A model generated the notes under the pieces. It saw nothing but the letters and a program-made list of their open reading frames with translations, was not told where the DNA came from and did not search any database. A DNA stretch of 64,000 nucleotides, from contig NZ_QPKJ02000001.1 in the NCBI RefSeq assembly GCF_003344625.1, forward strand, positions 1,178,001 through 1,242,000, in the 5' to 3' direction. A program made the position numbers and the translations under genes. Shown here piece by piece: positions 1 through 64,000 of the stretch. This DNA comes from Solirubrobacter deserti (GTDB lineage Bacteria > Actinomycetota > Thermoleophilia > Solirubrobacterales > Solirubrobacteraceae). Within the stretch, counting starts at the first letter, position 1. The number at the start of each line of letters is the position of its first letter.

Positions 1-986
1 AAGCGAACGGCCTGCTGGAGCTCGCCGTCGCCGTCGATCTCGACGTCCGCGTGCTCCCAGAACGCGTCCAGGTACTCGCGCTGCTGGGCGGCGAGCGTGT
101 CCCAGCCCGTGCGCTTGGCGGAGGCCACGGCCGCGTCCACCTGGTCGCGCACGGACGGCAGCGAGCGCCGGCTCGACCACCCGTAGGCGAGGAACTTGGT
201 AAAGCGCAGGCTCTGGCCGGGCTGCAGCTCGGCGGTCAGCCACACGCGGCCGAGGTCCGGTGCCGCCTCGGCGCCGCACACGATCCCGTCGACCTTCTCG
301 AACACGTGGTCCATGCCCGCCGCCATCCGCAGCTTGCTCTTGTGCGTGCGGTGGACGAGCACGACCCGCAGGTCGTGGACCTCCTGCTCCTCGGCGTCGA
401 GCGGCGCCTCGAGCGCGGCCGCGGCGCGTGGGTCGCGGGTCTTGTGCGCGTTCGGCTCGTTGGCCACCAGCTCGGACTGGGCGACGATCCGCAGCGGCTC
501 GTCGTCGACCGCCTTGACCTCGTAGCGGATCGCGGCCACCGAGCGCTGGACGAACGAGACCAGGCGCGTCGAGTTGATCTCGATCTCGCGCCCGCTCGGC
601 GAACGCCAGCGCACGTGGCGCCTCAGGACCCCCTCACGCAGGTCCAGCGAGCGCGTGTGCGCGAGCAGCTCGCCGTAACGGATGTCGAACGGCTCGTCGT
701 CGACCAGCAGCCGGATCAGCTTGCCGTTGGTCGCGTTCACGACGGTCTGGCCGTCCTCCGGGTAGCCGTAGCCGGCCTCCGCGTACGGCAGGGGGCGCGT
801 CTCGTAGAAGCCGTTGAGGTAGGTGCCGGGCAGGCCGAACGGCTCGCCCTCGTCGAGGTTGCCGCGCAGGCCGATGTGGCCGTTGGAGAGCGCGAACACG
901 GACTCGGCCTGTGCGAGCACGTGCAGGTTCAGCCGTTCCTCGCTGACCGCCCACGGCTCGACGGTGAAGGCCGGGTGCGTGATCAA
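1..986 (-). CDS. Glycoside hydrolase family 65 disaccharide phosphorylase, N-terminal part (runs off the left edge)
   Basis: The product (328 codons visible, 3' end missing) matches the N-terminal super-beta-sandwich region of GH65 enzymes such as maltose, trehalose and kojibiose phosphorylases, which split a disaccharide with phosphate into beta-glucose-1-phosphate and glucose. Family-typical stretches are SVFALSNGHIGLRGN near residue 30 and DGELQQAVR at the cut edge. The catalytic barrel lies outside the window, so the substrate cannot be assigned. The start is taken as TTG at 986 because it overlaps the stop of the upstream mutase gene (TTGA) and no ATG or GTG gives the expected N-terminus. 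Its partner, the adjacent beta-phosphoglucomutase, would convert the released beta-glucose-1-phosphate. Confidence 0.88.
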   Translation of the reverse strand, partial: MITHPAFTVEPWAVSEERLNLHVLAQAESVFALSNGHIGLRGNLDEGEPFGLPGTYLNGFYETRPLPYAEAGYGYPEDGQTVVNATNGKLIRLLVDDEPFDIRYGELLAHTRSLDLREGVLRRHVRWRSPSGREIEINSTRLVSFVQRSVAAIRYEVKAVDDEPLRIVAQSELVANEPNAHKTRDPRAAAALEAPLDAEEQEVHDLRVVLVHRTHKSKLRMAAGMDHVFEKVDGIVCGAEAAPDLGRVWLTAELQPGQSLRFTKFLAYGWSSRRSLPSVRDQVDAAVASAKRTGWDTLAAQQREYLDAFWEHADVEIDGDGELQQAVR

Positions 987-1657
987 AGGAGCTCTCCCAG
1001 GTCGTCCACGACCACGTCGGCGCCGCTGGCCTTGAGCGCCTCAGCCTGGTTCGCCCGGTTGACGCCGACCACGAACCCGAACCGGCCGGCCGCCCCGGCC
1101 TGGACGCCCGCGAGCGCGTCCTCGAACACGGCGGCGTGTGCGGGCTCGACACGCAGGCGGCGCGCGGCCTCCAGGAACGTGTCCGGCGCGGGCTTGCCCG
1201 GAAGGTTGAGCTCGCGCTTGACGACGCCGTCGACGCGCTCCTGCATGTAGCGATCCATGCCCGTGACCTTCAGGACCTCCTCGGCGTTCGCGCTCGAGCT
1301 CACGAGCGCGAGCTGGAGGTCGGCGGCCTTCGCGGCTTCGAGGTAGCGGCGGGAGCCCTCGTAGGCCTCCACCCCCTGCTCGCGGATCAGGCGCAGGACG
1401 AGGTCGTTCTTCACCGTGCCGATGCGCGTGATCTCGCTCTCGGGCGGGTGGACGTCACGCGAGGCCAGGAACGAGCGGATCCCGTCCTCGCGCGCTTTGC
1501 CGTCGACGTACAGGACGTAGTCCGTCGCGATGTCGAACGTGTAGCCCTCCTCCTCGAACGTCTGCTTCCACGCCTGGGCGTGGACGGCGGCGGTGTCCGT
1601 GAGGACGCCGTCGAGGTCGAACAGGAGGGCGGTGATGCGGTCGGGTAGGCCCAGCAC
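983..1657 (-). CDS. pgmB: HAD-family beta-phosphoglucomutase
   Basis: This is a 224-residue HAD hydrolase of the beta-phosphoglucomutase type. Motif I is FDLDGVLTDT (about residues 13-22, nucleophile and acid/base Asp pair), followed by AVHAQAWK of the cap domain. Motif II is LVSSSAN, the motif III lysine is in GKPAPDTF, and the acidic motif IV is FEDALAGVQAG. It interconverts beta-glucose-1-phosphate and glucose-6-phosphate, which fits its position directly before the GH65 phosphorylase gene. The start is GTG at 1657, 18 bp after the RpiR stop. The three genes form one minus-strand operon. Confidence 0.9.
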   Translation of the reverse strand: MLGLPDRITALLFDLDGVLTDTAAVHAQAWKQTFEEEGYTFDIATDYVLYVDGKAREDGIRSFLASRDVHPPESEITRIGTVKNDLVLRLIREQGVEAYEGSRRYLEAAKAADLQLALVSSSANAEEVLKVTGMDRYMQERVDGVVKRELNLPGKPAPDTFLEAARRLRVEPAHAAVFEDALAGVQAGAAGRFGFVVGVNRANQAEALKASGADVVVDDLGELL

Positions 1658-1675
1658 GGGCGGAGCGTACCCGCC

Positions 1676-2539
1676 CTACTTCAGACGGAACGCGCGAATG
1701 CGGTCGTCGTACTGCGCGCTGTCTCGCGCGTAGAGGCCGTAGGCGAGCGCCTGCAGGATGCTCAGCAGGCCGGTGTGGCTGCGGACGAAGGCCGGCGAGT
1801 TGCTCGAGTAGTAGAGCGTGCGCTCCGACAGCTTGGCGACGTCGGAGAGCGTCGCATCGACGATCGCGAGCGTGGCCGCGCGGCGGTGGCGGGCGATCTT
1901 CATCGCGCGCAGGACCAGCGGGTGCGGGCGGCCGGCGGACAGGCCGATAACGAGCGTGCGCTCGTCGATGCGGCCGAGCCGGGACAGCGCTTCCTGGCTC
2001 GGGCTCGCGGCGATCTCCGCGCGGACGTCGAGCAGCATCAGCAGGTGGCGCAGGTAGGAGGCGAAGAACGCCATCTGGTCCGTGCCGGCGATCAGGATCT
2101 TCTCGGCGTTGGCGATCGCCTCGATCGCGCCGTCGACCTCGGAGCGGCTCACGCGCCGGGCCGTGTCCTCGACGTTGACGTGATCGGCGGCGATGGCCTG
2201 CTCGAACGGCGACTGGTCGAGGCTGAACAGCGGCGCGCTCGGCTCGGGCGCCGCGGTGGTCCGGTGGTGGTGGCGGTACTCCTCCCGGGCCGCCTCCTGC
2301 AGCTCCGGGAAGCCCTCGAAGCCGAGCGCCTGGCTGAAGCGCACGACGGTCGAGCTCGACGTGTTGGCCCGCCGGGCCAGTTCCTCGGCGGTGTGGAAGG
2401 CAACTTCGTCGAGGTGATCGACGACGTACTGGGCCACGTCCTTCTGCGAGCGCGAGAACTCCTCGAAGCGCGCGGAGATGTACGTGGAAAGCGTTTGGTG
2501 GCCGCGGGCGGCCGGGGGCATCGTGGCGGTCCTCGGCAT
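1676..2539 (-). CDS. RpiR/MurR-family transcriptional regulator (HTH + SIS)
   Basis: The 287-residue protein has an RpiR-type N-terminal helix-turn-helix (about residues 15-85, with FHTAEELARRANTSSSTVVR) and a C-terminal SIS sugar-phosphate-binding domain (about 120-260, with ILIAGTDQMAFFASYL). It is first in the operon with pgmB and the GH65 gene, so it probably senses a sugar phosphate and controls that operon and itself. ATG at 2539 is chosen because upstream codons show no family similarity; ATG at 2521 is possible. An AGGAGG on the minus strand lies about 30 nt upstream, too far for this start, so the 5' end is not settled. Confidence 0.85.
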   Translation of the reverse strand: MPRTATMPPAARGHQTLSTYISARFEEFSRSQKDVAQYVVDHLDEVAFHTAEELARRANTSSSTVVRFSQALGFEGFPELQEAAREEYRHHHRTTAAPEPSAPLFSLDQSPFEQAIAADHVNVEDTARRVSRSEVDGAIEAIANAEKILIAGTDQMAFFASYLRHLLMLLDVRAEIAASPSQEALSRLGRIDERTLVIGLSAGRPHPLVLRAMKIARHRRAATLAIVDATLSDVAKLSERTLYYSSNSPAFVRSHTGLLSILQALAYGLYARDSAQYDDRIRAFRLK

Positions 2540-2545
2540 GGCGAG

Positions 2546-2564
2546 GCGATCTTTCGACGATCGC
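2546..2564. promoter_or_regulatory. Inverted repeat upstream of the RpiR gene, candidate operator
   Basis: GCGATC (2546-2551) and GATCGC (2559-2564) flank a 7-bp centre, 7 bp before the RpiR start and 22 bp before rfbC on the other strand. The position in a short divergent intergenic region fits autoregulation. Assignment to RpiR is inference. Confidence 0.35.
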
Positions 2565-2585
2565 TCCCTAACCTCCTGCCATCTA

Positions 2586-3140
2586 ATGCAACGGCTTGAG
2601 ACTCGACTCGACGGACTGGTGCTGCTGGCGCCGCAGGTGCACGGAGACGAACGCGGATTCTTCATTGAGACGTTTCGCGCGGACGTCGCCCGCGATCACG
2701 GCGTCCCCACGGAGTTCGTGCAGGACAACCACTCGCGCTCCCGCCAGGGGACGTTGCGCGGCATCCATTTCCAGACCCATCCGGGCCAGGGCAAGTTGGT
2801 GCGGGTCGCCCGCGGCCGCGTGTTCGACGTCGTGGTCGACCTGCGCCGCGGGTCGCCGACGTTCGGCCAGTGGGAAGGTGTCGAGCTCGACGATGTCTCC
2901 GGCGCGATGCTGTACATCCCGGTCGGTTTCGGGCACGGGTTCCTGGTGCTCAGCGAGGTCGCGGACTTCGTCTACAAGTGCACCAACTACTACGACCCCG
3001 CCACCGAGGCCGGGATCAAGTTCAACGACCCGGACGTGGGGATCGAGTGGCCGAGCGCGGTCGAGCTCTTGTACTCGGAGCGCGACGCTTCGGCACCTAC
3101 GCTGGCCGAGGTCGCTGACTCGCTGCCGTTCACGGTGTGA
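2586..3140 (+). CDS. rfbC: dTDP-4-dehydrorhamnose 3,5-epimerase
   Basis: This 184-residue cupin-fold protein matches RmlC/RfbC, which epimerises dTDP-4-keto-6-deoxyglucose at C3 and C5 in dTDP-rhamnose synthesis. Signature elements are DERGFFIETF, FVQDNHS, the catalytic His in LRGIHFQ, Lys in GKLVRV, Asp in FDVVVDLR, and the tyrosine region VYKCTNYYDP. Length is normal for the family. ATG at 2586 starts exactly where homology begins, and no clear ribosome-binding site precedes it. The other rml genes are not in the window. The last codons overlap the gluQ start (GTGA), so the two are probably co-translated. Confidence 0.93.
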   Translation: MQRLETRLDGLVLLAPQVHGDERGFFIETFRADVARDHGVPTEFVQDNHSRSRQGTLRGIHFQTHPGQGKLVRVARGRVFDVVVDLRRGSPTFGQWEGVELDDVSGAMLYIPVGFGHGFLVLSEVADFVYKCTNYYDPATEAGIKFNDPDVGIEWPSAVELLYSERDASAPTLAEVADSLPFTV

Positions 3141-3988
3141 AAGGGCGCTTCGCACCGTCGCCCACGGGGGTCCTGCACCTCGGGAACCTGCGCACCGCGT
3201 TGCTGGCGTGGCTGTTCGCCCGCTCGGCCGGCTCGGAATTCCTGGTGCGGGTGGAGGACCTCGACGTCGGTCGGGTGCGGCCGGGGTTCGCGGAGCGCCA
3301 GCTGAGTGACCTGGCCGCTCTGGGGCTGGACTGGGACGGTGAGGTGGTGTCGCAGTCGGCGCGTGGCGACTTGTATTCGGCGGCGTTGTCGGCGCTGCCC
3401 GTGTACGAGTGCTTCTGCACGCGGGCGGAGATCGCTTCGGCCGCATCAGCCGCGCACGGGCCGGTCGGGGCGTACCCCGGGACGTGTCGCGGATTGAGCG
3501 CGGCGGAGCGTTCCGCGCGGCGGGCGGAACGGGCGCCGGCGCTGCGGGTAGACGCAGGCGGCGTCGAGGTCGCGTTCGTCGATCGCGTTCTGGGGGCGCA
3601 GACCGGGTTCGTGGACGACTTCGTCGTGCGGCGCAACGACGGGGCGTTCGCCTACAACCTCGCGGTCGTCGTGGACGATGCGGCGCAGGGCGTCGAGGAG
3701 GTCGTGCGGGGCGCCGACCTGGTCGACTCGACGCCGCGGCAGATCTGGCTCGGGCGGGCGTTGGGCTGTCCGGAGCTCTCGTATGCGCACGTGCCGCTGG
3801 TGTTGGGGCCGGATGGGCGGCGACTCGCCAAGCGGCATGGGGACGTGACGCTGCGGGAGGTGGCGCCGTCCGCGGCTCTGGCCTGGATGGGCGCGTCGTT
3901 GGGGCTAGCGGGGTCTTCTCCGTCTGAGATGCTGGCCGGGTTCGATCCGGCCGCGGTCTCCCGCGAGCCGACCGTCTACGCGGGATGA
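3137..3988 (+). CDS. gluQ: Glutamyl-Q tRNA(Asp) synthetase
   Basis: The 283-residue class I synthetase-like protein resembles GluRS catalytic domains but lacks the anticodon-binding domain, as in GluQ-RS/YadB, which attaches glutamate to queuosine of tRNA(Asp). It starts with GRFAPSPTGVLHLGNLR (HIGH-like HLGN). It has a zinc-site pattern with YECFC followed by AYPGTCRG, and a KMSKS-like LAKRHGD near residue 235. GTG at 3137 overlaps the rfbC stop by 4 nt. A truncated glutamate-tRNA ligase is the alternative, but length and zinc motif favour GluQ-RS. A hairpin at 4060-4108 probably ends the transcript. Confidence 0.88.
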   Translation: MKGRFAPSPTGVLHLGNLRTALLAWLFARSAGSEFLVRVEDLDVGRVRPGFAERQLSDLAALGLDWDGEVVSQSARGDLYSAALSALPVYECFCTRAEIASAASAAHGPVGAYPGTCRGLSAAERSARRAERAPALRVDAGGVEVAFVDRVLGAQTGFVDDFVVRRNDGAFAYNLAVVVDDAAQGVEEVVRGADLVDSTPRQIWLGRALGCPELSYAHVPLVLGPDGRRLAKRHGDVTLREVAPSAALAWMGASLGLAGSSPSEMLAGFDPAAVSREPTVYAG

Positions 3989-4059
3989 ACGACAGCATCG
4001 AGGGAGTGGGTGCGCCGGCCCCGCGGCGAGGATGCGAGGAAACGATCACGCTCCGCGGA

Positions 4060-4108
4060 GGGGTGCGGTCGGAAACTTGCGCTCAGCGATAGCGAGCGAC
4101 CGCACCCC
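4060..4108 (+). terminator. Strong hairpin downstream of gluQ
   Basis: GGGGTGCGGTCG (4060-4071) is perfectly complementary to CGACCGCACCCC (4097-4108), a 12-bp stem with a 25-nt loop, followed by CTTTGTT. It lies 71 bp after the gluQ stop. The rest of the 313-bp gene-free stretch (3989-4301) holds a weaker hairpin near 4138-4168 and a TAGACT box at 4287-4292, 9 nt before the next start, which could be the -10 box of a leaderless transcript. Confidence 0.6.
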
Positions 4109-4301
4109 CTTTGTTCGGAGCGCGGTCGTGATGGAAGATGATCGGTTGGCGCCCGTAGCGCGCCGATCGACCGCGAACGTGCATCCATCCGCCGCGCGGA
4201 CGGGACCCTCCCCCATCGGTGCCCGCCGTCGGAGCGGACCGGGCCCGAGCGCGGCGCGTGCTGCACACCGCGCCCCACCCGCCGCATAGACTCGCACCAC
4301 C

Positions 4302-7300
4302 ATGGTCGGCCGCACGGAAGAGCAGGCCCGCCTCACCGCCCTGATCGACGCCGCTCGCTCGGGTCGCAGCGGCGCGCTGCTCCTGCACGGCCCACCGGGC
4401 ATCGGCAAGACGGAGCTGCTGCGCTTCGCGGTGGACCAGGCCGACGGGTTCACGCTGCTGCGAGCGCGCGGGATGGAGTCCGAGTCCGGCATCCCGTACG
4501 CCGGTCTCGCCGAGCTGGTCGGACCGCTGCTGGGGTTCGTCGACGAGCTCCCGGAGGTGCAGGCCGCCGCCCTGCGCTCCGCGCTGGCGCTGGGCCCGGC
4601 CGCCGCCACGGATCGCTTCACCGTGCCCGCCGCGCTGCTGTCCCTGCTGGCGCGCGCCGCCGACGACGGACCCGTGTTGTGCGTGGTCGACGACGCCCAG
4701 TGGCTGGACGAGCCGAGCCTCGAGGCGTTCCTGTTCGCCGGCCGCCGCCTGGTCGCGGAGGGCGTGGCGATGCTCGCCGCCGCGCGCGGCCGTGTGGAGG
4801 TTCCGTGGATGGAGCGACTCGCCGTCTCGCCGCTGGCGGACGACGACGCCCGCGCGCTGTTGGACGCCTCGATCGCGCCGAGCGTCGCCGACCGGCTGGT
4901 GGCCACCGCGGCCGGGAACCCGCTCGCCCTGCTGGAGATCCCGGCGCTGCTGACCGCATCACAGCTGGCCGGCCGCGAGCCCTTGGCGGACCCACTCCCG
5001 CCAGGGACGGGCGTCGAGCGCGCGTTCGCCGTGGCCTTGGCCGCGCTGCCGCAAGAGACCCGATCGGCGCTGCTCGTCGCGGCGGCGGCGAGCACGCGCC
5101 GCCTCGACGTGCTCGCGCGGGCGCTCGCGACCACCGCGGGCTCACCGCCCGCCGCATCGCCGCCCGCCTCCGCGAGTTCGCCGACCGCCACCGCGAGTTC
5201 GCCGCCCGCCGCCGCGGCATCCCCGCCGGCCGCCGCATCCCCGCCCGCCGCCGCATCCCCGCCCGCCACCGCGGGCACGTCGCCCGCCACCGCGGCATCC
5301 CCGCCCGCCGCCACGAGTTCGCCGCCCGCCACCGTCGCATCCCCGCCGGCCGCCGCGTCCCCGCCCGCCGCCGTATCGCCGCCCGCCACCGCGGGCTCGT
5401 CGCCCGCGGCCGCGCTGGCCTCACTCGGCCCCGCCGAGGCCGCCGGCATCGTCGTCCTGGGCGGCGGCGAGCTCGAGTTCCGTCATCCCCTGATGCGGTC
5501 GACCGTCTATCACTCGGCCACGCCGGTCGAGCGGCGGGCGGCGCACGCGGCGCTGGCCGAGGCGGTCGACGGCGCCGAGCGGGCGTGGCATCTCGCGGCC
5601 TGCGCGGTTGCTCCCGACGAGGAGGTGGCGGCCGCGCTCGAGGCCGCGGCGCTCGAGGCGCGCGGGCGCGGCGCGCACGCCACCGCCGCGCGGGATCTCC
5701 AACGGGCGGCACAGCTCACGCCGGAGGCCGCATCGCGCGCGCGGCGGCTGCTCGCGGCGGCCGACGACGCGGTCCGGTCCGGCGAGGCCGACGCGGCGAG
5801 CGCCCTCCTGGACTCGATCGAGTCGGACGACGATCCGCTGCTCGTCGCGGACGTCGAGCGGTTGCGGGGGCACGTGGAGATGCGGCGCGGGTCGCCGGTC
5901 GACGCGAACGAGCGGCTCGTGGCCGAGGCGGACCGGGTCCGCGGGCGCGATCCGCGGCGAGCGGCGGCGATGTTCCTGGAGGCTTCGGTCGCGCACCTGA
6001 TGACCGGTGATCCCGGCGCGCTGGTGGCCGCCGCCGAGAAGGCGCGGTCTTTGTCGGCGGGCACCGAGCCGGCGGTCGAGCTGCTCGCGACGGCGGTGAT
6101 CGGGGAGGCGCAGATCGCGCTCGGGGAGGTCGAGCAGGGCGTGGCGGAGCTGCGCGCGTGCGAGCCGTACCTGATGGAAGCCGACCCGCTCGGGATGGTC
6201 GAGATCGTCGGCATGGCCGGGCACGCGTGGACGTGGGTCGAGGACTGGGAACGCGCGACGCGCACGCTGCAGCGGATCGTCCGCGCGGCGCGGGCCGCGA
6301 GCGCCGTGTCCGCGCTCATCCACCCACTGGCCGCGCAGGCGCATTTGGACCTGCGGCGCGGACGCTGGGCGGCGGCGCTCGCGGGCGCTTCGGAGGCGGT
6401 CGAGCTGGCCGAGGAGGCCGGGCAGCTGGCGCTCCTCCCCCACGCGCTGGCGGCGCTCACGCTCGTCGAGGCCGGGCTCGGCCACGAGGCCGACTGCCGC
6501 GCACACGCCGAGCAGGGCCTCGAGCGCTCCGAGGACCCCTACCTGCACGCCGCCCTCGGCCAGCTGGAGCTGGCCCTCGGCCGCATCCCGGAGGCGATCG
6601 AGGCGCTGGAGACGGGCGAGCGCCAGATGATCCGGCGCGGGCTCGCGTCCTCGGTCGTCATGCTGCGGCCGGACCTGATCGAGGCGTACGTCCGCGCCGG
6701 CCGGCGCGAGGAGGCCGAGGCCGCTCTCGCACGCCTCGAGGCCGACACCGCCGAGGGCCGCGCGGCCCGGCGCGCCGCCGCCGTGGAGGCCGCGACCAAC
6801 GTGCGCCCACTGCGCGCCGACTCGCTCGCGGCGCTGCCGGTAATCGGCGTCGGCCCGCGCTGGGTGCGCGCCGCGGCCGAGCGCTGCCGCGGCCTCCTCG
6901 CGCCCGACGACGATTTCCGCGCCGTGTTCGAAGGCGCGCTGCAGCACCACGCGGACCTGCCGATGCCGTTCGAGACGGCGCGCACGCAGCTCGCGCTCGG
7001 CGAACGCCTGCGCCGCGCCAAGCAGCGCGCGGAGGCGCGCGAACCGCTTCAACAGGCGCTCGACGAGTTCGAGCGCCTCGGCGCGAAGCCGTGGGCCGAA
7101 CGCGCCCGCACCGAGCTGCGCGCGACCGGCGGCCCCGCGGGAGGCCGGCGGGCGCCCGCGGCCGCCGACCAGCTCACGCCGCACGAGCTCCAGATCGCCG
7201 TGCTCGTCTCCCAGGGCATGACCAACCGCGAGGCGGCCGCGGCGCTCTTCCTGTCACCGAAGACGATCGAGTACCACCTCGGCCAGATCTACCGCAAGCT

Positions 7301-7397
7301 CGACGTCCGCGGCCGCGCCCAGCTCGCCCGCCTGATGGCGATGGAGCTCCCCGAGGGCGAACGCGACCCCGCGGTGCTCGCCGACGCCCTTTCCTAA
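4302..7397 (+). CDS. Large ATP-binding LuxR-family (LAL-type) transcriptional regulator
   Basis: This 1031-residue protein has an N-terminal AAA/STAND ATPase with Walker A GPPGIGKT (residues 30-37) and Walker B near VVDDAQW. A central helical, TPR-like region follows, and a C-terminal LuxR helix-turn-helix lies at about residues 955-1015 (LTPHELQIAVLVSQGMTNRE, then SPKTIEYHLGQIYRKL). The architecture is that of MalT/LAL regulators. A Ser-Pro-Ala low-complexity linker (about residues 281-370), encoded by tandem DNA repeats, interrupts the ATPase-to-TPR transition. The start is ATG at 4302 with no ribosome-binding site but a TAGACT box 9 nt upstream, suggesting a leaderless message. Targets are unknown. 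Confidence 0.88.
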   Translation: MVGRTEEQARLTALIDAARSGRSGALLLHGPPGIGKTELLRFAVDQADGFTLLRARGMESESGIPYAGLAELVGPLLGFVDELPEVQAAALRSALALGPAAATDRFTVPAALLSLLARAADDGPVLCVVDDAQWLDEPSLEAFLFAGRRLVAEGVAMLAAARGRVEVPWMERLAVSPLADDDARALLDASIAPSVADRLVATAAGNPLALLEIPALLTASQLAGREPLADPLPPGTGVERAFAVALAALPQETRSALLVAAAASTRRLDVLARALATTAGSPPAASPPASASSPTATASSPPAAAASPPAAASPPAAASPPATAGTSPATAASPPAATSSPPATVASPPAAASPPAAVSPPATAGSSPAAALASLGPAEAAGIVVLGGGELEFRHPLMRSTVYHSATPVERRAAHAALAEAVDGAERAWHLAACAVAPDEEVAAALEAAALEARGRGAHATAARDLQRAAQLTPEAASRARRLLAAADDAVRSGEADAASALLDSIESDDDPLLVADVERLRGHVEMRRGSPVDANERLVAEADRVRGRDPRRAAAMFLEASVAHLMTGDPGALVAAAEKARSLSAGTEPAVELLATAVIGEAQIALGEVEQGVAELRACEPYLMEADPLGMVEIVGMAGHAWTWVEDWERATRTLQRIVRAARAASAVSALIHPLAAQAHLDLRRGRWAAALAGASEAVELAEEAGQLALLPHALAALTLVEAGLGHEADCRAHAEQGLERSEDPYLHAALGQLELALGRIPEAIEALETGERQMIRRGLASSVVMLRPDLIEAYVRAGRREEAEAALARLEADTAEGRAARRAAAVEAATNVRPLRADSLAALPVIGVGPRWVRAAAERCRGLLAPDDDFRAVFEGALQHHADLPMPFETARTQLALGERLRRAKQRAEAREPLQQALDEFERLGAKPWAERARTELRATGGPAGGRRAPAAADQLTPHELQIAVLVSQGMTNREAAAALFLSPKTIEYHLGQIYRKLDVRGRAQLARLMAMELPEGERDPAVLADALS
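5143..5410 (+). repeat. Coding minisatellite (Ser-Pro-Pro-Ala linker)
   Basis: About 270 bp of degenerate tandem copies of a roughly 15-24 bp unit (cores such as CCGCCCGCCGCCGCATC) encode repeated SPPAAA/SPPATA peptides inside the LuxR-family regulator. Repeat lengths are multiples of 3, so the frame stays open. The same DNA reads as long Arg-rich open frames in other phases, which I discount. Confidence 0.85.
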
Positions 7398-7422
7398 AGA
7401 GGGACTGTCCCTCTTTAGGAAA
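7390..7422. terminator. Perfect 16-bp palindrome between convergent genes
   Basis: TTTCCTAAAGAGGGAC (7390-7405), a single T, then its exact reverse complement (7407-7422). The regulator's TAA stop lies in the left arm, and the stop of the convergent decarboxylase gene is 9 bp beyond. The A/T-rich outer ends give a U-tract on either strand, so it can act as a bidirectional terminator. Confidence 0.75.
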
Positions 7423-7430
7423 ACCCTCGA

Positions 7431-8978
7431 CTACGGGTCGAAGGTCTCGTCCTGCGCGACCGCGACGTCGAGCAGCAGCGGCGTGGAGCGGTCCCAGGGC
7501 GACTCGTCGAGCACGCTGAGCAACTCGGCGTGCGTCGTGATGCGGCGCGCCTGGCAGCCCTGGGCGGTGGCCATCGCGGCGATGTCGATGTCGAACTTCG
7601 GCCACGGGCCGTGCGCACCGGCGTGCTCGGCGAGGCGGTCCATGATCGCGTAGCCGCCGTTGCGCAGCACCACGAACAACACGCCGACGCCGTACTGCGC
7701 CGCGGTCCACAGCGCCTGGATCTGGTAGAGCGAGGAGCCGTCGCCGACGACCGCGACGACCGGACGGTCGCCCGCCATCCGCAGCCCAGTCGCAGCGGGC
7801 AGGGCGAAGCCGAGCATGCCCATCGCGCTCACGAAGGCGCCCGGCGCGGTCGCCGGGAGGCGCGCGTGCAGCTCAGGGCGGCTCGACGGGGACTCCTCCA
7901 CCACGATCGCGTCCCGCGGGAGCCGCTCGGCGAGCGCAGCGAGGGCGTGGCCGGGGTACAGCGGCTCGCCGGGTTCCGGGGGCGCGGGACGCTCGAACGC
8001 GACCGCGCTGCGCCGCGGCTCCACGACCGCCGCCAGCGCGGAGCAGATCGCCGCCGGATCCCCGAGCACCGCCAGTTCGGCCGGGCTGCGGTGCGCCTCG
8101 TCCGGGTCCGCCGTGATCACCGCCAGGCGGGCGTGCGTGAGCGGGCCGGCGTCGTATGGGTACTGACGCAGCGCGCCCGTCCCGACGACGAGCACGGTGT
8201 CGAACGGGTCCAGCGCGGCGCGGAGCCGTTCCCGCCGCGCCGGCGCGATCCCCGCGAACTGCGGATGGTCCTGCGGGAACCCGGCGGCGCCGCCGAACGG
8301 CTCCTGGAAGACGGGCGTGCCCAGCCGCTCGGCCAGCGCGACCAGCGAGCCCCAGTCCGCGCCCGCGCCGGCGATGATCGCGGGCCGCTCCCCCAGGAAG
8401 GCGGCGAGCTCACGCACGGCGTCCGGCGCGGCCGCGGCCGAACGGACCAACCGCTGCGGGCCGAGGATCTCGTGCGGCTCGGGCGCCGGCGCGAGCCAGT
8501 CGTCCATCGGCACGATCACCAGCGCCGGCCCGCGAGCGGTCTCCGCGGCGTGAAAGGCGCGCACGATCGTGCCCGGAACGTCCTGCGGGCGCACCGGCAG
8601 CTCCTCGAACACCGGGTACTCCCCCGCGAGCCCGCGCAGCCTGCCGGCCAGGAACGGCTCCTGCGCGAGGTGGCGGCGGTCCTGCTGGCCCACCAGCACC
8701 ACGACCGGCGCCCGGTTCAGGCGCGAGGTGGCGATCGCGGCGACCGCGTTGCCGAGCCCGGGCGTCGAGTGCAGCAGCGCGAGCGCCGGCCGGCCGGTCC
8801 CCAGCGCGAACCCGCACGCGAGGCTCACGACCGACCCTTCGTGCAGCGCGAGCACGAAGCGCAGATCCTCCGGCAGCCCCGCCAGCAACGGGACCTCCGT
8901 GCTGCCGGGGTTGGAGAAGATCGTCGTCAGCTCGAGCCGGCGCAGGACGTCGAACGTGGTGTCGCGAACGGTCGGCAC
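7431..8978 (-). CDS. Thiamine-diphosphate enzyme, benzoylformate decarboxylase-like
   Basis: The 515-residue protein has the three-domain layout of ThDP decarboxylases. N-terminal motifs match benzoylformate decarboxylase: SNPGSTEVP, the ThDP-activating glutamate in ALHEGSVVSLA, and the His of LLHSTPGLGN. The C-terminal ThDP/Mg2+ motif is GDGSSLY about 28 residues before the asparagine region LRNGGYAIM. The likely reaction is non-oxidative decarboxylation of a 2-oxo acid, with the substrate unproven. GTG at 8978 fits the conserved N-terminus (VPTVRDTTF). The gene is divergent from an ArsR-like regulator 42 bp away and convergent with the LuxR-family gene. Confidence 0.85.
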   Translation of the reverse strand: MPTVRDTTFDVLRRLELTTIFSNPGSTEVPLLAGLPEDLRFVLALHEGSVVSLACGFALGTGRPALALLHSTPGLGNAVAAIATSRLNRAPVVVLVGQQDRRHLAQEPFLAGRLRGLAGEYPVFEELPVRPQDVPGTIVRAFHAAETARGPALVIVPMDDWLAPAPEPHEILGPQRLVRSAAAAPDAVRELAAFLGERPAIIAGAGADWGSLVALAERLGTPVFQEPFGGAAGFPQDHPQFAGIAPARRERLRAALDPFDTVLVVGTGALRQYPYDAGPLTHARLAVITADPDEAHRSPAELAVLGDPAAICSALAAVVEPRRSAVAFERPAPPEPGEPLYPGHALAALAERLPRDAIVVEESPSSRPELHARLPATAPGAFVSAMGMLGFALPAATGLRMAGDRPVVAVVGDGSSLYQIQALWTAAQYGVGVLFVVLRNGGYAIMDRLAEHAGAHGPWPKFDIDIAAMATAQGCQARRITTHAELLSVLDESPWDRSTPLLLDVAVAQDETFDP

Positions 8979-9003
8979 CCTTGCAGGAATATCGCGCGAA
9001 ACG

Positions 9004-9019
9004 TACAACTGCGTTTGTA
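9004..9019. promoter_or_regulatory. Palindrome TACAA-N6-TTGTA, candidate operator
   Basis: Perfect 5-bp arms (9004-9008 and 9015-9019) sit in the 42-bp divergent region, ending 1 bp before the GTG of the ArsR-like gene. The position suits repression of both genes by that regulator; this is inference from location and symmetry. Confidence 0.4.
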
Positions 9020-9020
9020 G

Positions 9021-9572
9021 GTGCTCGACACGCTCTACATCGACGATGTCGCGCAGGCCGACGCGCTGCTCAAGCCCAAGCGCGTCGAGATCCTGCGCCG
9101 CCTGGCCGAGCCCACGACGTGCACGGCGATCGGCGGCGAGCTCGGTGAGACGCCGCAGGCGATCTACTACCACGTCAAGCGCCTGCAGGCCGCCGGCCTG
9201 GTCACGCTCGTGGATGAGCGGCGCGTGCGCGGGATCGCGGAGGGGATCTACCAGGCGGTGGCGCGCTCGTTCTGGGTCTCGCCGGACTGCGTCGGCCGGC
9301 TCGGACCCGAGCGCACCCGGGAAGCCATGCTCGGCCTCGGCTACCTGCTCAACCTGACCGAGGAGATGTCGCGCGATCTGGCGCAGCTCGCGATGGGGAA
9401 CGTCGTGCTGCCGTCGTTCGGGATCGCGGGGGACGTGACGCTGGCGCCGGAGGACGGCGCGGCGTTCGTGGCCGAGCTCCAGCGCGCGTTCGGCGAGGTG
9501 CTGACCAAGTACGGCGGCGGCGAGGGCCACACCTTCCGGCTCGCCCTCGCCTGCTACCCGCGGACCTCCTAG
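9021..9572 (+). CDS. ArsR-like winged-helix transcriptional regulator
   Basis: This 183-residue protein has an N-terminal winged helix (about residues 15-85). Helix 3 lies in IGGELGETPQAIYYHVKRLQ and the wing in LVTLVDERRVRG. The C-terminal part (about 90-183) is helical with no catalytic motif I recognise and may bind a ligand or dimerise. No metal-binding Cys pair of classic ArsR sensors is visible. The start is GTG at 9021. It is divergent from the benzoylformate decarboxylase-like gene, its likely target. Its stop shares a CTAG with the convergent gene at 9569. Confidence 0.78.
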   Translation: MLDTLYIDDVAQADALLKPKRVEILRRLAEPTTCTAIGGELGETPQAIYYHVKRLQAAGLVTLVDERRVRGIAEGIYQAVARSFWVSPDCVGRLGPERTREAMLGLGYLLNLTEEMSRDLAQLAMGNVVLPSFGIAGDVTLAPEDGAAFVAELQRAFGEVLTKYGGGEGHTFRLALACYPRTS

Positions 9573-10060
9573 GCGGAGGTCATCTCCTTCGCCTCCTCGG
9601 CGGCGAGGTCCAAATACGCCCGGCGCACGCCTTCGACGTGCTCGCGCTGCACACCGACCGCCCAGTCCGCCAGGTCCTTGACCGCGGCGTCCTCGGTGGT
9701 GAAGGCGATCACCTGCACGATCTCCCAGTGGCACAGCTCGCCCGCCTCGGCCATGGACAGGAACTCGAAGCCGTCCAGCGCCTCCTCCTCGCCCTCGAGG
9801 TAGGTCTTCATCATGTCAACGGCCTCGGACTTCGTCTCGCGCGCCTTCTCGCGGATCGCGGTCTTGCGGCCTTCGAGCGTGTCGATGTAGGCGTCGGTGC
9901 GCTGCTCGGTTTGCGCGGCCTGATCGCTCATGCGGTCGAGGTCGGCCTTGAAGGCTTCCGCGCCCTCCATGCCCGCGACCTGCTTGGTCGCCTGCTGCGC
10001 GGCCTGGGCGAGCCCGAGGACCTCCGCGAGCTTCTCGTCGAGTGGTGTCAATTCAGCCAT
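9569..10060 (-). CDS. Ferritin-like helical protein, function unknown
   Basis: This 163-residue, mostly helical and acidic protein has an EEALDGFEFLSMAEAGELCHW stretch (shortened here: acidic residues, then AEAGELCHWE), reminiscent of the E-x2-H helices in ferritin-like/DUF892 four-helix bundles. Residues 60-160 could form two of the four helices. Metal binding is not proven. ATG at 10060 is used; ATG at 10072 would add four residues. It is the third gene of an operon after isoaspartyl peptidase and a coiled-coil protein, 31 bp behind the latter. Its stop shares CTAG with the convergent regulator gene. Confidence 0.6.
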   Translation of the reverse strand: MAELTPLDEKLAEVLGLAQAAQQATKQVAGMEGAEAFKADLDRMSDQAAQTEQRTDAYIDTLEGRKTAIREKARETKSEAVDMMKTYLEGEEEALDGFEFLSMAEAGELCHWEIVQVIAFTTEDAAVKDLADWAVGVQREHVEGVRRAYLDLAAEEAKEMTSA

Positions 10061-10091
10061 GCGGCGGGCCATACCCAGCGGTGGCGCGCCA

Positions 10092-10925
10092 TCAATCCAG
10101 CCGTTCCTCCAGCCGCGCGACGGTGTCCCGCGCCCGGTCGCGCTCCTTGCGCGCCCCGGTGAGCACGCGCTCGGCGGTTTCGGCTTCCGAGCGGGCGTCC
10201 GCGAGCGCCTGCTTGGCCTCCTCGAACGCCTCCTGTGCGCGCTGCAGCGTGTCCACCGCTTCCTGCGCGTCCTCCTCGGCGCCCTTGGCCACGCGCTCGC
10301 GGACCTTGAGCGTCGCGCGTGCCTCGCGCAGCTCGTCCTCCAGCTGCTGGCGTTCGCGGGCCGCGCGCTCCTCGGCCTGGCGGTCGACCTCCTCGGGCGG
10401 CGGCTGCTTGGGCTGCTTCTTCGGCGGCGGCGCGGGCAGGTCGGTGGTCTCGAGCGCGAACGGCCACGCGCCGCCCTGCTGCGCCTCCCCCACCAGCCGG
10501 CCCGCCTGCAGCGCGGCGCGCAGGTCGGGGTCGCCGGCGGCGGCGTGCAGCGTCGTGCGCAGACGGTCGGCCATCGCGCGCGAGAGCGGCTTGCCGCCCG
10601 GCTTGAGCGTGACCGCGAAGCGCATGACGTCGTCGATCGCGCGCCGCTCGGCCTGCGTGGCCTGGCGCAGGACGTCGGCGCCGCCGCCCGCGAGCGCGGC
10701 GTCCTGGGCGGCGCGCAGCGCGGCACCGGCGTCCAGCAGCGCGGCGATCAGCTCCGGCTCCTCGCGCGCGACCTGGTTCGCCGTCCAGGCGGCGGGCGTC
10801 GGCTTGGGCAGCTTCGCGAGCTTGGCCGCCGCCTCTTTGTCGCTCTTGCGGATCTCCTTGGCCAGCTTGTCGCGGGCGGAGATGAACTCCTCGAGCGGAA
10901 GGGCGTACAGGTCTTGCTCAGACAT
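10092..10925 (-). CDS. Actinobacterial conserved hypothetical protein with C-terminal coiled coil
   Basis: The 277-residue product begins MSEQDLYALPLEEFISARD and carries a KPTPAAWTANQVAR element near residue 42. Both resemble a widespread actinobacterial hypothetical family. A Pro/Lys-rich linker (about 165-180) precedes a long charged coiled coil (about 183-277) rich in Glu, Arg and Ala. There is no signal peptide or membrane segment, so it is probably cytosolic. Its start overlaps the isoaspartyl-peptidase stop by 8 nt, showing tight coupling. I cannot assign a function. Confidence 0.75.
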   Translation of the reverse strand: MSEQDLYALPLEEFISARDKLAKEIRKSDKEAAAKLAKLPKPTPAAWTANQVAREEPELIAALLDAGAALRAAQDAALAGGGADVLRQATQAERRAIDDVMRFAVTLKPGGKPLSRAMADRLRTTLHAAAGDPDLRAALQAGRLVGEAQQGGAWPFALETTDLPAPPPKKQPKQPPPEEVDRQAEERAARERQQLEDELREARATLKVRERVAKGAEEDAQEAVDTLQRAQEAFEEAKQALADARSEAETAERVLTGARKERDRARDTVARLEERLD

Positions 10926-11706
10926 CGATCCTGGCGGGATGATCGCCGATGCGGACCGCGCGCGGCATCGCTCTCGTGGTGAACGGGGTCGCGGGGGCGC
11001 CGTCGGCGCCGAGCGCGATCAGGCCGCCGGTCCCGAACGGCGCGAGCTGGTGCAGCGCGCGGTCGGCCGCGTGGTCGAGCGGGAGATGCGCGTGGCGCAC
11101 CAGCGCGTCGATCTCGTGGGCGAGCGCCACGCGGATGATGCCCTCGCCGTCGCCCGTGCAGGAGACCGCGACCGTGTCCGAGGCCCAGGTGCCGGCGCCG
11201 ATCAGCGCGGAGTCGCCGACGCGCGCCGGGTGCTTGCCGGAGATGCCGCCGGTGGACGTGGCGGCGGCGAGGTGACCGTGCAGGTCGCGGGCGACGGCGC
11301 CGACGGTGTTGCCCCCTCCCCCGGTCGCGTCGCTCGCCGTGTCGGAGCCTTGGAGCCCGACGAGCAGGACGTGACGGCCCTCGTCGAGCACGGCCCGGGC
11401 GGCCTGAATCGGGTTGCGCATGCCGGTCACGGCTGCGACCGCTCCCGCCGCGCGGTCGCTGCCGCGCATGATCGAGGCGTCGTGGGAGACGTTGCCGAGT
11501 TCGTCCGAGACGGCGCCGCGCCCGGCGTTGAAGACCGGGTCGTCCTCGAGGATCACGACCGCCCGCTGAACGGCGTCGAGCGCGCTGCCGCCTTGCCGGA
11601 GGATCGCGTGACCGGCGTCGACCGCGGCCTGGATCCCCTGGCGCGCCCGCGCGCGCTGCTCCTCGCGCCAGTGGCCCGCGCCGCCGTGGACGACCATGGT
11701 GATCAT
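10918..11706 (-). CDS. Isoaspartyl peptidase / type III L-asparaginase (Ntn hydrolase)
   Basis: The 262-residue protein is a plant-type asparaginase, an Ntn hydrolase made as a precursor that autocleaves before a threonine nucleophile. Motifs are MVVHGGAGHW at the N-terminus, FNAGRGAV, the processing site GGGGNTVGAVARD (nucleophile Thr after GN), and TSTGGISGKHPARVGDS. It removes isoaspartyl residues from peptides or hydrolyses asparagine. The family's usual residue before TVGAV is Asp; here it is Asn. ATG at 11706 is used (ATG 11697 also possible), with a TATCGT box 8 nt upstream suggesting a leaderless message. It leads a three-gene minus-strand operon. Confidence 0.87.
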   Translation of the reverse strand: MITMVVHGGAGHWREEQRARARQGIQAAVDAGHAILRQGGSALDAVQRAVVILEDDPVFNAGRGAVSDELGNVSHDASIMRGSDRAAGAVAAVTGMRNPIQAARAVLDEGRHVLLVGLQGSDTASDATGGGGNTVGAVARDLHGHLAAATSTGGISGKHPARVGDSALIGAGTWASDTVAVSCTGDGEGIIRVALAHEIDALVRHAHLPLDHAADRALHQLAPFGTGGLIALGADGAPATPFTTRAMPRAVRIGDHPARIDV

Positions 11707-13796
11707 CCGCGGGCACGATACGAGCATGCGGACGCTCGGGATCGACCTCGCCTCACAGCCGGCGAACACCGCGGCGTGCGAGATCGACTGGGCGAGCGGG
11801 GACGTCTCGCTCGTGCGCGGCGTGGACGACGACGCCATCCGCGCCGCGCTCGCCCGGGCCGACCGCGCCGGGATCGACGCGCCGTTCGGCTGGCCGGAGC
11901 CGTTCGTCGCCGCCGTGTCGGGCGCGGCGCCGTGGCCGCGCGACCGGCGCGTGCTGACCCACCGCGCGACCGACCGCTTCGTACACCGCGAGATCGGCAA
12001 GCTGCCGATGTCGGTGACCACGGACCGGATCGCCTACTGCGCGATGCGCTGCGTGACGCTGATCGAGGGGTGCGAGATCGCGGTCGAGGCCTATCCGGAC
12101 GCGGCGCTGCGCGTCTGGGTCGGCGGGCCGTGGTCGTCCTACAAGCGCGACGCGCGGGAGCGGCGCGCGGTGCTGCTCGAGCCGTTGCTGGAGGTCGCGC
12201 CGCTGTCGGCGGCGCAGATCGAGGCGTGCCTGGCGTTCGACGACAACCTCGACGCGGTCGTCTGCGCGCTGGTCGCGCGCGCGGCCGCGGTCGATGAGAC
12301 CGTGCCGCCGCCGCCCGAGTTGGCCCGGCTCGCAGAGGTCGAAGGCTGGATCCAGCTGCCGCGGCCGGGGAGCCTCTGTCGCCTGGGTCGAGCTGGGGCG
12401 CCGGACCGCACACCGTGACGATCTGCCACCGCTCGGTCGTGACGAGCGGCGTGAACCCGCTCGGCGCGGCCGGCTCGAGGCCTTGCCCGTAGAACCACTT
12501 GGACCGAATGATCACCGCGGGCCGTTCCGGCGGGGCGTCGAGGTCGCGCATCGGCAGGTCGAGGCGCCAGGCCACGAGCGACCGCGCCCGCGCGCTGGTC
12601 CGGACCCGCGAGCACGCGACGAGCTCGTCCGGCCCACCCGCGCGCTCGATGACGGGATCGAAGGCGTCCGCGGCCTCGGCGCGCGCGCCGAGCTCGGTCC
12701 ACTGGTCGCGCAGGGTGCCGCCGGTGGTCACGAGGACGAACGCCACGAGCACGAGCGCGCCGAGCGGACCGGCCCACGCCGCGCGAGCGGCGCCCGCGGC
12801 GCGCTTCGCCAGGCGCACCGCTCCCGCGCCGGCCAGTGCGGCGCCCAGCGCCGCGGCGGCGACCAGGTAACGCGGGTTTCCGGCGTACCCCGCGGTCGTC
12901 ATCACGGCGACGAGCACGACCCAGGCGGCGGCCGCGGCGAAGATCCAGCGGGCCAGGCGGCCGCCGAGCAGTGCGGCGACGAGCGCCCCGATCACCGCGG
13001 GCAGCGTGCTGATCGTCGCGGTGTCGCCGAGGACGGCGAGGAACGGCACGGACTCGAGCTTCGCGCTGCCCGGGCTCGGGACGCCGCGGGCCGTGTGGGA
13101 GGCGCCGAGCGCGCCGCCCGCGCCGATCACGTCCGGGCCGAACCACAGCAGCGGCACGACGGCGGCGGCGATGAGCACGGCGCGGCGGTCCTCGTCGCGG
13201 CGCCACAGCCACACGCCGTACGCGGCGAGGAACGGCCATGCCTCGGGGCGCATCAGCGCGGCGGCGGTCGCGCACGCGAGCGCGGCGGCGGTCCGGCCGG
13301 ACAGGTGCGCGATCACGGCCCACAGAACGGCGGCCGCGAGCAGGCCCTCGGAGTTGCCGAGCGCGGTGTTGAACAGCCACCACGGCGACAGCGCCATCGC
13401 GGCCACGGCCGCGGCTCCCGCCCAGCGCCCGGCGAGCCGCGCGCCGAGCACGTACGCGCCGGCGAGCGCGAACAACCCGCCCGTCCGGGCCACGATCAGC
13501 CACAGCGCCGGAGCGCCCTGCTCCCACAGCGCGAACACCACCGTGAACAGCACGGGGAACGGCTTCCAGGACGGCCCGCTGGTCGTGTCCAGCGTGAGCC
13601 GCCCGGTCTCGCGGCCCCAGACCAGCCACGCGAGCGGGTCGAACGCGAGCGCCCACGGCAGCAGGAGCGAGAGCGCGGCGAGCACGACGGCGGCCGCGAC
13701 CGCCGCGGACGCTCTCCACGACCCACGCGATCGCGCAGCGCCCACCCGAGCGCGTCGCGAGCGTTCGGGGGGACGCGCCGCCGCGGGCGCGCTCAC
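11703..13796 (-). CDS. Multi-pass membrane protein, GT-C glycosyltransferase-like; C-terminus uncertain
   Basis: Residues up to about 465 form a credible polytopic membrane protein with roughly ten hydrophobic segments. FDPLAWLVWGRE and TSGPSWKPFPVLF lie between the first two, as in actinobacterial GT-C/mannosyltransferase-like proteins. GTG at 13796 overlaps the upstream coiled-coil gene by 4 nt. The frame has no stop until 11703, so about 230 extra Arg/Pro/Ala-rich residues run antisense through the whole DUF429 gene. Those have shadow-frame composition and are probably not functional protein. A frameshift or lost stop near 12400 is likely, and the real end is probably close to VTVCGP (about 12410). 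Role and substrate are unknown. Confidence 0.65.
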   Translation of the reverse strand: MSAPAAARPPERSRRARVGAARSRGSWRASAAVAAAVVLAALSLLLPWALAFDPLAWLVWGRETGRLTLDTTSGPSWKPFPVLFTVVFALWEQGAPALWLIVARTGGLFALAGAYVLGARLAGRWAGAAAVAAMALSPWWLFNTALGNSEGLLAAAVLWAVIAHLSGRTAAALACATAAALMRPEAWPFLAAYGVWLWRRDEDRRAVLIAAAVVPLLWFGPDVIGAGGALGASHTARGVPSPGSAKLESVPFLAVLGDTATISTLPAVIGALVAALLGGRLARWIFAAAAAWVVLVAVMTTAGYAGNPRYLVAAAALGAALAGAGAVRLAKRAAGAARAAWAGPLGALVLVAFVLVTTGGTLRDQWTELGARAEAADAFDPVIERAGGPDELVACSRVRTSARARSLVAWRLDLPMRDLDAPPERPAVIIRSKWFYGQGLEPAAPSGFTPLVTTERWQIVTVCGPAPQLDPGDRGSPAAAAGSSLRPLRAGPTRAAAARSHRPRPRARPARRRPRRGCRRTPGTPRSAPPTAARPPATARAAPRAAPARRACRTTTARRPRRAAPRPDRPRPRSRTPRSASRSASRSRRSGPWSPTSAACRSRGVRSGRSRGGSARAGRAATAPRPTRRRRTAPASRTARRSRRGRPGRARRGWRRRPRRARARRPRSPSRSRTPRCSPAVRRGRSRASACSYRARG
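11715..11720 (-). promoter_or_regulatory. Candidate -10 box of a leaderless transcript (isoaspartyl peptidase)
   Basis: TATCGT on the minus strand fits TANNNT and lies 8 nt before the ATG at 11706. Only 19 bp separate the divergent start codons here, which leaves no room for a leader. Confidence 0.4.
11726..12418 (+). CDS. DUF429 protein (RNase H-like fold, predicted nuclease)
   Basis: This 230-residue protein has the DUF429 pattern: GIDLASQPANTA at the start (beta-1 Asp of an RNase H-like fold), AGIDAPFGWPEPF, TDRFVHREIGKLP, VEAYPDAALR, and an acidic C-terminal FDDNLDAVVCAL. ATG at 11726 is where family similarity starts; an in-frame ATG at 11696 overlaps the divergent gene. The final 18 residues after GWIQLP look non-homologous, and the opposite-strand gene also lacks its stop here, so the 3' junction may be altered. 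Activity is unproven in this family. Confidence 0.78.
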   Translation: MRTLGIDLASQPANTAACEIDWASGDVSLVRGVDDDAIRAALARADRAGIDAPFGWPEPFVAAVSGAAPWPRDRRVLTHRATDRFVHREIGKLPMSVTTDRIAYCAMRCVTLIEGCEIAVEAYPDAALRVWVGGPWSSYKRDARERRAVLLEPLLEVAPLSAAQIEACLAFDDNLDAVVCALVARAAAVDETVPPPPELARLAEVEGWIQLPRPGSLCRLGRAGAPDRTP

Positions 13797-15652
13797 GGCA
13801 CCACGAGCTGCGCGACGTACACGAGCGCGACGACCATCGCCGCGATCAGGATCGCCGCGATCACGCGCACGGCCCACAGCGCGACCGGGGACGGGCGCGA
13901 GGACGGCACCCGGTGCGCCGCGCCCGGCCGGGCGGCAGCGCGGCGGCGGGACGCGTCCATGGGCGGCCGGCCGGCGCGGCCGGCCGCCGTCGCGGCAGGC
14001 AGCGTCACGTCTTCGCTCAGCGTGCCGTTGGTCTGCGAGCGGCGCTCCTCGGCCGATTCCGCGCGCAGAACCTCGAGCTCGCGGCGCAGCCCGCGGGCGG
14101 CGGCGCGTTCGCGGTCGAGCTCACGCTGGATGCGCTCGACCATGCGGCGCGAAGCCTCGTCGGGCTCACCGTCCGGAACCTCGCTGTTGAGCAGCTCCTC
14201 GCGCAGGCGGGCGACCTCGGCGCGCTCGGCCGCGAGCAGGCGCTCGGCGTCCTCGCGGGACCGGTCGAGCTCCGCGCGCAGGCGCTCGGTCTCCTCGGCC
14301 TCGGCGACGATGGACCGCTGCGCCTCCTCACGCGCCGTCGCCAGCCGCTCGTGGACCTCGGTGGTGACCGCGCGCTCGCTCTCGAGGCGCTCGTCGGCCT
14401 CGGCCTCCACGGCGGTCAGCGCCTCCTCGCGCTGGGCCAGCAGTCCTTGGAGACGCACCACGTCCTCGCGGGCCACGGCCAGCTCGTTCGTGAGCCGCTC
14501 GTTGGAGTCCTCGGCCCGAGTGGTCCGCTCCTGCAGCTCGCGGATGACCTCGCCGAGCGCGGTGCGCTGGTGCTCGTCGTCGCCGGCCGCCGCGCGCAAC
14601 TGCTCGAGTTGGCCGGCGAGCTCGTCGCGCTCTTCGCGGACGGCGCGCATCTGCTCCAGCTCGTCCTCGAGCCGCTCGTGCGCGGCCTTCAGGCTGCCGT
14701 GCGCGAGCCGCAGCCCGGCGAGCTCGTCCGCCTCGGCCCGCGCGACCTGCGCCTCGGTGCGCAGCGACTCGAGCTCCGCCGGGGCCTCGTCGCGCAGGGC
14801 GGCGAGCTCGGCGGCGAGCCGTTCGGCCTCCGCCCGCGCGGCTTCCAGTTCCGCCCGCGCGGCGGTGAGCGCCCCGGCGTCGGCCAAGAGCCGCTCGAGC
14901 TCGGCCCGGACCTGCGCGAGCTCGTCGGCGTCGCCTCGTAGCCGCTCGACCTCCGCGCGCAGCGCGGCCGCCTCGTCGTCGGCGCCGCCCCGCAGCGCCT
15001 GGAGCTCGGCGCGTAGCGCGTCGAGCTCCGCGCGGGCCTCGATCAGCGCCGCGGCGTCCGCGCGCAGCGCCTCGACCTTGCTCGCAAGCCGTTCGGCGTC
15101 CGCGCGGGAACCGTCCGCGTCCACGCGCAGCGCCTCCAGCTCGCGCGTGAGGCGTTCGACCTCGGAGCGCGCGGCGGCCAGGCGGTCCGCCTCGGGACGC
15201 TCGTCGCGCAGCGCGTCCAGCTCGGCCTGGGCGGCAGCGAGCTCGGCGCGCAGATCCGGGCGCTCGTCGAGCTCGGCCCGCAGCGCGTCGCGTTCGGAGC
15301 GCAGCTCCGCGAGCACGGCGCGCATGTCGCTTTCCGCCGTGGCCTGCGCGCCGCGGCGGCGACGCCGGCGCGGCGGCGGCAGCTCGACCACGAGCGAGCG
15401 GCCGAGCTCGAGCTCGGCGCCGAGCACCTCGCCACGCGCGACGTCCCAGTCGAACGAGGCCCGCCAGCCGGCCTCGTCAGCTTCCGCACTGCCCGTCACG
15501 CGCGTGCGACGGCCACCGGCGTCGACGTTCAGCGCCGGCCGCAGCAGGCGCCGTCCGCTGACGCCGTTCCAGCGGCCGACGACGACGAGCCGGTCGTCCG
15601 CCGTCCACTCGAAGCGCTCGAGCTCGAACGAGACGTCCGCGGCGTCCGGCAT
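13793..15652 (-). CDS. Tail-anchored coiled-coil protein with N-terminal beta domain (paralogue of 20667-22412)
   Basis: The 619-residue product has three parts. The N-terminal beta-rich domain (about 1-95) includes FELERFEW and VVVGRWNGVSGRRLLRP. A long coiled coil (about 105-530) is almost wholly heptad Glu/Arg/Ala/Leu. After a basic linker, one transmembrane helix ends the protein (about 593-617, AILIAAMVVALVYVAQLV). There is no signal peptide, so it should be tail-anchored with the coiled coil in the cytoplasm. The N-terminal domain is clearly shared with the protein at 20667. The gene is coupled to both neighbours (TGATG upstream, GTGA downstream). Function is unknown; a scaffold at the membrane is plausible. 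Confidence 0.8.
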   Translation of the reverse strand: MPDAADVSFELERFEWTADDRLVVVGRWNGVSGRRLLRPALNVDAGGRRTRVTGSAEADEAGWRASFDWDVARGEVLGAELELGRSLVVELPPPRRRRRRGAQATAESDMRAVLAELRSERDALRAELDERPDLRAELAAAQAELDALRDERPEADRLAAARSEVERLTRELEALRVDADGSRADAERLASKVEALRADAAALIEARAELDALRAELQALRGGADDEAAALRAEVERLRGDADELAQVRAELERLLADAGALTAARAELEAARAEAERLAAELAALRDEAPAELESLRTEAQVARAEADELAGLRLAHGSLKAAHERLEDELEQMRAVREERDELAGQLEQLRAAAGDDEHQRTALGEVIRELQERTTRAEDSNERLTNELAVAREDVVRLQGLLAQREEALTAVEAEADERLESERAVTTEVHERLATAREEAQRSIVAEAEETERLRAELDRSREDAERLLAAERAEVARLREELLNSEVPDGEPDEASRRMVERIQRELDRERAAARGLRRELEVLRAESAEERRSQTNGTLSEDVTLPAATAAGRAGRPPMDASRRRAAARPGAAHRVPSSRPSPVALWAVRVIAAILIAAMVVALVYVAQLVVP

Positions 15653-16188
15653 CAGCTGGTCTCGCGCGCCTCGGGGGGATCTTCTTCGGTGGGCCGTGGG
15701 TGCAGCAGCGAGGTGCTCGAGCGCGCCACGGGATGCTGGCCGGTCTCGGTCGGCGGCGGCCGGTGATCGACGGCGGCCACGCGCGTCCGACGGTCACGCC
15801 CCTCGACCGCCACGGCGAACGACACCTTCGAGAACGAGAGCACCGCGCCGACGACCATCAGGAACGCGCCGGCGAGCGCGAGCCAGGCGCCGAGCCCGAG
15901 ATCCTCGTCCGGCACCGGCGGCGGGTCCATCAGCTGGGCGGCCACGACGACGAAGGCCACGCCGACGAGCCACGGCAACGCGCGCTTGTCGACGTACTCC
16001 ACCTCCGGGGTGAGCAGGCCGACGGCCCCGATCACGGCCGCGACGGCGCAGGCGGCGAGCAGCAGGTCCACGATCTCGAACACGGCCCACGCGTTGAACA
16101 CGCCGTACCAGTCGAGGAACAGGCCGACGAGCAGCAGGAGCGCGCCGAGCGCGAGCACGAACGGCCCGATGTCGAATCTACGGTTCAT
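15652..16188 (-). CDS. Four-TM membrane protein, function unknown
   Basis: The 178-residue product has four hydrophobic segments (about 8-28, 34-58, 71-91, 100-122), starting at FVLALGALLLLVGLFLDWYG. A hydrophilic Pro/Thr-rich cytoplasmic tail (about 125-178) follows. The GLFLDWY motif after the first helix occurs in actinobacterial hypothetical membrane proteins. ATG at 16188 starts at MNRRFDIGPF. Its TGA overlaps the ATG of the coiled-coil gene by 1 nt (TGATG). The three-gene set with the GT-C-like protein suggests one membrane assembly. Confidence 0.75.
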   Translation of the reverse strand: MNRRFDIGPFVLALGALLLLVGLFLDWYGVFNAWAVFEIVDLLLAACAVAAVIGAVGLLTPEVEYVDKRALPWLVGVAFVVVAAQLMDPPPVPDEDLGLGAWLALAGAFLMVVGAVLSFSKVSFAVAVEGRDRRTRVAAVDHRPPPTETGQHPVARSSTSLLHPRPTEEDPPEARETS

Positions 16189-16335
16189 CGCTTGAGAAGT
16201 CTGACAAGCGCCCCCGCTGGATCGCCGCAACGCCCATCACACCCGTTTTCGTTCAAGTACTGACACGGCGCGTTTCCCGCCTGGACCCGTGGGCATCTTC
16301 GGTCAGACGCTTCGTTCTGTCTCCCGACTGGACGT

Positions 16336-17001
16336 CTACTCCCCTCGCCTGCGCCGAGCGGCCGGGTCGCCGACACGACCCGGCCGCTCGGAGTCCCTTT
16401 CCGCCGCGACCAACGCCGCTGCCGACTCGGAGAGATGCCCCCGCAGCGCAGCCGGCCCGTCGCGCTCCAGCCCCCGCACGAGCGCGACGTGGTCGGTTGC
16501 CATCCGCTCCGCGCTCCACAGCGGCTCGAGCTGGTTCATGAAGAGCCGGAGCTCGCCGTCGAGCGCCGCGTGCGCGGCCGTGATCCGCGGCGAGTCGGCC
16601 GCCTCGACGATCGCCCGGTGCAAGCCGTTGTGTGCGTCGTTGATCGCGCCCCAGGCGCCCGCCTCGCACGCCCGCTCCAGCACGGCCAACGCCGCGTACA
16701 CGCTCGGCGGAAGCGGGCCGCGGTCAAGTGCCAGACGCGCGGCTTCAATTTCCAGAGCCGTGCGAAGCTCAAACAGACTCACGATTGTGTCAGCTGTCAG
16801 CCGTGCGACCCGCGCGCCGCGGTTCGTCTCGATCACGACGATGCCTTCAGCGGCCAGCGCGCGCAGCGCCGCGCGCAGCGAATGCCGCGCCACGCCGTAT
16901 CGCGCGCACAGTTCCGCTTCGACCAGGCGCGACCCCGCGGGACGTTCCCCGTCAAGGATCGTTTGACGTAAAGCGTCCGTTACAGCCTCGACCGCGGTCA
17001 C
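16336..17001 (-). CDS. GntR-family (FadR-type) transcriptional regulator
   Basis: The 221-residue protein has a GntR winged helix (about 5-70, with LVEAELCARYGVARHSLRAA) and an all-helical FCD ligand-binding domain (about 85-205, with LFELRTALEIEAARLA and LHRAIVEAADS). GTG at 17001 overlaps the EamA stop by 4 nt, so transporter and regulator are translated together. Two ATTGTTNNACAAT-type palindromes before the transporter gene match the symmetry of FadR-subfamily operators. It probably represses its own operon; the effector is likely the exported compound or a precursor. Confidence 0.87.
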   Translation of the reverse strand: MTAVEAVTDALRQTILDGERPAGSRLVEAELCARYGVARHSLRAALRALAAEGIVVIETNRGARVARLTADTIVSLFELRTALEIEAARLALDRGPLPPSVYAALAVLERACEAGAWGAINDAHNGLHRAIVEAADSPRITAAHAALDGELRLFMNQLEPLWSAERMATDHVALVRGLERDGPAALRGHLSESAAALVAAERDSERPGRVGDPAARRRRGE

Positions 17002-17864
17002 GCCGGGACCGTAACCGGCCGGCGCACTTCCGGCGCAGCCAGCACGAGCAACCCGCTCAGGATCAACGCCGCGCCAACCGCCGCGGGCGCGTTCAACGCC
17101 TCGCTGAGCACGATCACGCCCAGCAGGGTCGCCGTGAGCGGCTCGGCCAGGGTGAGCGTCGCCGTCTCGGCCGCGCTGAGCCGCTTGAGCCCGCGCGCGA
17201 ACAGCAGATAGGCGCCGGCGGTCGGGACGACGCCGAGGAAGACCGCGAGCAGCAGCCCGTCCGTGGTGGCCAGCCACTCGGCGCCGGTGATGAACAGCAC
17301 CGGGAGGAGCACGACCGCGCCGAGCCCGAACGCCCCCGCCATCACGCGCTCCGGCGTGTGGCCGGCCTGCAGCATCTGCTTGGCCGCGTACGTGTAGCCC
17401 GCGTAGGACGCGCCGGCGACCAGCGCGAGCGCCACGCCGAGAACCGAGATCGACGCGTCCGCCCCGGCCAGCGCCAGCATCGCGACGCCCGCGCACGCCA
17501 GCGCCGTCGCGATCGCCCACGCACGGGTGGGCGCCCGCCGCTCGACCAGCCACTCGAGCGCCCCGGCCAGGGCGGGCGCGGAGCCGAGCGCGACGATCGT
17601 CCCAACGGCCACGCCGGTGTCGGCGACAGCGGCGAAGAACGACAGCTGGTAGGCCGCGACCGCGGCCGCGGCGAGCAGCAGCGGGCGCCGCGGAAGACCG
17701 CGCAGCCCGTCGGCCAGCAGTGCGACGAGGACGAGCAGCGCACCGCCGATCAGGATCCGCGCCGCGCCCACCCCCGCCGGCGACAGCCCCGCCGGACCGA
17801 GCGCCTGGGCGGTGCCGGTGGTGCCGAAGCAGAGCGAGGCGAGCAAGACCTGAAACCGGGACAT
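16998..17864 (-). CDS. EamA/DMT-family transporter
   Basis: The 288-residue protein has ten hydrophobic segments in two EamA repeats, typical of drug/metabolite exporters (RhaT/YdcZ-like). Repeat 1 starts at VLLASLCFGTTGTAQAL and repeat 2 at VLGVALALVAGASYAGYTY. Conserved TLAEPLTATLLG sits near residue 235. The substrate cannot be told from sequence. ATG at 17864 is preferred over a start 39 nt upstream, because the added residues lie in the operator palindromes and lack family similarity. It is co-transcribed with the GntR regulator. Confidence 0.87.
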   Translation of the reverse strand: MSRFQVLLASLCFGTTGTAQALGPAGLSPAGVGAARILIGGALLVLVALLADGLRGLPRRPLLLAAAAVAAYQLSFFAAVADTGVAVGTIVALGSAPALAGALEWLVERRAPTRAWAIATALACAGVAMLALAGADASISVLGVALALVAGASYAGYTYAAKQMLQAGHTPERVMAGAFGLGAVVLLPVLFITGAEWLATTDGLLLAVFLGVVPTAGAYLLFARGLKRLSAAETATLTLAEPLTATLLGVIVLSEALNAPAAVGAALILSGLLVLAAPEVRRPVTVPA

Positions 17865-17871
17865 GACGGCG

Positions 17872-17904
17872 ATTGTTCCACAATCATCGTGATTGTTCAA
17901 CAAT
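17872..17904. promoter_or_regulatory. Twin palindromic operators for the GntR/EamA operon
   Basis: ATTGTTCCACAAT (17872-17884) and ATTGTTCAACAAT (17892-17904) are near-identical 13-bp palindromes 20 bp apart centre to centre, two helical turns. They lie 8 bp before the EamA start and reach into the 3' end of the SDR gene. The TTGT-N5-ACAA symmetry fits FadR-type GntR regulators, and one is encoded in this operon. Confidence 0.72.
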
Positions 17905-18654
17905 ACGTGCGATCAGCCGGTCCATCGCTTGCACGGGCAGCACACGCGCGAGCGTGACCATGACCCGTGCGTCGCGACCGAGGACGTACCGCGCGCGCGG
18001 GCGGGCCGCGGTGAGCGCACGGTGGATCGCGCCGACGACGACGTCGATCGGCATGCCGGTCCGTTCGGCGTCCTCCGCCATCGCGCGCAGCCGTTCGGCG
18101 ATCCGCACATACGGCTCCGGCGGCGTCTCGGTGACGGCGAGGGTGCGCTGCCAGATCGGCGTCGCGACGGCGCCGGGCTCGATCAGCGAGACGTGCACAG
18201 AGCCCCGGAGCTCCTGACGCAGCGCGTCGCTGAGGGCCTCGAGCGCGAACTTCGACGCCGCGTACGGCCCGTAGAGCGGCAGCGCGACCCGGCCGGAGAT
18301 CGACGAGACGTTCACGATCCGGCCGCGCGTGCGTCGCAGCGCCGGCAGGCACGCCTGGATGACCGCGAGCTGGCCGACGGTGTTCACCTCCAGCTGGCGG
18401 CGCAGCTCGTCGAGGGGTAGGTACTCCAACGGGCCGATCACGGCGATGCCCGCGTTGTTGACCACCGCGTCGAGCTCGAGCTCGCGCAGATGGCTGACGT
18501 CCCGGGTGACGTCGAGCTCGACCGGCGTGACGCCGTCGTAGTCGAGCGCGGCGCGTGTGCCGGCGTAGACGGTGAAGCCGCGGCGCGCGAGCGCGATGGC
18601 GGCGGCGCGCCCGATCCCGCTGGACGCGCCGGTGACGAGCACGGTCTTGGGCAT
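17884..18654 (-). CDS. Short-chain dehydrogenase/reductase
   Basis: This 256-residue classical SDR has a cofactor motif TGASSGIG (about 8-15), VVNNAG (about 77-82), the catalytic Ser in NVSSISGR and a YxxxK at YAASK. Acidic or basic specificity residues after beta-2 are not clear enough to choose NAD or NADP. Substrate is unknown. ATG at 18654 lies only 20 bp from the divergent ligase start; a TAGTTT box 8 nt upstream suggests a leaderless message. Its stop falls in the operator region of the next operon. Confidence 0.87.
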
Positions 18655-18662
18655 GGTCGGCG

Positions 18663-18668
18663 AAACTA
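18663..18668 (-). promoter_or_regulatory. Candidate -10 box of a leaderless transcript (SDR gene)
   Basis: TAGTTT on the minus strand fits TANNNT and lies 8 nt before the SDR ATG, inside a divergent spacer of only 20 bp shared with the ligase gene. Confidence 0.38.
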
Positions 18669-18674
18669 CCGGCG

Positions 18675-20150
18675 ATGCTGTTCGCCGAGCTCGCCGCTGC
18701 CACCGAGGACGTCCGCGCCGAGTCGGGGCGGCTCGCGAAGGCCGAGCGGATCGCGGCCGCGCTGCGCGGCCTCGCGCCTGACGAGCGCGCGGCCGGCGCG
18801 TCCTACCTGGCCGGCTCGCCGCGCCAGCGGGTGCTCGGTGTGGGCTGGGCGTCGCTGAAGGAGGACCCGCCCGCGCCGGCCGCGGAGGCGTCGTTGACCG
18901 TGGCGGAGGTGGACGCCGCGCTGGAGCGCGTCGCGTCGCTGAGCGGCGCGGGATCGGTCGCGGGGCGCCGGGCCGCGCTGGGCGAGCTGATGGCGCGGGC
19001 GACGGCGTCCGAGCAGGCGTTCCTGCGCGCGCTCGTGCTCGGGGACATCCGGCAGGGCGCACTCGCGGCGGTGGTCGGGGACGCCGTCGCGAAGGCCGCG
19101 GAGGTGCCGGTCAAGGACGTCCGGCGAGCGCTGATGCTGCGCGGTGACCTCGGCGCGGTGGCGGCGGTCGCGCTCGCGGGCGAGGATCTCGGGCAATTCC
19201 GGCTCGAGGTCGGGCGGCCGATCTCCCCCATGCTCGCCTCCACCGCGCCGGACGTGGACGCGGCGCTGGAGAAGACCGGGCCGGCCGCGGTCGAGTGGAA
19301 GCTCGACGGCGCGCGTATCCAGGTGCACCGCGACGGTGACAAGGTGCGGATCTTCACGCGGACGTTGGACGATGTGACGGCGCGCATCCCGGAGGTGGTC
19401 GAGGCGGCGTTGGCGCTGGACGCCCGGTCCTTCGTGCTCGACGGCGAGGCGATCGCCTTGCGGGAAAATGGGCGCCCGCACCCGTTCCAGGTGACCGGCA
19501 GCCGGTTCGCGAGCAAGTCCGGCACCGTGCTCCTGACGCCGCTGTTCTTCGACGTGATGCACCTGGACGGCGTCGATCTGCTCGACGAGCCCGCGTCCGT
19601 GCGGGTGTCGGCGTTGCACGCGCTGGTGCCGGAGCGCTGGCGGGTGCCGCGCGGCGGGCCCGAGCAGCTCGAGCTCGCGCTGGCGCAGGGGCACGAGGGC
19701 GTTGTGGTGAAGGCGCTGGAGGCGCCCTACGAGGCGGGGCGGCGCGGGTCGGCGTGGGTGAAGGTCAAGCCGGTGCACACGCTCGACCTGGTGGTGCTCG
19801 CGGTCGAGTGGGGCTCGGGGCGCCGGCGCGGGAAGCTCTCGAACCTGTGGCTCGGCGCGCGCCACGAGGACGGGTTCGTGATGCTCGGCAAGACGTTCAA
19901 AGGGCTGACCGACGCGATGCTCGCGTGGCAGACCGAGAAGCTGCTCGAGCTCGAGACGCGCCGCGAGGGACACGTGGTGCACGTGCGGCCCGAGCTGGTG
20001 GTCGAGATCGCGTTCGACGGGGTGCAGACGAGTCCGCGCTACCCGGGCGGGGTCGCCCTGCGGTTCGCGCGCGTCCTGCGCCACCGGCCGGACAAGCCGG
20101 CGGCGCAGGCGGACACGCTCGAAGCGGTGCTGGCGGTGCGCAGCGCCTAG
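18675..20150 (+). CDS. ATP-dependent DNA ligase
   Basis: The 491-residue protein matches archaeal-type/LigB-like ATP-dependent ligases. An N-terminal helical DNA-binding domain (about 1-170) is followed by the adenylation domain with EWKLDGAR (AMP-accepting Lys209) and FVLDGEAI (motif III). Motif IV is [10 protein letters not shown], and an OB-fold domain follows with [14 protein letters not shown] (motif V). It seals nicks using ATP, as an accessory to the NAD-dependent LigA. ATG at 18675 fits the family N-terminus. The stop shares CTAG with the convergent gene at 20147. Confidence 0.92.
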
Positions 20151-20485
20151 GAGGCGCCGGAGCCGGACACCGCGAGCGCGATGATCGCGACGGCGCCGAC
20201 GATGCCGATCGCGCCGCAGACGATGCCGGCCATCGCCTGGCCGCTGCCGCTCATCCCGCCGCTCTTGGCGCGGCTTCGGGCGACGGCACCGAGCACGATC
20301 GCGACGACGCCGAGGATGATCGCGAGGATCGGGACGATGATCGCCGGGATCGCGAGGATGCCGACGATCATGGCGGCGACCGCCATCCCGTTCTTGGCGC
20401 CACTGGCGGTCCGGTGGTCGGAGACGGGTGACGCGTGCTGGTCCAGCGCGGACGCGGTGGTGCTTTCAGTGCTGTGTGCGGCCAT
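20147..20485 (-). CDS. Small DUF4190-like membrane protein
   Basis: The 112-residue protein has a polar, Ser/Thr-rich N-terminus (about 1-30) and two hydrophobic segments. The first is long and Ile/Val-rich (about 35-65, [20 protein letters not shown]) and the second is near 85-107. A short basic Gly/Ser loop ([16 protein letters not shown]) separates them. This layout fits DUF4190, a family of unknown function found in many actinobacteria. The next 180 bp (20486-20666) hold no gene or clear signal that I can support. Confidence 0.72.
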
Positions 20486-20666
20486 CAGTTTGTCCTCTCC
20501 AGACAGGGTCAGGCGGGCTGGGGCGCCCGCTCACGAGCGAACGGCACGAGCAAACAACAGAACGAACGTCATGCAGCCGGCGCGTCGTCCCCACCGCCGG
20601 CAGCGAGGATGAGCGCGAGCGTCATGCAGGCCCAATACCCGCGTCCGACGGCTGATAGGCCTGCTT

Positions 20667-22412
20667 CTAGAGCAGCGTGAGCAGGAGGATCAGCAGGACG
20701 ATCGCGACGAGCACGAGGCCGCCGACCGTCGCCAATCGCTCGGTCGGCGTCCACTCCCGCCGATGCGCCTCGGTACGCCGGCTTCGCACCGGGCGCTCGA
20801 GCGGTGGCAGCTCCGCCGGCAGCGCCTGCTCCTTGCGCTCGCCGCGCCGGATCGCGGACGCGAGGTCCGCCGCCCGCGCCTCGGCCCGTTCGGCCCGCTC
20901 GATCGTCTCGGCGAGCGCCGCTTCGGCGGCCTCGGCGCGCTCGATCGCCTCGACGAGTCCGGCTCCGGCGCCGCGCGCGTCCGGCGGGTCGGCGACGTCG
21001 GCGAACGCCGAGCCAGCGGCCACGTCCGCGGACTCATCGGGTGCGGGCCACGCGGCCGTGGGCGTGCCGACGCCAGACGCAGCCTGAGCCGCCGTGTCGA
21101 CGCCGGCGCGTGCGGCCGTGGCGGCGGCGCGGGCTTCGGCCTGCTCGGCGCGCTCGATCGCGGCGGCGGCGCGGGTTTCGGCCCGCTCGGCGCGCTCGAT
21201 CGCGGCGGCGAGGTCGGCGTCGGCGGCGGACGCGTCCTCACCGGCCGCCTCGGCGCGCGCGTTCGCCTGGTCCACGCGGGCGAGGGCGGCATCCCGGGCG
21301 GCTTCGGCGGCCTCGGCCCGCGAGGTCGCGTCGTTCAGCGCCTCCTCGGCCGCCGTGCGCGCCCGCTCGAGCTCGGCGAATCGCGCCGTCGCCTGGTCGC
21401 GCTCGGCCTCGGCGGACCAGGCGCGGGTCGTTGCCTCGTCACGCGCCGCCTCGGCGGCCTCGGCCCGCGTGCGCGCCTCGATCACGTCGCCTTCGAGGCG
21501 CACCACCTCGTTCGCACGCTCGACCGCGCTCTCGTGATGACCGGCCTGCGTCGCGAGCTGACGGCGCGCGAGCTCGAGCTCCGCCTCGACCCGCGCCCGA
21601 TCAGCGGCCTCGTCGGCGAGCTCGTTGCGCGCGATCTCGAGCTCGGCCTCGAGCCCAGCACGGCCGGCCACCTCGTCCGCGAGTTGGCCCCGCACGAGCT
21701 CGAGCTCCGCGGCGAGGCGCCGGACCGCGTCCGCGCTCGGGGAGGACGCGGGCGGCGCGGCTGCGGCCGGCGGCGATGGGGGCGGCGCAGCGGCGTCGGC
21801 GGGCGACGAGGACGGGCCGGCGGCGTCGACGGACGACGTGGACGGGCCCGCGGCGTCGACGGGCACCGGGGACGAGGCGGCGGCGTCGTCGCGCGACGAA
21901 GACGCGGGCGCGCCGGACGAGGCGGCGGTCGGCGGCGAGGGTGCGACGGCGCCGGCCGACGTAGCGGCGGGCGGCGAGCTCGCGGCCGCCCCGGGCGAGG
22001 ACGTCGGAGGTGCGGCCGCGCGGGCCGGCGCGACCGGGGCCGGCTTCGGCTTCGCGACGCGGCGCGGGCGCGGGCGCGGGGTCAGGGACTGGCCGGACGC
22101 GGCTTCGCCCGGGGCGCCGAGGTCGAGGACGATCTCCGGGGTGAGCTCGAGGCGGGCGCCGGTGACGTGGTCCTCGGGGGAGCCGCGCCAGGCGAAGGCG
22201 GCGATCCAGACGCCGTCGTCGTCGGGAGCCCAGGGCTTGTGGTCGAGGGCGGCGATCAGGCGTCGGCGGCGGCCGCCGGCCTTCAGGTGCAGGGTCGGGC
22301 GCATGAAGCGCTGGCCGCGCACGCCGAACCAGCGGCCGCGGACCTCCAGCCGCTCGGGCCCCTGCCAGTCGAAGCGCTCGAGCTCGAAGGTGAGCTCGTC
22401 AAGGCTCATCAT
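20667..22412 (-). CDS. Tail-anchored coiled-coil protein, second paralogue
   Basis: The 581-residue protein repeats the architecture of the 13793-15652 product. An N-terminal beta domain (about 1-100) has FELERFDW and VRGRWFGVRGQRFMRP. A long Ala/Pro/Ser low-complexity linker (about 105-230) follows, then an Ala/Glu/Arg coiled coil with repeated AIERAERAEARAA units (about 235-530). A C-terminal transmembrane helix (about 558-580, GGLVLVAIVLLILLLTLL) ends the protein. The N-terminal domains align over most of their length. There is no signal peptide. Unlike its paralogue it stands alone. ATG at 22412 or 22409 is the start. Function is unknown. Confidence 0.8.
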   Translation of the reverse strand: MMSLDELTFELERFDWQGPERLEVRGRWFGVRGQRFMRPTLHLKAGGRRRRLIAALDHKPWAPDDDGVWIAAFAWRGSPEDHVTGARLELTPEIVLDLGAPGEAASGQSLTPRPRPRRVAKPKPAPVAPARAAAPPTSSPGAAASSPPAATSAGAVAPSPPTAASSGAPASSSRDDAAASSPVPVDAAGPSTSSVDAAGPSSSPADAAAPPPSPPAAAAPPASSPSADAVRRLAAELELVRGQLADEVAGRAGLEAELEIARNELADEAADRARVEAELELARRQLATQAGHHESAVERANEVVRLEGDVIEARTRAEAAEAARDEATTRAWSAEAERDQATARFAELERARTAAEEALNDATSRAEAAEAARDAALARVDQANARAEAAGEDASAADADLAAAIERAERAETRAAAAIERAEQAEARAAATAARAGVDTAAQAASGVGTPTAAWPAPDESADVAAGSAFADVADPPDARGAGAGLVEAIERAEAAEAALAETIERAERAEARAADLASAIRRGERKEQALPAELPPLERPVRSRRTEAHRREWTPTERLATVGGLVLVAIVLLILLLTLL

Positions 22413-22442
22413 CGCGATGGTTCCCCATCGTAGGAGGGCGGG

Positions 22443-22613
22443 CTAAGAGTCGCGGTCGGGCTCCTCGCGCGGCGCGTCGTCGCCCGGCTCGCCCGCGGGG
22501 GTGTCGGGCGTGATCCGGCCTTCGGCGATCGCGCGGCCCACGGCCTGGTTGCCCGCCGTCATCTGCATGGAGCGCAGGACCTCGTCCGATACCGGAACGC
22601 CGCGCCGGGTCAC
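22443..22613 (-). CDS. Small hypothetical protein (56 residues)
   Basis: The frame starts at GTG 22613 after a good GGAGGG ribosome-binding site 4 nt upstream. It encodes a polar protein with DEVLRSMQMTAGNQAVGRAI in the first half and an Asp/Glu/Pro-rich acidic tail. It lies between the sugar dehydrogenase and the coiled-coil gene on the same strand and fills an otherwise empty gap. I recognise no family. The ribosome-binding site and the change from amphipathic to acidic composition support it being real. Confidence 0.5.
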   Translation of the reverse strand: MTRRGVPVSDEVLRSMQMTAGNQAVGRAIAEGRITPDTPAGEPGDDAPREEPDRDS

Positions 22614-22630
22614 GAGCCCTCCATCAAGAC

Positions 22631-22660
22631 GCGGGAGCGAGCCCCTGGGCGCGTTCCCGC
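22631..22660 (-). terminator. Hairpin after the sugar dehydrogenase gene
   Basis: GCGGGA (22631-22636) pairs with TCCCGC (22655-22660), with further partial pairing inside, 27 bp after the dehydrogenase stop. No T-tract follows, so termination is only likely. Confidence 0.35.
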
Positions 22661-22686
22661 CCGAGCACGCGAACGCGCAGCGCGAG

Positions 22687-23780
22687 TCATGCGACGCGGA
22701 CCGCGATGATCCGGTCGTCGCCGTCGCGCGGGGAGCCGCGGCCGTCGCGATTGGACGTCGCCACCCACAACGTGCCGTCCGGCGCGGCCACGACCGTGCG
22801 GATTCGCCCGTAGCGCCCGCTCAGCATCCGCGTCGGCTTCCCCGCGGACGCGCCGTCGAGCGGCACCTTCCACACGCACTCGCCCTGCAGCGCGGCCACG
22901 TACAGGTTCCGGCCGATGATCGCGGCCCCGCTGGGCGAGGCCTCCGACGTCGACCAGGTGACCTCCGGGTTGGTGAAGCGTCCGCCCGTCGGCCCGACGC
23001 CCTCGACCTCCGGCCATCCGTAGTTGCGCCCGCGCCGGATCAGGTTGACCTCGTCGCGCGCGTTCTGGCCGAACTCGCTCGCCCACAGCCGCCCGCGCCG
23101 ATCCCACGCGAGCCCTTGCACGTTGCGGTGCCCCAGCGACCAGACGCGCACGTTGTCGCCGTCCGGGTCCATGCGCAGGATCTTGCCGTTGCGCGAGGAC
23201 GGGCTCTGTGACAGCGACGTGTCCCCCGCGTCGCCGACGCCCGCGTACAGCTTGCCGTCGGGCCCGAACGCGATCCGCCCGCCGTTGTGGACGCCCGCCG
23301 AGCGCAACCCCGTCAGCACCGGCCGCACGCGCTCGCCCAGCCGGAAGCGCACGATCCGGTTGTCGCCCTGGGTTGACGTCAGGTACGCGTAGACCCACCG
23401 GTCACGCGCGTAGGCCGGGGAGACCGCGAGTCCGAGCAGCCCGCCCTCGCCCGCCCCGCGTGCCACGCCCGGGACCGTCATCACCCGCCGCGGCTCGCCG
23501 CCGCCGGCGTCGATCCGCAGCACGCGCGCCGTCGAGCGCTCCGCCACGAGCGCGTCTCCATCAGGCAGGAACGCGATGCCCCACGGCACGTCGAGCCCGG
23601 TCGCGATCACGCGCCGCGCGGGCGGACGCGGCGTGGCCGTGGGCGACGGCCCGGGCGTCTCCTCCGGCGTCGCCGTTGCCGGTGGCGTGGTGGGAACCGT
23701 CCTCGCGGCCGCCTTCGGCTCAGGCTGGTCGGACCCACACCCGGCGAGGACGACAGCCGCGAGCAGGACCGACACGCGCC

Positions 23781-23784
<4 letters not shown>
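22687..23784 (-). CDS. PQQ-type sugar dehydrogenase lipoprotein (GSDH family)
   Basis: The 365-residue protein has a lipoprotein signal peptide (lipobox LAGC, Cys16), a Pro/Thr linker, and a six-bladed beta-propeller like soluble glucose/aldose sugar dehydrogenase. Family marks are GLDVPWGIAFLPDG, GEGGLLGLAVSP, the likely catalytic His in AGVHNGGRIAFGPDGKLY, and NYGWPEVEG. It would oxidise a sugar in the cell envelope using PQQ. Substrate and cofactor are inferred from family. ATG at 23784 overlaps the response-regulator stop by 4 nt, making it the last gene of a signalling operon. Confidence 0.87.
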
Positions 23785-24223
<439 letters not shown>

Positions 24224-24227
<4 letters not shown>

Positions 24228-25756
24228 CGACTCTCCGTGTCCGTTTCCGCAGGCAGAGTGAAGTAGAAGGTAGAGCCCTGGCCCGCCGGACCGTCGGTGT
24301 CCAGCCACATGCGGCCGCCGTGGTACTCGACGATCTTGCGGCACATCGCGAGCCCGATCCCGGTCCCCTCGTACTGCGAGCGCGCGTGGAGGCGCTGGAA
24401 GATGACGAAGATGCGCTCGGCGTACTCGGCGTCGATGCCGATCCCGTTGTCGGCCACACGGAAGCACCAGCACTCCCCATCGCGCACCGCGGACAGCTCG
24501 ACCCGCGGCGTGGCCTCCCCGCGGAACTTGATCGCGTTGCCGATCAGGTTCTGGAACACGACCCGCAGCAGCGACGCGTCCCCGCGCACGGTCGGGAGCT
24601 CTCCGTCCAGCACGAGCTCAGCACCGCTCTCCTCGATCGCCCGCGAGAGGTCCGTGCGCACCCGCTCGAGCAGCGTCCCCAGGTCGACGTCGGTGTGCGG
24701 CTGTTCCATCCGCCCCACCCGCGAGAACGCGAGCAGGTCGTTGATGAGGTCCTGCATGCGCTGGGCACCGTCGACCGCGAACCCGATGTACTGGTCCGCG
24801 CGCGCGTCCAGCTGCCCGCCGTAGCGCTGCTGGAGCAGCTGACAGAACGACGCGACCTTGCGCAGCGGCTCCTGCAGGTCGTGGGAGGCGACGTAGGCGA
24901 ACTGCTCGAGCTCCTGGTTGGAGCGCCGCAGGTCGGCCTCGGCGGTCTGCAGGGCGCCGAGCTCGGCGACGATCCGGGCGCGCATCGCCTCGACATCCTC
25001 GGCCAGCTCGACCACCTCGGCGGCGCCTTCACTGCGCACCTCGCGGTCGTAGTCCCCGCGCGCGACCGCGCGCACCCGCCCGGCGAGCGTCTGCAGCGGG
25101 ATCACGAGCTGACGCCGCAGGATGATCGCCACCGCCGCGAGGCTGATGAGGATCACGGCGCCGGTGAAGAGGACCCAGAACCAGACGACGTTCGCGTTGT
25201 CGCGCAAGGCCTCACGCGCGTCCGCCCGCGCAGGGCTGAGGCGGACCTGTAGCCGGCGCACGGCCTCCCGGAAGCGGTCGAACTGCGCCTTGCCCGCGTC
25301 GGCGCGGATGATCGAGCGCGCGTTCGCCGGGTCCGAGCGCATCTCGTTCACGGTCACGTCGGCGAAGTTGCGCTCCCAGTCACGGGCGGCCGCGTCGACC
25401 TCCTGCAGCTCGCGGCGCAGCGGCTGGACGCTGTCGAAGCGCAGGAATCCCAGCATGCGCGCGAGCGCCTCGTCGGCGCTCCGGCGGCCGTCCCGGTAGG
25501 GCTCCAGGAACGACTCGTCGCCGGAGATCACGAACCCGCGCAGACTGGTCTCCTGGTCGACCATCGCGATCACGACGTCCTGCGCGGCGAGGTTCGTCGG
25601 GCCGAGCTCGTCGACGAGCTCGCTGCGCGCGTTGGCGAGCCCGTTGAGCGAGAACGCGCTCCGGACCGTGCCGACGATCGCGACCAAGATCAGGAAAGCG
25701 ACCCCGCGCGCGAACCACTGTCCCGCCCGCAGGCGCCGCTTCCCGCGGCGCCTCAC
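24224..25756 (-). CDS. CHASE3-HAMP histidine kinase
   Basis: The 510-residue membrane kinase has TM1 (about 15-35), an extracytoplasmic CHASE3-like helical sensor (about 40-175, with QETSLRGFVISGDESFLEPY), TM2 (about 182-205) and HAMP. A HisKA domain carries phospho-acceptor His292 in SHDLQEPLRKV. The HATPase_c domain has N-box NLIGNAIKF, G1 DNGIGID and G2 GTGIGLAM. The SHDLQEPL form is characteristic of kinases paired with Rcp1-like receivers, here the next gene. GTG at 25756 overlaps the phosphatase stop by 4 nt. The stimulus is unknown. Confidence 0.92.
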
Positions 25757-26946
25757 TGCGTGCGCACCACGAAAGCCGCGACGTCGTCCAGCAGGGGACC
25801 GCCGTTGAGCTCCTCCGCGCGTTCCACGAGCGCGGCGACGAGCCCCGGCGGGCCGCTGTCCAGGACGCCGCGGACCATCGCGGCGAGCCCGTCCCCGCCC
25901 AGGCGCGCGTTCCCCATGCCGGTCCGGCCCTCGATCAGCCCGTCCGTGTAGAGCAGCAGCGACCACGCCTCCGGCAGGGCGTGCTCGTAGGTCGTCCAGC
26001 GGAAGTCGTCGACGACGCCCAGCGGCGGCTCGCCCTGCGCCGGCTCCAGCGACGTGATGCCGGCTTCGGTGATCAGCAGCGGCGGCGGATGGCCGGCGAG
26101 CTGGAGGCGCACGCTGCGGCGGTCCGGCGCGACCGTCGCCATGCACAACGTGGTGAACATCCACGAGTGGTGGCGCTCGTGGCCGTGTACGACCTGCAGC
26201 GTCGGCAGCAGCTCTTCGGGTTCGCGCCCGCCGATCACGAGCGTGCGCCACGCGATCCGCAGCGACACGCCGAGCGCCGCGGCGTCCGGCCCATGGCCGG
26301 AGACGTCGCCGATGACGGCGTGGACGGAGCCGTCCGCGGCCTGGACGGCGTCGTAGAAGTCGCCGCCCAGCAGCGCGCGGCGCCGCCCCGGGCGGTAGTG
26401 CGCGTTGAGGACCAGGTTCGGGTCGTTGACCAACGGGGCCGGGAGCAGGCCGCGCTCCAGGCGTGCGTTCTCCTCGGCGTGCAGGCGCGCGACCTCGAGC
26501 TCTCGGCGCGCCTCGTCCGCGCGCAGACGTTCGACCGCATAGTGCACGGCGCGCGTGAGCCCTTGGCCGTCGATCTGGCCCTTGACCAGGTAGTCCTGCG
26601 CACCGGCGCCGACGGCTTCCATCCCACGGCGCTCGTCGTCGAGCCCGGTGAGCACGAGCACGGCGATGTCGGCGCGGTCGGTCTTGAGCTGGTGCAGTGC
26701 GGCCAGGCCATGCGCGTCCGGGAGGTCGAGGTCGAGCAGGACGCAGTCGATCTGCGTGAGGTCCTCGCGCCGCGCCTCGGCGAGCGTCGTCGCGCGCACG
26801 ATCTCCATGTACGCGCCGCTGATGTTGAACAGCTCTTCGACCAGGAGCGCGTCGCCGTCGTCATCCTCGACGAGCAGGAGGCGGATCGGCCCTGATCCAG
26901 CCGCGGTGTCCCGCGGAGCCCTATTGGCGGTCTCTGGTGGAGTCAA
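25753..26946 (-). CDS. Receiver-SpoIIE (PP2C-type) phosphatase
   Basis: This 397-residue protein has an N-terminal receiver domain (about 20-140; LLVEDDDGDALL, LLDLDLPDAHG, LTGLDDE, YLVKGQ), a short coiled linker, and a SpoIIE-type phosphatase (about 180-395). The phosphatase metal sites are in GGDFYDA, VIGDVSGHGPDAA and LLDDVAAFVV. Such proteins usually dephosphorylate anti-sigma-factor antagonists in partner-switching cascades; no such partner is nearby. It would link the downstream kinase to that pathway. TTG at 26946 is the only start that keeps the whole receiver domain. Confidence 0.9.
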   Translation of the reverse strand: MTPPETANRAPRDTAAGSGPIRLLLVEDDDGDALLVEELFNISGAYMEIVRATTLAEARREDLTQIDCVLLDLDLPDAHGLAALHQLKTDRADIAVLVLTGLDDERRGMEAVGAGAQDYLVKGQIDGQGLTRAVHYAVERLRADEARRELEVARLHAEENARLERGLLPAPLVNDPNLVLNAHYRPGRRRALLGGDFYDAVQAADGSVHAVIGDVSGHGPDAAALGVSLRIAWRTLVIGGREPEELLPTLQVVHGHERHHSWMFTTLCMATVAPDRRSVRLQLAGHPPPLLITEAGITSLEPAQGEPPLGVVDDFRWTTYEHALPEAWSLLLYTDGLIEGRTGMGNARLGGDGLAAMVRGVLDSGPPGLVAALVERAEELNGGPLLDDVAAFVVRTQ

Positions 26947-26979
26947 GTGAGTGGTCGGCGCTCTGGGAGCCGCTCCACT

Positions 26980-27288
26980 CTACCCAGCCCCTCGGAACGT
27001 AATCCCCAGTCCGGCGGCGGCCAGACCGAGGACCAAACTGCCCATTATGTTGAAGATCGCCGCGTTGCGGGACAGCCGGTCCGTTTCCAGCATCCAGGTG
27101 GAGAACGTCGTGTACGCGCCGACGAAACCGGTGCCAAGGACGAAGTTGTCGCCGAGCAGGCCGAGCGCGAACGCCCCGCTCACGTTGACCGCCAGCGTGC
27201 CGTACGGCACGGGCAGCGCGTAGGAGACGAGGTAGCGCGCCATGGCGCCGAGGCCGCCCGCGAGGGCCAGGGCGAGCCAGCTCGTCAT
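26980..27288 (-). CDS. crcB: Fluoride channel CrcB/Fluc, second copy
   Basis: This 102-residue, four-helix protein belongs to CrcB/Fluc, a dual-topology channel that lets fluoride leave the cell. Motifs are [24 protein letters not shown] (pore Asn) and [12 protein letters not shown] (TTFST track). ATG at 27288 overlaps the first copy by 4 nt. Two adjacent copies are common in actinobacteria and may work as a heterodimer. I saw no crcB-type fluoride riboswitch upstream. Confidence 0.92.
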
Positions 27289-27623
27289 ACGCGGCGTCCC
27301 AGGGCGACCGCGGCGAGTCCGAGGACGATCGACGCAGCGCCGTACATCGCCGCTTCGAGCACCCGGAGCTCGAGCAGCTCCACCTGCATCGTGCTGAACG
27401 TGGTGAACGCGCCGCAGAAGCCGGTGCCGAGGAACTTCGGTGCGCGCGTGACGACCGCACCCAGCAGGAACGCTCCGACGACGTTGACGAGCAGCGTGCC
27501 CCACGGGACGGCCAGCGCCTCGGCGACGCCGGCGCGGGCGAGCGCCCCCAGGCACCCGCCCGCGAAGACGGCGAGAAGTTCAGATGGCCGTGGCGTGGAG
27601 CGGCTGGTAGAGGCCGAGCTCAC
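27285..27623 (-). CDS. crcB: Fluoride channel CrcB/Fluc, first copy
   Basis: This 112-residue paralogue of the next gene has the same motifs: [26 protein letters not shown] and [12 protein letters not shown]. The two share topology but differ in sequence enough to be heterodimer partners. GTG at 27623 overlaps the VOC gene by 44 nt, unusually long, but no later in-frame start retains the first helix. The polar N-terminal extension ([14 protein letters not shown]) may therefore be partly untranslated. Confidence 0.88.
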
Positions 27624-27927
27624 CGCCGCCGGGAACCTGCATCGCGGTGACGAGGCCCCAGCTCTGGTCCTGGACGGGAGCCGTGAACTCGACGCCCTTG
27701 GCCTCCAGGGCGGCGCGGGTCTCTTCGATGTCGTCGCACATCAGGTACAGCTCGTAGTGACCGGAGGTGTCGCTCGGATGCACCGAGAGCTCTCCGGGCG
27801 GCAGCTTGAAGATCGGGTAGCCGCCGCCGGCCTCGACGTAGTCGAGATCCACCACATCGCGCAGAAAGTCGCGCAGGGCGTCGGCCTTGTCGCCGAACAT
27901 GATCGTGTGAACGCCGCGGATGCTCAT
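27580..27927 (-). CDS. VOC/glyoxalase-fold protein
   Basis: The 115-residue protein has one vicinal-oxygen-chelate unit set: [18 protein letters not shown] at the N-terminus, [19 protein letters not shown] in the middle, and [12 protein letters not shown] near the end. Possible metal ligands are His7, a central His/Glu pair in SGHYELY and Glu in GGELGLY. The reaction is unknown. Its start overlaps the PPOX gene by 4 nt, and its 3' end overlaps the first crcB gene by 44 nt. Confidence 0.8.
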
Positions 27928-28493
27928 GACAGTGCCGGAAGCCCGTCGATGGACACGCGGTTGTGCTTGGCCTCGTAGTTGCGCATGGCGTCTGGCCCTT
28001 CTACCCGCAACCGCTTCGCCGTTGACAGGTCGCTGTGCGGGCGCTCGCCTTCATAGGCCAGCAGCGGCACGCCGTAGCCGCAGGAATCGGCGATCCGCTG
28101 CACGTGCACGACGATGATGGCGCGCCGCGCCTCGGGCGCCTCGGGCTCGTGGAAGCCGCGTTGCAGCAGCTCGTCGAACTGCTCGTCACCCGGCAGGACG
28201 ACCTCGCCGCGGCCGTGCAGGCGCAGGATCCGCGGCGGGCCCTGGAAGGCGCAGAACATCACGACGATGCGCCCGTTCTCGCGGATGTGCGCGATCGTCT
28301 CCGCGCCGCTGCCCACGATGTCCAGGTAGGCGACGGTGTGATCGTCGAGCACCCGCAGCGAGCCGATCGGACCCTTCGGCGAGACGTTCACGTGGCCGTC
28401 GGTCGCGGCCGGGGCGGTCCCGACGAAGAACATCGACTGATTCGCGATCCACTTGCGCTGGTGCTCGTCGATGCTGTCGTAGATCCGCCCCAT
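27924..28493 (-). CDS. Pyridoxamine-5'-phosphate-oxidase-like flavin/F420-binding protein
   Basis: The 189-residue split-barrel protein resembles the PPOX-like group: FFVGTAPAATDGHVNVSPKG (substrate/flavin edge), AYLDIVGSGAETIAHIRENG, and RILRLHGRGEV. True PdxH signature residues are absent, so FMN- or F420-dependent reductase or haem-related functions are as likely as vitamin B6 oxidation. It sits between a BBE-type flavoenzyme (12 bp upstream) and a VOC protein (4-nt overlap), in an operon with redox character. Confidence 0.82.
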   Translation of the reverse strand: MGRIYDSIDEHQRKWIANQSMFFVGTAPAATDGHVNVSPKGPIGSLRVLDDHTVAYLDIVGSGAETIAHIRENGRIVVMFCAFQGPPRILRLHGRGEVVLPGDEQFDELLQRGFHEPEAPEARRAIIVVHVQRIADSCGYGVPLLAYEGERPHSDLSTAKRLRVEGPDAMRNYEAKHNRVSIDGLPALS

Positions 28494-28505
28494 GTGGCGG
28501 CGATT

Positions 28506-29855
28506 CTAGATGGCGTGGTTCGCGTGGACGAGCCCGTCCGGATTCACGCGGGCGCGCACGGCGCGCAGGCGCGCGAACGTCTCGGGCTCCAGGACGTCCT
28601 CCAGGCCGACCTGGTGCTCGACGAAGTTGAGGTAGACGCTGCGGTTGGTCCACGGCTCCATCGCGCGCAGCACGCGCTTGATGGCGACCTCCTTGACCGC
28701 GCCGACCTGGCCGTCCGTGACCAGGCCGGCCATGAACAGCAGGAAGTCGCCGTCGATGCCCGCGATCGCGCCGTGGCCCGGCGTCCGGCGACGCAGCGCG
28801 CCGCCGGCCTGGCGCAGCTCGACACTGTCGAGCGGCGAGCCGGAGCCCGGGCCGACCTGCGCGAGCAGCGCGCGGATCGCTTCCGGCGTGAGCCCGTCGA
28901 CGAGCGCGGAGCGGCCGACGAACGGCATCGGCTGCTCCGGGTCCTGGTGCAGGCGCGCGAGCGTGGCAGCGGGGACCATGGCGAACGTGTCGATCTCGGG
29001 CCGGAGGTCGCGCAGCGGCCGGAGCACCGCCGGGTCGCCCTGGACCGCGCCGTCGATCATCACGACGCTGCGCCCGCGCAGGAACTCCGGGAGCTCCTCG
29101 AGCGGCGGCAGCTGCATGACCCGCAGCGAGGTCGTGACGTGGTCGGGCGCGTCCTGCGCCCACGCCGCCCACGCCGTGAGCACGCGCTCGGCGTGCGCCC
29201 AGTCCCAGAGCAGGAACCCGGCGTAGACCTCGCTCAGCGGGTACAGGCGGAACTCGAGCGCGGTGACGATCCCGAAGTTCCCGCCACCACCCCGCAGCGC
29301 CCAGAACAGCTCAGGGTCGTGCTGCGCGTCCGTGCGCACGTGCTCGCCGTCCGCCGTCACCAGCTCGATCGCGGTGATGCTGTTGGCCTGCAGGCCGTGG
29401 CTGCGGGCCAGCCACCCCATGCCGCCGCCGAGCGAGTAGCCCGCGACGCCGACGCTCGGGCTCGACCCGTGCAGCGCCACCAGCCCGTGCGGCGCCGCCT
29501 GGTCCACGACGTCCTCCCACAGCGCGCCCGCCCCGACCCGCGCGATCCGGTTGGCCGCGTCGATCTCGACGCCGCCCATCGCGCTCGTCTTGAGCAGGAT
29601 CGTCCGACCGAGATCACCGAGCGGCGCCGCGTTGTGGCCCGTGGTCTGCGGCGCGACGCGCAGCCCGGCCTCGCGAGCGGCGTTGACCACGGCCGCGACC
29701 TCGTTCGCGTCCGCCGGGTAGACGACCGCCGCAGGACACTGATCGACCGTCAGGTTGAACGCTTGGCGGGCGGCGTCGTAGCCCTCGTCTCCGGGCAGCG
29801 CGACGGCGCCGCCGCAGAGGTCGCGGAGCGCGGTGGCGGGATCGATCATCGTCAT
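28506..29855 (-). CDS. FAD-linked oxidase, berberine-bridge-enzyme type
   Basis: This 449-residue protein has an FAD_binding_4 (PCMH) domain and a C-terminal BBE segment. The likely histidyl-FAD attachment is the His of PQTTGHNAAP (about residue 73). The region that carries the second, cysteinyl link in bicovalent members reads GSSPSVGVAGYSLGGGMGW here, without Cys, so the flavin is probably singly attached. The BBE tail has SVYLNFVE and NPDGLVHANHAI. It would oxidise an alcohol, sugar or amine with O2. ATG at 29855 starts the operon that ends with crcB. Confidence 0.88.
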   Translation of the reverse strand: MTMIDPATALRDLCGGAVALPGDEGYDAARQAFNLTVDQCPAAVVYPADANEVAAVVNAAREAGLRVAPQTTGHNAAPLGDLGRTILLKTSAMGGVEIDAANRIARVGAGALWEDVVDQAAPHGLVALHGSSPSVGVAGYSLGGGMGWLARSHGLQANSITAIELVTADGEHVRTDAQHDPELFWALRGGGGNFGIVTALEFRLYPLSEVYAGFLLWDWAHAERVLTAWAAWAQDAPDHVTTSLRVMQLPPLEELPEFLRGRSVVMIDGAVQGDPAVLRPLRDLRPEIDTFAMVPAATLARLHQDPEQPMPFVGRSALVDGLTPEAIRALLAQVGPGSGSPLDSVELRQAGGALRRRTPGHGAIAGIDGDFLLFMAGLVTDGQVGAVKEVAIKRVLRAMEPWTNRSVYLNFVEHQVGLEDVLEPETFARLRAVRARVNPDGLVHANHAI

Positions 29856-29918
29856 GGGTGACACGGTCGCCGGGCCGGGTTGCCGACGGCTTGCCACGAC
29901 CTTGCCGCGTGAACCCCG

Positions 29919-29967
29919 GGGGTGCGTCGAGAAAGCGTCCTGTGAGGACGGGTTCTCGACGCACCCC
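29919..29967 (-). terminator. Long hairpin directly after the BTAD-LuxR regulator gene
   Basis: GGGGTGCGTCGAGAA (29919-29933) is perfectly complementary to TTCTCGACGCACCCC (29953-29967). An inner stem CGTCCT/AGGACG (29936-29941, 29945-29950) continues it, about 21 bp in total. It begins within the regulator's stop codon. No T-tract follows, so it may act by structure or protect the 3' end. Confidence 0.6.
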
Positions 29968-32900
29968 TAGGTCTCCAGCGCGAGCGCGAGCTCCCGCGTC
30001 GAGCTCGCCCCCAGCTTCCTCAGAGCACTCCCCAGCTTGATCTCGATGATCCGCGGGGTCACGAACAGCTCCTGCGCGATCTCGCGCTCCGCCCGGCCCG
30101 CCGCGGCCAGCGCCGCCACGCGCCGCTCGGTCGCGGTCAAGGACGCCACGCCGTGCGGCATCGCCGACGCGGGCTCGACGCCGACCGCGACCAACTCGCG
30201 CCGGATGTCGCCCAGCAGCCGTTCGGCGCCACACACCTCGGCCAGCTCGTGAGCGCGCGTGAGCGGCTCCCGGGCGTAGTCCGGACGGCCGGCCAGGCGG
30301 CGCAGCACACCCAGGCCCGCCAGGGACTTGGCCAGCTCCAACCGCGATGAGGCGCGCGAGACGAGCTCGACGGCCTCTTCCAACCGCTCCAGGCCTTCCG
30401 GCCCTTCGAGCAGGCCGAGCACGCGCAGCGAGCGCGCGACGGTCCCGGGGGCGCCCCAGTCGCGAGCGCGGTCGAGCTCCTCGGCGGCGAGCGCGATCGC
30501 CTTCTTCTTCATGCCCAGCGCGTCGAGCGCCACGGCGCGCAGGCCGCTCCAGCGCGCGGCGGCAGGGTTGTGGTAGTGCCGGAAGCGCACGGCATAGTCC
30601 TCGGCGGCCTCCACCGCGTCCTCGTACTTGCCCTCGGCGACGAGCAGCTCGAGCCGGGCGTTGCACCAGTAGCGCGCGCCGTCCGAGCGCGGGCCGCGCT
30701 CGCGGGCGCGCATCAGCGCGGTGCGGGCCTCGGCGAGCTTGCCGCGCTCGGTCAGGCACCAGCTGAGGTGAGCGGCGTTCCACTGCAGGGTGTCGGCGCC
30801 ATAGCCCCAGGCCTCGGCCTGCTCGAACGCCGCGGTCAGCTCCTCCTCGGCGTCCATCAGGTCACCGCGCCAGAACAACGTGAAGCCGCGCCACAGGTAC
30901 ATGCCGGTGACCGCGAACAGCGAGCCGCGCCGGTGCGCCTCGACCATCGCGAGGTCGAACATCTGCAGCGCCTCGTCGCGGTCGCCGACGATCAGCGGCA
31001 GGCTGGCGGCGAGCGTGAGCAGGTTGGGGTCGCGCAGCTGGAGCTGTCCGCCGGCAAGTGCGCCGAACGCCTGGGGCAACACGTCGTCGACGTGCCCGCC
31101 GGCCTGCGTCCACTCCAGCGCGGAGACCGCGCCCATCAGCTTCTCGCCGATCGTGGACATCGGCTTGCCCCGCCACGCGCGGGCCGGTGTCCACTCCTCC
31201 GGCTCCATCGAGCCGAACGGGATGCCCATCAGCGCGAAGGCGCGCAGGCCGAGCGCCTCGTCGGCCAGCTCGGGCGGGAGCGCGTCCGCGGCCTCCAGGG
31301 CCACGCGCGAGCCTTCCGCAGGCGAGCTGGTGAACAGCAGCGCGCGGCCGAGGGCATTGGCGGCTCGGACCTTCAGCTGCGCGTCGCTGAGCCCGTCGTA
31401 GGCCTCGCGCAGGTGGCGCGCACTGTCCGGGCCGCGGGTGAGCGCCTCCGCCTCGCCGAGGTCGAGCAGCAGCCGCGCGCGGTCCTCGGGCGCCGGTGGC
31501 TCCTCCAGCGCGCGCTGCATGTAGCCGACGGAGCTGTCAACGGCGCCGCGCGACATCGCGGCGTTGCCGGCCTCGTGCAGCAGGCGCGCCACGGCCGCGT
31601 CGCCGCGCCCGGGCGTGAGCATCAGCTGGGCCGCGACCTGGTCGAGGTCCGCGCCGCGTTCGCGCAACACCGCGGCCGCGCGGGCGTGCAGCAGCTCGCG
31701 CTCGCCCAAGGGCAGGCCGGTGTAGACCGCGTCGCGGACGAGCGGGTGCACGAACCCGGGCGGCGGCTCCGGGCGCAGGATCTCCGCGCGCGCCAGCGCG
31801 GCCATCGCGCCCGCGACCTGCGCCTCGTCCAGCCCCGACAACGCGGCCACGGTCGGCAGCTCCGCGCTCTCCCCCAGCACCGCGACGGCGCGCGCGACGG
31901 TGGCGGCCTCGCCCGGCAGCCGCGCCATCCGCAGCAGGACGGAGCTGGAGACGGCGCGGGAGCCGATCGCGCGCACGACGTCCGCGTGCGCCGCGTCCGG
32001 CTTGACGTGGTCGGTCTCCAGCGCGTTGAGCAGTTGGCGGACGAGCAGCGGGTTGCCGCCCGTGGTTCTGTGGCAGGCCTCGCGGAAGGCGTCGTCGGGC
32101 TCCGCGCCCAGGCGCTTGGCCACGAGGTCACCGACCGCCTCCTCCGACAGCGGGCCCGGCCGCACGTGCGCCGTCGCGGGGTCGTTGGCGATCTCGGCCA
32201 GCAGCGCGGCGTCCGTCGGCTGGTCGCCCGTGCGCACGCTCGCGGTGACGAGCACGGGCTGGCCTTCCAGGCGGCGCACCAGGTAGGCGAGGAAGCGCAG
32301 GCTCGGGCGGTCGCACCAGTGCAGGTCGTCGATCTCCAGCAGCAGCGGGTGCTCGGCAGCGAGGTTGAGCGCAAGCCAGTACAGGCCGTGCAGGGCGGCG
32401 AAGCTGGCGTCGCCGGTGGGCGTGCCGTTCTCGGGCGAGGCGAACACGACCCGCGCGGCGGCGGCGGCGCCGGCGAGCGAGTCCGGATCGGTCACGACGC
32501 CCTCGAACAGCTGGCGCACGACGCCGAACGGGAACTCGCGCTCGAGCTCGCCCGCGCGCGCGTTCAGGACGAGCGCGCCCTCGGTGACCGCGCGGCGGCG
32601 GAACTCGGCCAGCAGGCGCGACTTGCCGATCCCGGGCGGGCCCTCGATCAGCACCGCGCGGCCGTCGCCCAGGGTCGCCTCTTGCAGCCAGCCGTCGAGC
32701 AGCGCGACCTCGCGGTCGCGCTCGACGAGCGTGGACGCGCGCGCGACCGCCGGCCGCGCCGTCGGCCTCGGTGGGGCGGAGTCGTCGCGCAGCAGCTCCT
32801 GGTGGAGCGCGACGAGCGCCGAGCCGGGCGAAGAGCCGAGCTCCTCGCGCAGCAGCACGCGGATGTCCTCGTACACCCGCAACGCCTCGTTGACGTTCCC

Positions 32901-33524
32901 GCGGGCGCGCAGCACCTCCATCAGCGCGGCGCGCGCGGACTCGCGGTACGGCTGCGCCTTCACCGCGGCGCGGGCCGCCTCCTCCGCCTCGGGCAGCGCG
33001 GCGCCGCCGAGCCGGGCGCCCGCGAGCGCAGCCGCCTCGAGCGCCTCCACGTGCAGGTCGGCGAGCTCGGAGCGCTTGGTGTCGATCCACGGCGCCTCGA
33101 GCCCGGGCAGCAGCCCGCGCTCGGCGATCTCGACCGCCTCGCGTGCAGCCTGCCAGGCGTGGGCGGGCGTCGAGCCGCGGGCGTCGCGCACGCGGGCGCG
33201 GGCGACCTCCCAGTCGATCCACGCGTCTTCCGGCAGCTGCAGCTGCAGCTCGGAGCGGCCCTCGAGGACGCCCGGGCCGAGCGCCTTGCGCAGGCGGCTG
33301 AGCGGCGGCGCGAGCAGCGACTCGTACGCGGGCGGCGCGCCCTTGCCCGACCACAGCGCCTCGGCGAGCTCATCGCGGCGGACGGGACGGTCCCGGTTGA
33401 TCGCGAGGTACGCGAACAGCAGACGCCCTTGGCGTCCGCGCAGACTCTCCTCGAGCCTCCGTCCTTGGAGCTCCACGATGAGTCGACCGCATAGCTGGAT
33501 GCGGGTCGAGTCCTTCACGACCAC
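29967..33524 (-). CDS. Giant regulator: OmpR/BTAD (SARP-like) + ATPase + TPR + LuxR HTH
   Basis: This is a 1185-residue cytosolic regulator. Order: an OmpR-like winged helix (about 5-95, with [20 protein letters not shown]), a BTAD helical domain (about 100-245, with [20 protein letters not shown]), and an AAA/STAND ATPase with Walker A GPPGIGKS near residue 295 and Walker [11 protein letters not shown]. Helical repeats follow, then a LuxR helix-turn-helix (about 1125-1180, [20 protein letters not shown]). DNA-binding domains at both ends are unusual; SARPs normally have only the first and LAL proteins only the last. GTG at 33524 lies 7 nt after a TAGATT box, suggesting a leaderless message. 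Targets are unknown. Confidence 0.87.
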
Positions 33525-33531
33525 GCGCGGA

Positions 33532-33537
33532 AATCTA
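33532..33537 (-). promoter_or_regulatory. Candidate -10 box of a leaderless transcript (BTAD-LuxR regulator)
   Basis: TAGATT on the minus strand fits TANNNT and is 7 nt before the GTG at 33524, the spacing typical of leaderless actinobacterial transcripts. Confidence 0.42.
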
Positions 33538-33601
33538 ACGACCGGTCCGGGCGATTGCAGCTTTTTGATCGATTCCAGGAAGCGGTGGGTAGCGCTCGGC
33601 C

Positions 33602-34009
33602 GTGGAGATCGAAGAGCAGCTGCGCGGCGTGGGGCTCCGCGTGACCGCGCCGCGGGTCGCCGTCCTGCGTGTGTTGTCCGAGTCGCGGGATCACCCGCGC
33701 GTGGACCAGGTCATCGAGCGGGTGCATCAACGGGGGCTGCGCATCTCCACGCAGGCGGCGTACGACGTGTGCGAGGCGCTGCGCGAGCGCGGCCTGGCGC
33801 GCCGGGTGGCGTTCGACGGCGGCCCGGCGCGGTGGGAAGCGGGTGCGGACGACGGACACCACCACTTCGTGTGCCGCTCGTGCGGGTGGACCACGGACGT
33901 CACCTGCGCCGTCCCATGCGTCGACGCGCCCGGCCTCGCGGTCGAGGAGGCCGAGATCACCTTCCGGGGCACATGCCCCAGCTGTCTAGTCAAGGGGGAA
34001 GCGGGATGA
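33602..34009 (+). CDS. Fur-family metal/peroxide-responsive repressor
   Basis: The 135-residue protein is a Fur-type dimeric repressor: a winged helix (about 1-80, [14 protein letters not shown] and [13 protein letters not shown]) and a metal-binding dimerisation domain ([10 protein letters not shown], then TFRGTCPSC). The two CxxC pairs form the structural zinc site, and the His cluster the regulatory one. Location directly before catalase, with a 4-nt overlap, follows the furA/perR-catalase arrangement and suggests peroxide sensing. GTG at 33602 is used; no clear Fur box was found in the 77-bp spacer. Confidence 0.88.
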
Positions 34010-35646
34010 GCGAGCGCAAGGACCTGACCACCCGTCAGGGGCATCCGGTCTACGACAACCAGAATCTGCGGACGGTCGGTGCTCGAGGCCCGGCGACGCT
34101 CGAGAACTACCACTTCCTCGAGAAGATGAGCCACTTCGACCGCGAGCGGATCCCGGAGCGGGTGGTGCACGCGCGCGGCGCCACCGCCTTCGGGCACTTC
34201 GAGGCCACGGGCAAGGTGGGCGACGAGCCGGTCGCCAAGTACACCCGGGCCAAGCTCTTCCAGGAGGCGGGCAAGCGGACGGACGTCGCGCTGCGCTTCT
34301 CCACCGTGGCGGGCGGCCGGGACTCCTCCGAAGCGGTCCGCGACCCGCGGGGCTTCGCGATCAAGTTCTACACCGAGGACGGCAACTGGGACCTCGTCGG
34401 CAACAACCTCGGCGTCTTCTTCATCCGCGACGCGATCAAGTTCCCGGACTTCATCCACTCCCAGAAGCCGGACCCGGTGACGTTCGAGCGCCAGGTCCCG
34501 AACCGCGTCTTCGACTTCATCTCGCAGTCGCCCGAGGCCATGCACATGGTGATGCTGGTGTTCTCGCCGCGCGGCACGCCGGCGTCGTACCGGACGATGC
34601 AGGGCTTCGGCGTCAACACCTACAAGTGGGTCAACGCGGCCGGCGACACGGTGCTCGTCAAGTACCACTGGCACCCCAAGCAGGGCGTGGCCTCCTGGGC
34701 CGGTTCGGACCTGGCGACGGTGCAGGGCTCCGAGCTCGGCGTCCACACCAAGGACCTCTACGACTCGATCCAGGCCGGCGACTACCCCGAGTGGGACCTC
34801 TACGTGCAGATCATGGAGGACCACGACCACCCGGAGCTCGACTGGGATCCGCTCGACGACACCAAGACGTGGCCGGAGAACGACTTTCCGCTCCGGCACG
34901 TCGGCACGATGCAGCTCAACCGGATCCCGGAGAACTTCTTCGCCGAGTCCGAGCAGATCGCGTTCGGGACGGGTGTGCTGGTCGACGGGCTCGACTTCTC
35001 CGACGACAAGATGCTCGTCGGGCGCACCTTCTCCTACAGCGACACGCAGCGCTACCGCGTCGGCACGAACTACCTCCAGCTGCCGGTCAACGCGCCCAAG
35101 ACGCGCGTGGCGACGAACCTGCGCGACGGCGAGATGACCTACTACGTCGACGAGAACGGCGGCAACCCGTCGGTCAACTACGAGCCGTCGATCACGGGCG
35201 GGCTCGAGGAGGCGCCCAAGCCGGGGCACGTCGAGCAGGGGCCGATGATCGAGGGCCGGCTCGGTCGCGCGCGGCTCCCGCGCACCAACGACTACAAGCA
35301 GGCCGGCGAGCGCTACCACCTCTCCGAGCAGTGGGAGAAGGACGACCTCGTCGCCAACCTGGTCGACGCGCTGTCGCAGTGCGACCGTCCGATCCAGGAG
35401 CGGATGGTCTGGCACTTCTACATGGTCGACGACGAGCTCGGGTCCCGCGTGGGCGACGGGATCGGGATCGGGCTCGACGAGGTCAAGGGCCTCGAGCCGC
35501 TCGCCTCCCAGACGCTCAACGACGAGGAGCGCGAGCGGCTCGCGAACCTCGGCCACAACGGCCCGCGGGACGTGAGCGACGTGGAGATGACCCACTGCGT
35601 GCCCAACGAGCACGTGGAGGTCACCGAGACTCCGGTCGGGGCGTAG
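34006..35646 (+). CDS. katA: Haem catalase
   Basis: The 546-residue monofunctional catalase splits hydrogen peroxide into water and oxygen. Visible catalytic sites are distal His55 in [14 protein letters not shown], the distal Asn in [17 protein letters not shown], and the proximal haem-ligand Tyr in [15 protein letters not shown]. The N-terminus ([18 protein letters not shown]) and length are those of small-subunit catalases with a modest C-terminal extension. ATG at 34006 has a strong AAGGGGGAA ribosome-binding site and overlaps the Fur gene by ATGA. It is convergent with the next gene, 6 bp away. Confidence 0.95.
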
Positions 35647-35652
35647 GCGCAT

Positions 35653-37242
35653 TCAGGTTCTCGCGGGCACCCGGCTGTCCGCGAGAACCGCCATCGCGGC
35701 GTTGCGGCCGTTGAGCGCGATCACGCTGCCGCCCGGGTGGGTCGCGGCGCCGCAGAAGTAGAAGCCGTCGATCGGCGTGCGCGGCGTCAGGCGGTGCTCC
35801 CACATCTGGTTGGGCATCACCTCGCCCTGGAAGATGTTGCCGCCCGTCAGGCCGATGCGCTCCTCGATGTCGGGCGGGCCGAGCACCTCGTAGGTCTCGA
35901 CGATGTCCGGGAAGTTCGGCGCGAAGCGGGCGATCAGGTCGATGAACTGGCGCGCCACCTCGTCGCGGCGGGTCGACCAGTCCATGTCGTAGGGCGCGTA
36001 CTGGCCGAAGACGCTCAGCAGGTGGCGGTCGGTCGGCGCCGGCGACGGGTCGTAGCCCGTCTGGATGTAGATCTCGCCGAAGCCGACCGCGGGCTCGCCG
36101 GCCGCGCAGCGCTCGAAGGCGCGCTGGGCGGCGTCGAGGCCCTCCGTGACGTCGATCGTCGCGCGGGCGGGCCACGTGGCGCCGGGCGCTGCGGTGAAGT
36201 CCGGGAGCGCGGTGAGCGCGGCGTTAAACTTGACGACCGGGCTGCGGATCTCCCACTCGCGCAGGCGCTGCTCGTAGGCGGGCGGGAGCTCGGTGAGCAG
36301 GGCGAGCGCGCGTTTGGGGTCCGCGTTGCAGAGGACGGTGCGCGCGCGGATGACCGTGCCGTCTTCGAGCGTGACGCCCTCGCCGGGCGTGATGGCGCTC
36401 ACCGGGACGCCGGTCGCCAGGGTCGCTCCGGCTTCCTGAGCGGCGTGCGCGATGGCGAAGGAGATCATCCCCATGCCGCCCTTCACGTAGCCCCACACCG
36501 GGCCCTGGCCCTCGAGGTCGCCCTGGTAGTGCATGAGCTTGATCGAGGCGGTGCCCTTGTCCTGCGGGCCGCCGTAGGCCGCGATCACGCCCTGGCCGAA
36601 CAGTGCGTCCTTGAGGCGCTGGTCGTCCATGTGCTCGTCGAGGACCTCCGCGATCGAGGCATCGAAGACGATGTCGATCATGTGCTGCTCGCCGTGCAGC
36701 AGCTCCTCCAGCTCGGCTCGCGTCGGGGCCTCGTCGAGCCAGGCGTCGCGGCCGCGGGTGCGCAGGCGCTGGCGGATCTCGTCGAAGAGGTGCTCGTAGG
36801 CCCAGTAGCCGTCGATGTCCTTGCGGCTGACCTTGAGCTCCTCGAGGTTGCGCTGGGTCTTGGCGTCGTCGAGCCACTGGCCGAAGGACGTGCCGTCCTC
36901 GAACGGAACCCACAGGTTGGGGTCCGCGACGTAGCACTCGAAGCCGCGTCGTCTGAGGTCCAGCTCCTGGATAACGAGGTCGTCGAGCAGGCCGACGACG
37001 TACGCGCACGGCGAGACGCTGTAGCGCTGATCCGGGAACGGGCGCTCGAGCGTGCAGGCGCCGCCGAGCCGCTCCCGGCGTTCGAGGACGAGGACGCGTT
37101 GGCCCGCTCGGGCGAGGTACGCGGCGGCCGTGAGCCCGTTGTGGCCGCCGCCGACGATGACGGCGTCCCAGTGGGTGGCCGCCAGCTCACGCACCGGCGC
37201 GGGCAGCCCGACCTCCCCCAGCTTCGCGGCGATCTCGTTCAT
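35653..37242 (-). CDS. PYROXD2/phytoene-dehydrogenase-like FAD oxidoreductase (copy 1)
   Basis: This 529-residue protein has an FAD-binding Rossmann motif VIVGGGHNGLTAAAYLARAG (about 28-47), then LERRERLGGACT. The C-terminal flavin-contact region is GFYFCGAATHPGGSVIALNG. It resembles the PYROXD2/CrtI-like amine-oxidase-fold group and is a clear paralogue of the 45911-47512 product. Carotenoid desaturation is unlikely, because no carotenoid genes are near. It is third in an operon with acyl-CoA dehydrogenase and acyl-CoA synthetase (4-nt overlaps), so oxidation of a catabolic intermediate is more probable. Start ATG 37242. Confidence 0.85.
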   Translation of the reverse strand: MNEIAAKLGEVGLPAPVRELAATHWDAVIVGGGHNGLTAAAYLARAGQRVLVLERRERLGGACTLERPFPDQRYSVSPCAYVVGLLDDLVIQELDLRRRGFECYVADPNLWVPFEDGTSFGQWLDDAKTQRNLEELKVSRKDIDGYWAYEHLFDEIRQRLRTRGRDAWLDEAPTRAELEELLHGEQHMIDIVFDASIAEVLDEHMDDQRLKDALFGQGVIAAYGGPQDKGTASIKLMHYQGDLEGQGPVWGYVKGGMGMISFAIAHAAQEAGATLATGVPVSAITPGEGVTLEDGTVIRARTVLCNADPKRALALLTELPPAYEQRLREWEIRSPVVKFNAALTALPDFTAAPGATWPARATIDVTEGLDAAQRAFERCAAGEPAVGFGEIYIQTGYDPSPAPTDRHLLSVFGQYAPYDMDWSTRRDEVARQFIDLIARFAPNFPDIVETYEVLGPPDIEERIGLTGGNIFQGEVMPNQMWEHRLTPRTPIDGFYFCGAATHPGGSVIALNGRNAAMAVLADSRVPART

Positions 37243-39209
37243 GGTTGAGCCTCCTCGTCGGCCAGGGCGTCCACGGCGACCGCGCCGTCGGCGGTCACGA
37301 TCACGGGGTTGAGCTCGATCAGCGCGAGCGGGAGCTGCTGCAGCGTGTGGGCGATGTCGGCCACGCGCGGCTCGATCCGCTCGCGCGGCGCGGGCAGCGG
37401 GACGATGGTCGCCCGGTCGAGCAGCTCGGTGTGCGTGCCGCCGAGCCCGACGACCAGCACCGGCATGAAGCCGGTCCGGTCGACGCTGACCAGCAGTTCC
37501 AGCCCGGGCGCCGTCATCCGTTCGATGTATGTGAGGCCGCGCGCGAAGGCCTCGCGTACGTCGCGCACATTGAGCTCGACGCCACCCGCGGCCGCTTTGT
37601 GTCGCAACCTCGTCGCTTTCATCGCGACGGGCCCGAGCTCGCGCGCGAGGCGCTCGGCGTCTTCGGCGTCGGTCGCGATCCGGCCCTCGGGGACCGGGAC
37701 ACCCGCTGCGCGCAGGAGCTGCTTGGCCTCGTGCTCGGGGATGGGCGCGCCCTTGTCGACGGGACGCTCCAGCTGCGCGATCCGCTCGGGATCCGGCGTG
37801 ACCGTGAGCGCCCGGGCGGCGAGCAGCCCGCTCCTGAGGCCGGCGACCCCGTCCTCGGGCATCAGCTCGGGGATCGTCGAGGCGAGCAGCGTCGGGGCGC
37901 GGGCCTGGGCGACCGCGTCGACGATCGGCGCGTGGCCGTCGTACGCGTCGAAGAGCACGAGCACGCGCCCGATCGCGGGATCGGCGCCGAGCGCCTCGAT
38001 CAGCGCGGTGAGCGCGGCCGTGTCCTCCCACAGCAACGCCGTGTAGTCGAGCGGGTTACCGGCCGTGGCCGCCGCGGGCAGGTGGCGCTCGAGCGCGGTG
38101 ATGGTGTCCGGCGCGAGCGCCGGGAGGTCGACGCCCAGGGACGCCGCGAGATCGGCCGCCACGGCCGAATCTCCGCCGGAGCACGTCATGACCGCCACGC
38201 CGCGCGGCGAGGCCGCGGCGGCCGGCGCGTTCGCCGCGCCGGGCTGGGGGGCGGGCGGCGCCCCCGCACTCGGCCGGCGGGCCGGCATCGCGAGCGCCTT
38301 CGCGATCTCCAACAGGTCGTGCGGGTCCTCGGCCCAGGCGGCGCCGCACTCTTCGAAGACGGCGCGGAAGACGCGCTGGTCGCCGGCGATCGCGCCCGTG
38401 TGGGCCTCGGCGGCGGCGCGGCCGGCGCGGGAGGAGCCCGCCTTGAGCACGGCGACGCGGACGCCCGCGCGGGCGCAGGCCTCGAGGGCGGTGCACCAGC
38501 GGGGACCGTCGCCGTCGTCCTCGACGTACAGCGCGACCGACCGCACACCCTCGCGCTGCGCGACGGCGAGCAGGAAGTCGGCGGCGTCGACCACCGCCTG
38601 GTTGCCGCACGAGATCACGGTATGCAGGCGCAGGCCCCGCCGCGACGCGAGCGCGTTGACCGCGACGTTGCCGGACTGGGAGATCAGCGCGACGGGACCG
38701 GGCTCGACGTGCCGGATCGGGTCTCCCCACAGCGCAACGCGGTCGGGCAGGGAGACGATCCCGTTGCCGTTCGGGCCGCACACCGGCATCCCGTCCGCGG
38801 CGGCGACGAGCCGCGCCTGCAGACCGCGGGCGCGCACCTCGGCGAACCCCGCCGCGAACACGACCGCACCGCCGCAGCCGAGCGACGCCGCCCGCGCGAC
38901 CACGTCGGTCGCGTCGGCGGCGGGCACGGCGACCACTACCGCGTCGGGCACCTGGGGCAGGTCGTCGAGCGACGGCACCGCCGCCACGCCGTGCACGGCG
39001 GACCGCCGCGGGTTGACGGCGAAAACGCGCCCGCCGTAGCCGATCCGCGCCAGGTTGAGCAGGACCTCGCCGCCGTAGGAGCCGGCGCGCTCGGACGCGC
39101 CGACCACAGCCACGCTGCGCGGCGCGAAGAGGCGGGCGCCGAGCGGCGCGGCGGAGCGCGCCGACGCGGGCGGCGACCCGGTCAGCGGCGCGGTGGGCGG
39201 GCGCGTCAC
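37239..39209 (-). CDS. ADP-forming acyl-CoA synthetase (fused alpha-beta)
   Basis: This 656-residue protein has the acetate-CoA ligase (ADP-forming)/Acs-Pat layout. A CoA-binding Rossmann domain (about 25-150, SVAVVGASERAGSYGGEVL) comes first. Two succinyl-CoA-ligase-like domains follow (about 155-440), with the phospho-His in AAAEAHTGAIAGDQ. An ATP-grasp domain (about 465-655, EHEAKQLLRAAGVPVPEG and HKAAAGGVEL) ends it. It would make an acyl-CoA from the free acid and ATP, giving ADP. No acetyltransferase domain is fused. GTG at 39209 overlaps the acyl-CoA dehydrogenase gene; the 3' end overlaps the flavoprotein gene. Confidence 0.88.
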   Translation of the reverse strand: MTRPPTAPLTGSPPASARSAAPLGARLFAPRSVAVVGASERAGSYGGEVLLNLARIGYGGRVFAVNPRRSAVHGVAAVPSLDDLPQVPDAVVVAVPAADATDVVARAASLGCGGAVVFAAGFAEVRARGLQARLVAAADGMPVCGPNGNGIVSLPDRVALWGDPIRHVEPGPVALISQSGNVAVNALASRRGLRLHTVISCGNQAVVDAADFLLAVAQREGVRSVALYVEDDGDGPRWCTALEACARAGVRVAVLKAGSSRAGRAAAEAHTGAIAGDQRVFRAVFEECGAAWAEDPHDLLEIAKALAMPARRPSAGAPPAPQPGAANAPAAAASPRGVAVMTCSGGDSAVAADLAASLGVDLPALAPDTITALERHLPAAATAGNPLDYTALLWEDTAALTALIEALGADPAIGRVLVLFDAYDGHAPIVDAVAQARAPTLLASTIPELMPEDGVAGLRSGLLAARALTVTPDPERIAQLERPVDKGAPIPEHEAKQLLRAAGVPVPEGRIATDAEDAERLARELGPVAMKATRLRHKAAAGGVELNVRDVREAFARGLTYIERMTAPGLELLVSVDRTGFMPVLVVGLGGTHTELLDRATIVPLPAPRERIEPRVADIAHTLQQLPLALIELNPVIVTADGAVAVDALADEEAQP

Positions 39210-40330
39210 CACAGCACCCGCTGCACGCCGCGGCGCTCCAGCGCCCTCGCCACGATCAGGCGCTGGATCTCGCTCGTGCCCTCCCAGATGCGGTCCACGC
39301 GCAGCTCGCGCCAGAAGCGCTCGGCGACGTTGACCCGCGTGTAGCCGCGGCCGCCCCAGACCTGCAGGCACCGGTCGGCGCAGCGGTTCGCGGCCTCGCT
39401 CACGAACAGCTTGGCCATCGACGCTTTCGCGTGCACGAGCTTGGGGTCCTCGCCGGCGTCGGCCAGCCGCGCCACCTCGAGCCCGAGCAGCCGGCCCGCG
39501 GCGGCGTCCGCGGCCGAGTCCGCCAACGGGAACGCCACGCCCTGGTGGTCGATGATCCGTGCGCCGCCCTGCTCGCGCTCGATCGCCCAGGCGGTGGTCT
39601 CCTCGATCAACCGCAGCATCGCGCCACAGCCGCGCGCGGCGATCCCGAGGCGCTCCTCGGCGAACCACGCGCGCTGGAGCTCGTCGCCACCGCCGACGCA
39701 GCCGATCACCGCGTCCTCGCCCACGACGACGCCGTCGAAGCGGATCGTCGGATGCCCGTGCGGATACGTGTGCGTGAAGGGCGGATCGTCGACCACCGAG
39801 ATCCCCGGCAACGACGCGTCCACGAGGAACAGCGTCGGCTGAGGCGCCAACGCCATGACGATGAACACCGCCGCGACGTCTCCGTACGTCACGAACCACT
39901 TCTCGCCGTCGAGCCGCCAACCGCCCTCCACACGCGTGGCGCGCGTCTCGATGCCCGACGGATCGGACCCCGCGCCCTCCTCCGTCACCGCGTAGGCGTC
40001 GTGCAGCTCGCCGCGTAGCGCGGGCTTCAACCACCGGTCGATCTGCTCCGCCGACCCCCGCGCGAGCACGTTGTAGGCCGTCGGCACGTGCCACGACAAC
40101 GCGTTGGTGGAGCGCCCGAACTGCTCCTCGACCTCGAACCACTCGACGTGCGACCACCCCTGCCCGCCGTGCTCCACCGCGTGCAAACCCCCCGAGACAC
40201 GCCGCGCCAGCGCCTCGCGCCGGATCAGCGCGACGTCGCCGGCCCCGAGCCGCCCCAGCTCGGCGTCGATCTCGCGCGGGATCAGGATCTCGTCCACGAA
40301 CGCACGCGCCCGTTCAGCGGCTGGATTCAC
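39206..40330 (-). CDS. Acyl-CoA dehydrogenase
   Basis: This 374-residue flavoprotein oxidises an acyl-CoA to the 2-enoyl-CoA and hands electrons to ETF. It has the family's three-domain order, with FAD-contact stretches AYAVTEEGAGSDPSGIETRA and GWRLDGEKWFVTYGD. The C-terminal signature RIWEGTSEIQRLIVARAL places the catalytic Glu in the usual EGTSE position. GTG at 40330 begins the operon with the ADP-forming synthetase and the flavoprotein. It is divergent from a TetR gene 26 bp away, its likely regulator. Confidence 0.92.
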   Translation of the reverse strand: MNPAAERARAFVDEILIPREIDAELGRLGAGDVALIRREALARRVSGGLHAVEHGGQGWSHVEWFEVEEQFGRSTNALSWHVPTAYNVLARGSAEQIDRWLKPALRGELHDAYAVTEEGAGSDPSGIETRATRVEGGWRLDGEKWFVTYGDVAAVFIVMALAPQPTLFLVDASLPGISVVDDPPFTHTYPHGHPTIRFDGVVVGEDAVIGCVGGGDELQRAWFAEERLGIAARGCGAMLRLIEETTAWAIEREQGGARIIDHQGVAFPLADSAADAAAGRLLGLEVARLADAGEDPKLVHAKASMAKLFVSEAANRCADRCLQVWGGRGYTRVNVAERFWRELRVDRIWEGTSEIQRLIVARALERRGVQRVLW

Positions 40331-40356
40331 CGTGGTCCTCCTGTAGGTTGCGCGCC

Positions 40357-40953
40357 GTGGAAGCCAGCCGTGCCGCCGCTCGGGCCAGCGCCCGGGCGAG
40401 GATCCTCGACGCCGCCGTGATGCTCATCGCCCGCGAGGGCATCAACGACGTCCGGGTCGCGCGGATCGCGATGCAGGCGGGCGTCTCCGCGAGCCTGCTG
40501 CACTACCACTTCGCCTCGCGCGACAGCCTGCTGGCCGAGGCGCTCGAGCACTCCTACGAGCTCGCCGGCGACCTGCGCACGAACCGGCGCGAGCAGCCGA
40601 CCGAAGCGCCCGCCCGCCTCAGGTGGATGATCGACTGGTGCCTGCCGCTCCCCGGCCACCAGCACGACGACTGGATGCTGTGGGTCGAGCTGTGGCTGCA
40701 CGCCGGCCGCCGCCCCGAGCTGCGCCCGACCGCCGCGCGCCTGTACGCGCGCATGCACGAGTGGTTCGACGAGGCGATCGCCGAGGGCGAGGCCAGCCAC
40801 GAGTTCCGCGTCGAGGACCGCTCGCGCACCGTCGACCATCTGCTCGCGCTGCTCGACGGCTACGGCATCCGCGCGCTGATCGAGGACTTCTCGATCGAAC
40901 GCGCGCACGAGGAGATCTGGGCCGCGATCGCGCCCGAGCTGGGCGTTCACTGA
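40357..40953 (+). CDS. TetR-family transcriptional regulator
   Basis: The 198-residue protein has an N-terminal TetR helix-turn-helix (about 12-58, with VARIAMQAGVSASLLHYHF) and a helical ligand domain (about 70-195). It is divergent from the acyl-CoA dehydrogenase operon with only 26 bp between starts, so control of that operon by an acyl-CoA or related ligand is likely. GTG at 40357 is preferred; a TTG at 40348 would add three residues. Its 3' end overlaps the convergent TetR-hotdog gene by 7 nt. Confidence 0.85.
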   Translation: MEASRAAARASARARILDAAVMLIAREGINDVRVARIAMQAGVSASLLHYHFASRDSLLAEALEHSYELAGDLRTNRREQPTEAPARLRWMIDWCLPLPGHQHDDWMLWVELWLHAGRRPELRPTAARLYARMHEWFDEAIAEGEASHEFRVEDRSRTVDHLLALLDGYGIRALIEDFSIERAHEEIWAAIAPELGVH

Positions 40954-41891
40954 GCGAGCGCCTCGCGCTCTTCGGCGGTCAGCGCCCGGCCCGGGACCTC
41001 CAGCGTGGTCGCCGCCTCCACGCCGACGCCGTCCGCGGTCGCGACCGTCTCGCGCGTCCGGAACGACGCGCGCCCCACCGTGTCCAGCGTGCACGTGACC
41101 TCCACGTCGTCGCGCCCCAGTGACCGCAGGTACCGCACCGCGACGTGCGTCACCACCGCCTCCGGCACGCGGCCGCCGAGCCACGCCAGCCGCGCCTCCT
41201 CGAGGAACGTGAACAGCACGGCGGGATCGACGAACCCGTGCGCGTCCAGATCACGCGCCCGGATCGACAGCACCATCCGGTGCACGGACGCGCCGCGCAC
41301 CGGCTCGACCACGGGCGGGTCCGGCAGCGTCACCCCCAGCTCGAGCTCCGCCAGCCGCCGTGCCCAGCCGGCGGCGCGCGCCGGCGGGACGTCCTCACCG
41401 TGGACCGTCGCGTGCAGCCCGATCCCGTCCAGCACCGCGACCAGCCGCGCCGCCGTGTCCTGCACGTCCGCGCACGCCCAGCAGCCCTGGCGGACGCCGT
41501 CGGCCAGCACCTCGGCGAGCACCGCCCGCCAGCCGACGTCGAACCGGCCCAGCGTGTCCCGCACGAGCGACGAGTGCACGGACGAGCCCCACGCGTCCAC
41601 CCACAGCCGCCACGACCCGCTGTCCTCCCACTCGGACTGCGCGAGGTACGCCGCCAGCCGGTGCGGCGGGTCTTCGTGGCGGCGCGAGATCGCCTCCAGC
41701 GCCGCGAGGTCCTCCTGCGCCGCGGCCGCGAACGCCTCCGCCACCATCTGGTCGCGCGACCCGAAGTGGTAGTTGACCAGGCCGAGCGACGCGCCCGCCT
41801 CGCGCGTGATCGTCCCCACCGTGGCGGCCGCGAAGCCGTCGCGCCCGATGACGCGGCGCGCCGCGCCCAGCAGCTCGTCGCGCCGCCTCAT
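40947..41891 (-). CDS. TetR regulator fused to a hotdog (4HBT-like) thioesterase domain
   Basis: The 314-residue protein has a complete TetR N-terminus (about 1-50, ITREAGASLGLVNYHFGSRD) and a TetR C-terminal helical domain (to about 190). A hotdog-fold module (about 205-305) follows, with the 4HBT-like pattern SIRARDLDAHGFVDPAVLF, LEEARLAWL and VAVRYLRSLGRDDVEV. The usual GHVNN of thioesterases reads HGFVDP here, but the preceding Asp-x-Asp is kept. The domain may hydrolyse or only sense an acyl-CoA. ATG at 41891 overlaps the ABC ATPase stop by 4 nt, making this the last gene of the transporter operon. Fusion is seen in one uninterrupted frame. Confidence 0.85.
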   Translation of the reverse strand: MRRRDELLGAARRVIGRDGFAAATVGTITREAGASLGLVNYHFGSRDQMVAEAFAAAAQEDLAALEAISRRHEDPPHRLAAYLAQSEWEDSGSWRLWVDAWGSSVHSSLVRDTLGRFDVGWRAVLAEVLADGVRQGCWACADVQDTAARLVAVLDGIGLHATVHGEDVPPARAAGWARRLAELELGVTLPDPPVVEPVRGASVHRMVLSIRARDLDAHGFVDPAVLFTFLEEARLAWLGGRVPEAVVTHVAVRYLRSLGRDDVEVTCTLDTVGRASFRTRETVATADGVGVEAATTLEVPGRALTAEEREALAQ

Positions 41892-42931
41892 GGGTCCAGC
41901 ACCCGCAAGCAGTCGGCCGGGAGGTGGACGCACACGGGATCGCCGCTCGCGTGCTCGACTGCGGACCCGTCGTTGGGCACGTCGCAGCGCACCAGCGCGC
42001 CGCTCGCCAGCCGCACGCGCACGTCCTGATGGAAGCCGAGGTAGACGACCGCCTCGACCATCCCCGGCACCCGGTTCTCGCCGGCCGACCCGTGCGGCTC
42101 CAACCGCACCCGCTCGGGCCGGATCATCGCCAGCGCGTCGCCGGTCCGCCCGTTGACGTCCGCGCGCAGCGTGAACTCCCCAACCTGCAGCCCGTCACCC
42201 GTCACCGCCGCCGGGATCAGATTCGAGGAGCCGAGGAAGTTCGCCACGAACGCCGTGCCCGGCGCCTCGTAGAGCACGCGCGGCTCGTCGCACTGCTCCA
42301 CGCGCCCGCCCTTCATCACCGCCACGCGGTCGCTCATCGTGAGCGCCTCGTCCTGGTCGTGCGTGACGTAGACGAACGTCATTTCGAGCGTCTCCTGGAT
42401 GCGCTTGAGCTCCACCTGCAGGTCGATCCGCAGCCGCGCATCCAACGCGCCGAGCGGCTCGTCCAGCAGCAGCACCGGCGGTTCGAGCACGAGCGCGCGG
42501 GCCAGCGCGACCCGCTGCTGCTGCCCGCCGCTCAGCTGCCCGGGTCGGCGCGCCGCGAGCGAGCCCAGCTGCACGAGCTCCATCGCCTCGCCCACGCGCC
42601 GGGCGACCTCGGCCTTGCCGACCCGCTTGTAGCGCAGCCCGAAGGCCACGTTCTCGGCCACGGTCATGTGCGGGAACAGCGCATAGGACTGAAAGACCGT
42701 GTTGACCGGCCGCTTGTGTGGCGGCTTGCCCGCGATGTCGGTGCCGTCGAGCGTGATCGCGCCGCTGTCGAGCGTCTCGAAGCCGGCGATCAGCCGCAGC
42801 GTCGACGTCTTCCCGCAGCCGGATGGCCCGAGCAGCGTGAAGAACTCGCCGTGCGCGATCTCGATCGACACGTCGTCGACCGCGCGCACGTCGCCGTAGC
42901 GCTTGACCAGGTGCTCAAGCGCGAGGCTCAA
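41888..42931 (-). CDS. potA: Polyamine-type ABC transporter ATP-binding protein (PotA-like)
   Basis: This 347-residue ATPase has Walker A GPSGCGKTS, Q-loop FQSYALFPHMT, signature LSGGQQQRVALARAL, Walker B VLLLDEPLGALD and switch His in VTHDQDEAL. A C-terminal TOBE regulatory domain (about 265-345) follows. The ALFPHMTVAENVAFGL and GALDARLR details are those of the PotA/CUT1-type group. It powers the importer encoded by the three preceding genes and overlaps the permease gene by 17 nt. The substrate may be a polyamine or another organic amine. Confidence 0.9.
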   Translation of the reverse strand: MSLALEHLVKRYGDVRAVDDVSIEIAHGEFFTLLGPSGCGKTSTLRLIAGFETLDSGAITLDGTDIAGKPPHKRPVNTVFQSYALFPHMTVAENVAFGLRYKRVGKAEVARRVGEAMELVQLGSLAARRPGQLSGGQQQRVALARALVLEPPVLLLDEPLGALDARLRIDLQVELKRIQETLEMTFVYVTHDQDEALTMSDRVAVMKGGRVEQCDEPRVLYEAPGTAFVANFLGSSNLIPAAVTGDGLQVGEFTLRADVNGRTGDALAMIRPERVRLEPHGSAGENRVPGMVEAVVYLGFHQDVRVRLASGALVRCDVPNDGSAVEHASGDPVCVHLPADCLRVLDP

Positions 42932-43724
42932 CCGGCCTCCCCCGTCCCAGGACCCACGCGAGCGCGAGCGCGGCCAGCGACAGCACGAGCATGATCGTCA
43001 CCAGCGCGTTCAAGGCGGGCGTGGGCGCCGCGCGAGCGCTGGCGTAGATGCGCATCGGCACGGTGGTGGTGTCCGCGCCGGACGCCATGTACTGCGCGAC
43101 CACGAAGTCGTCGATGCTGAGGGCGAACACCGTCAGCAGCGAGGCCGCCAGGGCCGGGCCGAGCAGCGGGAGCAGCACGCGTCGCAGCACGTGCCAGGGC
43201 GGTGCGCCGAGGTCGGCCGCGGCCTCCTCGACGTCGCGGCCGATCATCACCAGCCGCCCGCGCACGATCAGCACCACCCAGCTGAGCGAGAACGTCACGT
43301 GCCCGATGACCTGCGCCGTCGTCCCGAGCCCGATGAACCCGAACGCGCTCGTGAACAGCAGGAACAGCCCGACCGCGAACACGAGCTCCGGCGTCACCAG
43401 CGGCAGCAGCATGAGGACGTTCGAGACTCCGCTGCCCCGCCCGCGCCAGCGCTGCAACCCGAGCGCGAGCGCCGTCCCGAGCGGCACGGCGATCACCATG
43501 CTCAGCCCGGCGAGGACGAGCGAGTGCTCGAGCGCGCTCGCGAGCGTCGGATCGTTGCGCACGCTCAGCGTCGGGTCCGTCCAGAACCAGCGCAGCGAGA
43601 AGCCCTGCCCCGTCGTGCGCGAGCGGCCCTCGTTGAACGCGAACCGGATCGCGATCAGCACCGGCAGCAGCGACCAGACCACGTAGATCCACGTGACCGC
43701 CGGCAGCAGGCGAGAGCGCTTCAC
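42915..43724 (-). CDS. potC: ABC permease, PotC-like
   Basis: This 269-residue permease has six hydrophobic segments. The BPD_transp_1 coupling loop reads EEAAADLGAPPWHVLRRVLLP, near residue 180 (EAA motif). FAFNEGRS and FALSIDDFVVAQYMASG are typical of PotC/YdcV-type subunits. GTG at 43724 overlaps the PotB-like gene by GTGA. It forms the membrane channel with that gene product. Confidence 0.9.
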   Translation of the reverse strand: MKRSRLLPAVTWIYVVWSLLPVLIAIRFAFNEGRSRTTGQGFSLRWFWTDPTLSVRNDPTLASALEHSLVLAGLSMVIAVPLGTALALGLQRWRGRGSGVSNVLMLLPLVTPELVFAVGLFLLFTSAFGFIGLGTTAQVIGHVTFSLSWVVLIVRGRLVMIGRDVEEAAADLGAPPWHVLRRVLLPLLGPALAASLLTVFALSIDDFVVAQYMASGADTTTVPMRIYASARAAPTPALNALVTIMLVLSLAALALAWVLGRGRPVEPRA

Positions 43725-44602
43725 AGCGCGTTCTCCCGCCGCAGCTCGCGCAGGTAATAGAGCATGAACACGAGCAGGAACGCGGACAGCAGCAGCGTCA
43801 GCGCCGCGCCGAGCGCCTTGTCGGGCCCGCCCTGGACGGAGTTGTTGATCGTGTTGCCGAGCATCGCCGTGCGCGGCGACCCGGACATCAGGTCCGGCGT
43901 GTAGTAGTCGCCGAACATCGGCAGCGCGATCAGGACGATCCCGCCGAGCGTGCCGGCCCGTGACAGGGGCAGCACGACGCGCCGGAACGCGCCCGCCGAG
44001 GAGGCGCCGAGGTCCCGCGCGGCCTCGATCAGCCGCTCGTCGATCCGGTCCAGCGACGCGTACAGCGGCAGGATCAGGTAGGGCACGTAGCCGTAGACGA
44101 GCCCCATCACCACCGCGACGTGCTGGCCGCCGAGCCAGTCCTCGCCGTCCAACAAGAGCGCGTCGAGCGAGAGCGCGTTGAGCACGGTCGCCGCGTAGCC
44201 GCCGTCGGCCAGCAGGTTCGTCCAGGCGAACATCCGCATCAGGTAGGAGATCCAGAACGGCGCCGCGAGCAGGATCAGCAGCAGCGCCTTCATCCGACCG
44301 TGCGCGTAGCGCGAGACGTAGTAGGCGACCGGGTAGCCGATCGCGAGCGACAGCGCCACCGCGATCGCGACATACAGCAGCGTCCGCACGAACACCGGCC
44401 AGGTCCGGCCGCCGGGCGCGATGTCCTCGAGCGCCTGCAGCATGTAGCCGACGTTCCACTCGAGCGGGTTCCAGTGCGGGACCGGGTCGTAGACGTCCGT
44501 GACGTTCCCGAAGCCGACCGCCACCACCGCGTAGAAGGCGACGAGGAAGAACGCGGCGAGCCACGCCATGCCCGGCGCCGCGAACAGGGCCCACCGTCTC
44601 AT
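43721..44602 (-). CDS. potB: ABC permease, PotB-like
   Basis: This 293-residue permease has six hydrophobic segments. It shows SLAIGYPVAYYVSRYAHGR, the LLAAPFWISYLMRMFAW element characteristic of PotB-type subunits, and the EAA loop IEAARDLGASSAGAFRRVVL. ALPMFGDYYTPDLMSG in the last third is also typical. It overlaps both neighbours by 4 nt. Confidence 0.91.
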   Translation of the reverse strand: MRRWALFAAPGMAWLAAFFLVAFYAVVAVGFGNVTDVYDPVPHWNPLEWNVGYMLQALEDIAPGGRTWPVFVRTLLYVAIAVALSLAIGYPVAYYVSRYAHGRMKALLLILLAAPFWISYLMRMFAWTNLLADGGYAATVLNALSLDALLLDGEDWLGGQHVAVVMGLVYGYVPYLILPLYASLDRIDERLIEAARDLGASSAGAFRRVVLPLSRAGTLGGIVLIALPMFGDYYTPDLMSGSPRTAMLGNTINNSVQGGPDKALGAALTLLLSAFLLVFMLYYLRELRRENAL

Positions 44603-45876
44603 CCGTTCCGGAAGGCGCCCCAGGCCTGATCCCAGCGCCGCCGGCCTTCGGCGGTCAGCGCCAGGTACGCGTTGCCGTTGGCGTAGTCCTCGCGCGTGAC
44701 GACGCAGTTGCGCAGGTTCGCCGGCAGCACCTGCTGCTCGAACAGCGCGGCGGCGTCGATCTTGGTGATCGGCGGCTGGTAGCCGACGTAGCCCGTGAAG
44801 TTGGTCAGGGCGACGTCCGGCCGGAGCAGGAAGTTGAGGAACCGGTGCGCCATCACCGGCTTGCGCGCCTCCACGCCGACGCACATGCAGTCGTTGAAGA
44901 CCGGGCCGCCGACCTTCTGGTACCAGTAGCTGAGCACGTCGCCCGACGTCCCCTCGGGCAGGTAGGAGATGACCGCGTTGAGCATGTCGCCCGACCAGAC
45001 GTGGTTCATCGTCATGCGGCCGGCGGGCAGCGTCTCGTAGCCGTTGATCGCCACCTTCACGCGGGTGATGTCGTTGAGCTCGACCAGGTCGTCCGAAGCC
45101 CGCTTGAGCGCGGCCTCGTCCTCGGTGTTGAGGTTGGACACGCCGCGCCGCATCAGCGCCATGCCGAGCGCCTCGCGCGCGTCGTCGAGCACGGCGACCT
45201 TGCCGCGCAGCGCCTGCGACTCCCAGAACGCCTCCCAGCCGAGCGCGTTCGGGTCCAGCGCGCCGATCTGGTCGTTGCGCCAGCCGATCCCGGTCGTGTA
45301 GAGCGTGTACGGGACCGAGTAGCGCGGGCCGACGTCATAGAACGGCGAGTGCAGCTCGGGCCAGGTCTCCTTGACCAGGTTCGGAATCAGGTCGAAGTTC
45401 AGCGGCTGGACGAGGCGCCGGCCGACCAGGCGCGGGAGGTGGTCGGGCGCGGTGAAGACCACGTCGAACTGGAAGCGGCCGGTCGAGAGCTTCGTGAACG
45501 CCTCGTCGAGCGACTGGAACGTCGTGACGCGGACGCTCACGCCCTCCTGCTTGCCGAACGCCTGGATGACCTCGGGATTGAGGTAGTCGGCGTAGTTGTA
45601 GACCTGCAGCTCGCCGCCCTTCTCGGGCGCGCCCGCCTTCACCGGGTCGCCGATCCGCGGCAGCGTGACGGGGTAGTCACGGCGGGCGAGCGGGATACCC
45701 GCGGCGTCGACCGGCCCGCCCGCCGTCTCGTCCCCCATGATGCCCGGCCCGCCGGTCCCCTCGGCGGTGGCGACGGGGGTCGTCGTGTTCTCGCAGCCCG
45801 TCAGGCTCGCCCCGGCGAGGACCGCACCGGCCGATGCCAGCAACCCCCTCCGGGACAGTCCTGAAGGCTCGTTCAA
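44599..45876 (-). CDS. potD: ABC substrate-binding lipoprotein, PotD-like
   Basis: This 425-residue extracytoplasmic binding protein has a twin-arginine-like signal (SRRGLLASAGAVLAGASLTG) ending in lipobox LTGC (Cys28). The mature part matches the spermidine/putrescine-binding family: LQVYNYADYLNPEVIQAF, FDVVFTAPDHLPRLV, VPYTLYTTGIGWR and FTGYVGYQPPI. Typical PotD acidic polyamine ligands cannot be confirmed by eye, so the ligand stays open. TTG at 45876 is the only start that keeps the signal peptide. The gene sits 34 bp after the flavoprotein gene and overlaps PotB by 4 nt. Confidence 0.9.
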   Translation of the reverse strand: MNEPSGLSRRGLLASAGAVLAGASLTGCENTTTPVATAEGTGGPGIMGDETAGGPVDAAGIPLARRDYPVTLPRIGDPVKAGAPEKGGELQVYNYADYLNPEVIQAFGKQEGVSVRVTTFQSLDEAFTKLSTGRFQFDVVFTAPDHLPRLVGRRLVQPLNFDLIPNLVKETWPELHSPFYDVGPRYSVPYTLYTTGIGWRNDQIGALDPNALGWEAFWESQALRGKVAVLDDAREALGMALMRRGVSNLNTEDEAALKRASDDLVELNDITRVKVAINGYETLPAGRMTMNHVWSGDMLNAVISYLPEGTSGDVLSYWYQKVGGPVFNDCMCVGVEARKPVMAHRFLNFLLRPDVALTNFTGYVGYQPPITKIDAAALFEQQVLPANLRNCVVTREDYANGNAYLALTAEGRRRWDQAWGAFRNG

Positions 45877-45910
45877 GACACACCGATCCTCTCGGTTTGT
45901 GCCTAATGTG

Positions 45911-47512
45911 TCAAGCCCGCGTTCGCACCTTGAACCGGCGTTCAGCCCGCCTGCGGTCCTTGAGCACTCGCTGCGCCGCGTTGTGGCCGGCCGCGGCGAT
46001 CACGCCCCCGCCCGGATGCGTGCCGGCGCCGCACAGGTAGAGGCCGTGGACGGGCGTCGCGTAGCGGGAGAGCAGCGGCGTCGGCCGCATGAACGCCATC
46101 TGGTCCAGGCCCTGCTCGCCCTGGAATATCGAGCCGCCGACGAGGCCGAAGATGCGCTCCAGGTCCGGCGGGGCGAGCACCTCGTAGTGGATGACGGCGT
46201 CGCGGACGTTCGGCGCGTAGCCGGCGATGAGGTCCAGGCAGCGCTGCGCGTAGGCCTCGCGCGCGCCGTCCGGCCAGCCGGCCTCGTCGTGCGGGCCGTA
46301 CTGGGTGAACATCGTCATCACGGTCGTGCCGTCGTCGGTGAGCGTCGGGTCGATCGCCGTGGGCACCTCGACCTCGATGTACGGCGCTTGCGCGGGCTTG
46401 CCGAGCGTCGCGTCCTGCCAGGCGCGCTCCAGGTAGTCGATGCTCGGGCAGATCGCGAGGCTCGTGTGCAACAGCCGCTCGTCCGGGAGCCGCGGCGGCT
46501 CGGAGAGGATCCAGTTGACCTTCACGGACCCGCCGCGGGAGCGGTAGCGGCGCATGTCCTCGCCGACCTCGTCCGGGAAGTGCTCGGCGCCGACCAGGTC
46601 GAGCACGGTCGTCTTCGGGTGCGCGCCCGACAGCACGACCGGCGCGGAGATCGTTTCGCCGTCCTCGAGCGTCACGCCGGTCACGCGGCCGCCGGCGACG
46701 TCGATCCGGGTGACGGGCGCGCCGGTGCGGACCACGGCGCCGAACGCGCGCGCCGACCCGGCCAGCGCCTCGGAGATCGCGCCCATCCCACCTCTGACGT
46801 GCCCCCAGGCGCCGCCGACGCCATCCAGCTCGCCCAGTTCGTGGTGGAGCAGGTTGTAGGCGGTGCCGGGCGTGCGCGGGCCGGCCCACACGCCTACCAC
46901 GCCGGTGGAGGCGTACGCGCCCTTCAAGGCATCGTTCTCGAACCAGTCGTCGAGCAGGTCGCCGACGGACATCGTCATCACGCGGTAGAGCTCGTGGAAG
47001 CCCCGCTGGGAGAGCCCGGCGGCGCGGCCGGCCTCGCGCAGCAGCTCCATCACGTCACCCGGGCGCTTGGAGCCGACCGCGGGCGGCGGCTTGAGCATCA
47101 TCGGGCGCAGGACGTCGGCGACGCGCTCCATCATCGCCTCGAACTCGCCCATCCGGTCCGCGTCGCGTCTGGACACGCGGGCGAGGCTCTCGTAGGCGGC
47201 GCGCTCGTCGTTGTGGAACAGGATCGGCGTGCCGTCGGCGGCGAAGGTCGCGAACGGCGGGTCGAGCGGGATCGGGTGGTAGCCAAAGCGCTTGAGCTCG
47301 AGGTCCTTGACCACCTGCGGCCGCAGCATGGACACGACGTAGCTCGCCCTCGACACGCGCCGGCCCGGGCTGATCTCCTCGGTCACGCACGCGCCACCGA
47401 GCAGCGCGCGGCGCTCGAGGACGCACACGCGCAGCCCCGCCCGCGCGAGGTACGCGGCCGCGGTCAGCCCGTTGTGGCCGCCGCCGACGACGATCGCGTC
47501 GAAGTCGGTCAT
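45911..47512 (-). CDS. PYROXD2/phytoene-dehydrogenase-like FAD oxidoreductase (copy 2)
   Basis: This 533-residue flavoprotein has FAD motif AIVVGGGHNGLTAAAYLARA (about 5-24), LERRALLGGACVTEE, and the C-terminal GLYLCGAGTHPGGGVIAAAG. It shares architecture and both motifs with the 35653-37242 product. It overlaps the Rieske oxygenase gene by ATGA and precedes the importer genes. Context suggests oxidation of an amine or alcohol produced by, or feeding, the oxygenase. CrtI-type desaturation is less likely. Confidence 0.86.
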   Translation of the reverse strand: MTDFDAIVVGGGHNGLTAAAYLARAGLRVCVLERRALLGGACVTEEISPGRRVSRASYVVSMLRPQVVKDLELKRFGYHPIPLDPPFATFAADGTPILFHNDERAAYESLARVSRRDADRMGEFEAMMERVADVLRPMMLKPPPAVGSKRPGDVMELLREAGRAAGLSQRGFHELYRVMTMSVGDLLDDWFENDALKGAYASTGVVGVWAGPRTPGTAYNLLHHELGELDGVGGAWGHVRGGMGAISEALAGSARAFGAVVRTGAPVTRIDVAGGRVTGVTLEDGETISAPVVLSGAHPKTTVLDLVGAEHFPDEVGEDMRRYRSRGGSVKVNWILSEPPRLPDERLLHTSLAICPSIDYLERAWQDATLGKPAQAPYIEVEVPTAIDPTLTDDGTTVMTMFTQYGPHDEAGWPDGAREAYAQRCLDLIAGYAPNVRDAVIHYEVLAPPDLERIFGLVGGSIFQGEQGLDQMAFMRPTPLLSRYATPVHGLYLCGAGTHPGGGVIAAAGHNAAQRVLKDRRRAERRFKVRTRA

Positions 47513-48657
47513 CGCAACGCCTCCAGGTAGCGGGACGCGACCATCTGGTCGAAGGCGTGCACGTCTCCCTCCTGCGTCGTGTAGCGGCCGGGTGTGAAGC
47601 GGGCCGAGCGCATACCCTGCTGGGTGAGCTGGCAGACGTGCCAGTCCTCACGGTTGACCTGGTCCCAGAACTCGACGGCGTCGGACGGGTCGAACCCGGG
47701 CTCGGCCATCGTCTCGGGCTCGAAGAACCACTCGCAGACGACCTCGGTGCGGTCGGGGGCCTTCGGCCACAGCGTGTGCAGCATCACATAGTCCGGATGC
47801 AACGACACGAGCGTGTTCGGGAAGATCAGGAAGTACAGGATCACGCGCTCGTCGACGCCCGCGATCGCGCGGCGCGCGTGGGTCGCGCCGTCGGTCGACA
47901 TCGTCTCCACGCCGTCGGCGAGCGTCATCGAGCCGCCGCACCACAGCCCCGCGCCCTCGTAGGTCTCGCCCGTCAGGTAGTGGCTGAGGCGGTTGAGCTC
48001 CGGGTGGACGCCCGGGCAGTGCAGGCACTCGCTGTAGTTCTCGGCGATCGCCTTCCAGTTGGCATGCACGTCGTAGACGATCCGCGCGCCGCGCCTGAGC
48101 TCCGGCAGCCGGTAGGCCGCCATGTGCGGTGCCAGATCTCCGATGTGGTCCTGCGGCGCCGGCGCCTCACCGCTCAGATCGAGCAGAACCAGTCCCTCGA
48201 CCACCGCCAGCCGGACCTCGTGCAGGGCGAAGCAGCCAGGATCGAAGTCCGCCAGGCCGTCGGTGAAAGGCGCGCTCTTGAGGCTGCCGTCGAACCCGTA
48301 GGCCCACGCGTGGTACGGGCACTGGAGGCGGCGCAGCTGCCCCTCGGGCTCGTCCACGAGGCGCGCGCCGCGGTGCCGGCACGTGTTCAGGAACGCGCGC
48401 GGGAGGCCGTCGTCGTCGCCGACCACGATCACGCTCTCCCCGCCGGCCTCGATCCGGACGAACCGGCCCCGATTGGACACTTGTTCGATGTGGCCTGCGC
48501 AGACCCACCCGCGGGCGAAGAGGTTGGCGTGCTCCCACGCCAACACACTAGGGTCCGTGAAGGCCGGACCGGGGAGCTGCGTGGCCCGTTCGAGCGGCAG
48601 CATCGTGCGCTCGATTTCGGCGGCGTAGAGCGGCAGAGACGGGTTCGCGACGGCCAC
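47509..48657 (-). CDS. Rieske non-haem iron oxygenase, alpha subunit
   Basis: The 382-residue oxygenase has a Rieske [2Fe-2S] site, CRHRGARL and CPYHAWAYGFDG (Cys-x-His ... Cys-x2-His). A mononuclear iron site follows, with AENYSECLHCPGVHPELN supplying two His and a distal Asp in EFWDQVNREDW. The spacing and NYSECLHCPGVHP resemble quaternary-amine monooxygenases (choline, carnitine or glycine-betaine type). No reductase gene is in the window, so electrons must come from elsewhere. GTG at 48657 has a GAGGAG ribosome-binding site and begins the seven-gene operon with flavoprotein, importer and TetR-hotdog genes. Confidence 0.9.
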   Translation of the reverse strand: MAVANPSLPLYAAEIERTMLPLERATQLPGPAFTDPSVLAWEHANLFARGWVCAGHIEQVSNRGRFVRIEAGGESVIVVGDDDGLPRAFLNTCRHRGARLVDEPEGQLRRLQCPYHAWAYGFDGSLKSAPFTDGLADFDPGCFALHEVRLAVVEGLVLLDLSGEAPAPQDHIGDLAPHMAAYRLPELRRGARIVYDVHANWKAIAENYSECLHCPGVHPELNRLSHYLTGETYEGAGLWCGGSMTLADGVETMSTDGATHARRAIAGVDERVILYFLIFPNTLVSLHPDYVMLHTLWPKAPDRTEVVCEWFFEPETMAEPGFDPSDAVEFWDQVNREDWHVCQLTQQGMRSARFTPGRYTTQEGDVHAFDQMVASRYLEALR

Positions 48658-48689
48658 GGCGGCGACTCCTCGAGGGTTGACCTGACAAG

Positions 48690-48719
48690 ACCCTATCACG
48701 AGGATTGTGCGACTGGCAA
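48690..48719 (-). promoter_or_regulatory. Candidate sigma-70-type promoter of the Rieske/importer operon
   Basis: On the minus strand TTGCCA (48719-48714) and TAGGGT (48695-48690) are 18 nt apart. Transcription would start near 48683, leaving about 26 nt of leader with a GAGGAG ribosome-binding site before the GTG at 48657. Confidence 0.45.
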
Positions 48720-48816
48720 CAAGGTCAGTTTGTCCGATTGGCCACGTGCGCCGCAAGTCTGGACGCCGCTTGGCGTTTGAGCTTTGCGTCCAACGGCCAC
48801 CCCACGGAATGCCGAT

Positions 48817-50445
48817 ATGTCTCCATTGCTGACAGCCCGCCCATCAGTCTCAGTCACGATGCGGTTGCTTGGTGCGTGTGCCGTCACCGCCGTCGTGGCC
48901 GCGTTCGTTCCGCTGGCCGGCGGAGACGGCGAGTCCAGTGCCGCCGTCCCCGCATGTCTGACCGTCGCGATCATCTGCGCGGCGCTGATGAGCCACATGC
49001 TCTACGCGTCCTCCAAGGCGCTCGACGATCGCCGCATGGCGTGGCTCGCGATCGGCACGACCGTCGCGATGCTGGGGCTGATCACCTCCCTGGTCGCGCT
49101 GCCGAGCGTCTTCCCGGGCGGCGGGCCGGTCGACTCCGGCGCCAACTCGGCCGCCGCGCGCTACGTGATCTGGCACGTCGCGCTGATCCTCGCCGGCGTC
49201 TTCGCCCTCGTGGGTGTGCAGGCGACCCTTCGCAACCTTCTCATCTTCGGCGGCTCAGGTGCCCTCCTCCTCGCCTGGGCCGCCGTCGCCTCCTCCCCGC
49301 TCGGGAACCTCGCCGACGGCGACGGGCTGACCGCGACGATGCGCGTCCTGGTCGCCGTCATCGTCCTCGCGCAGGCCGGCGTCGCCTTCGCCTGGTGGCG
49401 GCGCGCCGGCGGCGCCCTGAACTGGGGCGAGTTGTGCGTGCTCGTGATGATGGGCCTCGCCGCCCTGGACGCCTTCGCGTACGTGTGGGCGACCGGCGTG
49501 TTCGAGGGCTCCTGGTGGGCGTCCCTGGCGCTGCGCGCCGGCCAGTTCGCGATCCCGGCCGTCGGCCTGCTGATCGGCTTCATCGCCGTGGCCGAGAAGC
49601 TGCGCGAGTTCGAGCGCGAGCTGGCGCAGAACCTGGTGGCCGAGCGCGAGCGCGCCCGTGCCCACGAAGAGCGCGTGACCCTGGACGCCGAGCGCCGCGA
49701 GCGCATCCAGGCCCGCATCCGGCGCATGACCAACGGCTTCGGCCTGGACGTCGCGTTCCAGCCGATCGTCGACCTCGCGTCCGGCAAGGTCGTCGGCGCC
49801 GAGGCGCTCGCGCGCTTCAAGGACGCCGACGGCACCGCCATCCCGACCGAGCGCTGCTTCCTGGACGCGCACGCCGTCGACATGGGCGTCGAGCTCGAGC
49901 TCGCCGTGATCAAGCTCGCGCTCGAGTGCCACGAGCGCCGCCTCCCCGAGGGCCGCTACCTCGCGCTCAACGTCTCCCCCGCCGTGCTCGAGCAGGACGA
50001 GCTCGCCTTCGCCATCGCGCGCCACAGGACCGACCGTCCGCTCGTCGTCGAGATCACCGAGCACCAGCCCGTCGAGGACTACGTCGCCCTCTCGGCACAG
50101 CTGGACCGCCTGCGTGCGCTCGGCGTGCGCGTCGCCGTCGACGACGTCGGCTCCGGCTTCGCCTCCTTCCGCCACGTCACCCGCGTCAATCCGGACATCC
50201 TCAAGCTCGACCGCACCCTCGTCTGCGGCATCGACGACGACCCGGTCCGCCAGTCCCTGGCGAGCGCCATCGTCGCCTTCGCCAAGGACGTCGGCGCGAC
50301 CGTCGTCTCCGAGGGCATCGAGAACGAGTCCGAGCTCTGCTGCCTGAGGGGCCTCGCCGTCGGCTGCGGCCAGGGCTTCTACCTCGCCCGCCCGAACCTC
50401 GGCACCGTGGACGCCGAGGTCCCGCAGCTCACGGCGGTCGCCTGA
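48817..50445 (+). CDS. Membrane-anchored EAL-domain c-di-GMP phosphodiesterase
   Basis: This 542-residue protein has an N-terminal membrane region of about seven hydrophobic segments (about 15-265), a basic coiled linker (LREFERELAQNLVAERERAR) and a C-terminal EAL domain (about 300-535). The EAL residues needed for catalysis are present: GAEALARF, LNVSP, VEITEH, VDDVGSGFASF, LKLDRTLV, SEGIENE and GQGFY. It should therefore hydrolyse c-di-GMP rather than only bind it. There is no GGDEF domain. ATG at 48817 is preferred over an earlier in-frame GTG at 48784. The gene is divergent from the Rieske operon. Confidence 0.9.
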   Translation: MSPLLTARPSVSVTMRLLGACAVTAVVAAFVPLAGGDGESSAAVPACLTVAIICAALMSHMLYASSKALDDRRMAWLAIGTTVAMLGLITSLVALPSVFPGGGPVDSGANSAAARYVIWHVALILAGVFALVGVQATLRNLLIFGGSGALLLAWAAVASSPLGNLADGDGLTATMRVLVAVIVLAQAGVAFAWWRRAGGALNWGELCVLVMMGLAALDAFAYVWATGVFEGSWWASLALRAGQFAIPAVGLLIGFIAVAEKLREFERELAQNLVAERERARAHEERVTLDAERRERIQARIRRMTNGFGLDVAFQPIVDLASGKVVGAEALARFKDADGTAIPTERCFLDAHAVDMGVELELAVIKLALECHERRLPEGRYLALNVSPAVLEQDELAFAIARHRTDRPLVVEITEHQPVEDYVALSAQLDRLRALGVRVAVDDVGSGFASFRHVTRVNPDILKLDRTLVCGIDDDPVRQSLASAIVAFAKDVGATVVSEGIENESELCCLRGLAVGCGQGFYLARPNLGTVDAEVPQLTAVA

Positions 50446-50468
50446 GTTTCTCCCTCCCCAGACCTTGA

Positions 50469-50499
50469 CCCGCGGCCCCTCGTGGGGAGAGGCGGCGGG
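50469..50499 (+). terminator. Hairpin after the EAL gene
   Basis: CCCGC (50469-50473) pairs with GCGGG (50495-50499) and CCCC (50476-50479) with GGGG (50484-50487), starting 24 nt after the EAL stop. There is no T-tract. Confidence 0.4.
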
Positions 50500-50549
50500 C
50501 CAAGCGTTCTTGCCGCGCGGTTCTCCGCAACGGCGAGCACACCCACTGG

Positions 50550-50833
50550 AGCCGGGTTCCCCGGACTGCGTGAAACGCCGAGCGTTCACGCACGGGCCAT
50601 TCGCTCGGGCTCGGGCCGCCGGAGTGGGTCGCAAGCGCTTGTGGAGGGCCGCCTGGCACGCGAGCGTTCACTAAGGCCCCCAGGAGGCGACTGAGTGAAC
50701 CCTCGCGTGGCGTGACCGGAATCGTTGGTCAGTTCAGGCCCCATAGGGGCCCGAACTGACCACTCACCGCCGGGGGCTAGCAAGTAGCTCTGCGCACACG
50801 CGCGAGCGTTTGCGCAGTCCGGGGAACCCGGCT
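50550..50833. repeat. Gene-free 284-bp block of nested inverted repeats with 21-bp perfect ends
   Basis: This is the main part of a 487-bp stretch without genes (50446-50932). The ends are perfect 21-bp inverted repeats (50550-50570 and 50813-50833; core GGGTTCCCCGGACTGCG). Inside are four hairpins: A 50567-50592 (TGCGTGAA/TTCACGCA plus CGC/GCG), B 50655-50711 (18-bp arms, 16 paired), C 50727-50761 (GGTCAGTTC/GAACTGACC plus GGCCCC/GGGGCC) and D 50790-50817 (CTGCGCA/TGCGCAG plus ACGC/GCGT). A and D are related in sequence but differ in ways that keep pairing. There is no ORF of interest, no transposase and no clear target duplication. A MITE-like element or structured RNA are both possible. 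Confidence 0.7.
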
Positions 50834-50887
50834 TGTTGGGACGTTGCACGCCCGCCGTTGCCAATCCCGCGGCCGGCGCAAAGAAGA

Positions 50888-50916
50888 GGCCCGCCGCGTG
50901 CATGACGAGACGGGCC
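50888..50916 (-). terminator. Intrinsic terminator of the lipoprotein gene
   Basis: On the minus strand GGCCCG pairs with CGGGCC (50911-50916 and 50888-50893), followed by TCTTCTTT. It lies 16 nt after the stop at 50933. Confidence 0.62.
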
Positions 50917-50932
50917 CGAGGACCGAGCGCGG

Positions 50933-51787
50933 CTAGGAGATCGTCGTCTCCTCCGGCACGCTGCGGCCGAAGTCCTGCTGGAGCTTTTGCATGAGCTCCT
51001 CGATCGGGCGGCCCGAGGCGGGCGGCGTGATCTGCACCGGCTTGTCGACGTCCTTGAGCTGAATCGAGAAGGAGATCGTGGACTTGTCGGAGCCATTGTC
51101 GACGGTCATGCGCGCCGCGACGCGGCGGAGCTTGTCGTCGGACTGGGCGACGTCGACGGTGAAGGTCGGGTCGCTGATCATCTTCTCGACCTGGTCGATG
51201 TCGCCGTTGGAGAGCTGCTCGAGGCCCTCGAAGCCGCTGGCGCCCGGCTGCTTGGCCATCTCCTTCATGTCCTCGAGGGCGGCGGAGAGGTCGAGCTTGC
51301 CGGTGATGCGGGTGACGCGCTCGCCGTTGAGCTCGGCGTCGGACTGGGCGTCGCTCTCGGGGAACCAGTCCTGCATCCTGGCCATGAGCTTGGTCACGTC
51401 CGCGGATTCCATGCCGCTGCCGGCGCCGAGCGCGCCGAGCTGGGCGATCTTGTCCTTGCCGACCTGGTAGGTCTCGCCGCCGTACTGGACGAAGGCGTCA
51501 TCGCCGGTGGAGATGATCCGGCCCTCGACGGGCCGGGGCATCATGCCGTCGAGGCTGAGCCGCCAGTCGACGCTCGGGAGCTTGTTCTCGCCGTTGGACT
51601 GGAACGGGCCGCTGAGCGACACGTTCGACTCGCCCTGGGCGGACTTCATGGACAGCGCGACGGTGACGTCGGCCGACTCGATGTCTTGCTCGAATGCGGT
51701 CTTGACGACCGACGCCTCCTCGGCGCCACAGGCGCTGAGGGCGAGGGTCGAGGCGGCGGTCACTGCGAGGAGGGCCCGTCTCATCAT
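50933..51787 (-). CDS. LppX/LprG-like exported lipoprotein
   Basis: The 284-residue protein has a lipoprotein signal peptide (LLAVTAASTLALSAC, Cys20). The mature part resembles the actinobacterial LppX/LprG/LolA-like beta-barrel-half fold that carries lipids, with a repeated pattern of short strands and GERVTRITGKLDLSAAL and DGMMPRPVEGRIISTGDD elements. It would sit on the outer face of the membrane. No transporter gene is adjacent, so the cargo is unknown. ATG at 51787 or 51784 is the start. A clear terminator follows. Confidence 0.78.
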   Translation of the reverse strand: MMRRALLAVTAASTLALSACGAEEASVVKTAFEQDIESADVTVALSMKSAQGESNVSLSGPFQSNGENKLPSVDWRLSLDGMMPRPVEGRIISTGDDAFVQYGGETYQVGKDKIAQLGALGAGSGMESADVTKLMARMQDWFPESDAQSDAELNGERVTRITGKLDLSAALEDMKEMAKQPGASGFEGLEQLSNGDIDQVEKMISDPTFTVDVAQSDDKLRRVAARMTVDNGSDKSTISFSIQLKDVDKPVQITPPASGRPIEELMQKLQQDFGRSVPEETTIS

Positions 51788-51816
51788 GAGATCCGAGTAC
51801 CCCGTTGCCTAAGGCG

Positions 51817-52821
51817 CTACTTAAGACGAAATCCGGGCGGCGGCCCGCTGACGTCCAGCGGGCTGGACGGCAGGCCCGGCGCCGGGTCGGGCAGGTTGAA
51901 CGGTGGGGGCGCCACGTCGTTGGGCCCGTCAGGGTGGAACAGCCCGGCGAGCAGCTGGATCTGGCGCCGGGCCGGACCGAGCTCGCCCATCCCGCCGCCG
52001 TACATCGCGACCCCGCGCTCCTCGCACCAGGCGTAGATCTCCAGCAGCCGCCGCAGCGACCCGATCCGCGAGGGCTTGACGTTGATCGTGCGCGTGTCCC
52101 CGATGTCCTGCACCCGCGTGATCGGCGCGTCGAAGGAGACGCGCTCGAGCGGCAGCCCGTCGACGCCCTCGTGCGGGTCCTCGATCAGCGCCTCGGGCAA
52201 CAGCTCGACGACCGCTTCGTACACGGGCGCGATGTCGCCCTCGATCTCGAGCCCGTAGTGGCCCTTGAAGTCGACCGTCCGCACCATCCCCGTCTCGGCC
52301 AGCGCTGCGATCACCTCGCGCGTCCAGGTCGGCGCCGCGTCGAGCTTGAACCCGACCGTCGGGTACAGCTCGATGGTCGCGCGCAACCGGTCCAGCGCGG
52401 GCGGGTCGCCGAGCCCGAACGAGTTCACGAACGTGACGGGCCGCGGCTCGTCACGCCCCAGCGCCGCCGCCAACGGCACGCCCGCCTGGCGCAGCGCGAG
52501 GTCCAGCGCCGCCGACTCGAACACCCAGTTGCGCAGCCGCGCCGCGAAGTCGCCCCACTCCTCGGGCGGCTCCTCCACCCACTGGTTCATGCCGCCCAGC
52601 GCGTCGAGGAACGACTCCAGCGTCCACGAACCCGCGAGCGGCAGGTCGGCCGGGACCTCGATCGGGTCCGCTTCGCCCGGCATCTGGAGCAGGTCCTCGC
52701 CGAACCCCTCCTCCCCGCGCCCCTGCAGCCGCAGCAGCGTCGTGACGCGCTCACCGCCGGTGAGCCGCTCGAGCGTGTAGCCCTCGATCTCGAGCGGGAG
52801 CGAAGCCAGGCGCTCGAACAT
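51817..52821 (-). CDS. Enolase-superfamily (mandelate racemase-like) protein
   Basis: This 334-residue protein has a capping domain (about 1-120) and a modified TIM barrel with superfamily-type acidic and lysine positions: FKLDAAPTW, TVDFKGHYG, LIEDPHEG and INVKPSRIGSL. These suggest a metal site with Lys-type acid/base chemistry, as in OSBS/NSAR/dipeptide-epimerase relatives. The usual KxK motif reads FKLD, so the exact reaction cannot be set. Its ATG overlaps the YciI stop by 1 nt (TGATG). A Pro-rich C-terminal tail (PPPFNLPDPAPGLPSSPLD) is unusual. Confidence 0.75.
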   Translation of the reverse strand: MFERLASLPLEIEGYTLERLTGGERVTTLLRLQGRGEEGFGEDLLQMPGEADPIEVPADLPLAGSWTLESFLDALGGMNQWVEEPPEEWGDFAARLRNWVFESAALDLALRQAGVPLAAALGRDEPRPVTFVNSFGLGDPPALDRLRATIELYPTVGFKLDAAPTWTREVIAALAETGMVRTVDFKGHYGLEIEGDIAPVYEAVVELLPEALIEDPHEGVDGLPLERVSFDAPITRVQDIGDTRTINVKPSRIGSLRRLLEIYAWCEERGVAMYGGGMGELGPARRQIQLLAGLFHPDGPNDVAPPPFNLPDPAPGLPSSPLDVSGPPPGFRLK

Positions 52822-53096
52822 CAGCTCGCCACGACGGTCCACGGCTCGACCTTGCGCGACACGACGAGGTCCGCCTTGCCGTACGGGTCCTCGTCCGCGA
52901 AGGCCTCGGCGTCCTGCACCGAGCGGAAGGCGAGCAGCCCCGAATGCGGCGGATCGCCGAGCGCGCCGGCGATCACGAGCTTGCCCTCCGCGTGGTACTC
53001 CTCGATCAGGCTCAGGTGCGCGGCCCGGTGCGGTGCGCGCTTCTCAGCGATGTCCGGCACGTACTCGTACTGCAACAGCTGCAAGGTCTCGGGCAC
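52821..53096 (-). CDS. YciI-family protein
   Basis: The 91-residue protein has the YciI dimeric alpha-beta barrel pattern: EYVPDIAEKRAPHRAAHLS (the conserved R..H..), LVIAGALGDPPHSGLLAF and FADEDPYGKADLV. Family members have a possible His-Asp active site but no agreed function. It is translationally coupled to the enolase-superfamily gene, so it may act on a related small molecule. It is divergent from the M48 peptidase gene, 72 bp away. Confidence 0.83.
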   Translation of the reverse strand: MPETLQLLQYEYVPDIAEKRAPHRAAHLSLIEEYHAEGKLVIAGALGDPPHSGLLAFRSVQDAEAFADEDPYGKADLVVSRKVEPWTVVAS

Positions 53097-53168
53097 CTGC
53101 CGGACAATACGGGTTCGCTGTCGACATCACGCTCGCCGTGGGCGGGCGAACGCGCAATACTTGACGGC

Positions 53169-54059
53169 ATGAGGGCGCGCCGCGACCTCTTCCCTGCCGA
53201 CCCCGGCCTGGTGTTCCGGATGGTCGCGGTCGGGCTGATCACGCCTCTGTTGGTCCTCGCCGCGCTGATCGCGGCGTTGACGGTGGTCCCGTGGCGCGCG
53301 CTGCACGTGCACGACTGGCAGGTCCAGTCCGTGCTGCTGTTCGCGCTCGCCCTCGGCGTGTGGGTCGGTGTGCGCGAGCGGGTGGCGATCTCCTCACGCG
53401 GGCGCCGGCTCTCAACCGCCGACGCGCCCGAGCTGCACGCGGTCGTCGAGCGCCTGTGCGTGGTCGCGGACCTCGCCAAGCCGGCGCTGGTGCTCGACCG
53501 CCACGCGATGCCCAACAGCTGGATCGAGGGGACGAGCCGCGGCGGGTTCCGGCTGCACCTGACCGAAGGGCTGCTGGACCTGCTGGAGCCGCACGAGCTC
53601 GAAGCCGTGATCGCCCATGAGCTCGCGCACGTCGCCAACCGCGACGCGGCCGTGATGACGGTCGTCGCCGGCCCGGGCGAGGCGCTCCTGTCCGGCGGCG
53701 TGCGGGTCGTCAACCAGGGCTGGTGGCCGCTCGTGCTGGGCGGCGGCGTGGCGACGTTCATCGGCTGGGTCGGCACGCTCGGCGGGCGCGCGCTCTCGCG
53801 CTACCGCGAGTTCGCCGCCGACGCGGCGGCCGTGCGCATGACCGGCAACCCGGCCGCGCTGGCCGCGGCGCTGATGAAGGTCTCCGAAGGGCTCGTGGCC
53901 ATCCCGGAGAAGGACCTGCGCGCCGCCGCGGCCGGTGACGCGTTCCACCTGCTCCCGGCCCGCGACGCCCGCCAGTTCATGCTGCCGCCGACGCACCCGC
54001 CGCTCGCCGCCCGGATCGAGCGCCTCGAGCGGCTCGAACGCGCCCTCCAACGCGGATAA
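53169..54059 (+). CDS. M48-family membrane metalloprotease (HtpX-like)
   Basis: This 296-residue protease has two N-terminal transmembrane segments (about 15-40 and 52-68) and zinc motif His150-Glu-Leu-Ala-His154 (IAHELAHVANRDAA). The third zinc ligand is the Glu in YREFAADAAAVRM. The THPPLAARIERL end is typical of the family. It probably degrades misfolded membrane proteins or processes surface proteins, with the active site in the cytoplasm if HtpX-like. ATG at 53169 is used because upstream residues run through the divergent gene. The HrpA gene follows after 5 bp. Confidence 0.88.
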   Translation: MRARRDLFPADPGLVFRMVAVGLITPLLVLAALIAALTVVPWRALHVHDWQVQSVLLFALALGVWVGVRERVAISSRGRRLSTADAPELHAVVERLCVVADLAKPALVLDRHAMPNSWIEGTSRGGFRLHLTEGLLDLLEPHELEAVIAHELAHVANRDAAVMTVVAGPGEALLSGGVRVVNQGWWPLVLGGGVATFIGWVGTLGGRALSRYREFAADAAAVRMTGNPAALAAALMKVSEGLVAIPEKDLRAAAAGDAFHLLPARDARQFMLPPTHPPLAARIERLERLERALQRG

Positions 54060-54064
54060 CGTAA

Positions 54065-57000
54065 GTGGGCGTGCTTCAGGCGCGTCTTCCCGAACTCACG
54101 CTCCAGGACGAGTTTCGTCTCGAGCAGCGCTTCAAGCGTCTGGCCAAGGGAGACGAGAAGGGCCAGGCGCGGCTCGACGCCGACATCGCGAAGGCCGTCC
54201 TCCGGTTCGAGCAGCGGCGCGCCGCGGTCCCGGCCGTCTCCTACCCCGAGGAGCTGCCAGTCTCGGCGCGGCGCGAGGACCTGCTCGCCGCGATCCGCGA
54301 CCACCAGGTCGTGATCGTCGCCGGCGAGACCGGCTCGGGCAAGACGACGCAGCTGCCCAAGGTGTGCCTGGAGCTGGGCCGCGGCGTGCGCGGGACGATC
54401 GCGCACACGCAACCGCGGCGGCTCGCGGCGCGCACCGTCGCCGAGCGGATCGCGGACGAGCTGAAGGTCCCGATGGGCTCCGCGGTCGGCTACGCGGTGC
54501 GCTTCGCCGACAAGTCGGGCGAGAACACGCTGCTGCGGCTGATGACGGACGGCCTGCTGCTGGCGGAGATCCAGAACGACCGGCTGCTGCGCCGCTACGA
54601 CACGATCATCGTCGACGAGGCGCACGAGCGGTCGCTGAACATCGACTTCCTGCTCGGCTACCTCAAGCGGCTGCTCCCGCAGCGGCCCGACCTGAAGGTG
54701 ATCATCACGAGCGCGACGATCGACCCCGAGCGGTTCGCGCGCCACTTCGACGACGCGCCGATCATCGAGGTCTCCGGCCGCACGTATCCGGTCGAGGTCC
54801 GCTACCGCGAGCCCGACGAGGACGCCGACCAGACCGACGCGATCGGTGACGCCGTCGACGAGCTGCTGCGCGAGCCGCCCGGCGACATCCTCGTCTTCCT
54901 CTCCGGCGAGCGCGAGATCCGCGACACCGCCGAAGCGCTGGAAGGGCGCTTCCGCAACGTCGAGATCCTGCCGCTGTTCGCCCGTCAGAGCACCGCCGCG
55001 CAGCAACGCGTGTGGAAGCCGCACAAGGGCCGGCGCGTCGTGCTCGCCACCAACGTGGCCGAGACGTCGCTCACGGTGCCCGGCATCCGCTACGTCGTCG
55101 ATCCCGGCACGGCCCGCATCTCCCGCTACAGCGCGCGCCTGAAGGTCCAGCGCTTGCCCATCGAGCCGATCTCCCAGGCCTCCGCCGACCAGCGCAAGGG
55201 CCGCTGCGGCCGCGTCGCCGAGGGCATCGCGATCCGGCTGTTCTCCGAGGAGGACTTCGAGGAGCGCCCGCGCTTCACCGACCCCGAAATCCTGCGCACC
55301 AGCCTCGCCGCGGTGATCCTGCAGATGGCGGCGATCGACCTTGGCGACGTCGAGGACTTCCCCTTTCTGGACCCGCCGGACCGCCGCCAGGTGCGCGACG
55401 GCATCGCGCTGCTGCAGGAGCTCGGCGCGCTCGACGAGTCCGGACGCACGCTGACGCAGATCGGCCGCCGGCTGGCCGCGCTACCGATCGATCCGCGGAT
55501 GGGCCGGATGGTGCTCGAGGCCGCCGGGCTCGGCTGCGTGGACGAGGTGATCGTGATCGCGGCCGCGCTGTCGATCCAGGACGTGCGCGAGCGCCCCGCC
55601 GACCAGCAGGCCCAGGCCGACCAGGCGCACGCCCGTCACGCCGACGAGAACTCCGACTTCCTCGCCTACTGGAACCTGTGGCGCTACCTGCACGAGCAGC
55701 GGGCCGAGCTGTCCGCGAACCAGTTCCGCAAGCAGGCCAAGGGCGAGTTCCTGCACTACCTGCGCATCCGCGAGTGGCAGGACCTCGTCGGGCAGATCCG
55801 CCAGGCGGCCAAGGGCGTCGGCATCAAGGCCAACCACGTCCCGGCCGAGCCCGAGCAGATCCATCAGGCGATCCTCGCCGGCCTGCTCAGCCACATCGGC
55901 CTCAAGGACAGCGGCCGGCGCGAGTACACCGGCGCGCGGAACGCCAAGTTCGCGCTGTGGCCAGGCAGCGGCGTCAAGGGCCAGCCCGCGTGGGTGATGG
56001 TGTCCGAGCTGGTGGAGACGTCGCGGCTGTGGGGCCGGACGGTGGCGAGGATCGACCCGCGCTGGGTGGAGCCGCTCGCCGGCCACCTGCTCAAGCGCAC
56101 CTACGATGAGCCGCGCTGGGATCGCAAGCGCGCCCAGGTCGTCGCCACCGAGCGCGTGACGCTGTACGGGCTGCCGATCGTGGCCGGACGCACCGTCGGC
56201 TACGGGCAGATCGACGCGGCACTCAGCCGCGACCTGTTCATCCGCCGCGCGCTGGTCGAGGGCGAGTGGGACACGCGCCACCGCTTCCTCGCGGACAACC
56301 AGGCGCTGGTCGAGGAGGTCGAGGCGCTCGAGGAGCGCGCGCGCCGGCGCGACATCCTCGTCGACGACCAGACGCTGTACGACTTCTACGCCGCCCGCAT
56401 CCCCGAGACGGTCATCTCCGGCCGCCACTTCGACCGCTGGTGGCGTGACGAGCGCCGCGTGAGGCCGGACCTGCTCACGTTCACGCGTGAGCTGCTGATC
56501 AACCCGACCGCCGCGGAGGACATCGCCGGGCGCCCGGACGTCTGGCGTCAGGGGGACCTCGAGCTCCAGCTCAGCTATCGCTTCGACCCCGGCTCCGCGC
56601 ACGACGGCGTGACCGTCCACGTCCCGCTCAAGCGGCTGATGGCGCTGCGGCCCGAGGGGTTCGAGTGGCTGGTGCCCGCGATGCGCGCCGAGCTGATCGT
56701 CGCGCTGATCCGCTCGCTGCCGAAGGACGTCCGCAAGCGGCTCGTGCCCGTGCCGGAGGTGGCGGCGTCCGTGCTGGAGCGGCTTGAGCCGCGCAAGCGC
56801 CCGCTGCTGGAAGCGCTCGCGGCCGAGATCGAGGCGCAGCGCGGCGTGCGCATCGCGCCGGGCGACTGGGACCTGTCCCGGCTGCCGAACCACCTGAAGA
56901 TGACGTTCAGCGTCGAGGACGACGAGGGCCGCGTCGTCGCCGCTGGGCAGGACCTCGCCGCCGTGCGCGAGCAGGTGCGCCCGCAGCTGCGCCGCGCGCT

Positions 57001-57883
57001 GGCGTCCGCGACCAAGAAGCTCGAGAGCACGGGCCAGACGAGCTGGACCTTCGGGAAGATCCCGAAGGTCGTCGCGCTGCCCGGCACCAACCAGACCGTG
57101 CGCGCGTACCCGTCGCTGGTGGACGAGGGCGAGACGGTCGGCGTGCGCGCGCTGGAGAGCCCGCAGGCGCAGGCGCTGCACATGCGCGCCGGCACCCGGC
57201 GCCTGCTGGCGCTGACGACGCCCTCTCCCCTGCGCCAGTACCAGGGCTCCAAGCTGGGCAATGCCGCGCAGCTCGTGCTGATCGAGGCGCCACACGGCTC
57301 CCCGCGCGCGGTGCTGGAGGACGCGGCCAGCGCCGCGATCGCCGCGCTGCTCGACCGCGCCGGCGGGCCCGTGTTCGACGCGGAGAGCTTCGAGCGGCTG
57401 CGCCAGTACGTCGCCGGGCACGTCGCGGACGAGACGGCGAAGATCGTCGCGGCCGTGGTGAAGATCATCCAGGCGGCGCGGGATGTGCGCGCGGAGCTCG
57501 ACCAGCTGCGCGGCGCGGCCTTCGAGCCCGTCCGCCGCGACGTGGCGCAGCAGCTCGGCCGGCTGGTGTTCCCCGGCTTCGTCACCCCCACCGGCGCGCA
57601 CCGGCTCGCGGACGTCGAGCGCTACCTGCGCGGCGCCGAGTGGCGCCTGCAGCGGCTGACCAAGAACGCGGCCGTCGACCGCGACCGGATGCTCGCGCTC
57701 AACGAGCTCGAGCGCGCCTACGACGCGGCGCTGCGGGCCCAGGTCGGGGCGAACCCCGAGCTCGCCGACGTGCCGTGGATGCTGGAGGAGCTGCGCATGA
57801 GCCAGTTCGCGCAGTCCGTCGGCACCAAGGGCCACGTCACCGCCCGGGGCATCCGCCGCATCCTCGACGAAGCCGCCCGTTAG
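54065..57883 (+). CDS. hrpA: HrpA-type DEAH-box ATP-dependent RNA helicase
   Basis: This 1272-residue helicase has the full HrpA layout. RecA1 has Walker A GETGSGKT (about 87-94), DEAH (about 184-187, IIVDEAHERS) and TSATI. RecA2 has VLATNVAETSLTVPG and QRKGRCGR. Winged helix, HA2 and OB domains follow, and a long C-terminal DUF3418 region (about 700-1265) is typical of bacterial HrpA. It remodels RNA or RNA-protein complexes; in Escherichia coli HrpA acts on stalled ribosomes. GTG at 54065 or 54071 is the start. A branched inverted-repeat structure begins right after the stop. Confidence 0.93.
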   Translation: MGVLQARLPELTLQDEFRLEQRFKRLAKGDEKGQARLDADIAKAVLRFEQRRAAVPAVSYPEELPVSARREDLLAAIRDHQVVIVAGETGSGKTTQLPKVCLELGRGVRGTIAHTQPRRLAARTVAERIADELKVPMGSAVGYAVRFADKSGENTLLRLMTDGLLLAEIQNDRLLRRYDTIIVDEAHERSLNIDFLLGYLKRLLPQRPDLKVIITSATIDPERFARHFDDAPIIEVSGRTYPVEVRYREPDEDADQTDAIGDAVDELLREPPGDILVFLSGEREIRDTAEALEGRFRNVEILPLFARQSTAAQQRVWKPHKGRRVVLATNVAETSLTVPGIRYVVDPGTARISRYSARLKVQRLPIEPISQASADQRKGRCGRVAEGIAIRLFSEEDFEERPRFTDPEILRTSLAAVILQMAAIDLGDVEDFPFLDPPDRRQVRDGIALLQELGALDESGRTLTQIGRRLAALPIDPRMGRMVLEAAGLGCVDEVIVIAAALSIQDVRERPADQQAQADQAHARHADENSDFLAYWNLWRYLHEQRAELSANQFRKQAKGEFLHYLRIREWQDLVGQIRQAAKGVGIKANHVPAEPEQIHQAILAGLLSHIGLKDSGRREYTGARNAKFALWPGSGVKGQPAWVMVSELVETSRLWGRTVARIDPRWVEPLAGHLLKRTYDEPRWDRKRAQVVATERVTLYGLPIVAGRTVGYGQIDAALSRDLFIRRALVEGEWDTRHRFLADNQALVEEVEALEERARRRDILVDDQTLYDFYAARIPETVISGRHFDRWWRDERRVRPDLLTFTRELLINPTAAEDIAGRPDVWRQGDLELQLSYRFDPGSAHDGVTVHVPLKRLMALRPEGFEWLVPAMRAELIVALIRSLPKDVRKRLVPVPEVAASVLERLEPRKRPLLEALAAEIEAQRGVRIAPGDWDLSRLPNHLKMTFSVEDDEGRVVAAGQDLAAVREQVRPQLRRALASATKKLESTGQTSWTFGKIPKVVALPGTNQTVRAYPSLVDEGETVGVRALESPQAQALHMRAGTRRLLALTTPSPLRQYQGSKLGNAAQLVLIEAPHGSPRAVLEDAASAAIAALLDRAGGPVFDAESFERLRQYVAGHVADETAKIVAAVVKIIQAARDVRAELDQLRGAAFEPVRRDVAQQLGRLVFPGFVTPTGAHRLADVERYLRGAEWRLQRLTKNAAVDRDRMLALNELERAYDAALRAQVGANPELADVPWMLEELRMSQFAQSVGTKGHVTARGIRRILDEAAR

Positions 57884-57888
57884 CGACG

Positions 57889-57992
57889 GACGACCCCGCT
57901 CCGTTGCGCTTGGTGTCCGCGACCGGCTTCGCCGGTGCGTGGCCACTTCGGCTTGGAGATCGCTTCGCGGATCTCCCGGTGGCGGGGTCGTC
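57889..57992. other. Branched inverted-repeat structure downstream of hrpA
   Basis: An outer 11-bp stem, GACGACCCCGC (57889-57899) with GCGGGGTCGTC (57982-57992), encloses two perfect hairpins: ACCGGC-ttc-GCCGGT (57922-57936) and GGAGATC/GATCTCC (57955-57961 and 57970-57976). As RNA this is a three-way junction. It begins 6 bp after the hrpA stop. It may be a complex terminator, a dispersed repeat or a small structured RNA. The rest of the 57884-58171 gap holds the micro-ORF and palindrome listed next. Confidence 0.5.
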
Positions 57993-58039
57993 GTAGCTTC
58001 ACGCTGTCTGAGCGACCATGCCCAGCAGACGCGGAAGGC

Positions 58040-58090
58040 TCAGATACGCCAGCCCCAGCGCCAGCCGGCGCTGTCGATGCGGAAGCCCAT
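58040..58090 (-). CDS. Possible Trp-rich micro-ORF (16 residues)
   Basis: ATG at 58090 follows a good GGAGGG ribosome-binding site with 8-nt spacing and opens a 16-residue frame, MGFRIDSAGWRWGWRI, rich in Trp and Arg. A palindrome GACTG-CGAT-CAGTC (58111-58124) lies just upstream and could regulate it. No maturation enzyme is nearby. It may be a leader peptide, a precursor peptide, the start of a decayed gene (another frame continues hydrophobic after a 1-nt shift) or chance. Confidence 0.22.
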   Translation of the reverse strand: MGFRIDSAGWRWGWRI

Positions 58091-58141
58091 GACTGCTTCC
58101 CTCCGTAGTTGACTGCGATCAGTCTCCGCGGGGGCTACGCG

Positions 58142-58161
58142 GCGGCAAAGGCTCGGTAAAG
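58142..58161 (+). repeat. Direct repeat, left copy, flanking the BTAD remnant
   Basis: GCGGCAAAGGCTCGGTAAAG matches the copy at 58646-58665 in 18 of 20 positions. It lies 10 bp before the remnant's start codon and may be its promoter or SARP-type binding region. Confidence 0.6.
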
Positions 58162-58171
58162 AGGCGCCGCG

Positions 58172-58663
58172 ATGGACTTCGCGATCCTCGGTCCGCTGCG
58201 GGTCGTGGGGCCGGACGGCGAGATCGAGCTCGGCGCGGGAGCGGAGCTCGAGCGCCTGACCGCCGAGCACCCGTACCGCGAGCGCTTCCACGCGCAGCTG
58301 ATGCTTGCGCTCTACCGCGCCGGCCGCCAGGCCGACGCGCTCGACGCCTACCGCCGCGCCCGCCACGCGCTCGTGGAGGACCTCGGGCTGGACCCCGGCC
58401 CGGACCTCCAGCGCCTCGAAGCCCGGATCCTCGCCCACGACGTAAGCCTCACCGCTCGCTCACAGAAGGGGTCTGACCCTTCATCCTCGCCCGCGCCGGC
58501 GGCCGACACCCCGCCATTGCCGCTGCCGGCGACGCCGCTGCTCGGGCGCGAGGAGCACCTGGAGACGGCGGAGGCGCTGCTGGAGGACCCGGACGTGCGG
58601 CTGCTCCCGTCACCGGGCCGGGCGGCACCGGCAGCATCGGCCGGGGCGGCAAAGTCTCAGTAA
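58172..58663 (+). pseudogene. Decayed BTAD/SARP-type regulator remnant
   Basis: The 163-codon frame begins like an AfsR/BTAD regulator (DFAILGPLRVVGPDGEIEL). It jumps at once to the C-terminal half of BTAD (HPYRERFHAQLMLALYRAGR, then DLGLDPGPDLQRLEARIL), so about 100-150 residues of the DNA-binding and BTAD region are missing. It then reaches an ATPase start (PLLGREEHLETAEALLED). At the Walker A site the frame is wrong: a neighbouring phase reads VTGPGGTGS, a P-loop lacking its Lys. The gene has therefore lost an internal segment, shifted frame and lost its C-terminal two thirds. A palindrome (58465-58483) is inserted in frame. Confidence 0.72.
58465..58483. repeat. GGGTC-T-GACCC palindrome inside the BTAD remnant
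   Basis: GAAGGGGTCTGACCCTTC: GGGTC and GACCC flank one T, extended by GAA/TTC with one unpaired G. It is built like the centre of the palindrome at 7390-7422 (GGGAC-T-GTCCC) and lies at the junction between the BTAD and ATPase parts. Confidence 0.55.
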
Positions 58664-58665
58664 AG
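58646..58665 (+). repeat. Direct repeat, right copy, flanking the BTAD remnant
   Basis: GCGGCAAAGTCTCAGTAAAG is the partner of 58142-58161 (18/20). It overlaps the remnant's stop codon and ends 5 bp before the convergent cupredoxin stop. Confidence 0.6.
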
Positions 58666-58670
58666 CGACC

Positions 58671-59294
58671 TCAGCGCGTCGTGATTTCGGCCACCATGCC
58701 GGCGGCTTCGTGGCCGCGCAGCGAGCAGTAGAGCGTGTACGTCCCGGCGGGGAGGTCGACCGCGAGCGTGCCCGACTCGCCCGGCGCGAGCGGGAGCTCG
58801 CCCAGGTCGCGCGCCGCCGCGTCGCGGACGGTCAGGTCGTGCTCGTCCTCGCCGCGGTTGTTGGCGTTGAACTCGACCCGGCCCGCCGCCAGCAGCCGGT
58901 AGGACGGCCGCACCGACCACTCGCGGATGTCCGTGAGGTCCACGTTGGTGCGCGACGGCAGCGGCGCCGGGGTGGCGGTGGCCACGGGCGTCGCGGTGGC
59001 CGTCGGGGTCGGCGTCGCTCCGGGCCTGGGGGTCGGCGTCGCCTGCGGACCGGGCTCGCCGCCCGGGGCGTCCGACCGCGGCGCGGGATTCGTGCTCGCC
59101 GGCGCGTCCTTGCGCGGCGCGGGCTTGGCCGGCGCCGGGCGCTTCTTCTTGGCCTTGACGCACGGCTGTTTGATCGGCACCGCGCTCGCCGCGCCGAGGC
59201 TGCTCGCGGCCGCACCGCACCGGCGCGGCTTGGCGTCCGGGGCCGGGTTGCCGCCGAGCCCGGCGAGCGTCAGCAGGATCGCGAGCCAGCTCAC
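58671..59294 (-). CDS. Exported cupredoxin-like protein
   Basis: This 207-residue protein has a short hydrophobic N-terminal segment (about 2-14), a Lys/Pro/Thr-rich low-complexity linker (about 45-110) and a cupredoxin domain (about 115-207). The type-1 copper ligands fit the plastocyanin pattern: His152 (DEHDLTV), Cys190, His195 and Met200 (C-x4-H-x4-M in YCSLRGHEAAGM). It should carry electrons or bind copper outside the membrane. GTG at 59294 overlaps the DUF1501 stop by 4 nt, linking it to the DUF1800/DUF1501 pair. Confidence 0.82.
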   Translation of the reverse strand: MSWLAILLTLAGLGGNPAPDAKPRRCGAAASSLGAASAVPIKQPCVKAKKKRPAPAKPAPRKDAPASTNPAPRSDAPGGEPGPQATPTPRPGATPTPTATATPVATATPAPLPSRTNVDLTDIREWSVRPSYRLLAAGRVEFNANNRGEDEHDLTVRDAAARDLGELPLAPGESGTLAVDLPAGTYTLYCSLRGHEAAGMVAEITTR

Positions 59295-60883
59295 TTGAAC
59301 AGCCTACGTCCCGTCAGCTGATCGCCGCGCCGAAGGTCCTCGACCACCGGCCCGCCGAGCAGCGACTGCGAGTTCTGCTCGCCCAGCCACTCGTCGAGCA
59401 CCGCCTTGTAGACCGACCGGTAGTCCGTCGCCACCTGGAGGTTGCCCTGCGTCGCGCTGTTGACCGGCTGCAGCTCACGCAGCTCGCACCCCGGCCAGTC
59501 CGCCGCGAAGCCGCCGCGGACGCCGCTGCCCATGGCGAACATCAGGCCACCGATCCCGTGATCGGTGCCGGCCTCGGTGCCGGAGCCGTTCTCGCGCACG
59601 CGCCGGCCGAACTCCGAGAACACGAGCGTGGCGACGCGCTGCTCGATGCCGCGCGCCTGCAGGTCGGCCCGGAAGGCCGCGAGCGCGCGCGAGAACTCGG
59701 CCATCTGGCGGTCCTGCGAGGCGAGCTGGCCCGTGTGGGTGTCGAAGCCGCCCCAGTGGATCGTGATCACTCGCGTGCCGAGGTTGGCGGCCAGCAGCGT
59801 CGCCGCCGTCTTCAGACGCGCCGAGAGCGTGCCGGTGTTCGGGTAGGCGATCGGGACGGGCGTCGCCGTGGGCGTCGGCGTCGGGCTCGGCGTCGTCGTG
59901 AGCGATTTGACCTTCATGTACGTCGTGTGGGCGAGCCCATACGTGTACCGGGAGCGCTGCAGGTACGCGTTGCCGGCCCCGGCCTGGATCCCGGCGAGCT
60001 GGCTGATCACGCCGTTGAGATCCGAGCTTCCGCCGCCCACCGCTCCGCCGGGGTTGTTCGTGAAGCCCGACATCGAGAGCGACGGGACCGCGCACACCGG
60101 GTTGCGCTCGGTCCGGATCGCCTTCGACAGCGCGGTGTCGATCGAGACCGCCTGCAGCGGGTTGTCGGGCTTGCCGTTGCGATCGATCCAGCGCCCGAGC
60201 CACCCCGTCTTGGTGTTCTGGTCGTTGGAGGCCGCGAACCAGATGTCGGAGTTGTCGAAGTGCGAGAGGCTGTACTGCTTGGCGTCGACCGCGGGCAGGA
60301 CCGCGAGGTCCGAGCCGGGGCCGCCCGTGCCGTCGCCGTACAGCGTGTCCAGGCCGTAGCCGTCGCCGCCGGCCGCGAAGTTGAAGCGCGCCTGGCCGTT
60401 GTCCCCGCCGCCGTTCTTGGACACCACGACGTTCGCGAACGCCAGCGCCCCGCCGCCTGGGCCGGCCAGCGGCGTGGAGCCGACGCGCCCGTTCGCGGGC
60501 GTGACGCCCTGGGCGCGGTGGATCTCCGGGCGCGCCGCGACGTAGGCCGCGTAGTCGGCCGCCTCGGTCGGGATCATCACGTTCAGGCCGTCGTTGCCGC
60601 CGGCCAGGTAGATCAGCACGAGGCACTTCTCGTTCTCCGCCTCGTTGGCGTTGGCGACCGAGTCCCAGATCTGGTCCCAGCCGAGCTGGTGCGCCCCGTA
60701 GATCGACGCGGACCCGGCAATGCCCCACTGCAGCAGCCGCCGGCGCGTGAGGTCGCGCGGCGTGCGCCCCGCGGGGAACCCGTCCAGGGCCTGATAGGGC
60801 ACCGGCATGGTCTGGCTCGGCGGCTGGTCGCGGACGCGAGCCAGCTCGATCTCTTCGCACTCGATGCAGCGCTGACGCTCCAT
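59291..60883 (-). CDS. DUF1501 protein (Tat-exported, alkaline-phosphatase-like fold)
   Basis: This 530-residue protein belongs to DUF1501. A twin-arginine-like signal, DLTRRRLLQWGIAGSASIYG, lies unusually far from the start (about residues 44-63), after a cysteine-bearing N-terminal stretch. Family marks are LVLIYLAGGNDGLNVMIP, VITIHWGGFDTHTGQ, TLVFSEFGRRVRENGS and GTDHGIGGLMFAMGSGVRGG, which carry conserved Asp/His residues of a likely metal site. A PTPTPTATPVP linker interrupts the middle. DUF1501 genes nearly always pair with DUF1800, as here, but their function is unknown. Confidence 0.88.
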   Translation of the reverse strand: MERQRCIECEEIELARVRDQPPSQTMPVPYQALDGFPAGRTPRDLTRRRLLQWGIAGSASIYGAHQLGWDQIWDSVANANEAENEKCLVLIYLAGGNDGLNVMIPTEAADYAAYVAARPEIHRAQGVTPANGRVGSTPLAGPGGGALAFANVVVSKNGGGDNGQARFNFAAGGDGYGLDTLYGDGTGGPGSDLAVLPAVDAKQYSLSHFDNSDIWFAASNDQNTKTGWLGRWIDRNGKPDNPLQAVSIDTALSKAIRTERNPVCAVPSLSMSGFTNNPGGAVGGGSSDLNGVISQLAGIQAGAGNAYLQRSRYTYGLAHTTYMKVKSLTTTPSPTPTPTATPVPIAYPNTGTLSARLKTAATLLAANLGTRVITIHWGGFDTHTGQLASQDRQMAEFSRALAAFRADLQARGIEQRVATLVFSEFGRRVRENGSGTEAGTDHGIGGLMFAMGSGVRGGFAADWPGCELRELQPVNSATQGNLQVATDYRSVYKAVLDEWLGEQNSQSLLGGPVVEDLRRGDQLTGRRLFK

Positions 60884-60884
60884 C

Positions 60885-62813
60885 TCACATCACCTGCCCG
60901 TCGGGACCGCCGAGGATCATCGCTTGCAGCGCGTAGAAGCGCTGACGCCGGGCGGTGATCGCCGCGGCCGAGGTGCCGGTGCGGTTCGCTTCGGTCAGCG
61001 TCTGGGCGAAGGCCAGCAGCTGGGCCCGTGTGGCGCCGGAGATCCACGGGCGCCCGACCGACGCGTACGCGCGCTCCAGGACCTCCGCCGCGGTCTCACC
61101 CCGGACGTCCGGCGCGTAGCTGGCGGCGGCGTTCGCGTCCGCGTAGTAGCCGTTCGAGTACCGCAGGCTCTGTGCGACCTTGACCATGTCGAAGCGGGCC
61201 TGGACCGTGTTGGTGTTCAGCCACGACATGCCGCCCTCCCAGCCCGCGACGTTCGGCGGGTTGTAGATGCGCTGCTGCATGCTGTTCATCGGCCCCTGCA
61301 GGACGTTGCCCTTGACCGGCGCGCCGAGCGCCCGCAGGACGCCGACCATGTAGACCACCGGCGGCTTGATCAGGTTCGGCTCCTCGAGCGACTCGAAGAT
61401 CTCGGTGTTGAGCAGGATCCCGCGGATGAGCGGCTTGAGCTGGTAGCCGTTGGCGCGGTACTCGGCGCTGAGCGCGTCGAGCGTGGCCTGCGGGATCGGT
61501 CCCGCCATGAACTCGCCCCACAGCTTGCGGATCAGGAACTGCGCGTGCTGCGGGTGCTCGAGCACGATGTCGACGCCGGCGTTGACAGCCCGCGGGCCCC
61601 AGTTGACGTTGTCGGGATTCGTGGCGTCGGTCTTGCCGGTCTCCGCCGCGATCACGCGGCCGAGGACGGTCTTGGCCGGCATGTGGAACTGCTTCGGATC
61701 GAACGTGATCTTCCCGTAGTCCGGGTTCGGCGTGACCTTGTCGGCGAGGAACTCTGCCCCGTTGAGCCGCCAGCCGGTGAAGGCCTGCGTCAGGCCGACG
61801 ATGTCCTCCTGCGTGTAGTTGTCATTGCCGGCCGGATCCTTGGGCCCGAGGCAGAACAACTCCATGATCTCCCGCGCGTAGTTCTCGTTCGGGCGGGTCT
61901 TGGTGTTCGCGTTGAGGTTCAGGTACGAGGACATCGCGGCGTTGGCCGTCGTCATCTCGTACGCGAGCTGCCGGAACGTCGCGCCCGGGTGGGCGCCGAG
62001 GTCCGAATAGCGCAGCAGATGGTTGCGGTACGCGTACGCCCACTTGTTCGAGACCGAGCCGTCGTTGAGCGAGATCACCCAGTGTCGATGCCAGAAAAGC
62101 ACCAACCGCTCCGGGAGCGGGTTGACCGCCCGCTGCATGCGGTCGATCCATTCGAGCTCGAGCTCGACCTGCCCGGCCAGCGGGTCGATCGTCGTCGCGC
62201 CCGCGGCCGTCTTGGGCGCCAGCATGCTCGTGTCGATGCTCGCCGGCGTGCTCACCAGCCACTCGACCAGATCCGCGTGGCGCTTGCCGACCCACGCGTC
62301 GCGCTGCGCCTGCGTCGGCCCGAAGCCCGCCCGCCAGAACAGGCGGTCGACCATCGCCTCGGTCATCGTGTCGTACGGCGACGGCACGGGCGTCGGCGTC
62401 GCGACCGGCGTCGGAACCGACGGGATCTCAGGCGTCGGCGTGACCGCCGCGATCGGCGCCGCCGGGTTGCTCGTCCCCGGTGTCCCCGGCGTCGGAACGT
62501 CCGTCTGCTTGGGCACGGTGACCCGCCGGCTCGGCGTCAGCGCGCCCGCGCGCTTGGCCTTGTCGTAGGCCCGGACCGCGTACCGGTACGTCCGTCCCGC
62601 CTTGACGGTCGTATCCGTGAACGAAGCCCTCGTCGTCCGGCCGAGGCTCTTGCCGTCGCGCACGACGACGTAGTAAGCGGGCTTGGCGCCCTTCGGCGCC
62701 GCCCACTTCAGCGTCACTCCCTTTGGTCCGACGCTCGCGACCTTCAACGATCGCGGCGCGGCCAACCGCTTCCTGGCTGCGGACTTGCGTCCGAAGACCG
62801 ACCCCCCATCCAT
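60885..62813 (-). CDS. DUF1800 protein with N-terminal fibronectin type III domain
   Basis: This 642-residue protein starts with an Fn3-like domain (about 18-98, APRSLKVASVGPKGVTLKW and YRYAVRAYDKAKRAG), followed by a Pro/Thr linker (about 105-145) and the DUF1800 domain (about 150-640). DUF1800 marks are RLFWRAGFGPTQAQRDAW, LFWHRHWVIS, NENYAREIMELFCLG and NPPNVAGWEGGMSWL. No signal peptide is apparent at ATG 62813, odd for a partner of an exported protein. It may be exported with DUF1501, or the start may be elsewhere. One base separates it from the DUF1501 start. Confidence 0.87.
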   Translation of the reverse strand: MDGGSVFGRKSAARKRLAAPRSLKVASVGPKGVTLKWAAPKGAKPAYYVVVRDGKSLGRTTRASFTDTTVKAGRTYRYAVRAYDKAKRAGALTPSRRVTVPKQTDVPTPGTPGTSNPAAPIAAVTPTPEIPSVPTPVATPTPVPSPYDTMTEAMVDRLFWRAGFGPTQAQRDAWVGKRHADLVEWLVSTPASIDTSMLAPKTAAGATTIDPLAGQVELELEWIDRMQRAVNPLPERLVLFWHRHWVISLNDGSVSNKWAYAYRNHLLRYSDLGAHPGATFRQLAYEMTTANAAMSSYLNLNANTKTRPNENYAREIMELFCLGPKDPAGNDNYTQEDIVGLTQAFTGWRLNGAEFLADKVTPNPDYGKITFDPKQFHMPAKTVLGRVIAAETGKTDATNPDNVNWGPRAVNAGVDIVLEHPQHAQFLIRKLWGEFMAGPIPQATLDALSAEYRANGYQLKPLIRGILLNTEIFESLEEPNLIKPPVVYMVGVLRALGAPVKGNVLQGPMNSMQQRIYNPPNVAGWEGGMSWLNTNTVQARFDMVKVAQSLRYSNGYYADANAAASYAPDVRGETAAEVLERAYASVGRPWISGATRAQLLAFAQTLTEANRTGTSAAAITARRQRFYALQAMILGGPDGQVM

Positions 62814-62868
62814 GATGCGACTTTTGCATCATCCGAAAGGGGTGACAACCCCTGACCGGTCGGTCAGG
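62812..62868. promoter_or_regulatory. Hairpins between the ROK and DUF1800 genes
   Basis: ATGATGC/GCATCAT (62812-62818 and 62826-62832) overlaps the DUF1800 start codon, and CCTGACC/GGTCAGG (62851-62857 and 62862-62868) overlaps the ROK stop. The first could occlude the DUF1800 start; the second may end ROK transcription. Confidence 0.4.
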
Positions 62869-64000
62869 CGGCGGCGACGAGTGTTGGGTCGGCCAACAGC
62901 CGACGCAACTGGGTGGCGGCGGCGCCGCGCATCGCGGCCTCCGCGCCGAGGCTGGACGACAGCACGGGCGGGACGGCGCCGTTGCCGCCGAGCACGCGCG
63001 TCGCGAGTTCGGAGCAGATGACGGGCTTGAGCCATTCGGTCATCGGCGCGAAGTGGCCGCCGAGCACGATCGCCTGCGGGGAGAGCAGGTTGACGACCGT
63101 CCCGAGCGCGATGCCGAGCCAGCGCCCGCAGTCCTCCAGCGCTGCCAGCGGCTGCGCCTCCCCCGCCTGAGCGCGCTTGACCAGGTCGGCCACCGGGCGG
63201 GCCAGGCCGCGCGAGCGCGCTTCCCCGGTCCCGTTGATTCCAGCCGCGGTGAGCACCGGCTCCAGGCCGGCACGGGTCTCGAGGCACCCGCGGGACCCGC
63301 AGGCGCACGGGAGCCCGTCGTGCTCGACCGTCGTGTGCCCGAACTCGCCCCCGAAGCCCCGGTAGCCGCGGAACAGCTCGCCGCCGAGCACGAGCCCGCC
63401 GCCGACGCCGATCTCGCCCGAGCAGTACATGAAGTCGCTGATCCCCGTGGCCGCGCCCTCCCACAGCTCGGCCAGCGCGGCGAGGTTCGCCTCGTTGTCG
63501 ACGCCGATCTCCAGGCCGGGTGCGTCGATGCGCTCGCGCAGCGCGTCCACGAGCGGGACGTCGCTCCAGTGCAGGTTCGGCGCGATCAGCAGCGCGCCGC
63601 GCTCGATGTCCACCAGACCGGGCACGGCGACGGTGGCGCCGATCGGGCGCAGGCCCTGCGCCTGGACCTCCACCAGCGCGCTGCGCGCGAGCTCGCCGAG
63701 CCGGTCGAGCACCTCGTCGACGCCGCGCCCGCGGTTGTCGACGGCCTCCATGCCCTTGTAGCGGGAGCCGCCCGCGAGATCGGTGGCCTGCACGCCGACG
63801 TAGTCGACGTTGACCTCGAGCCCGAGCGCCACGACACCGTCACGCGCGACGTCGACGACGAGGCCGGGCCGGCCGGCCGTGCCGCGGTGCTCGGCGCCGC
63901 GCTCGACCAGCAGCCCGAAGTCCATCAGCTCGCTCACGAGGCTCGAGACCGTGCTCTTGTTGAGTCCGGTGTCCGTCGCGATCGTCGCGCGCGAGCGCGG
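62864..64000 (-). CDS. ROK-family (NagC/XylR-like) transcriptional regulator, 5' end missing
   Basis: The frame is open to the right edge (378 codons seen), so the start lies outside. The visible N-terminus is the end of a winged-helix domain (TIATDTGLNKSTVSSLVSEL). The rest is a ROK sugar-kinase-like domain. Visible there are IGVGGGLVLGGELFRGYRGF, the zinc-site signature with FGHTTVEHDGLPCACGSRGC then LET, and NLLSPQAIVLGG. Such proteins usually repress sugar-uptake genes and respond to a sugar or sugar phosphate. No target gene is visible. Confidence 0.9.
   Translation of the reverse strand, partial: PRSRATIATDTGLNKSTVSSLVSELMDFGLLVERGAEHRGTAGRPGLVVDVARDGVVALGLEVNVDYVGVQATDLAGGSRYKGMEAVDNRGRGVDEVLDRLGELARSALVEVQAQGLRPIGATVAVPGLVDIERGALLIAPNLHWSDVPLVDALRERIDAPGLEIGVDNEANLAALAELWEGAATGISDFMYCSGEIGVGGGLVLGGELFRGYRGFGGEFGHTTVEHDGLPCACGSRGCLETRAGLEPVLTAAGINGTGEARSRGLARPVADLVKRAQAGEAQPLAALEDCGRWLGIALGTVVNLLSPQAIVLGGHFAPMTEWLKPVICSELATRVLGGNGAVPPVLSSSLGAEAAMRGAAATQLRRLLADPTLVAAA

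Follow-up and report, generated by a model that had tools for sequence, protein, structure and literature searches.

The window, that is, the whole 64,000-nt stretch of DNA analysed here, holds between two convergent genes a stretch (50529..50859) that is best read as a nested cluster of REP-like palindromes. The upstream gene (48784..50445, + strand), to which similar DNA is found in loci L126 and L128, presumably codes for an EAL-type protein; the convergent downstream gene (50933..51787, − strand, with its stop at 50933) is lipoprotein-like by eye and has relatives of 54–100% identity in five of the six genomes of the genus and of 27% identity in G002. An inverted repeat at 50888–50931 adjoins the lipoprotein-like gene and is possibly its terminator.

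Two perfect 21-bp inverted repeats, read from the sequence and from the repeat list, form the left arm (50550..50570, + strand) and the right arm (50813..50833, − strand) of the cluster; the list also holds longer inverted arms (50550–50592 and 50791–50833), perfect over their outer 21 bp. Four hairpins accompany them: an end hairpin (50567..50592) seen by folding it singly as DNA, and its inverted relative (50790..50817), the hairpin M4 (50726..50762) and the 53-nt hairpin M2 (50657..50709), all three supported by the repeat list and by folding, M2 being a member of a dispersed palindrome family of fixed length. The 306-nt stretch 50540–50845 folds with z of −8.1 and −9.1 on its two strands, a stability that none of 100 dinucleotide shuffles equalled. 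Folded singly as DNA, the hairpins gave z of −3.9 (50567–50592), −5.1 (50657–50709), −7.8 (50726–50762) and −3.3 (50790–50817, for which 2 of 200 shuffles fold as well), and a fifth candidate at 50632–50645 gave no fold. The perfect terminal repeats and the four hairpins of the original prediction are thus borne out as real features that go beyond shuffles. The borders then proposed, 50550–50833, are the inner borders of a real element and not its true ends: the outer end motif of the family, AACGGCGAGCACACC, matches exactly at 50529..50543 (+ strand) and its partial inverse, GCCCGCCGTT, lies at 50850–50859, so that the element measures about 331 bp (approximately 50529–50859).

Related nested elements in the genus

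With other nested palindromes that lie at gene 3′ ends in the genus Solirubrobacter, the element makes up a family; the host is Solirubrobacter deserti by a 100% protein match. BLAST detected related pieces in 6 of 61 genomes, the host and relatives, with several matches in G000, G003 and G004 and one weak match each in G001, G008 and G044; as a whole, the element is nearly confined to the genus, and searches of plasmid and phage collections returned no match to it. With at most one mismatch, AACGGCGAGCACACC occurs 15, 33 and 52 times in G000, G003 and G004, the reversed pattern, used as control, occurring 6, 6 and 2 times; counts are near the control level in G001 (9 vs 6), G002 (6 vs 3) and G005 (10 vs 3). 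Second copies in other genomes, dispersed within the genus, therefore exist by both BLAST and motif search. Paired outer motifs give element sizes of 135–491 bp, a range that omits mis-pairings such as the 800 bp obtained for the window. The elements are mosaics, with the same outer arms and a varying set of hairpins inside. At 22 of 68 element end sites a reading frame stops within −2 to +20 nt, the other frame end being found there at 6 of 68 (heuristic frames).

In G003, the same gene pair lacks the element: the interval between the stop codons is 63 bp long and holds a plain terminator. In G004, another small gene sits between the two. In at least 15 groups, loci of different species have flanking DNA in common on one or both sides; because many positions are thus common to several species, recent movement within the genus is not evident. 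In three such groups that were aligned, the hairpins occupy the same place with changed stems in two, and little but the end is common in the third. Hairpins are exchanged within one slot between otherwise similar copies, and interior modules come and go.

The interior hairpins as dispersed families

Members of the M2 family keep their length and their ends, while the inner stems change on both sides. The covariation score of M2 is 0.393, against 0.154 in shuffles (none of 500 as high), and the 28 hairpins of alignment A1 were picked by pairing (at least 11 of 16), which favours structure in such a test; pairs changed on both sides number 14 in that alignment against 12.2 expected, a value seen in 78 of 500 shuffles and not unusual. 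Covariation among homologues, which the original prediction had anticipated, is hence present as strong paired changes in M2, for members preselected by pairing. A model built from M2 matches both strands of G000 to G005 at 34, 40, 1, 57, 91 and 27 places, with fewer matches in most other genera. At E 0.01, M2 has matches, several of them weak, beyond the genus and in 20 of the 61 genomes overall; a genus-only family was rejected for this hairpin on that count. M2 copies stand in tandem at 61 bp in G003, and interior hairpins are also found alone, apart from whole elements.

One M4 pattern, drawn from G000 and G003 copies and missing some variants, fits the M4 hairpin of the window and was found at 4 places in G000, at 28 in G003 (including the start of gene L278, at C124:43713) and at none in four other genomes of the genus; the reversed pattern was found at no place in the six genus genomes. 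In G003, M4 palindromes occur in tandem with a 51-bp period on C24, C36, C83, C91, C94, C129 and C131.

The stems of 53 distinct 53-nt hairpins contain 218 mismatched cells, and 84 of these are G.T or A.C, close to the third that equally frequent mismatches would give, the strand being arbitrary; oriented hairpins have 27 G.U and 20 A.C, a weak strand test, as orientation is partly arbitrary.

Palindromes at the start of AbiEi–DUF559 genes

The decisive clue lies outside the 64,000-nt window. At loci matched by M2 in several genera, the hairpin lies where a gene begins that encodes PF13338 (AbiEi_4) and PF04480 (DUF559) domains, PF18741 scoring below cut-off. We surveyed 90 loci in 12 genomes, picked partly for having M2 matches; the loci comprise 89 of 92 DUF559 matches plus one AbiEi_4 match, and 84 have an AbiEi-like N-terminus. 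Of 83 genes, 19 have a strong hairpin in the 100 nt that precede the domain; among 1170 other bins there are 8 with one (p 7e-18), and dinucleotide shuffles lead one to expect 0.05 such hairpins. Palindromes at a fixed place by AbiEi–DUF559 genes are thus far commoner than chance, although 64 of the 83 lack one at score 11. The effect is visible only by place relative to the gene and not by the total hairpin count: 221 kb of DUF559 loci hold 22 hairpins in all and 130 kb of control loci hold 9, which is little excess. Model R1 has matches in 4 of 30 DUF559 loci and in 2 of 40 control loci. In G059, a DUF559 gene (L212) has R1-matched hairpins on both sides, the second weak. At L191 in the host, the M2 hairpin is intact, while only fragments of the AbiEi–DUF559 gene behind it match the relatives of that gene.

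The start palindromes vary from gene to gene, several such genes with different palindromes being present per genome. At 1e-6, 16 of 84 gene starts match element loci, as compared with 0–4 of 84 for shifted windows and 3–4 of 84 for upstream control windows. Among the 12 genus genes with matches, nine match their own genome and have their best match there (9/9, two nearly tied), and the remaining three match only another genome; the target set of 80 loci included 8 from G000 and 7 from G001. Gene L268 of G000 and its G003 relative L278 have different versions of the palindrome, and the copies in each genome follow its own gene. Judged by sequence similarity, then, a gene palindrome finds its best matches among the dispersed copies of its own genome, where there are any. 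The gene-start palindromes of L218 and L221, which contain GATGAACAAACAGGTC or GTACAAACAGGTC, look by eye like one of the hairpin modules in S. taibaiensis elements.

As for the window itself, M2 matches the start of the G003 gene L260 at 75% over 64 nt (E 3e-9, BLAST, 480-base target), and none of 861 control windows reaches 1e-6 against the window. M4 matches the start of the host gene L314 at 82% over 38 nt (E 7.5e-5, 480-base target), a value equalled by 2 of 861 control windows, and the L314 start palindrome is imperfect and scores below threshold. To gene L268, two host elements show higher identity over 48 nt, 94% for L075 and 90% for L079. The match of M4 to L314 is modest, and the link of M4 to a gene rests more on the shared M4 pattern and on the L075 and L079 matches than on that to L314. 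At E 0.01, 8 of 84 gene starts match the window, little better than the 47 of 861 controls; since matches at this level are near the control rate, that of G003_L278 (E 0.003) is no evidence on its own. Overall, the interior palindromes belong to families dispersed in the genus, and two of them resemble palindromes at AbiEi–DUF559 gene starts. A gene partner was found for M2 and M4 only, and none was identified for the outer ends, the 21-bp repeats or the two end hairpins.

In other Actinomycetota, a hairpin lies near the gene start in 10 of 29 loci chosen by AbiEi_4, at least one of which (L288) is wrongly anchored. The predicted dispersal was found in all three genomes searched with the palindromes of three AbiEi-type genes: the L304 palindrome has 29 strong places in G091, two flanking the gene and 27 extra, and, with the gene's own place included, full matches number 4 in G130 for the L301 palindrome and 3 in G005 for that of L250. 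L304 has no PF04480 match, PF18741 being below cut-off, and L301 is a candidate AbiEi-type gene, taken without a domain check. At seven other G091 loci, several copies lie by eye after stop codons, some of them between convergent genes.

A predicted fusion of a DNA-binding part and a nuclease domain

By structure comparison, the predicted structure of the L260 protein (pLDDT 91.5) matches the AbiEi antitoxin in residues 14–194, while residues 196–293 match both Vsr and I-Bth0305I, a homing endonuclease. Residues E201, D230, W233, E241, D243, H248 and D257 are invariant in 40 aligned proteins. The fold and the conserved residues of the EDxHD/Vsr catalytic domain are therefore both found, in one model and 40 aligned proteins, and the AbiEi–DUF559 proteins are predicted to be fusions of an AbiEi-type DNA-binding part with a Vsr/homing-endonuclease-like domain. 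They differ from I-Bth0305I, an EDxHD homing endonuclease, and from Vsr in this fusion and in that their putative targets are dispersed palindromes; conversely, they differ from the AbiEi antitoxin of AbiE type IV toxin–antitoxin systems in carrying a nuclease domain.

Discussion

Short palindromic repeats are common in bacteria, and to our knowledge their only known enzyme partner is of the RAYT type. The elements described here share with REP/REPIN–RAYT systems, as these are generally known and in part described in PMC3733652, short dispersed extragenic palindromes that lie at gene 3′ ends, together with a chromosomal gene that bears, or is flanked by, the same palindrome. In contrast to RAYT, a Y1 HUH enzyme, the partner here would be an AbiEi-type protein with a Vsr/EDxHD-like nuclease, and several partner genes with different palindromes coexist per genome. 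Moreover, the GTAG tag stands at the hairpin foot in 1 of 53 distinct 53-nt hairpins, and no Y1 transposase bearing the same palindrome was seen by eye among 10 PF01797 loci. CGTC-tagged REPs, which likewise sit at gene 3′ ends, are reported to 'apparently lack a dedicated transposase' (PMC3733652); of the 53 hairpins here, in contrast, 13 have CGTC or its complement no more than 8 nt from the foot.

We lean towards a reading in which these REP-like palindromes have a predicted nuclease partner, unrelated to the REP transposase, that drives their movement. The AbiEi-type N-terminal part would bind the inverted repeat that the palindrome forms, the C-terminal nuclease of Vsr/EDxHD-like type would cut or nick at or near palindromes, and repair would copy a palindrome from another place. 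Over repeated rounds, the hairpin that fills a slot would be exchanged for a different one, hairpins would enter older ones to yield nested repeats, and the arms would stay complementary to each other; copies would be best tolerated at gene 3′ ends. The exchange within slots and the nesting would follow naturally from such a nuclease partner. The link of AbiEi-nucleases to palindromes is one of genomic association, and no link of DUF559 or AbiEi-fused nucleases to dispersed palindromes was found in the open-access literature searched.

It is unlikely, though deserving of serious consideration, that the palindromes are instead operators of AbiEi-type autoregulators, copied by template switching or conversion and kept as terminators or binding sites, with the nuclease having no role in their spread. 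The Streptococcus agalactiae AbiEi binds inverted repeats and represses its own operon (PMC7319586), and both the position of the palindromes at gene starts and the element ends close to frame stops (heuristic frames) would suit such a role. However, where examined, the dispersed copies lie at gene 3′ ends and not at promoters, the extra copies in G091 and the own-genome best matches suggest active copying, and the nuclease residues are invariant.

The original prediction also proposed a MITE-like mobile element. The dispersed copies and the empty site in G003 uphold a repeated, insertable element, and terminal inverted repeats and sizes of 135–491 bp would fit a non-autonomous transposon whose outer ends a DDE or HUH transposase recognises to move it, Y1 transposases being present in five of the six genus genomes. 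A strict MITE is nevertheless improbable: target duplications measure 0 nt in 15 of 16 paired elements and 2 nt in L068, which is probably mis-paired, a count that leaves out four mis-paired entries (window, L080, L084 and L121), and the direct repeat at the window's corrected borders is 2 nt, within chance. Furthermore, no longer element with the same ends was noticed by eye among the outer-motif matches, mostly in draft assemblies, the palindromes beside Y1 genes are by eye of another type, and interior hairpins also occur alone. RAYT was rejected as the mover, as the palindromes seen by eye beside the PF01797 loci, found in five of the six genus genomes, are of the CTAAAG...CTTTAG type. Several of the RAYT-like Y1 transposase genes of the genus (L135–L144) are adjoined, by eye, by CCTAAAGAGGGACAGTCCCTCTTTAGG-type palindromes.

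A multi-branched structured RNA in the 3′ UTR, the other original proposal, is more improbable still and is not supported, for all the very stable folds and strong paired changes, because no clear wobble excess is seen in the weak tests above and the architecture is not kept, modules coming and going, while both strands lie about equally far below shuffles and the window has no Rfam match at gathering score.

Returning to the predicted nuclease partner, we propose more tentatively, and with rather more doubt than belief, that across the Actinomycetota each AbiEi-nuclease recognises its own palindrome and copies it by cut-and-repair homing, that these palindromes form a separate selfish or domesticated class of repeat system, and that several protein–palindrome pairs in one genome compete for gene-end slots and thereby produce nested mosaics. 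If so, DUF559 proteins would have a role, and the paired stems would illustrate how divergence at the DNA level can imitate RNA covariation. Orphan repeat families would be explained if a second enzyme family, unrelated to the first, had palindromes of its own, and the matching gene-start palindromes hint that repeat DNA in bacteria may spread by a route not yet described.
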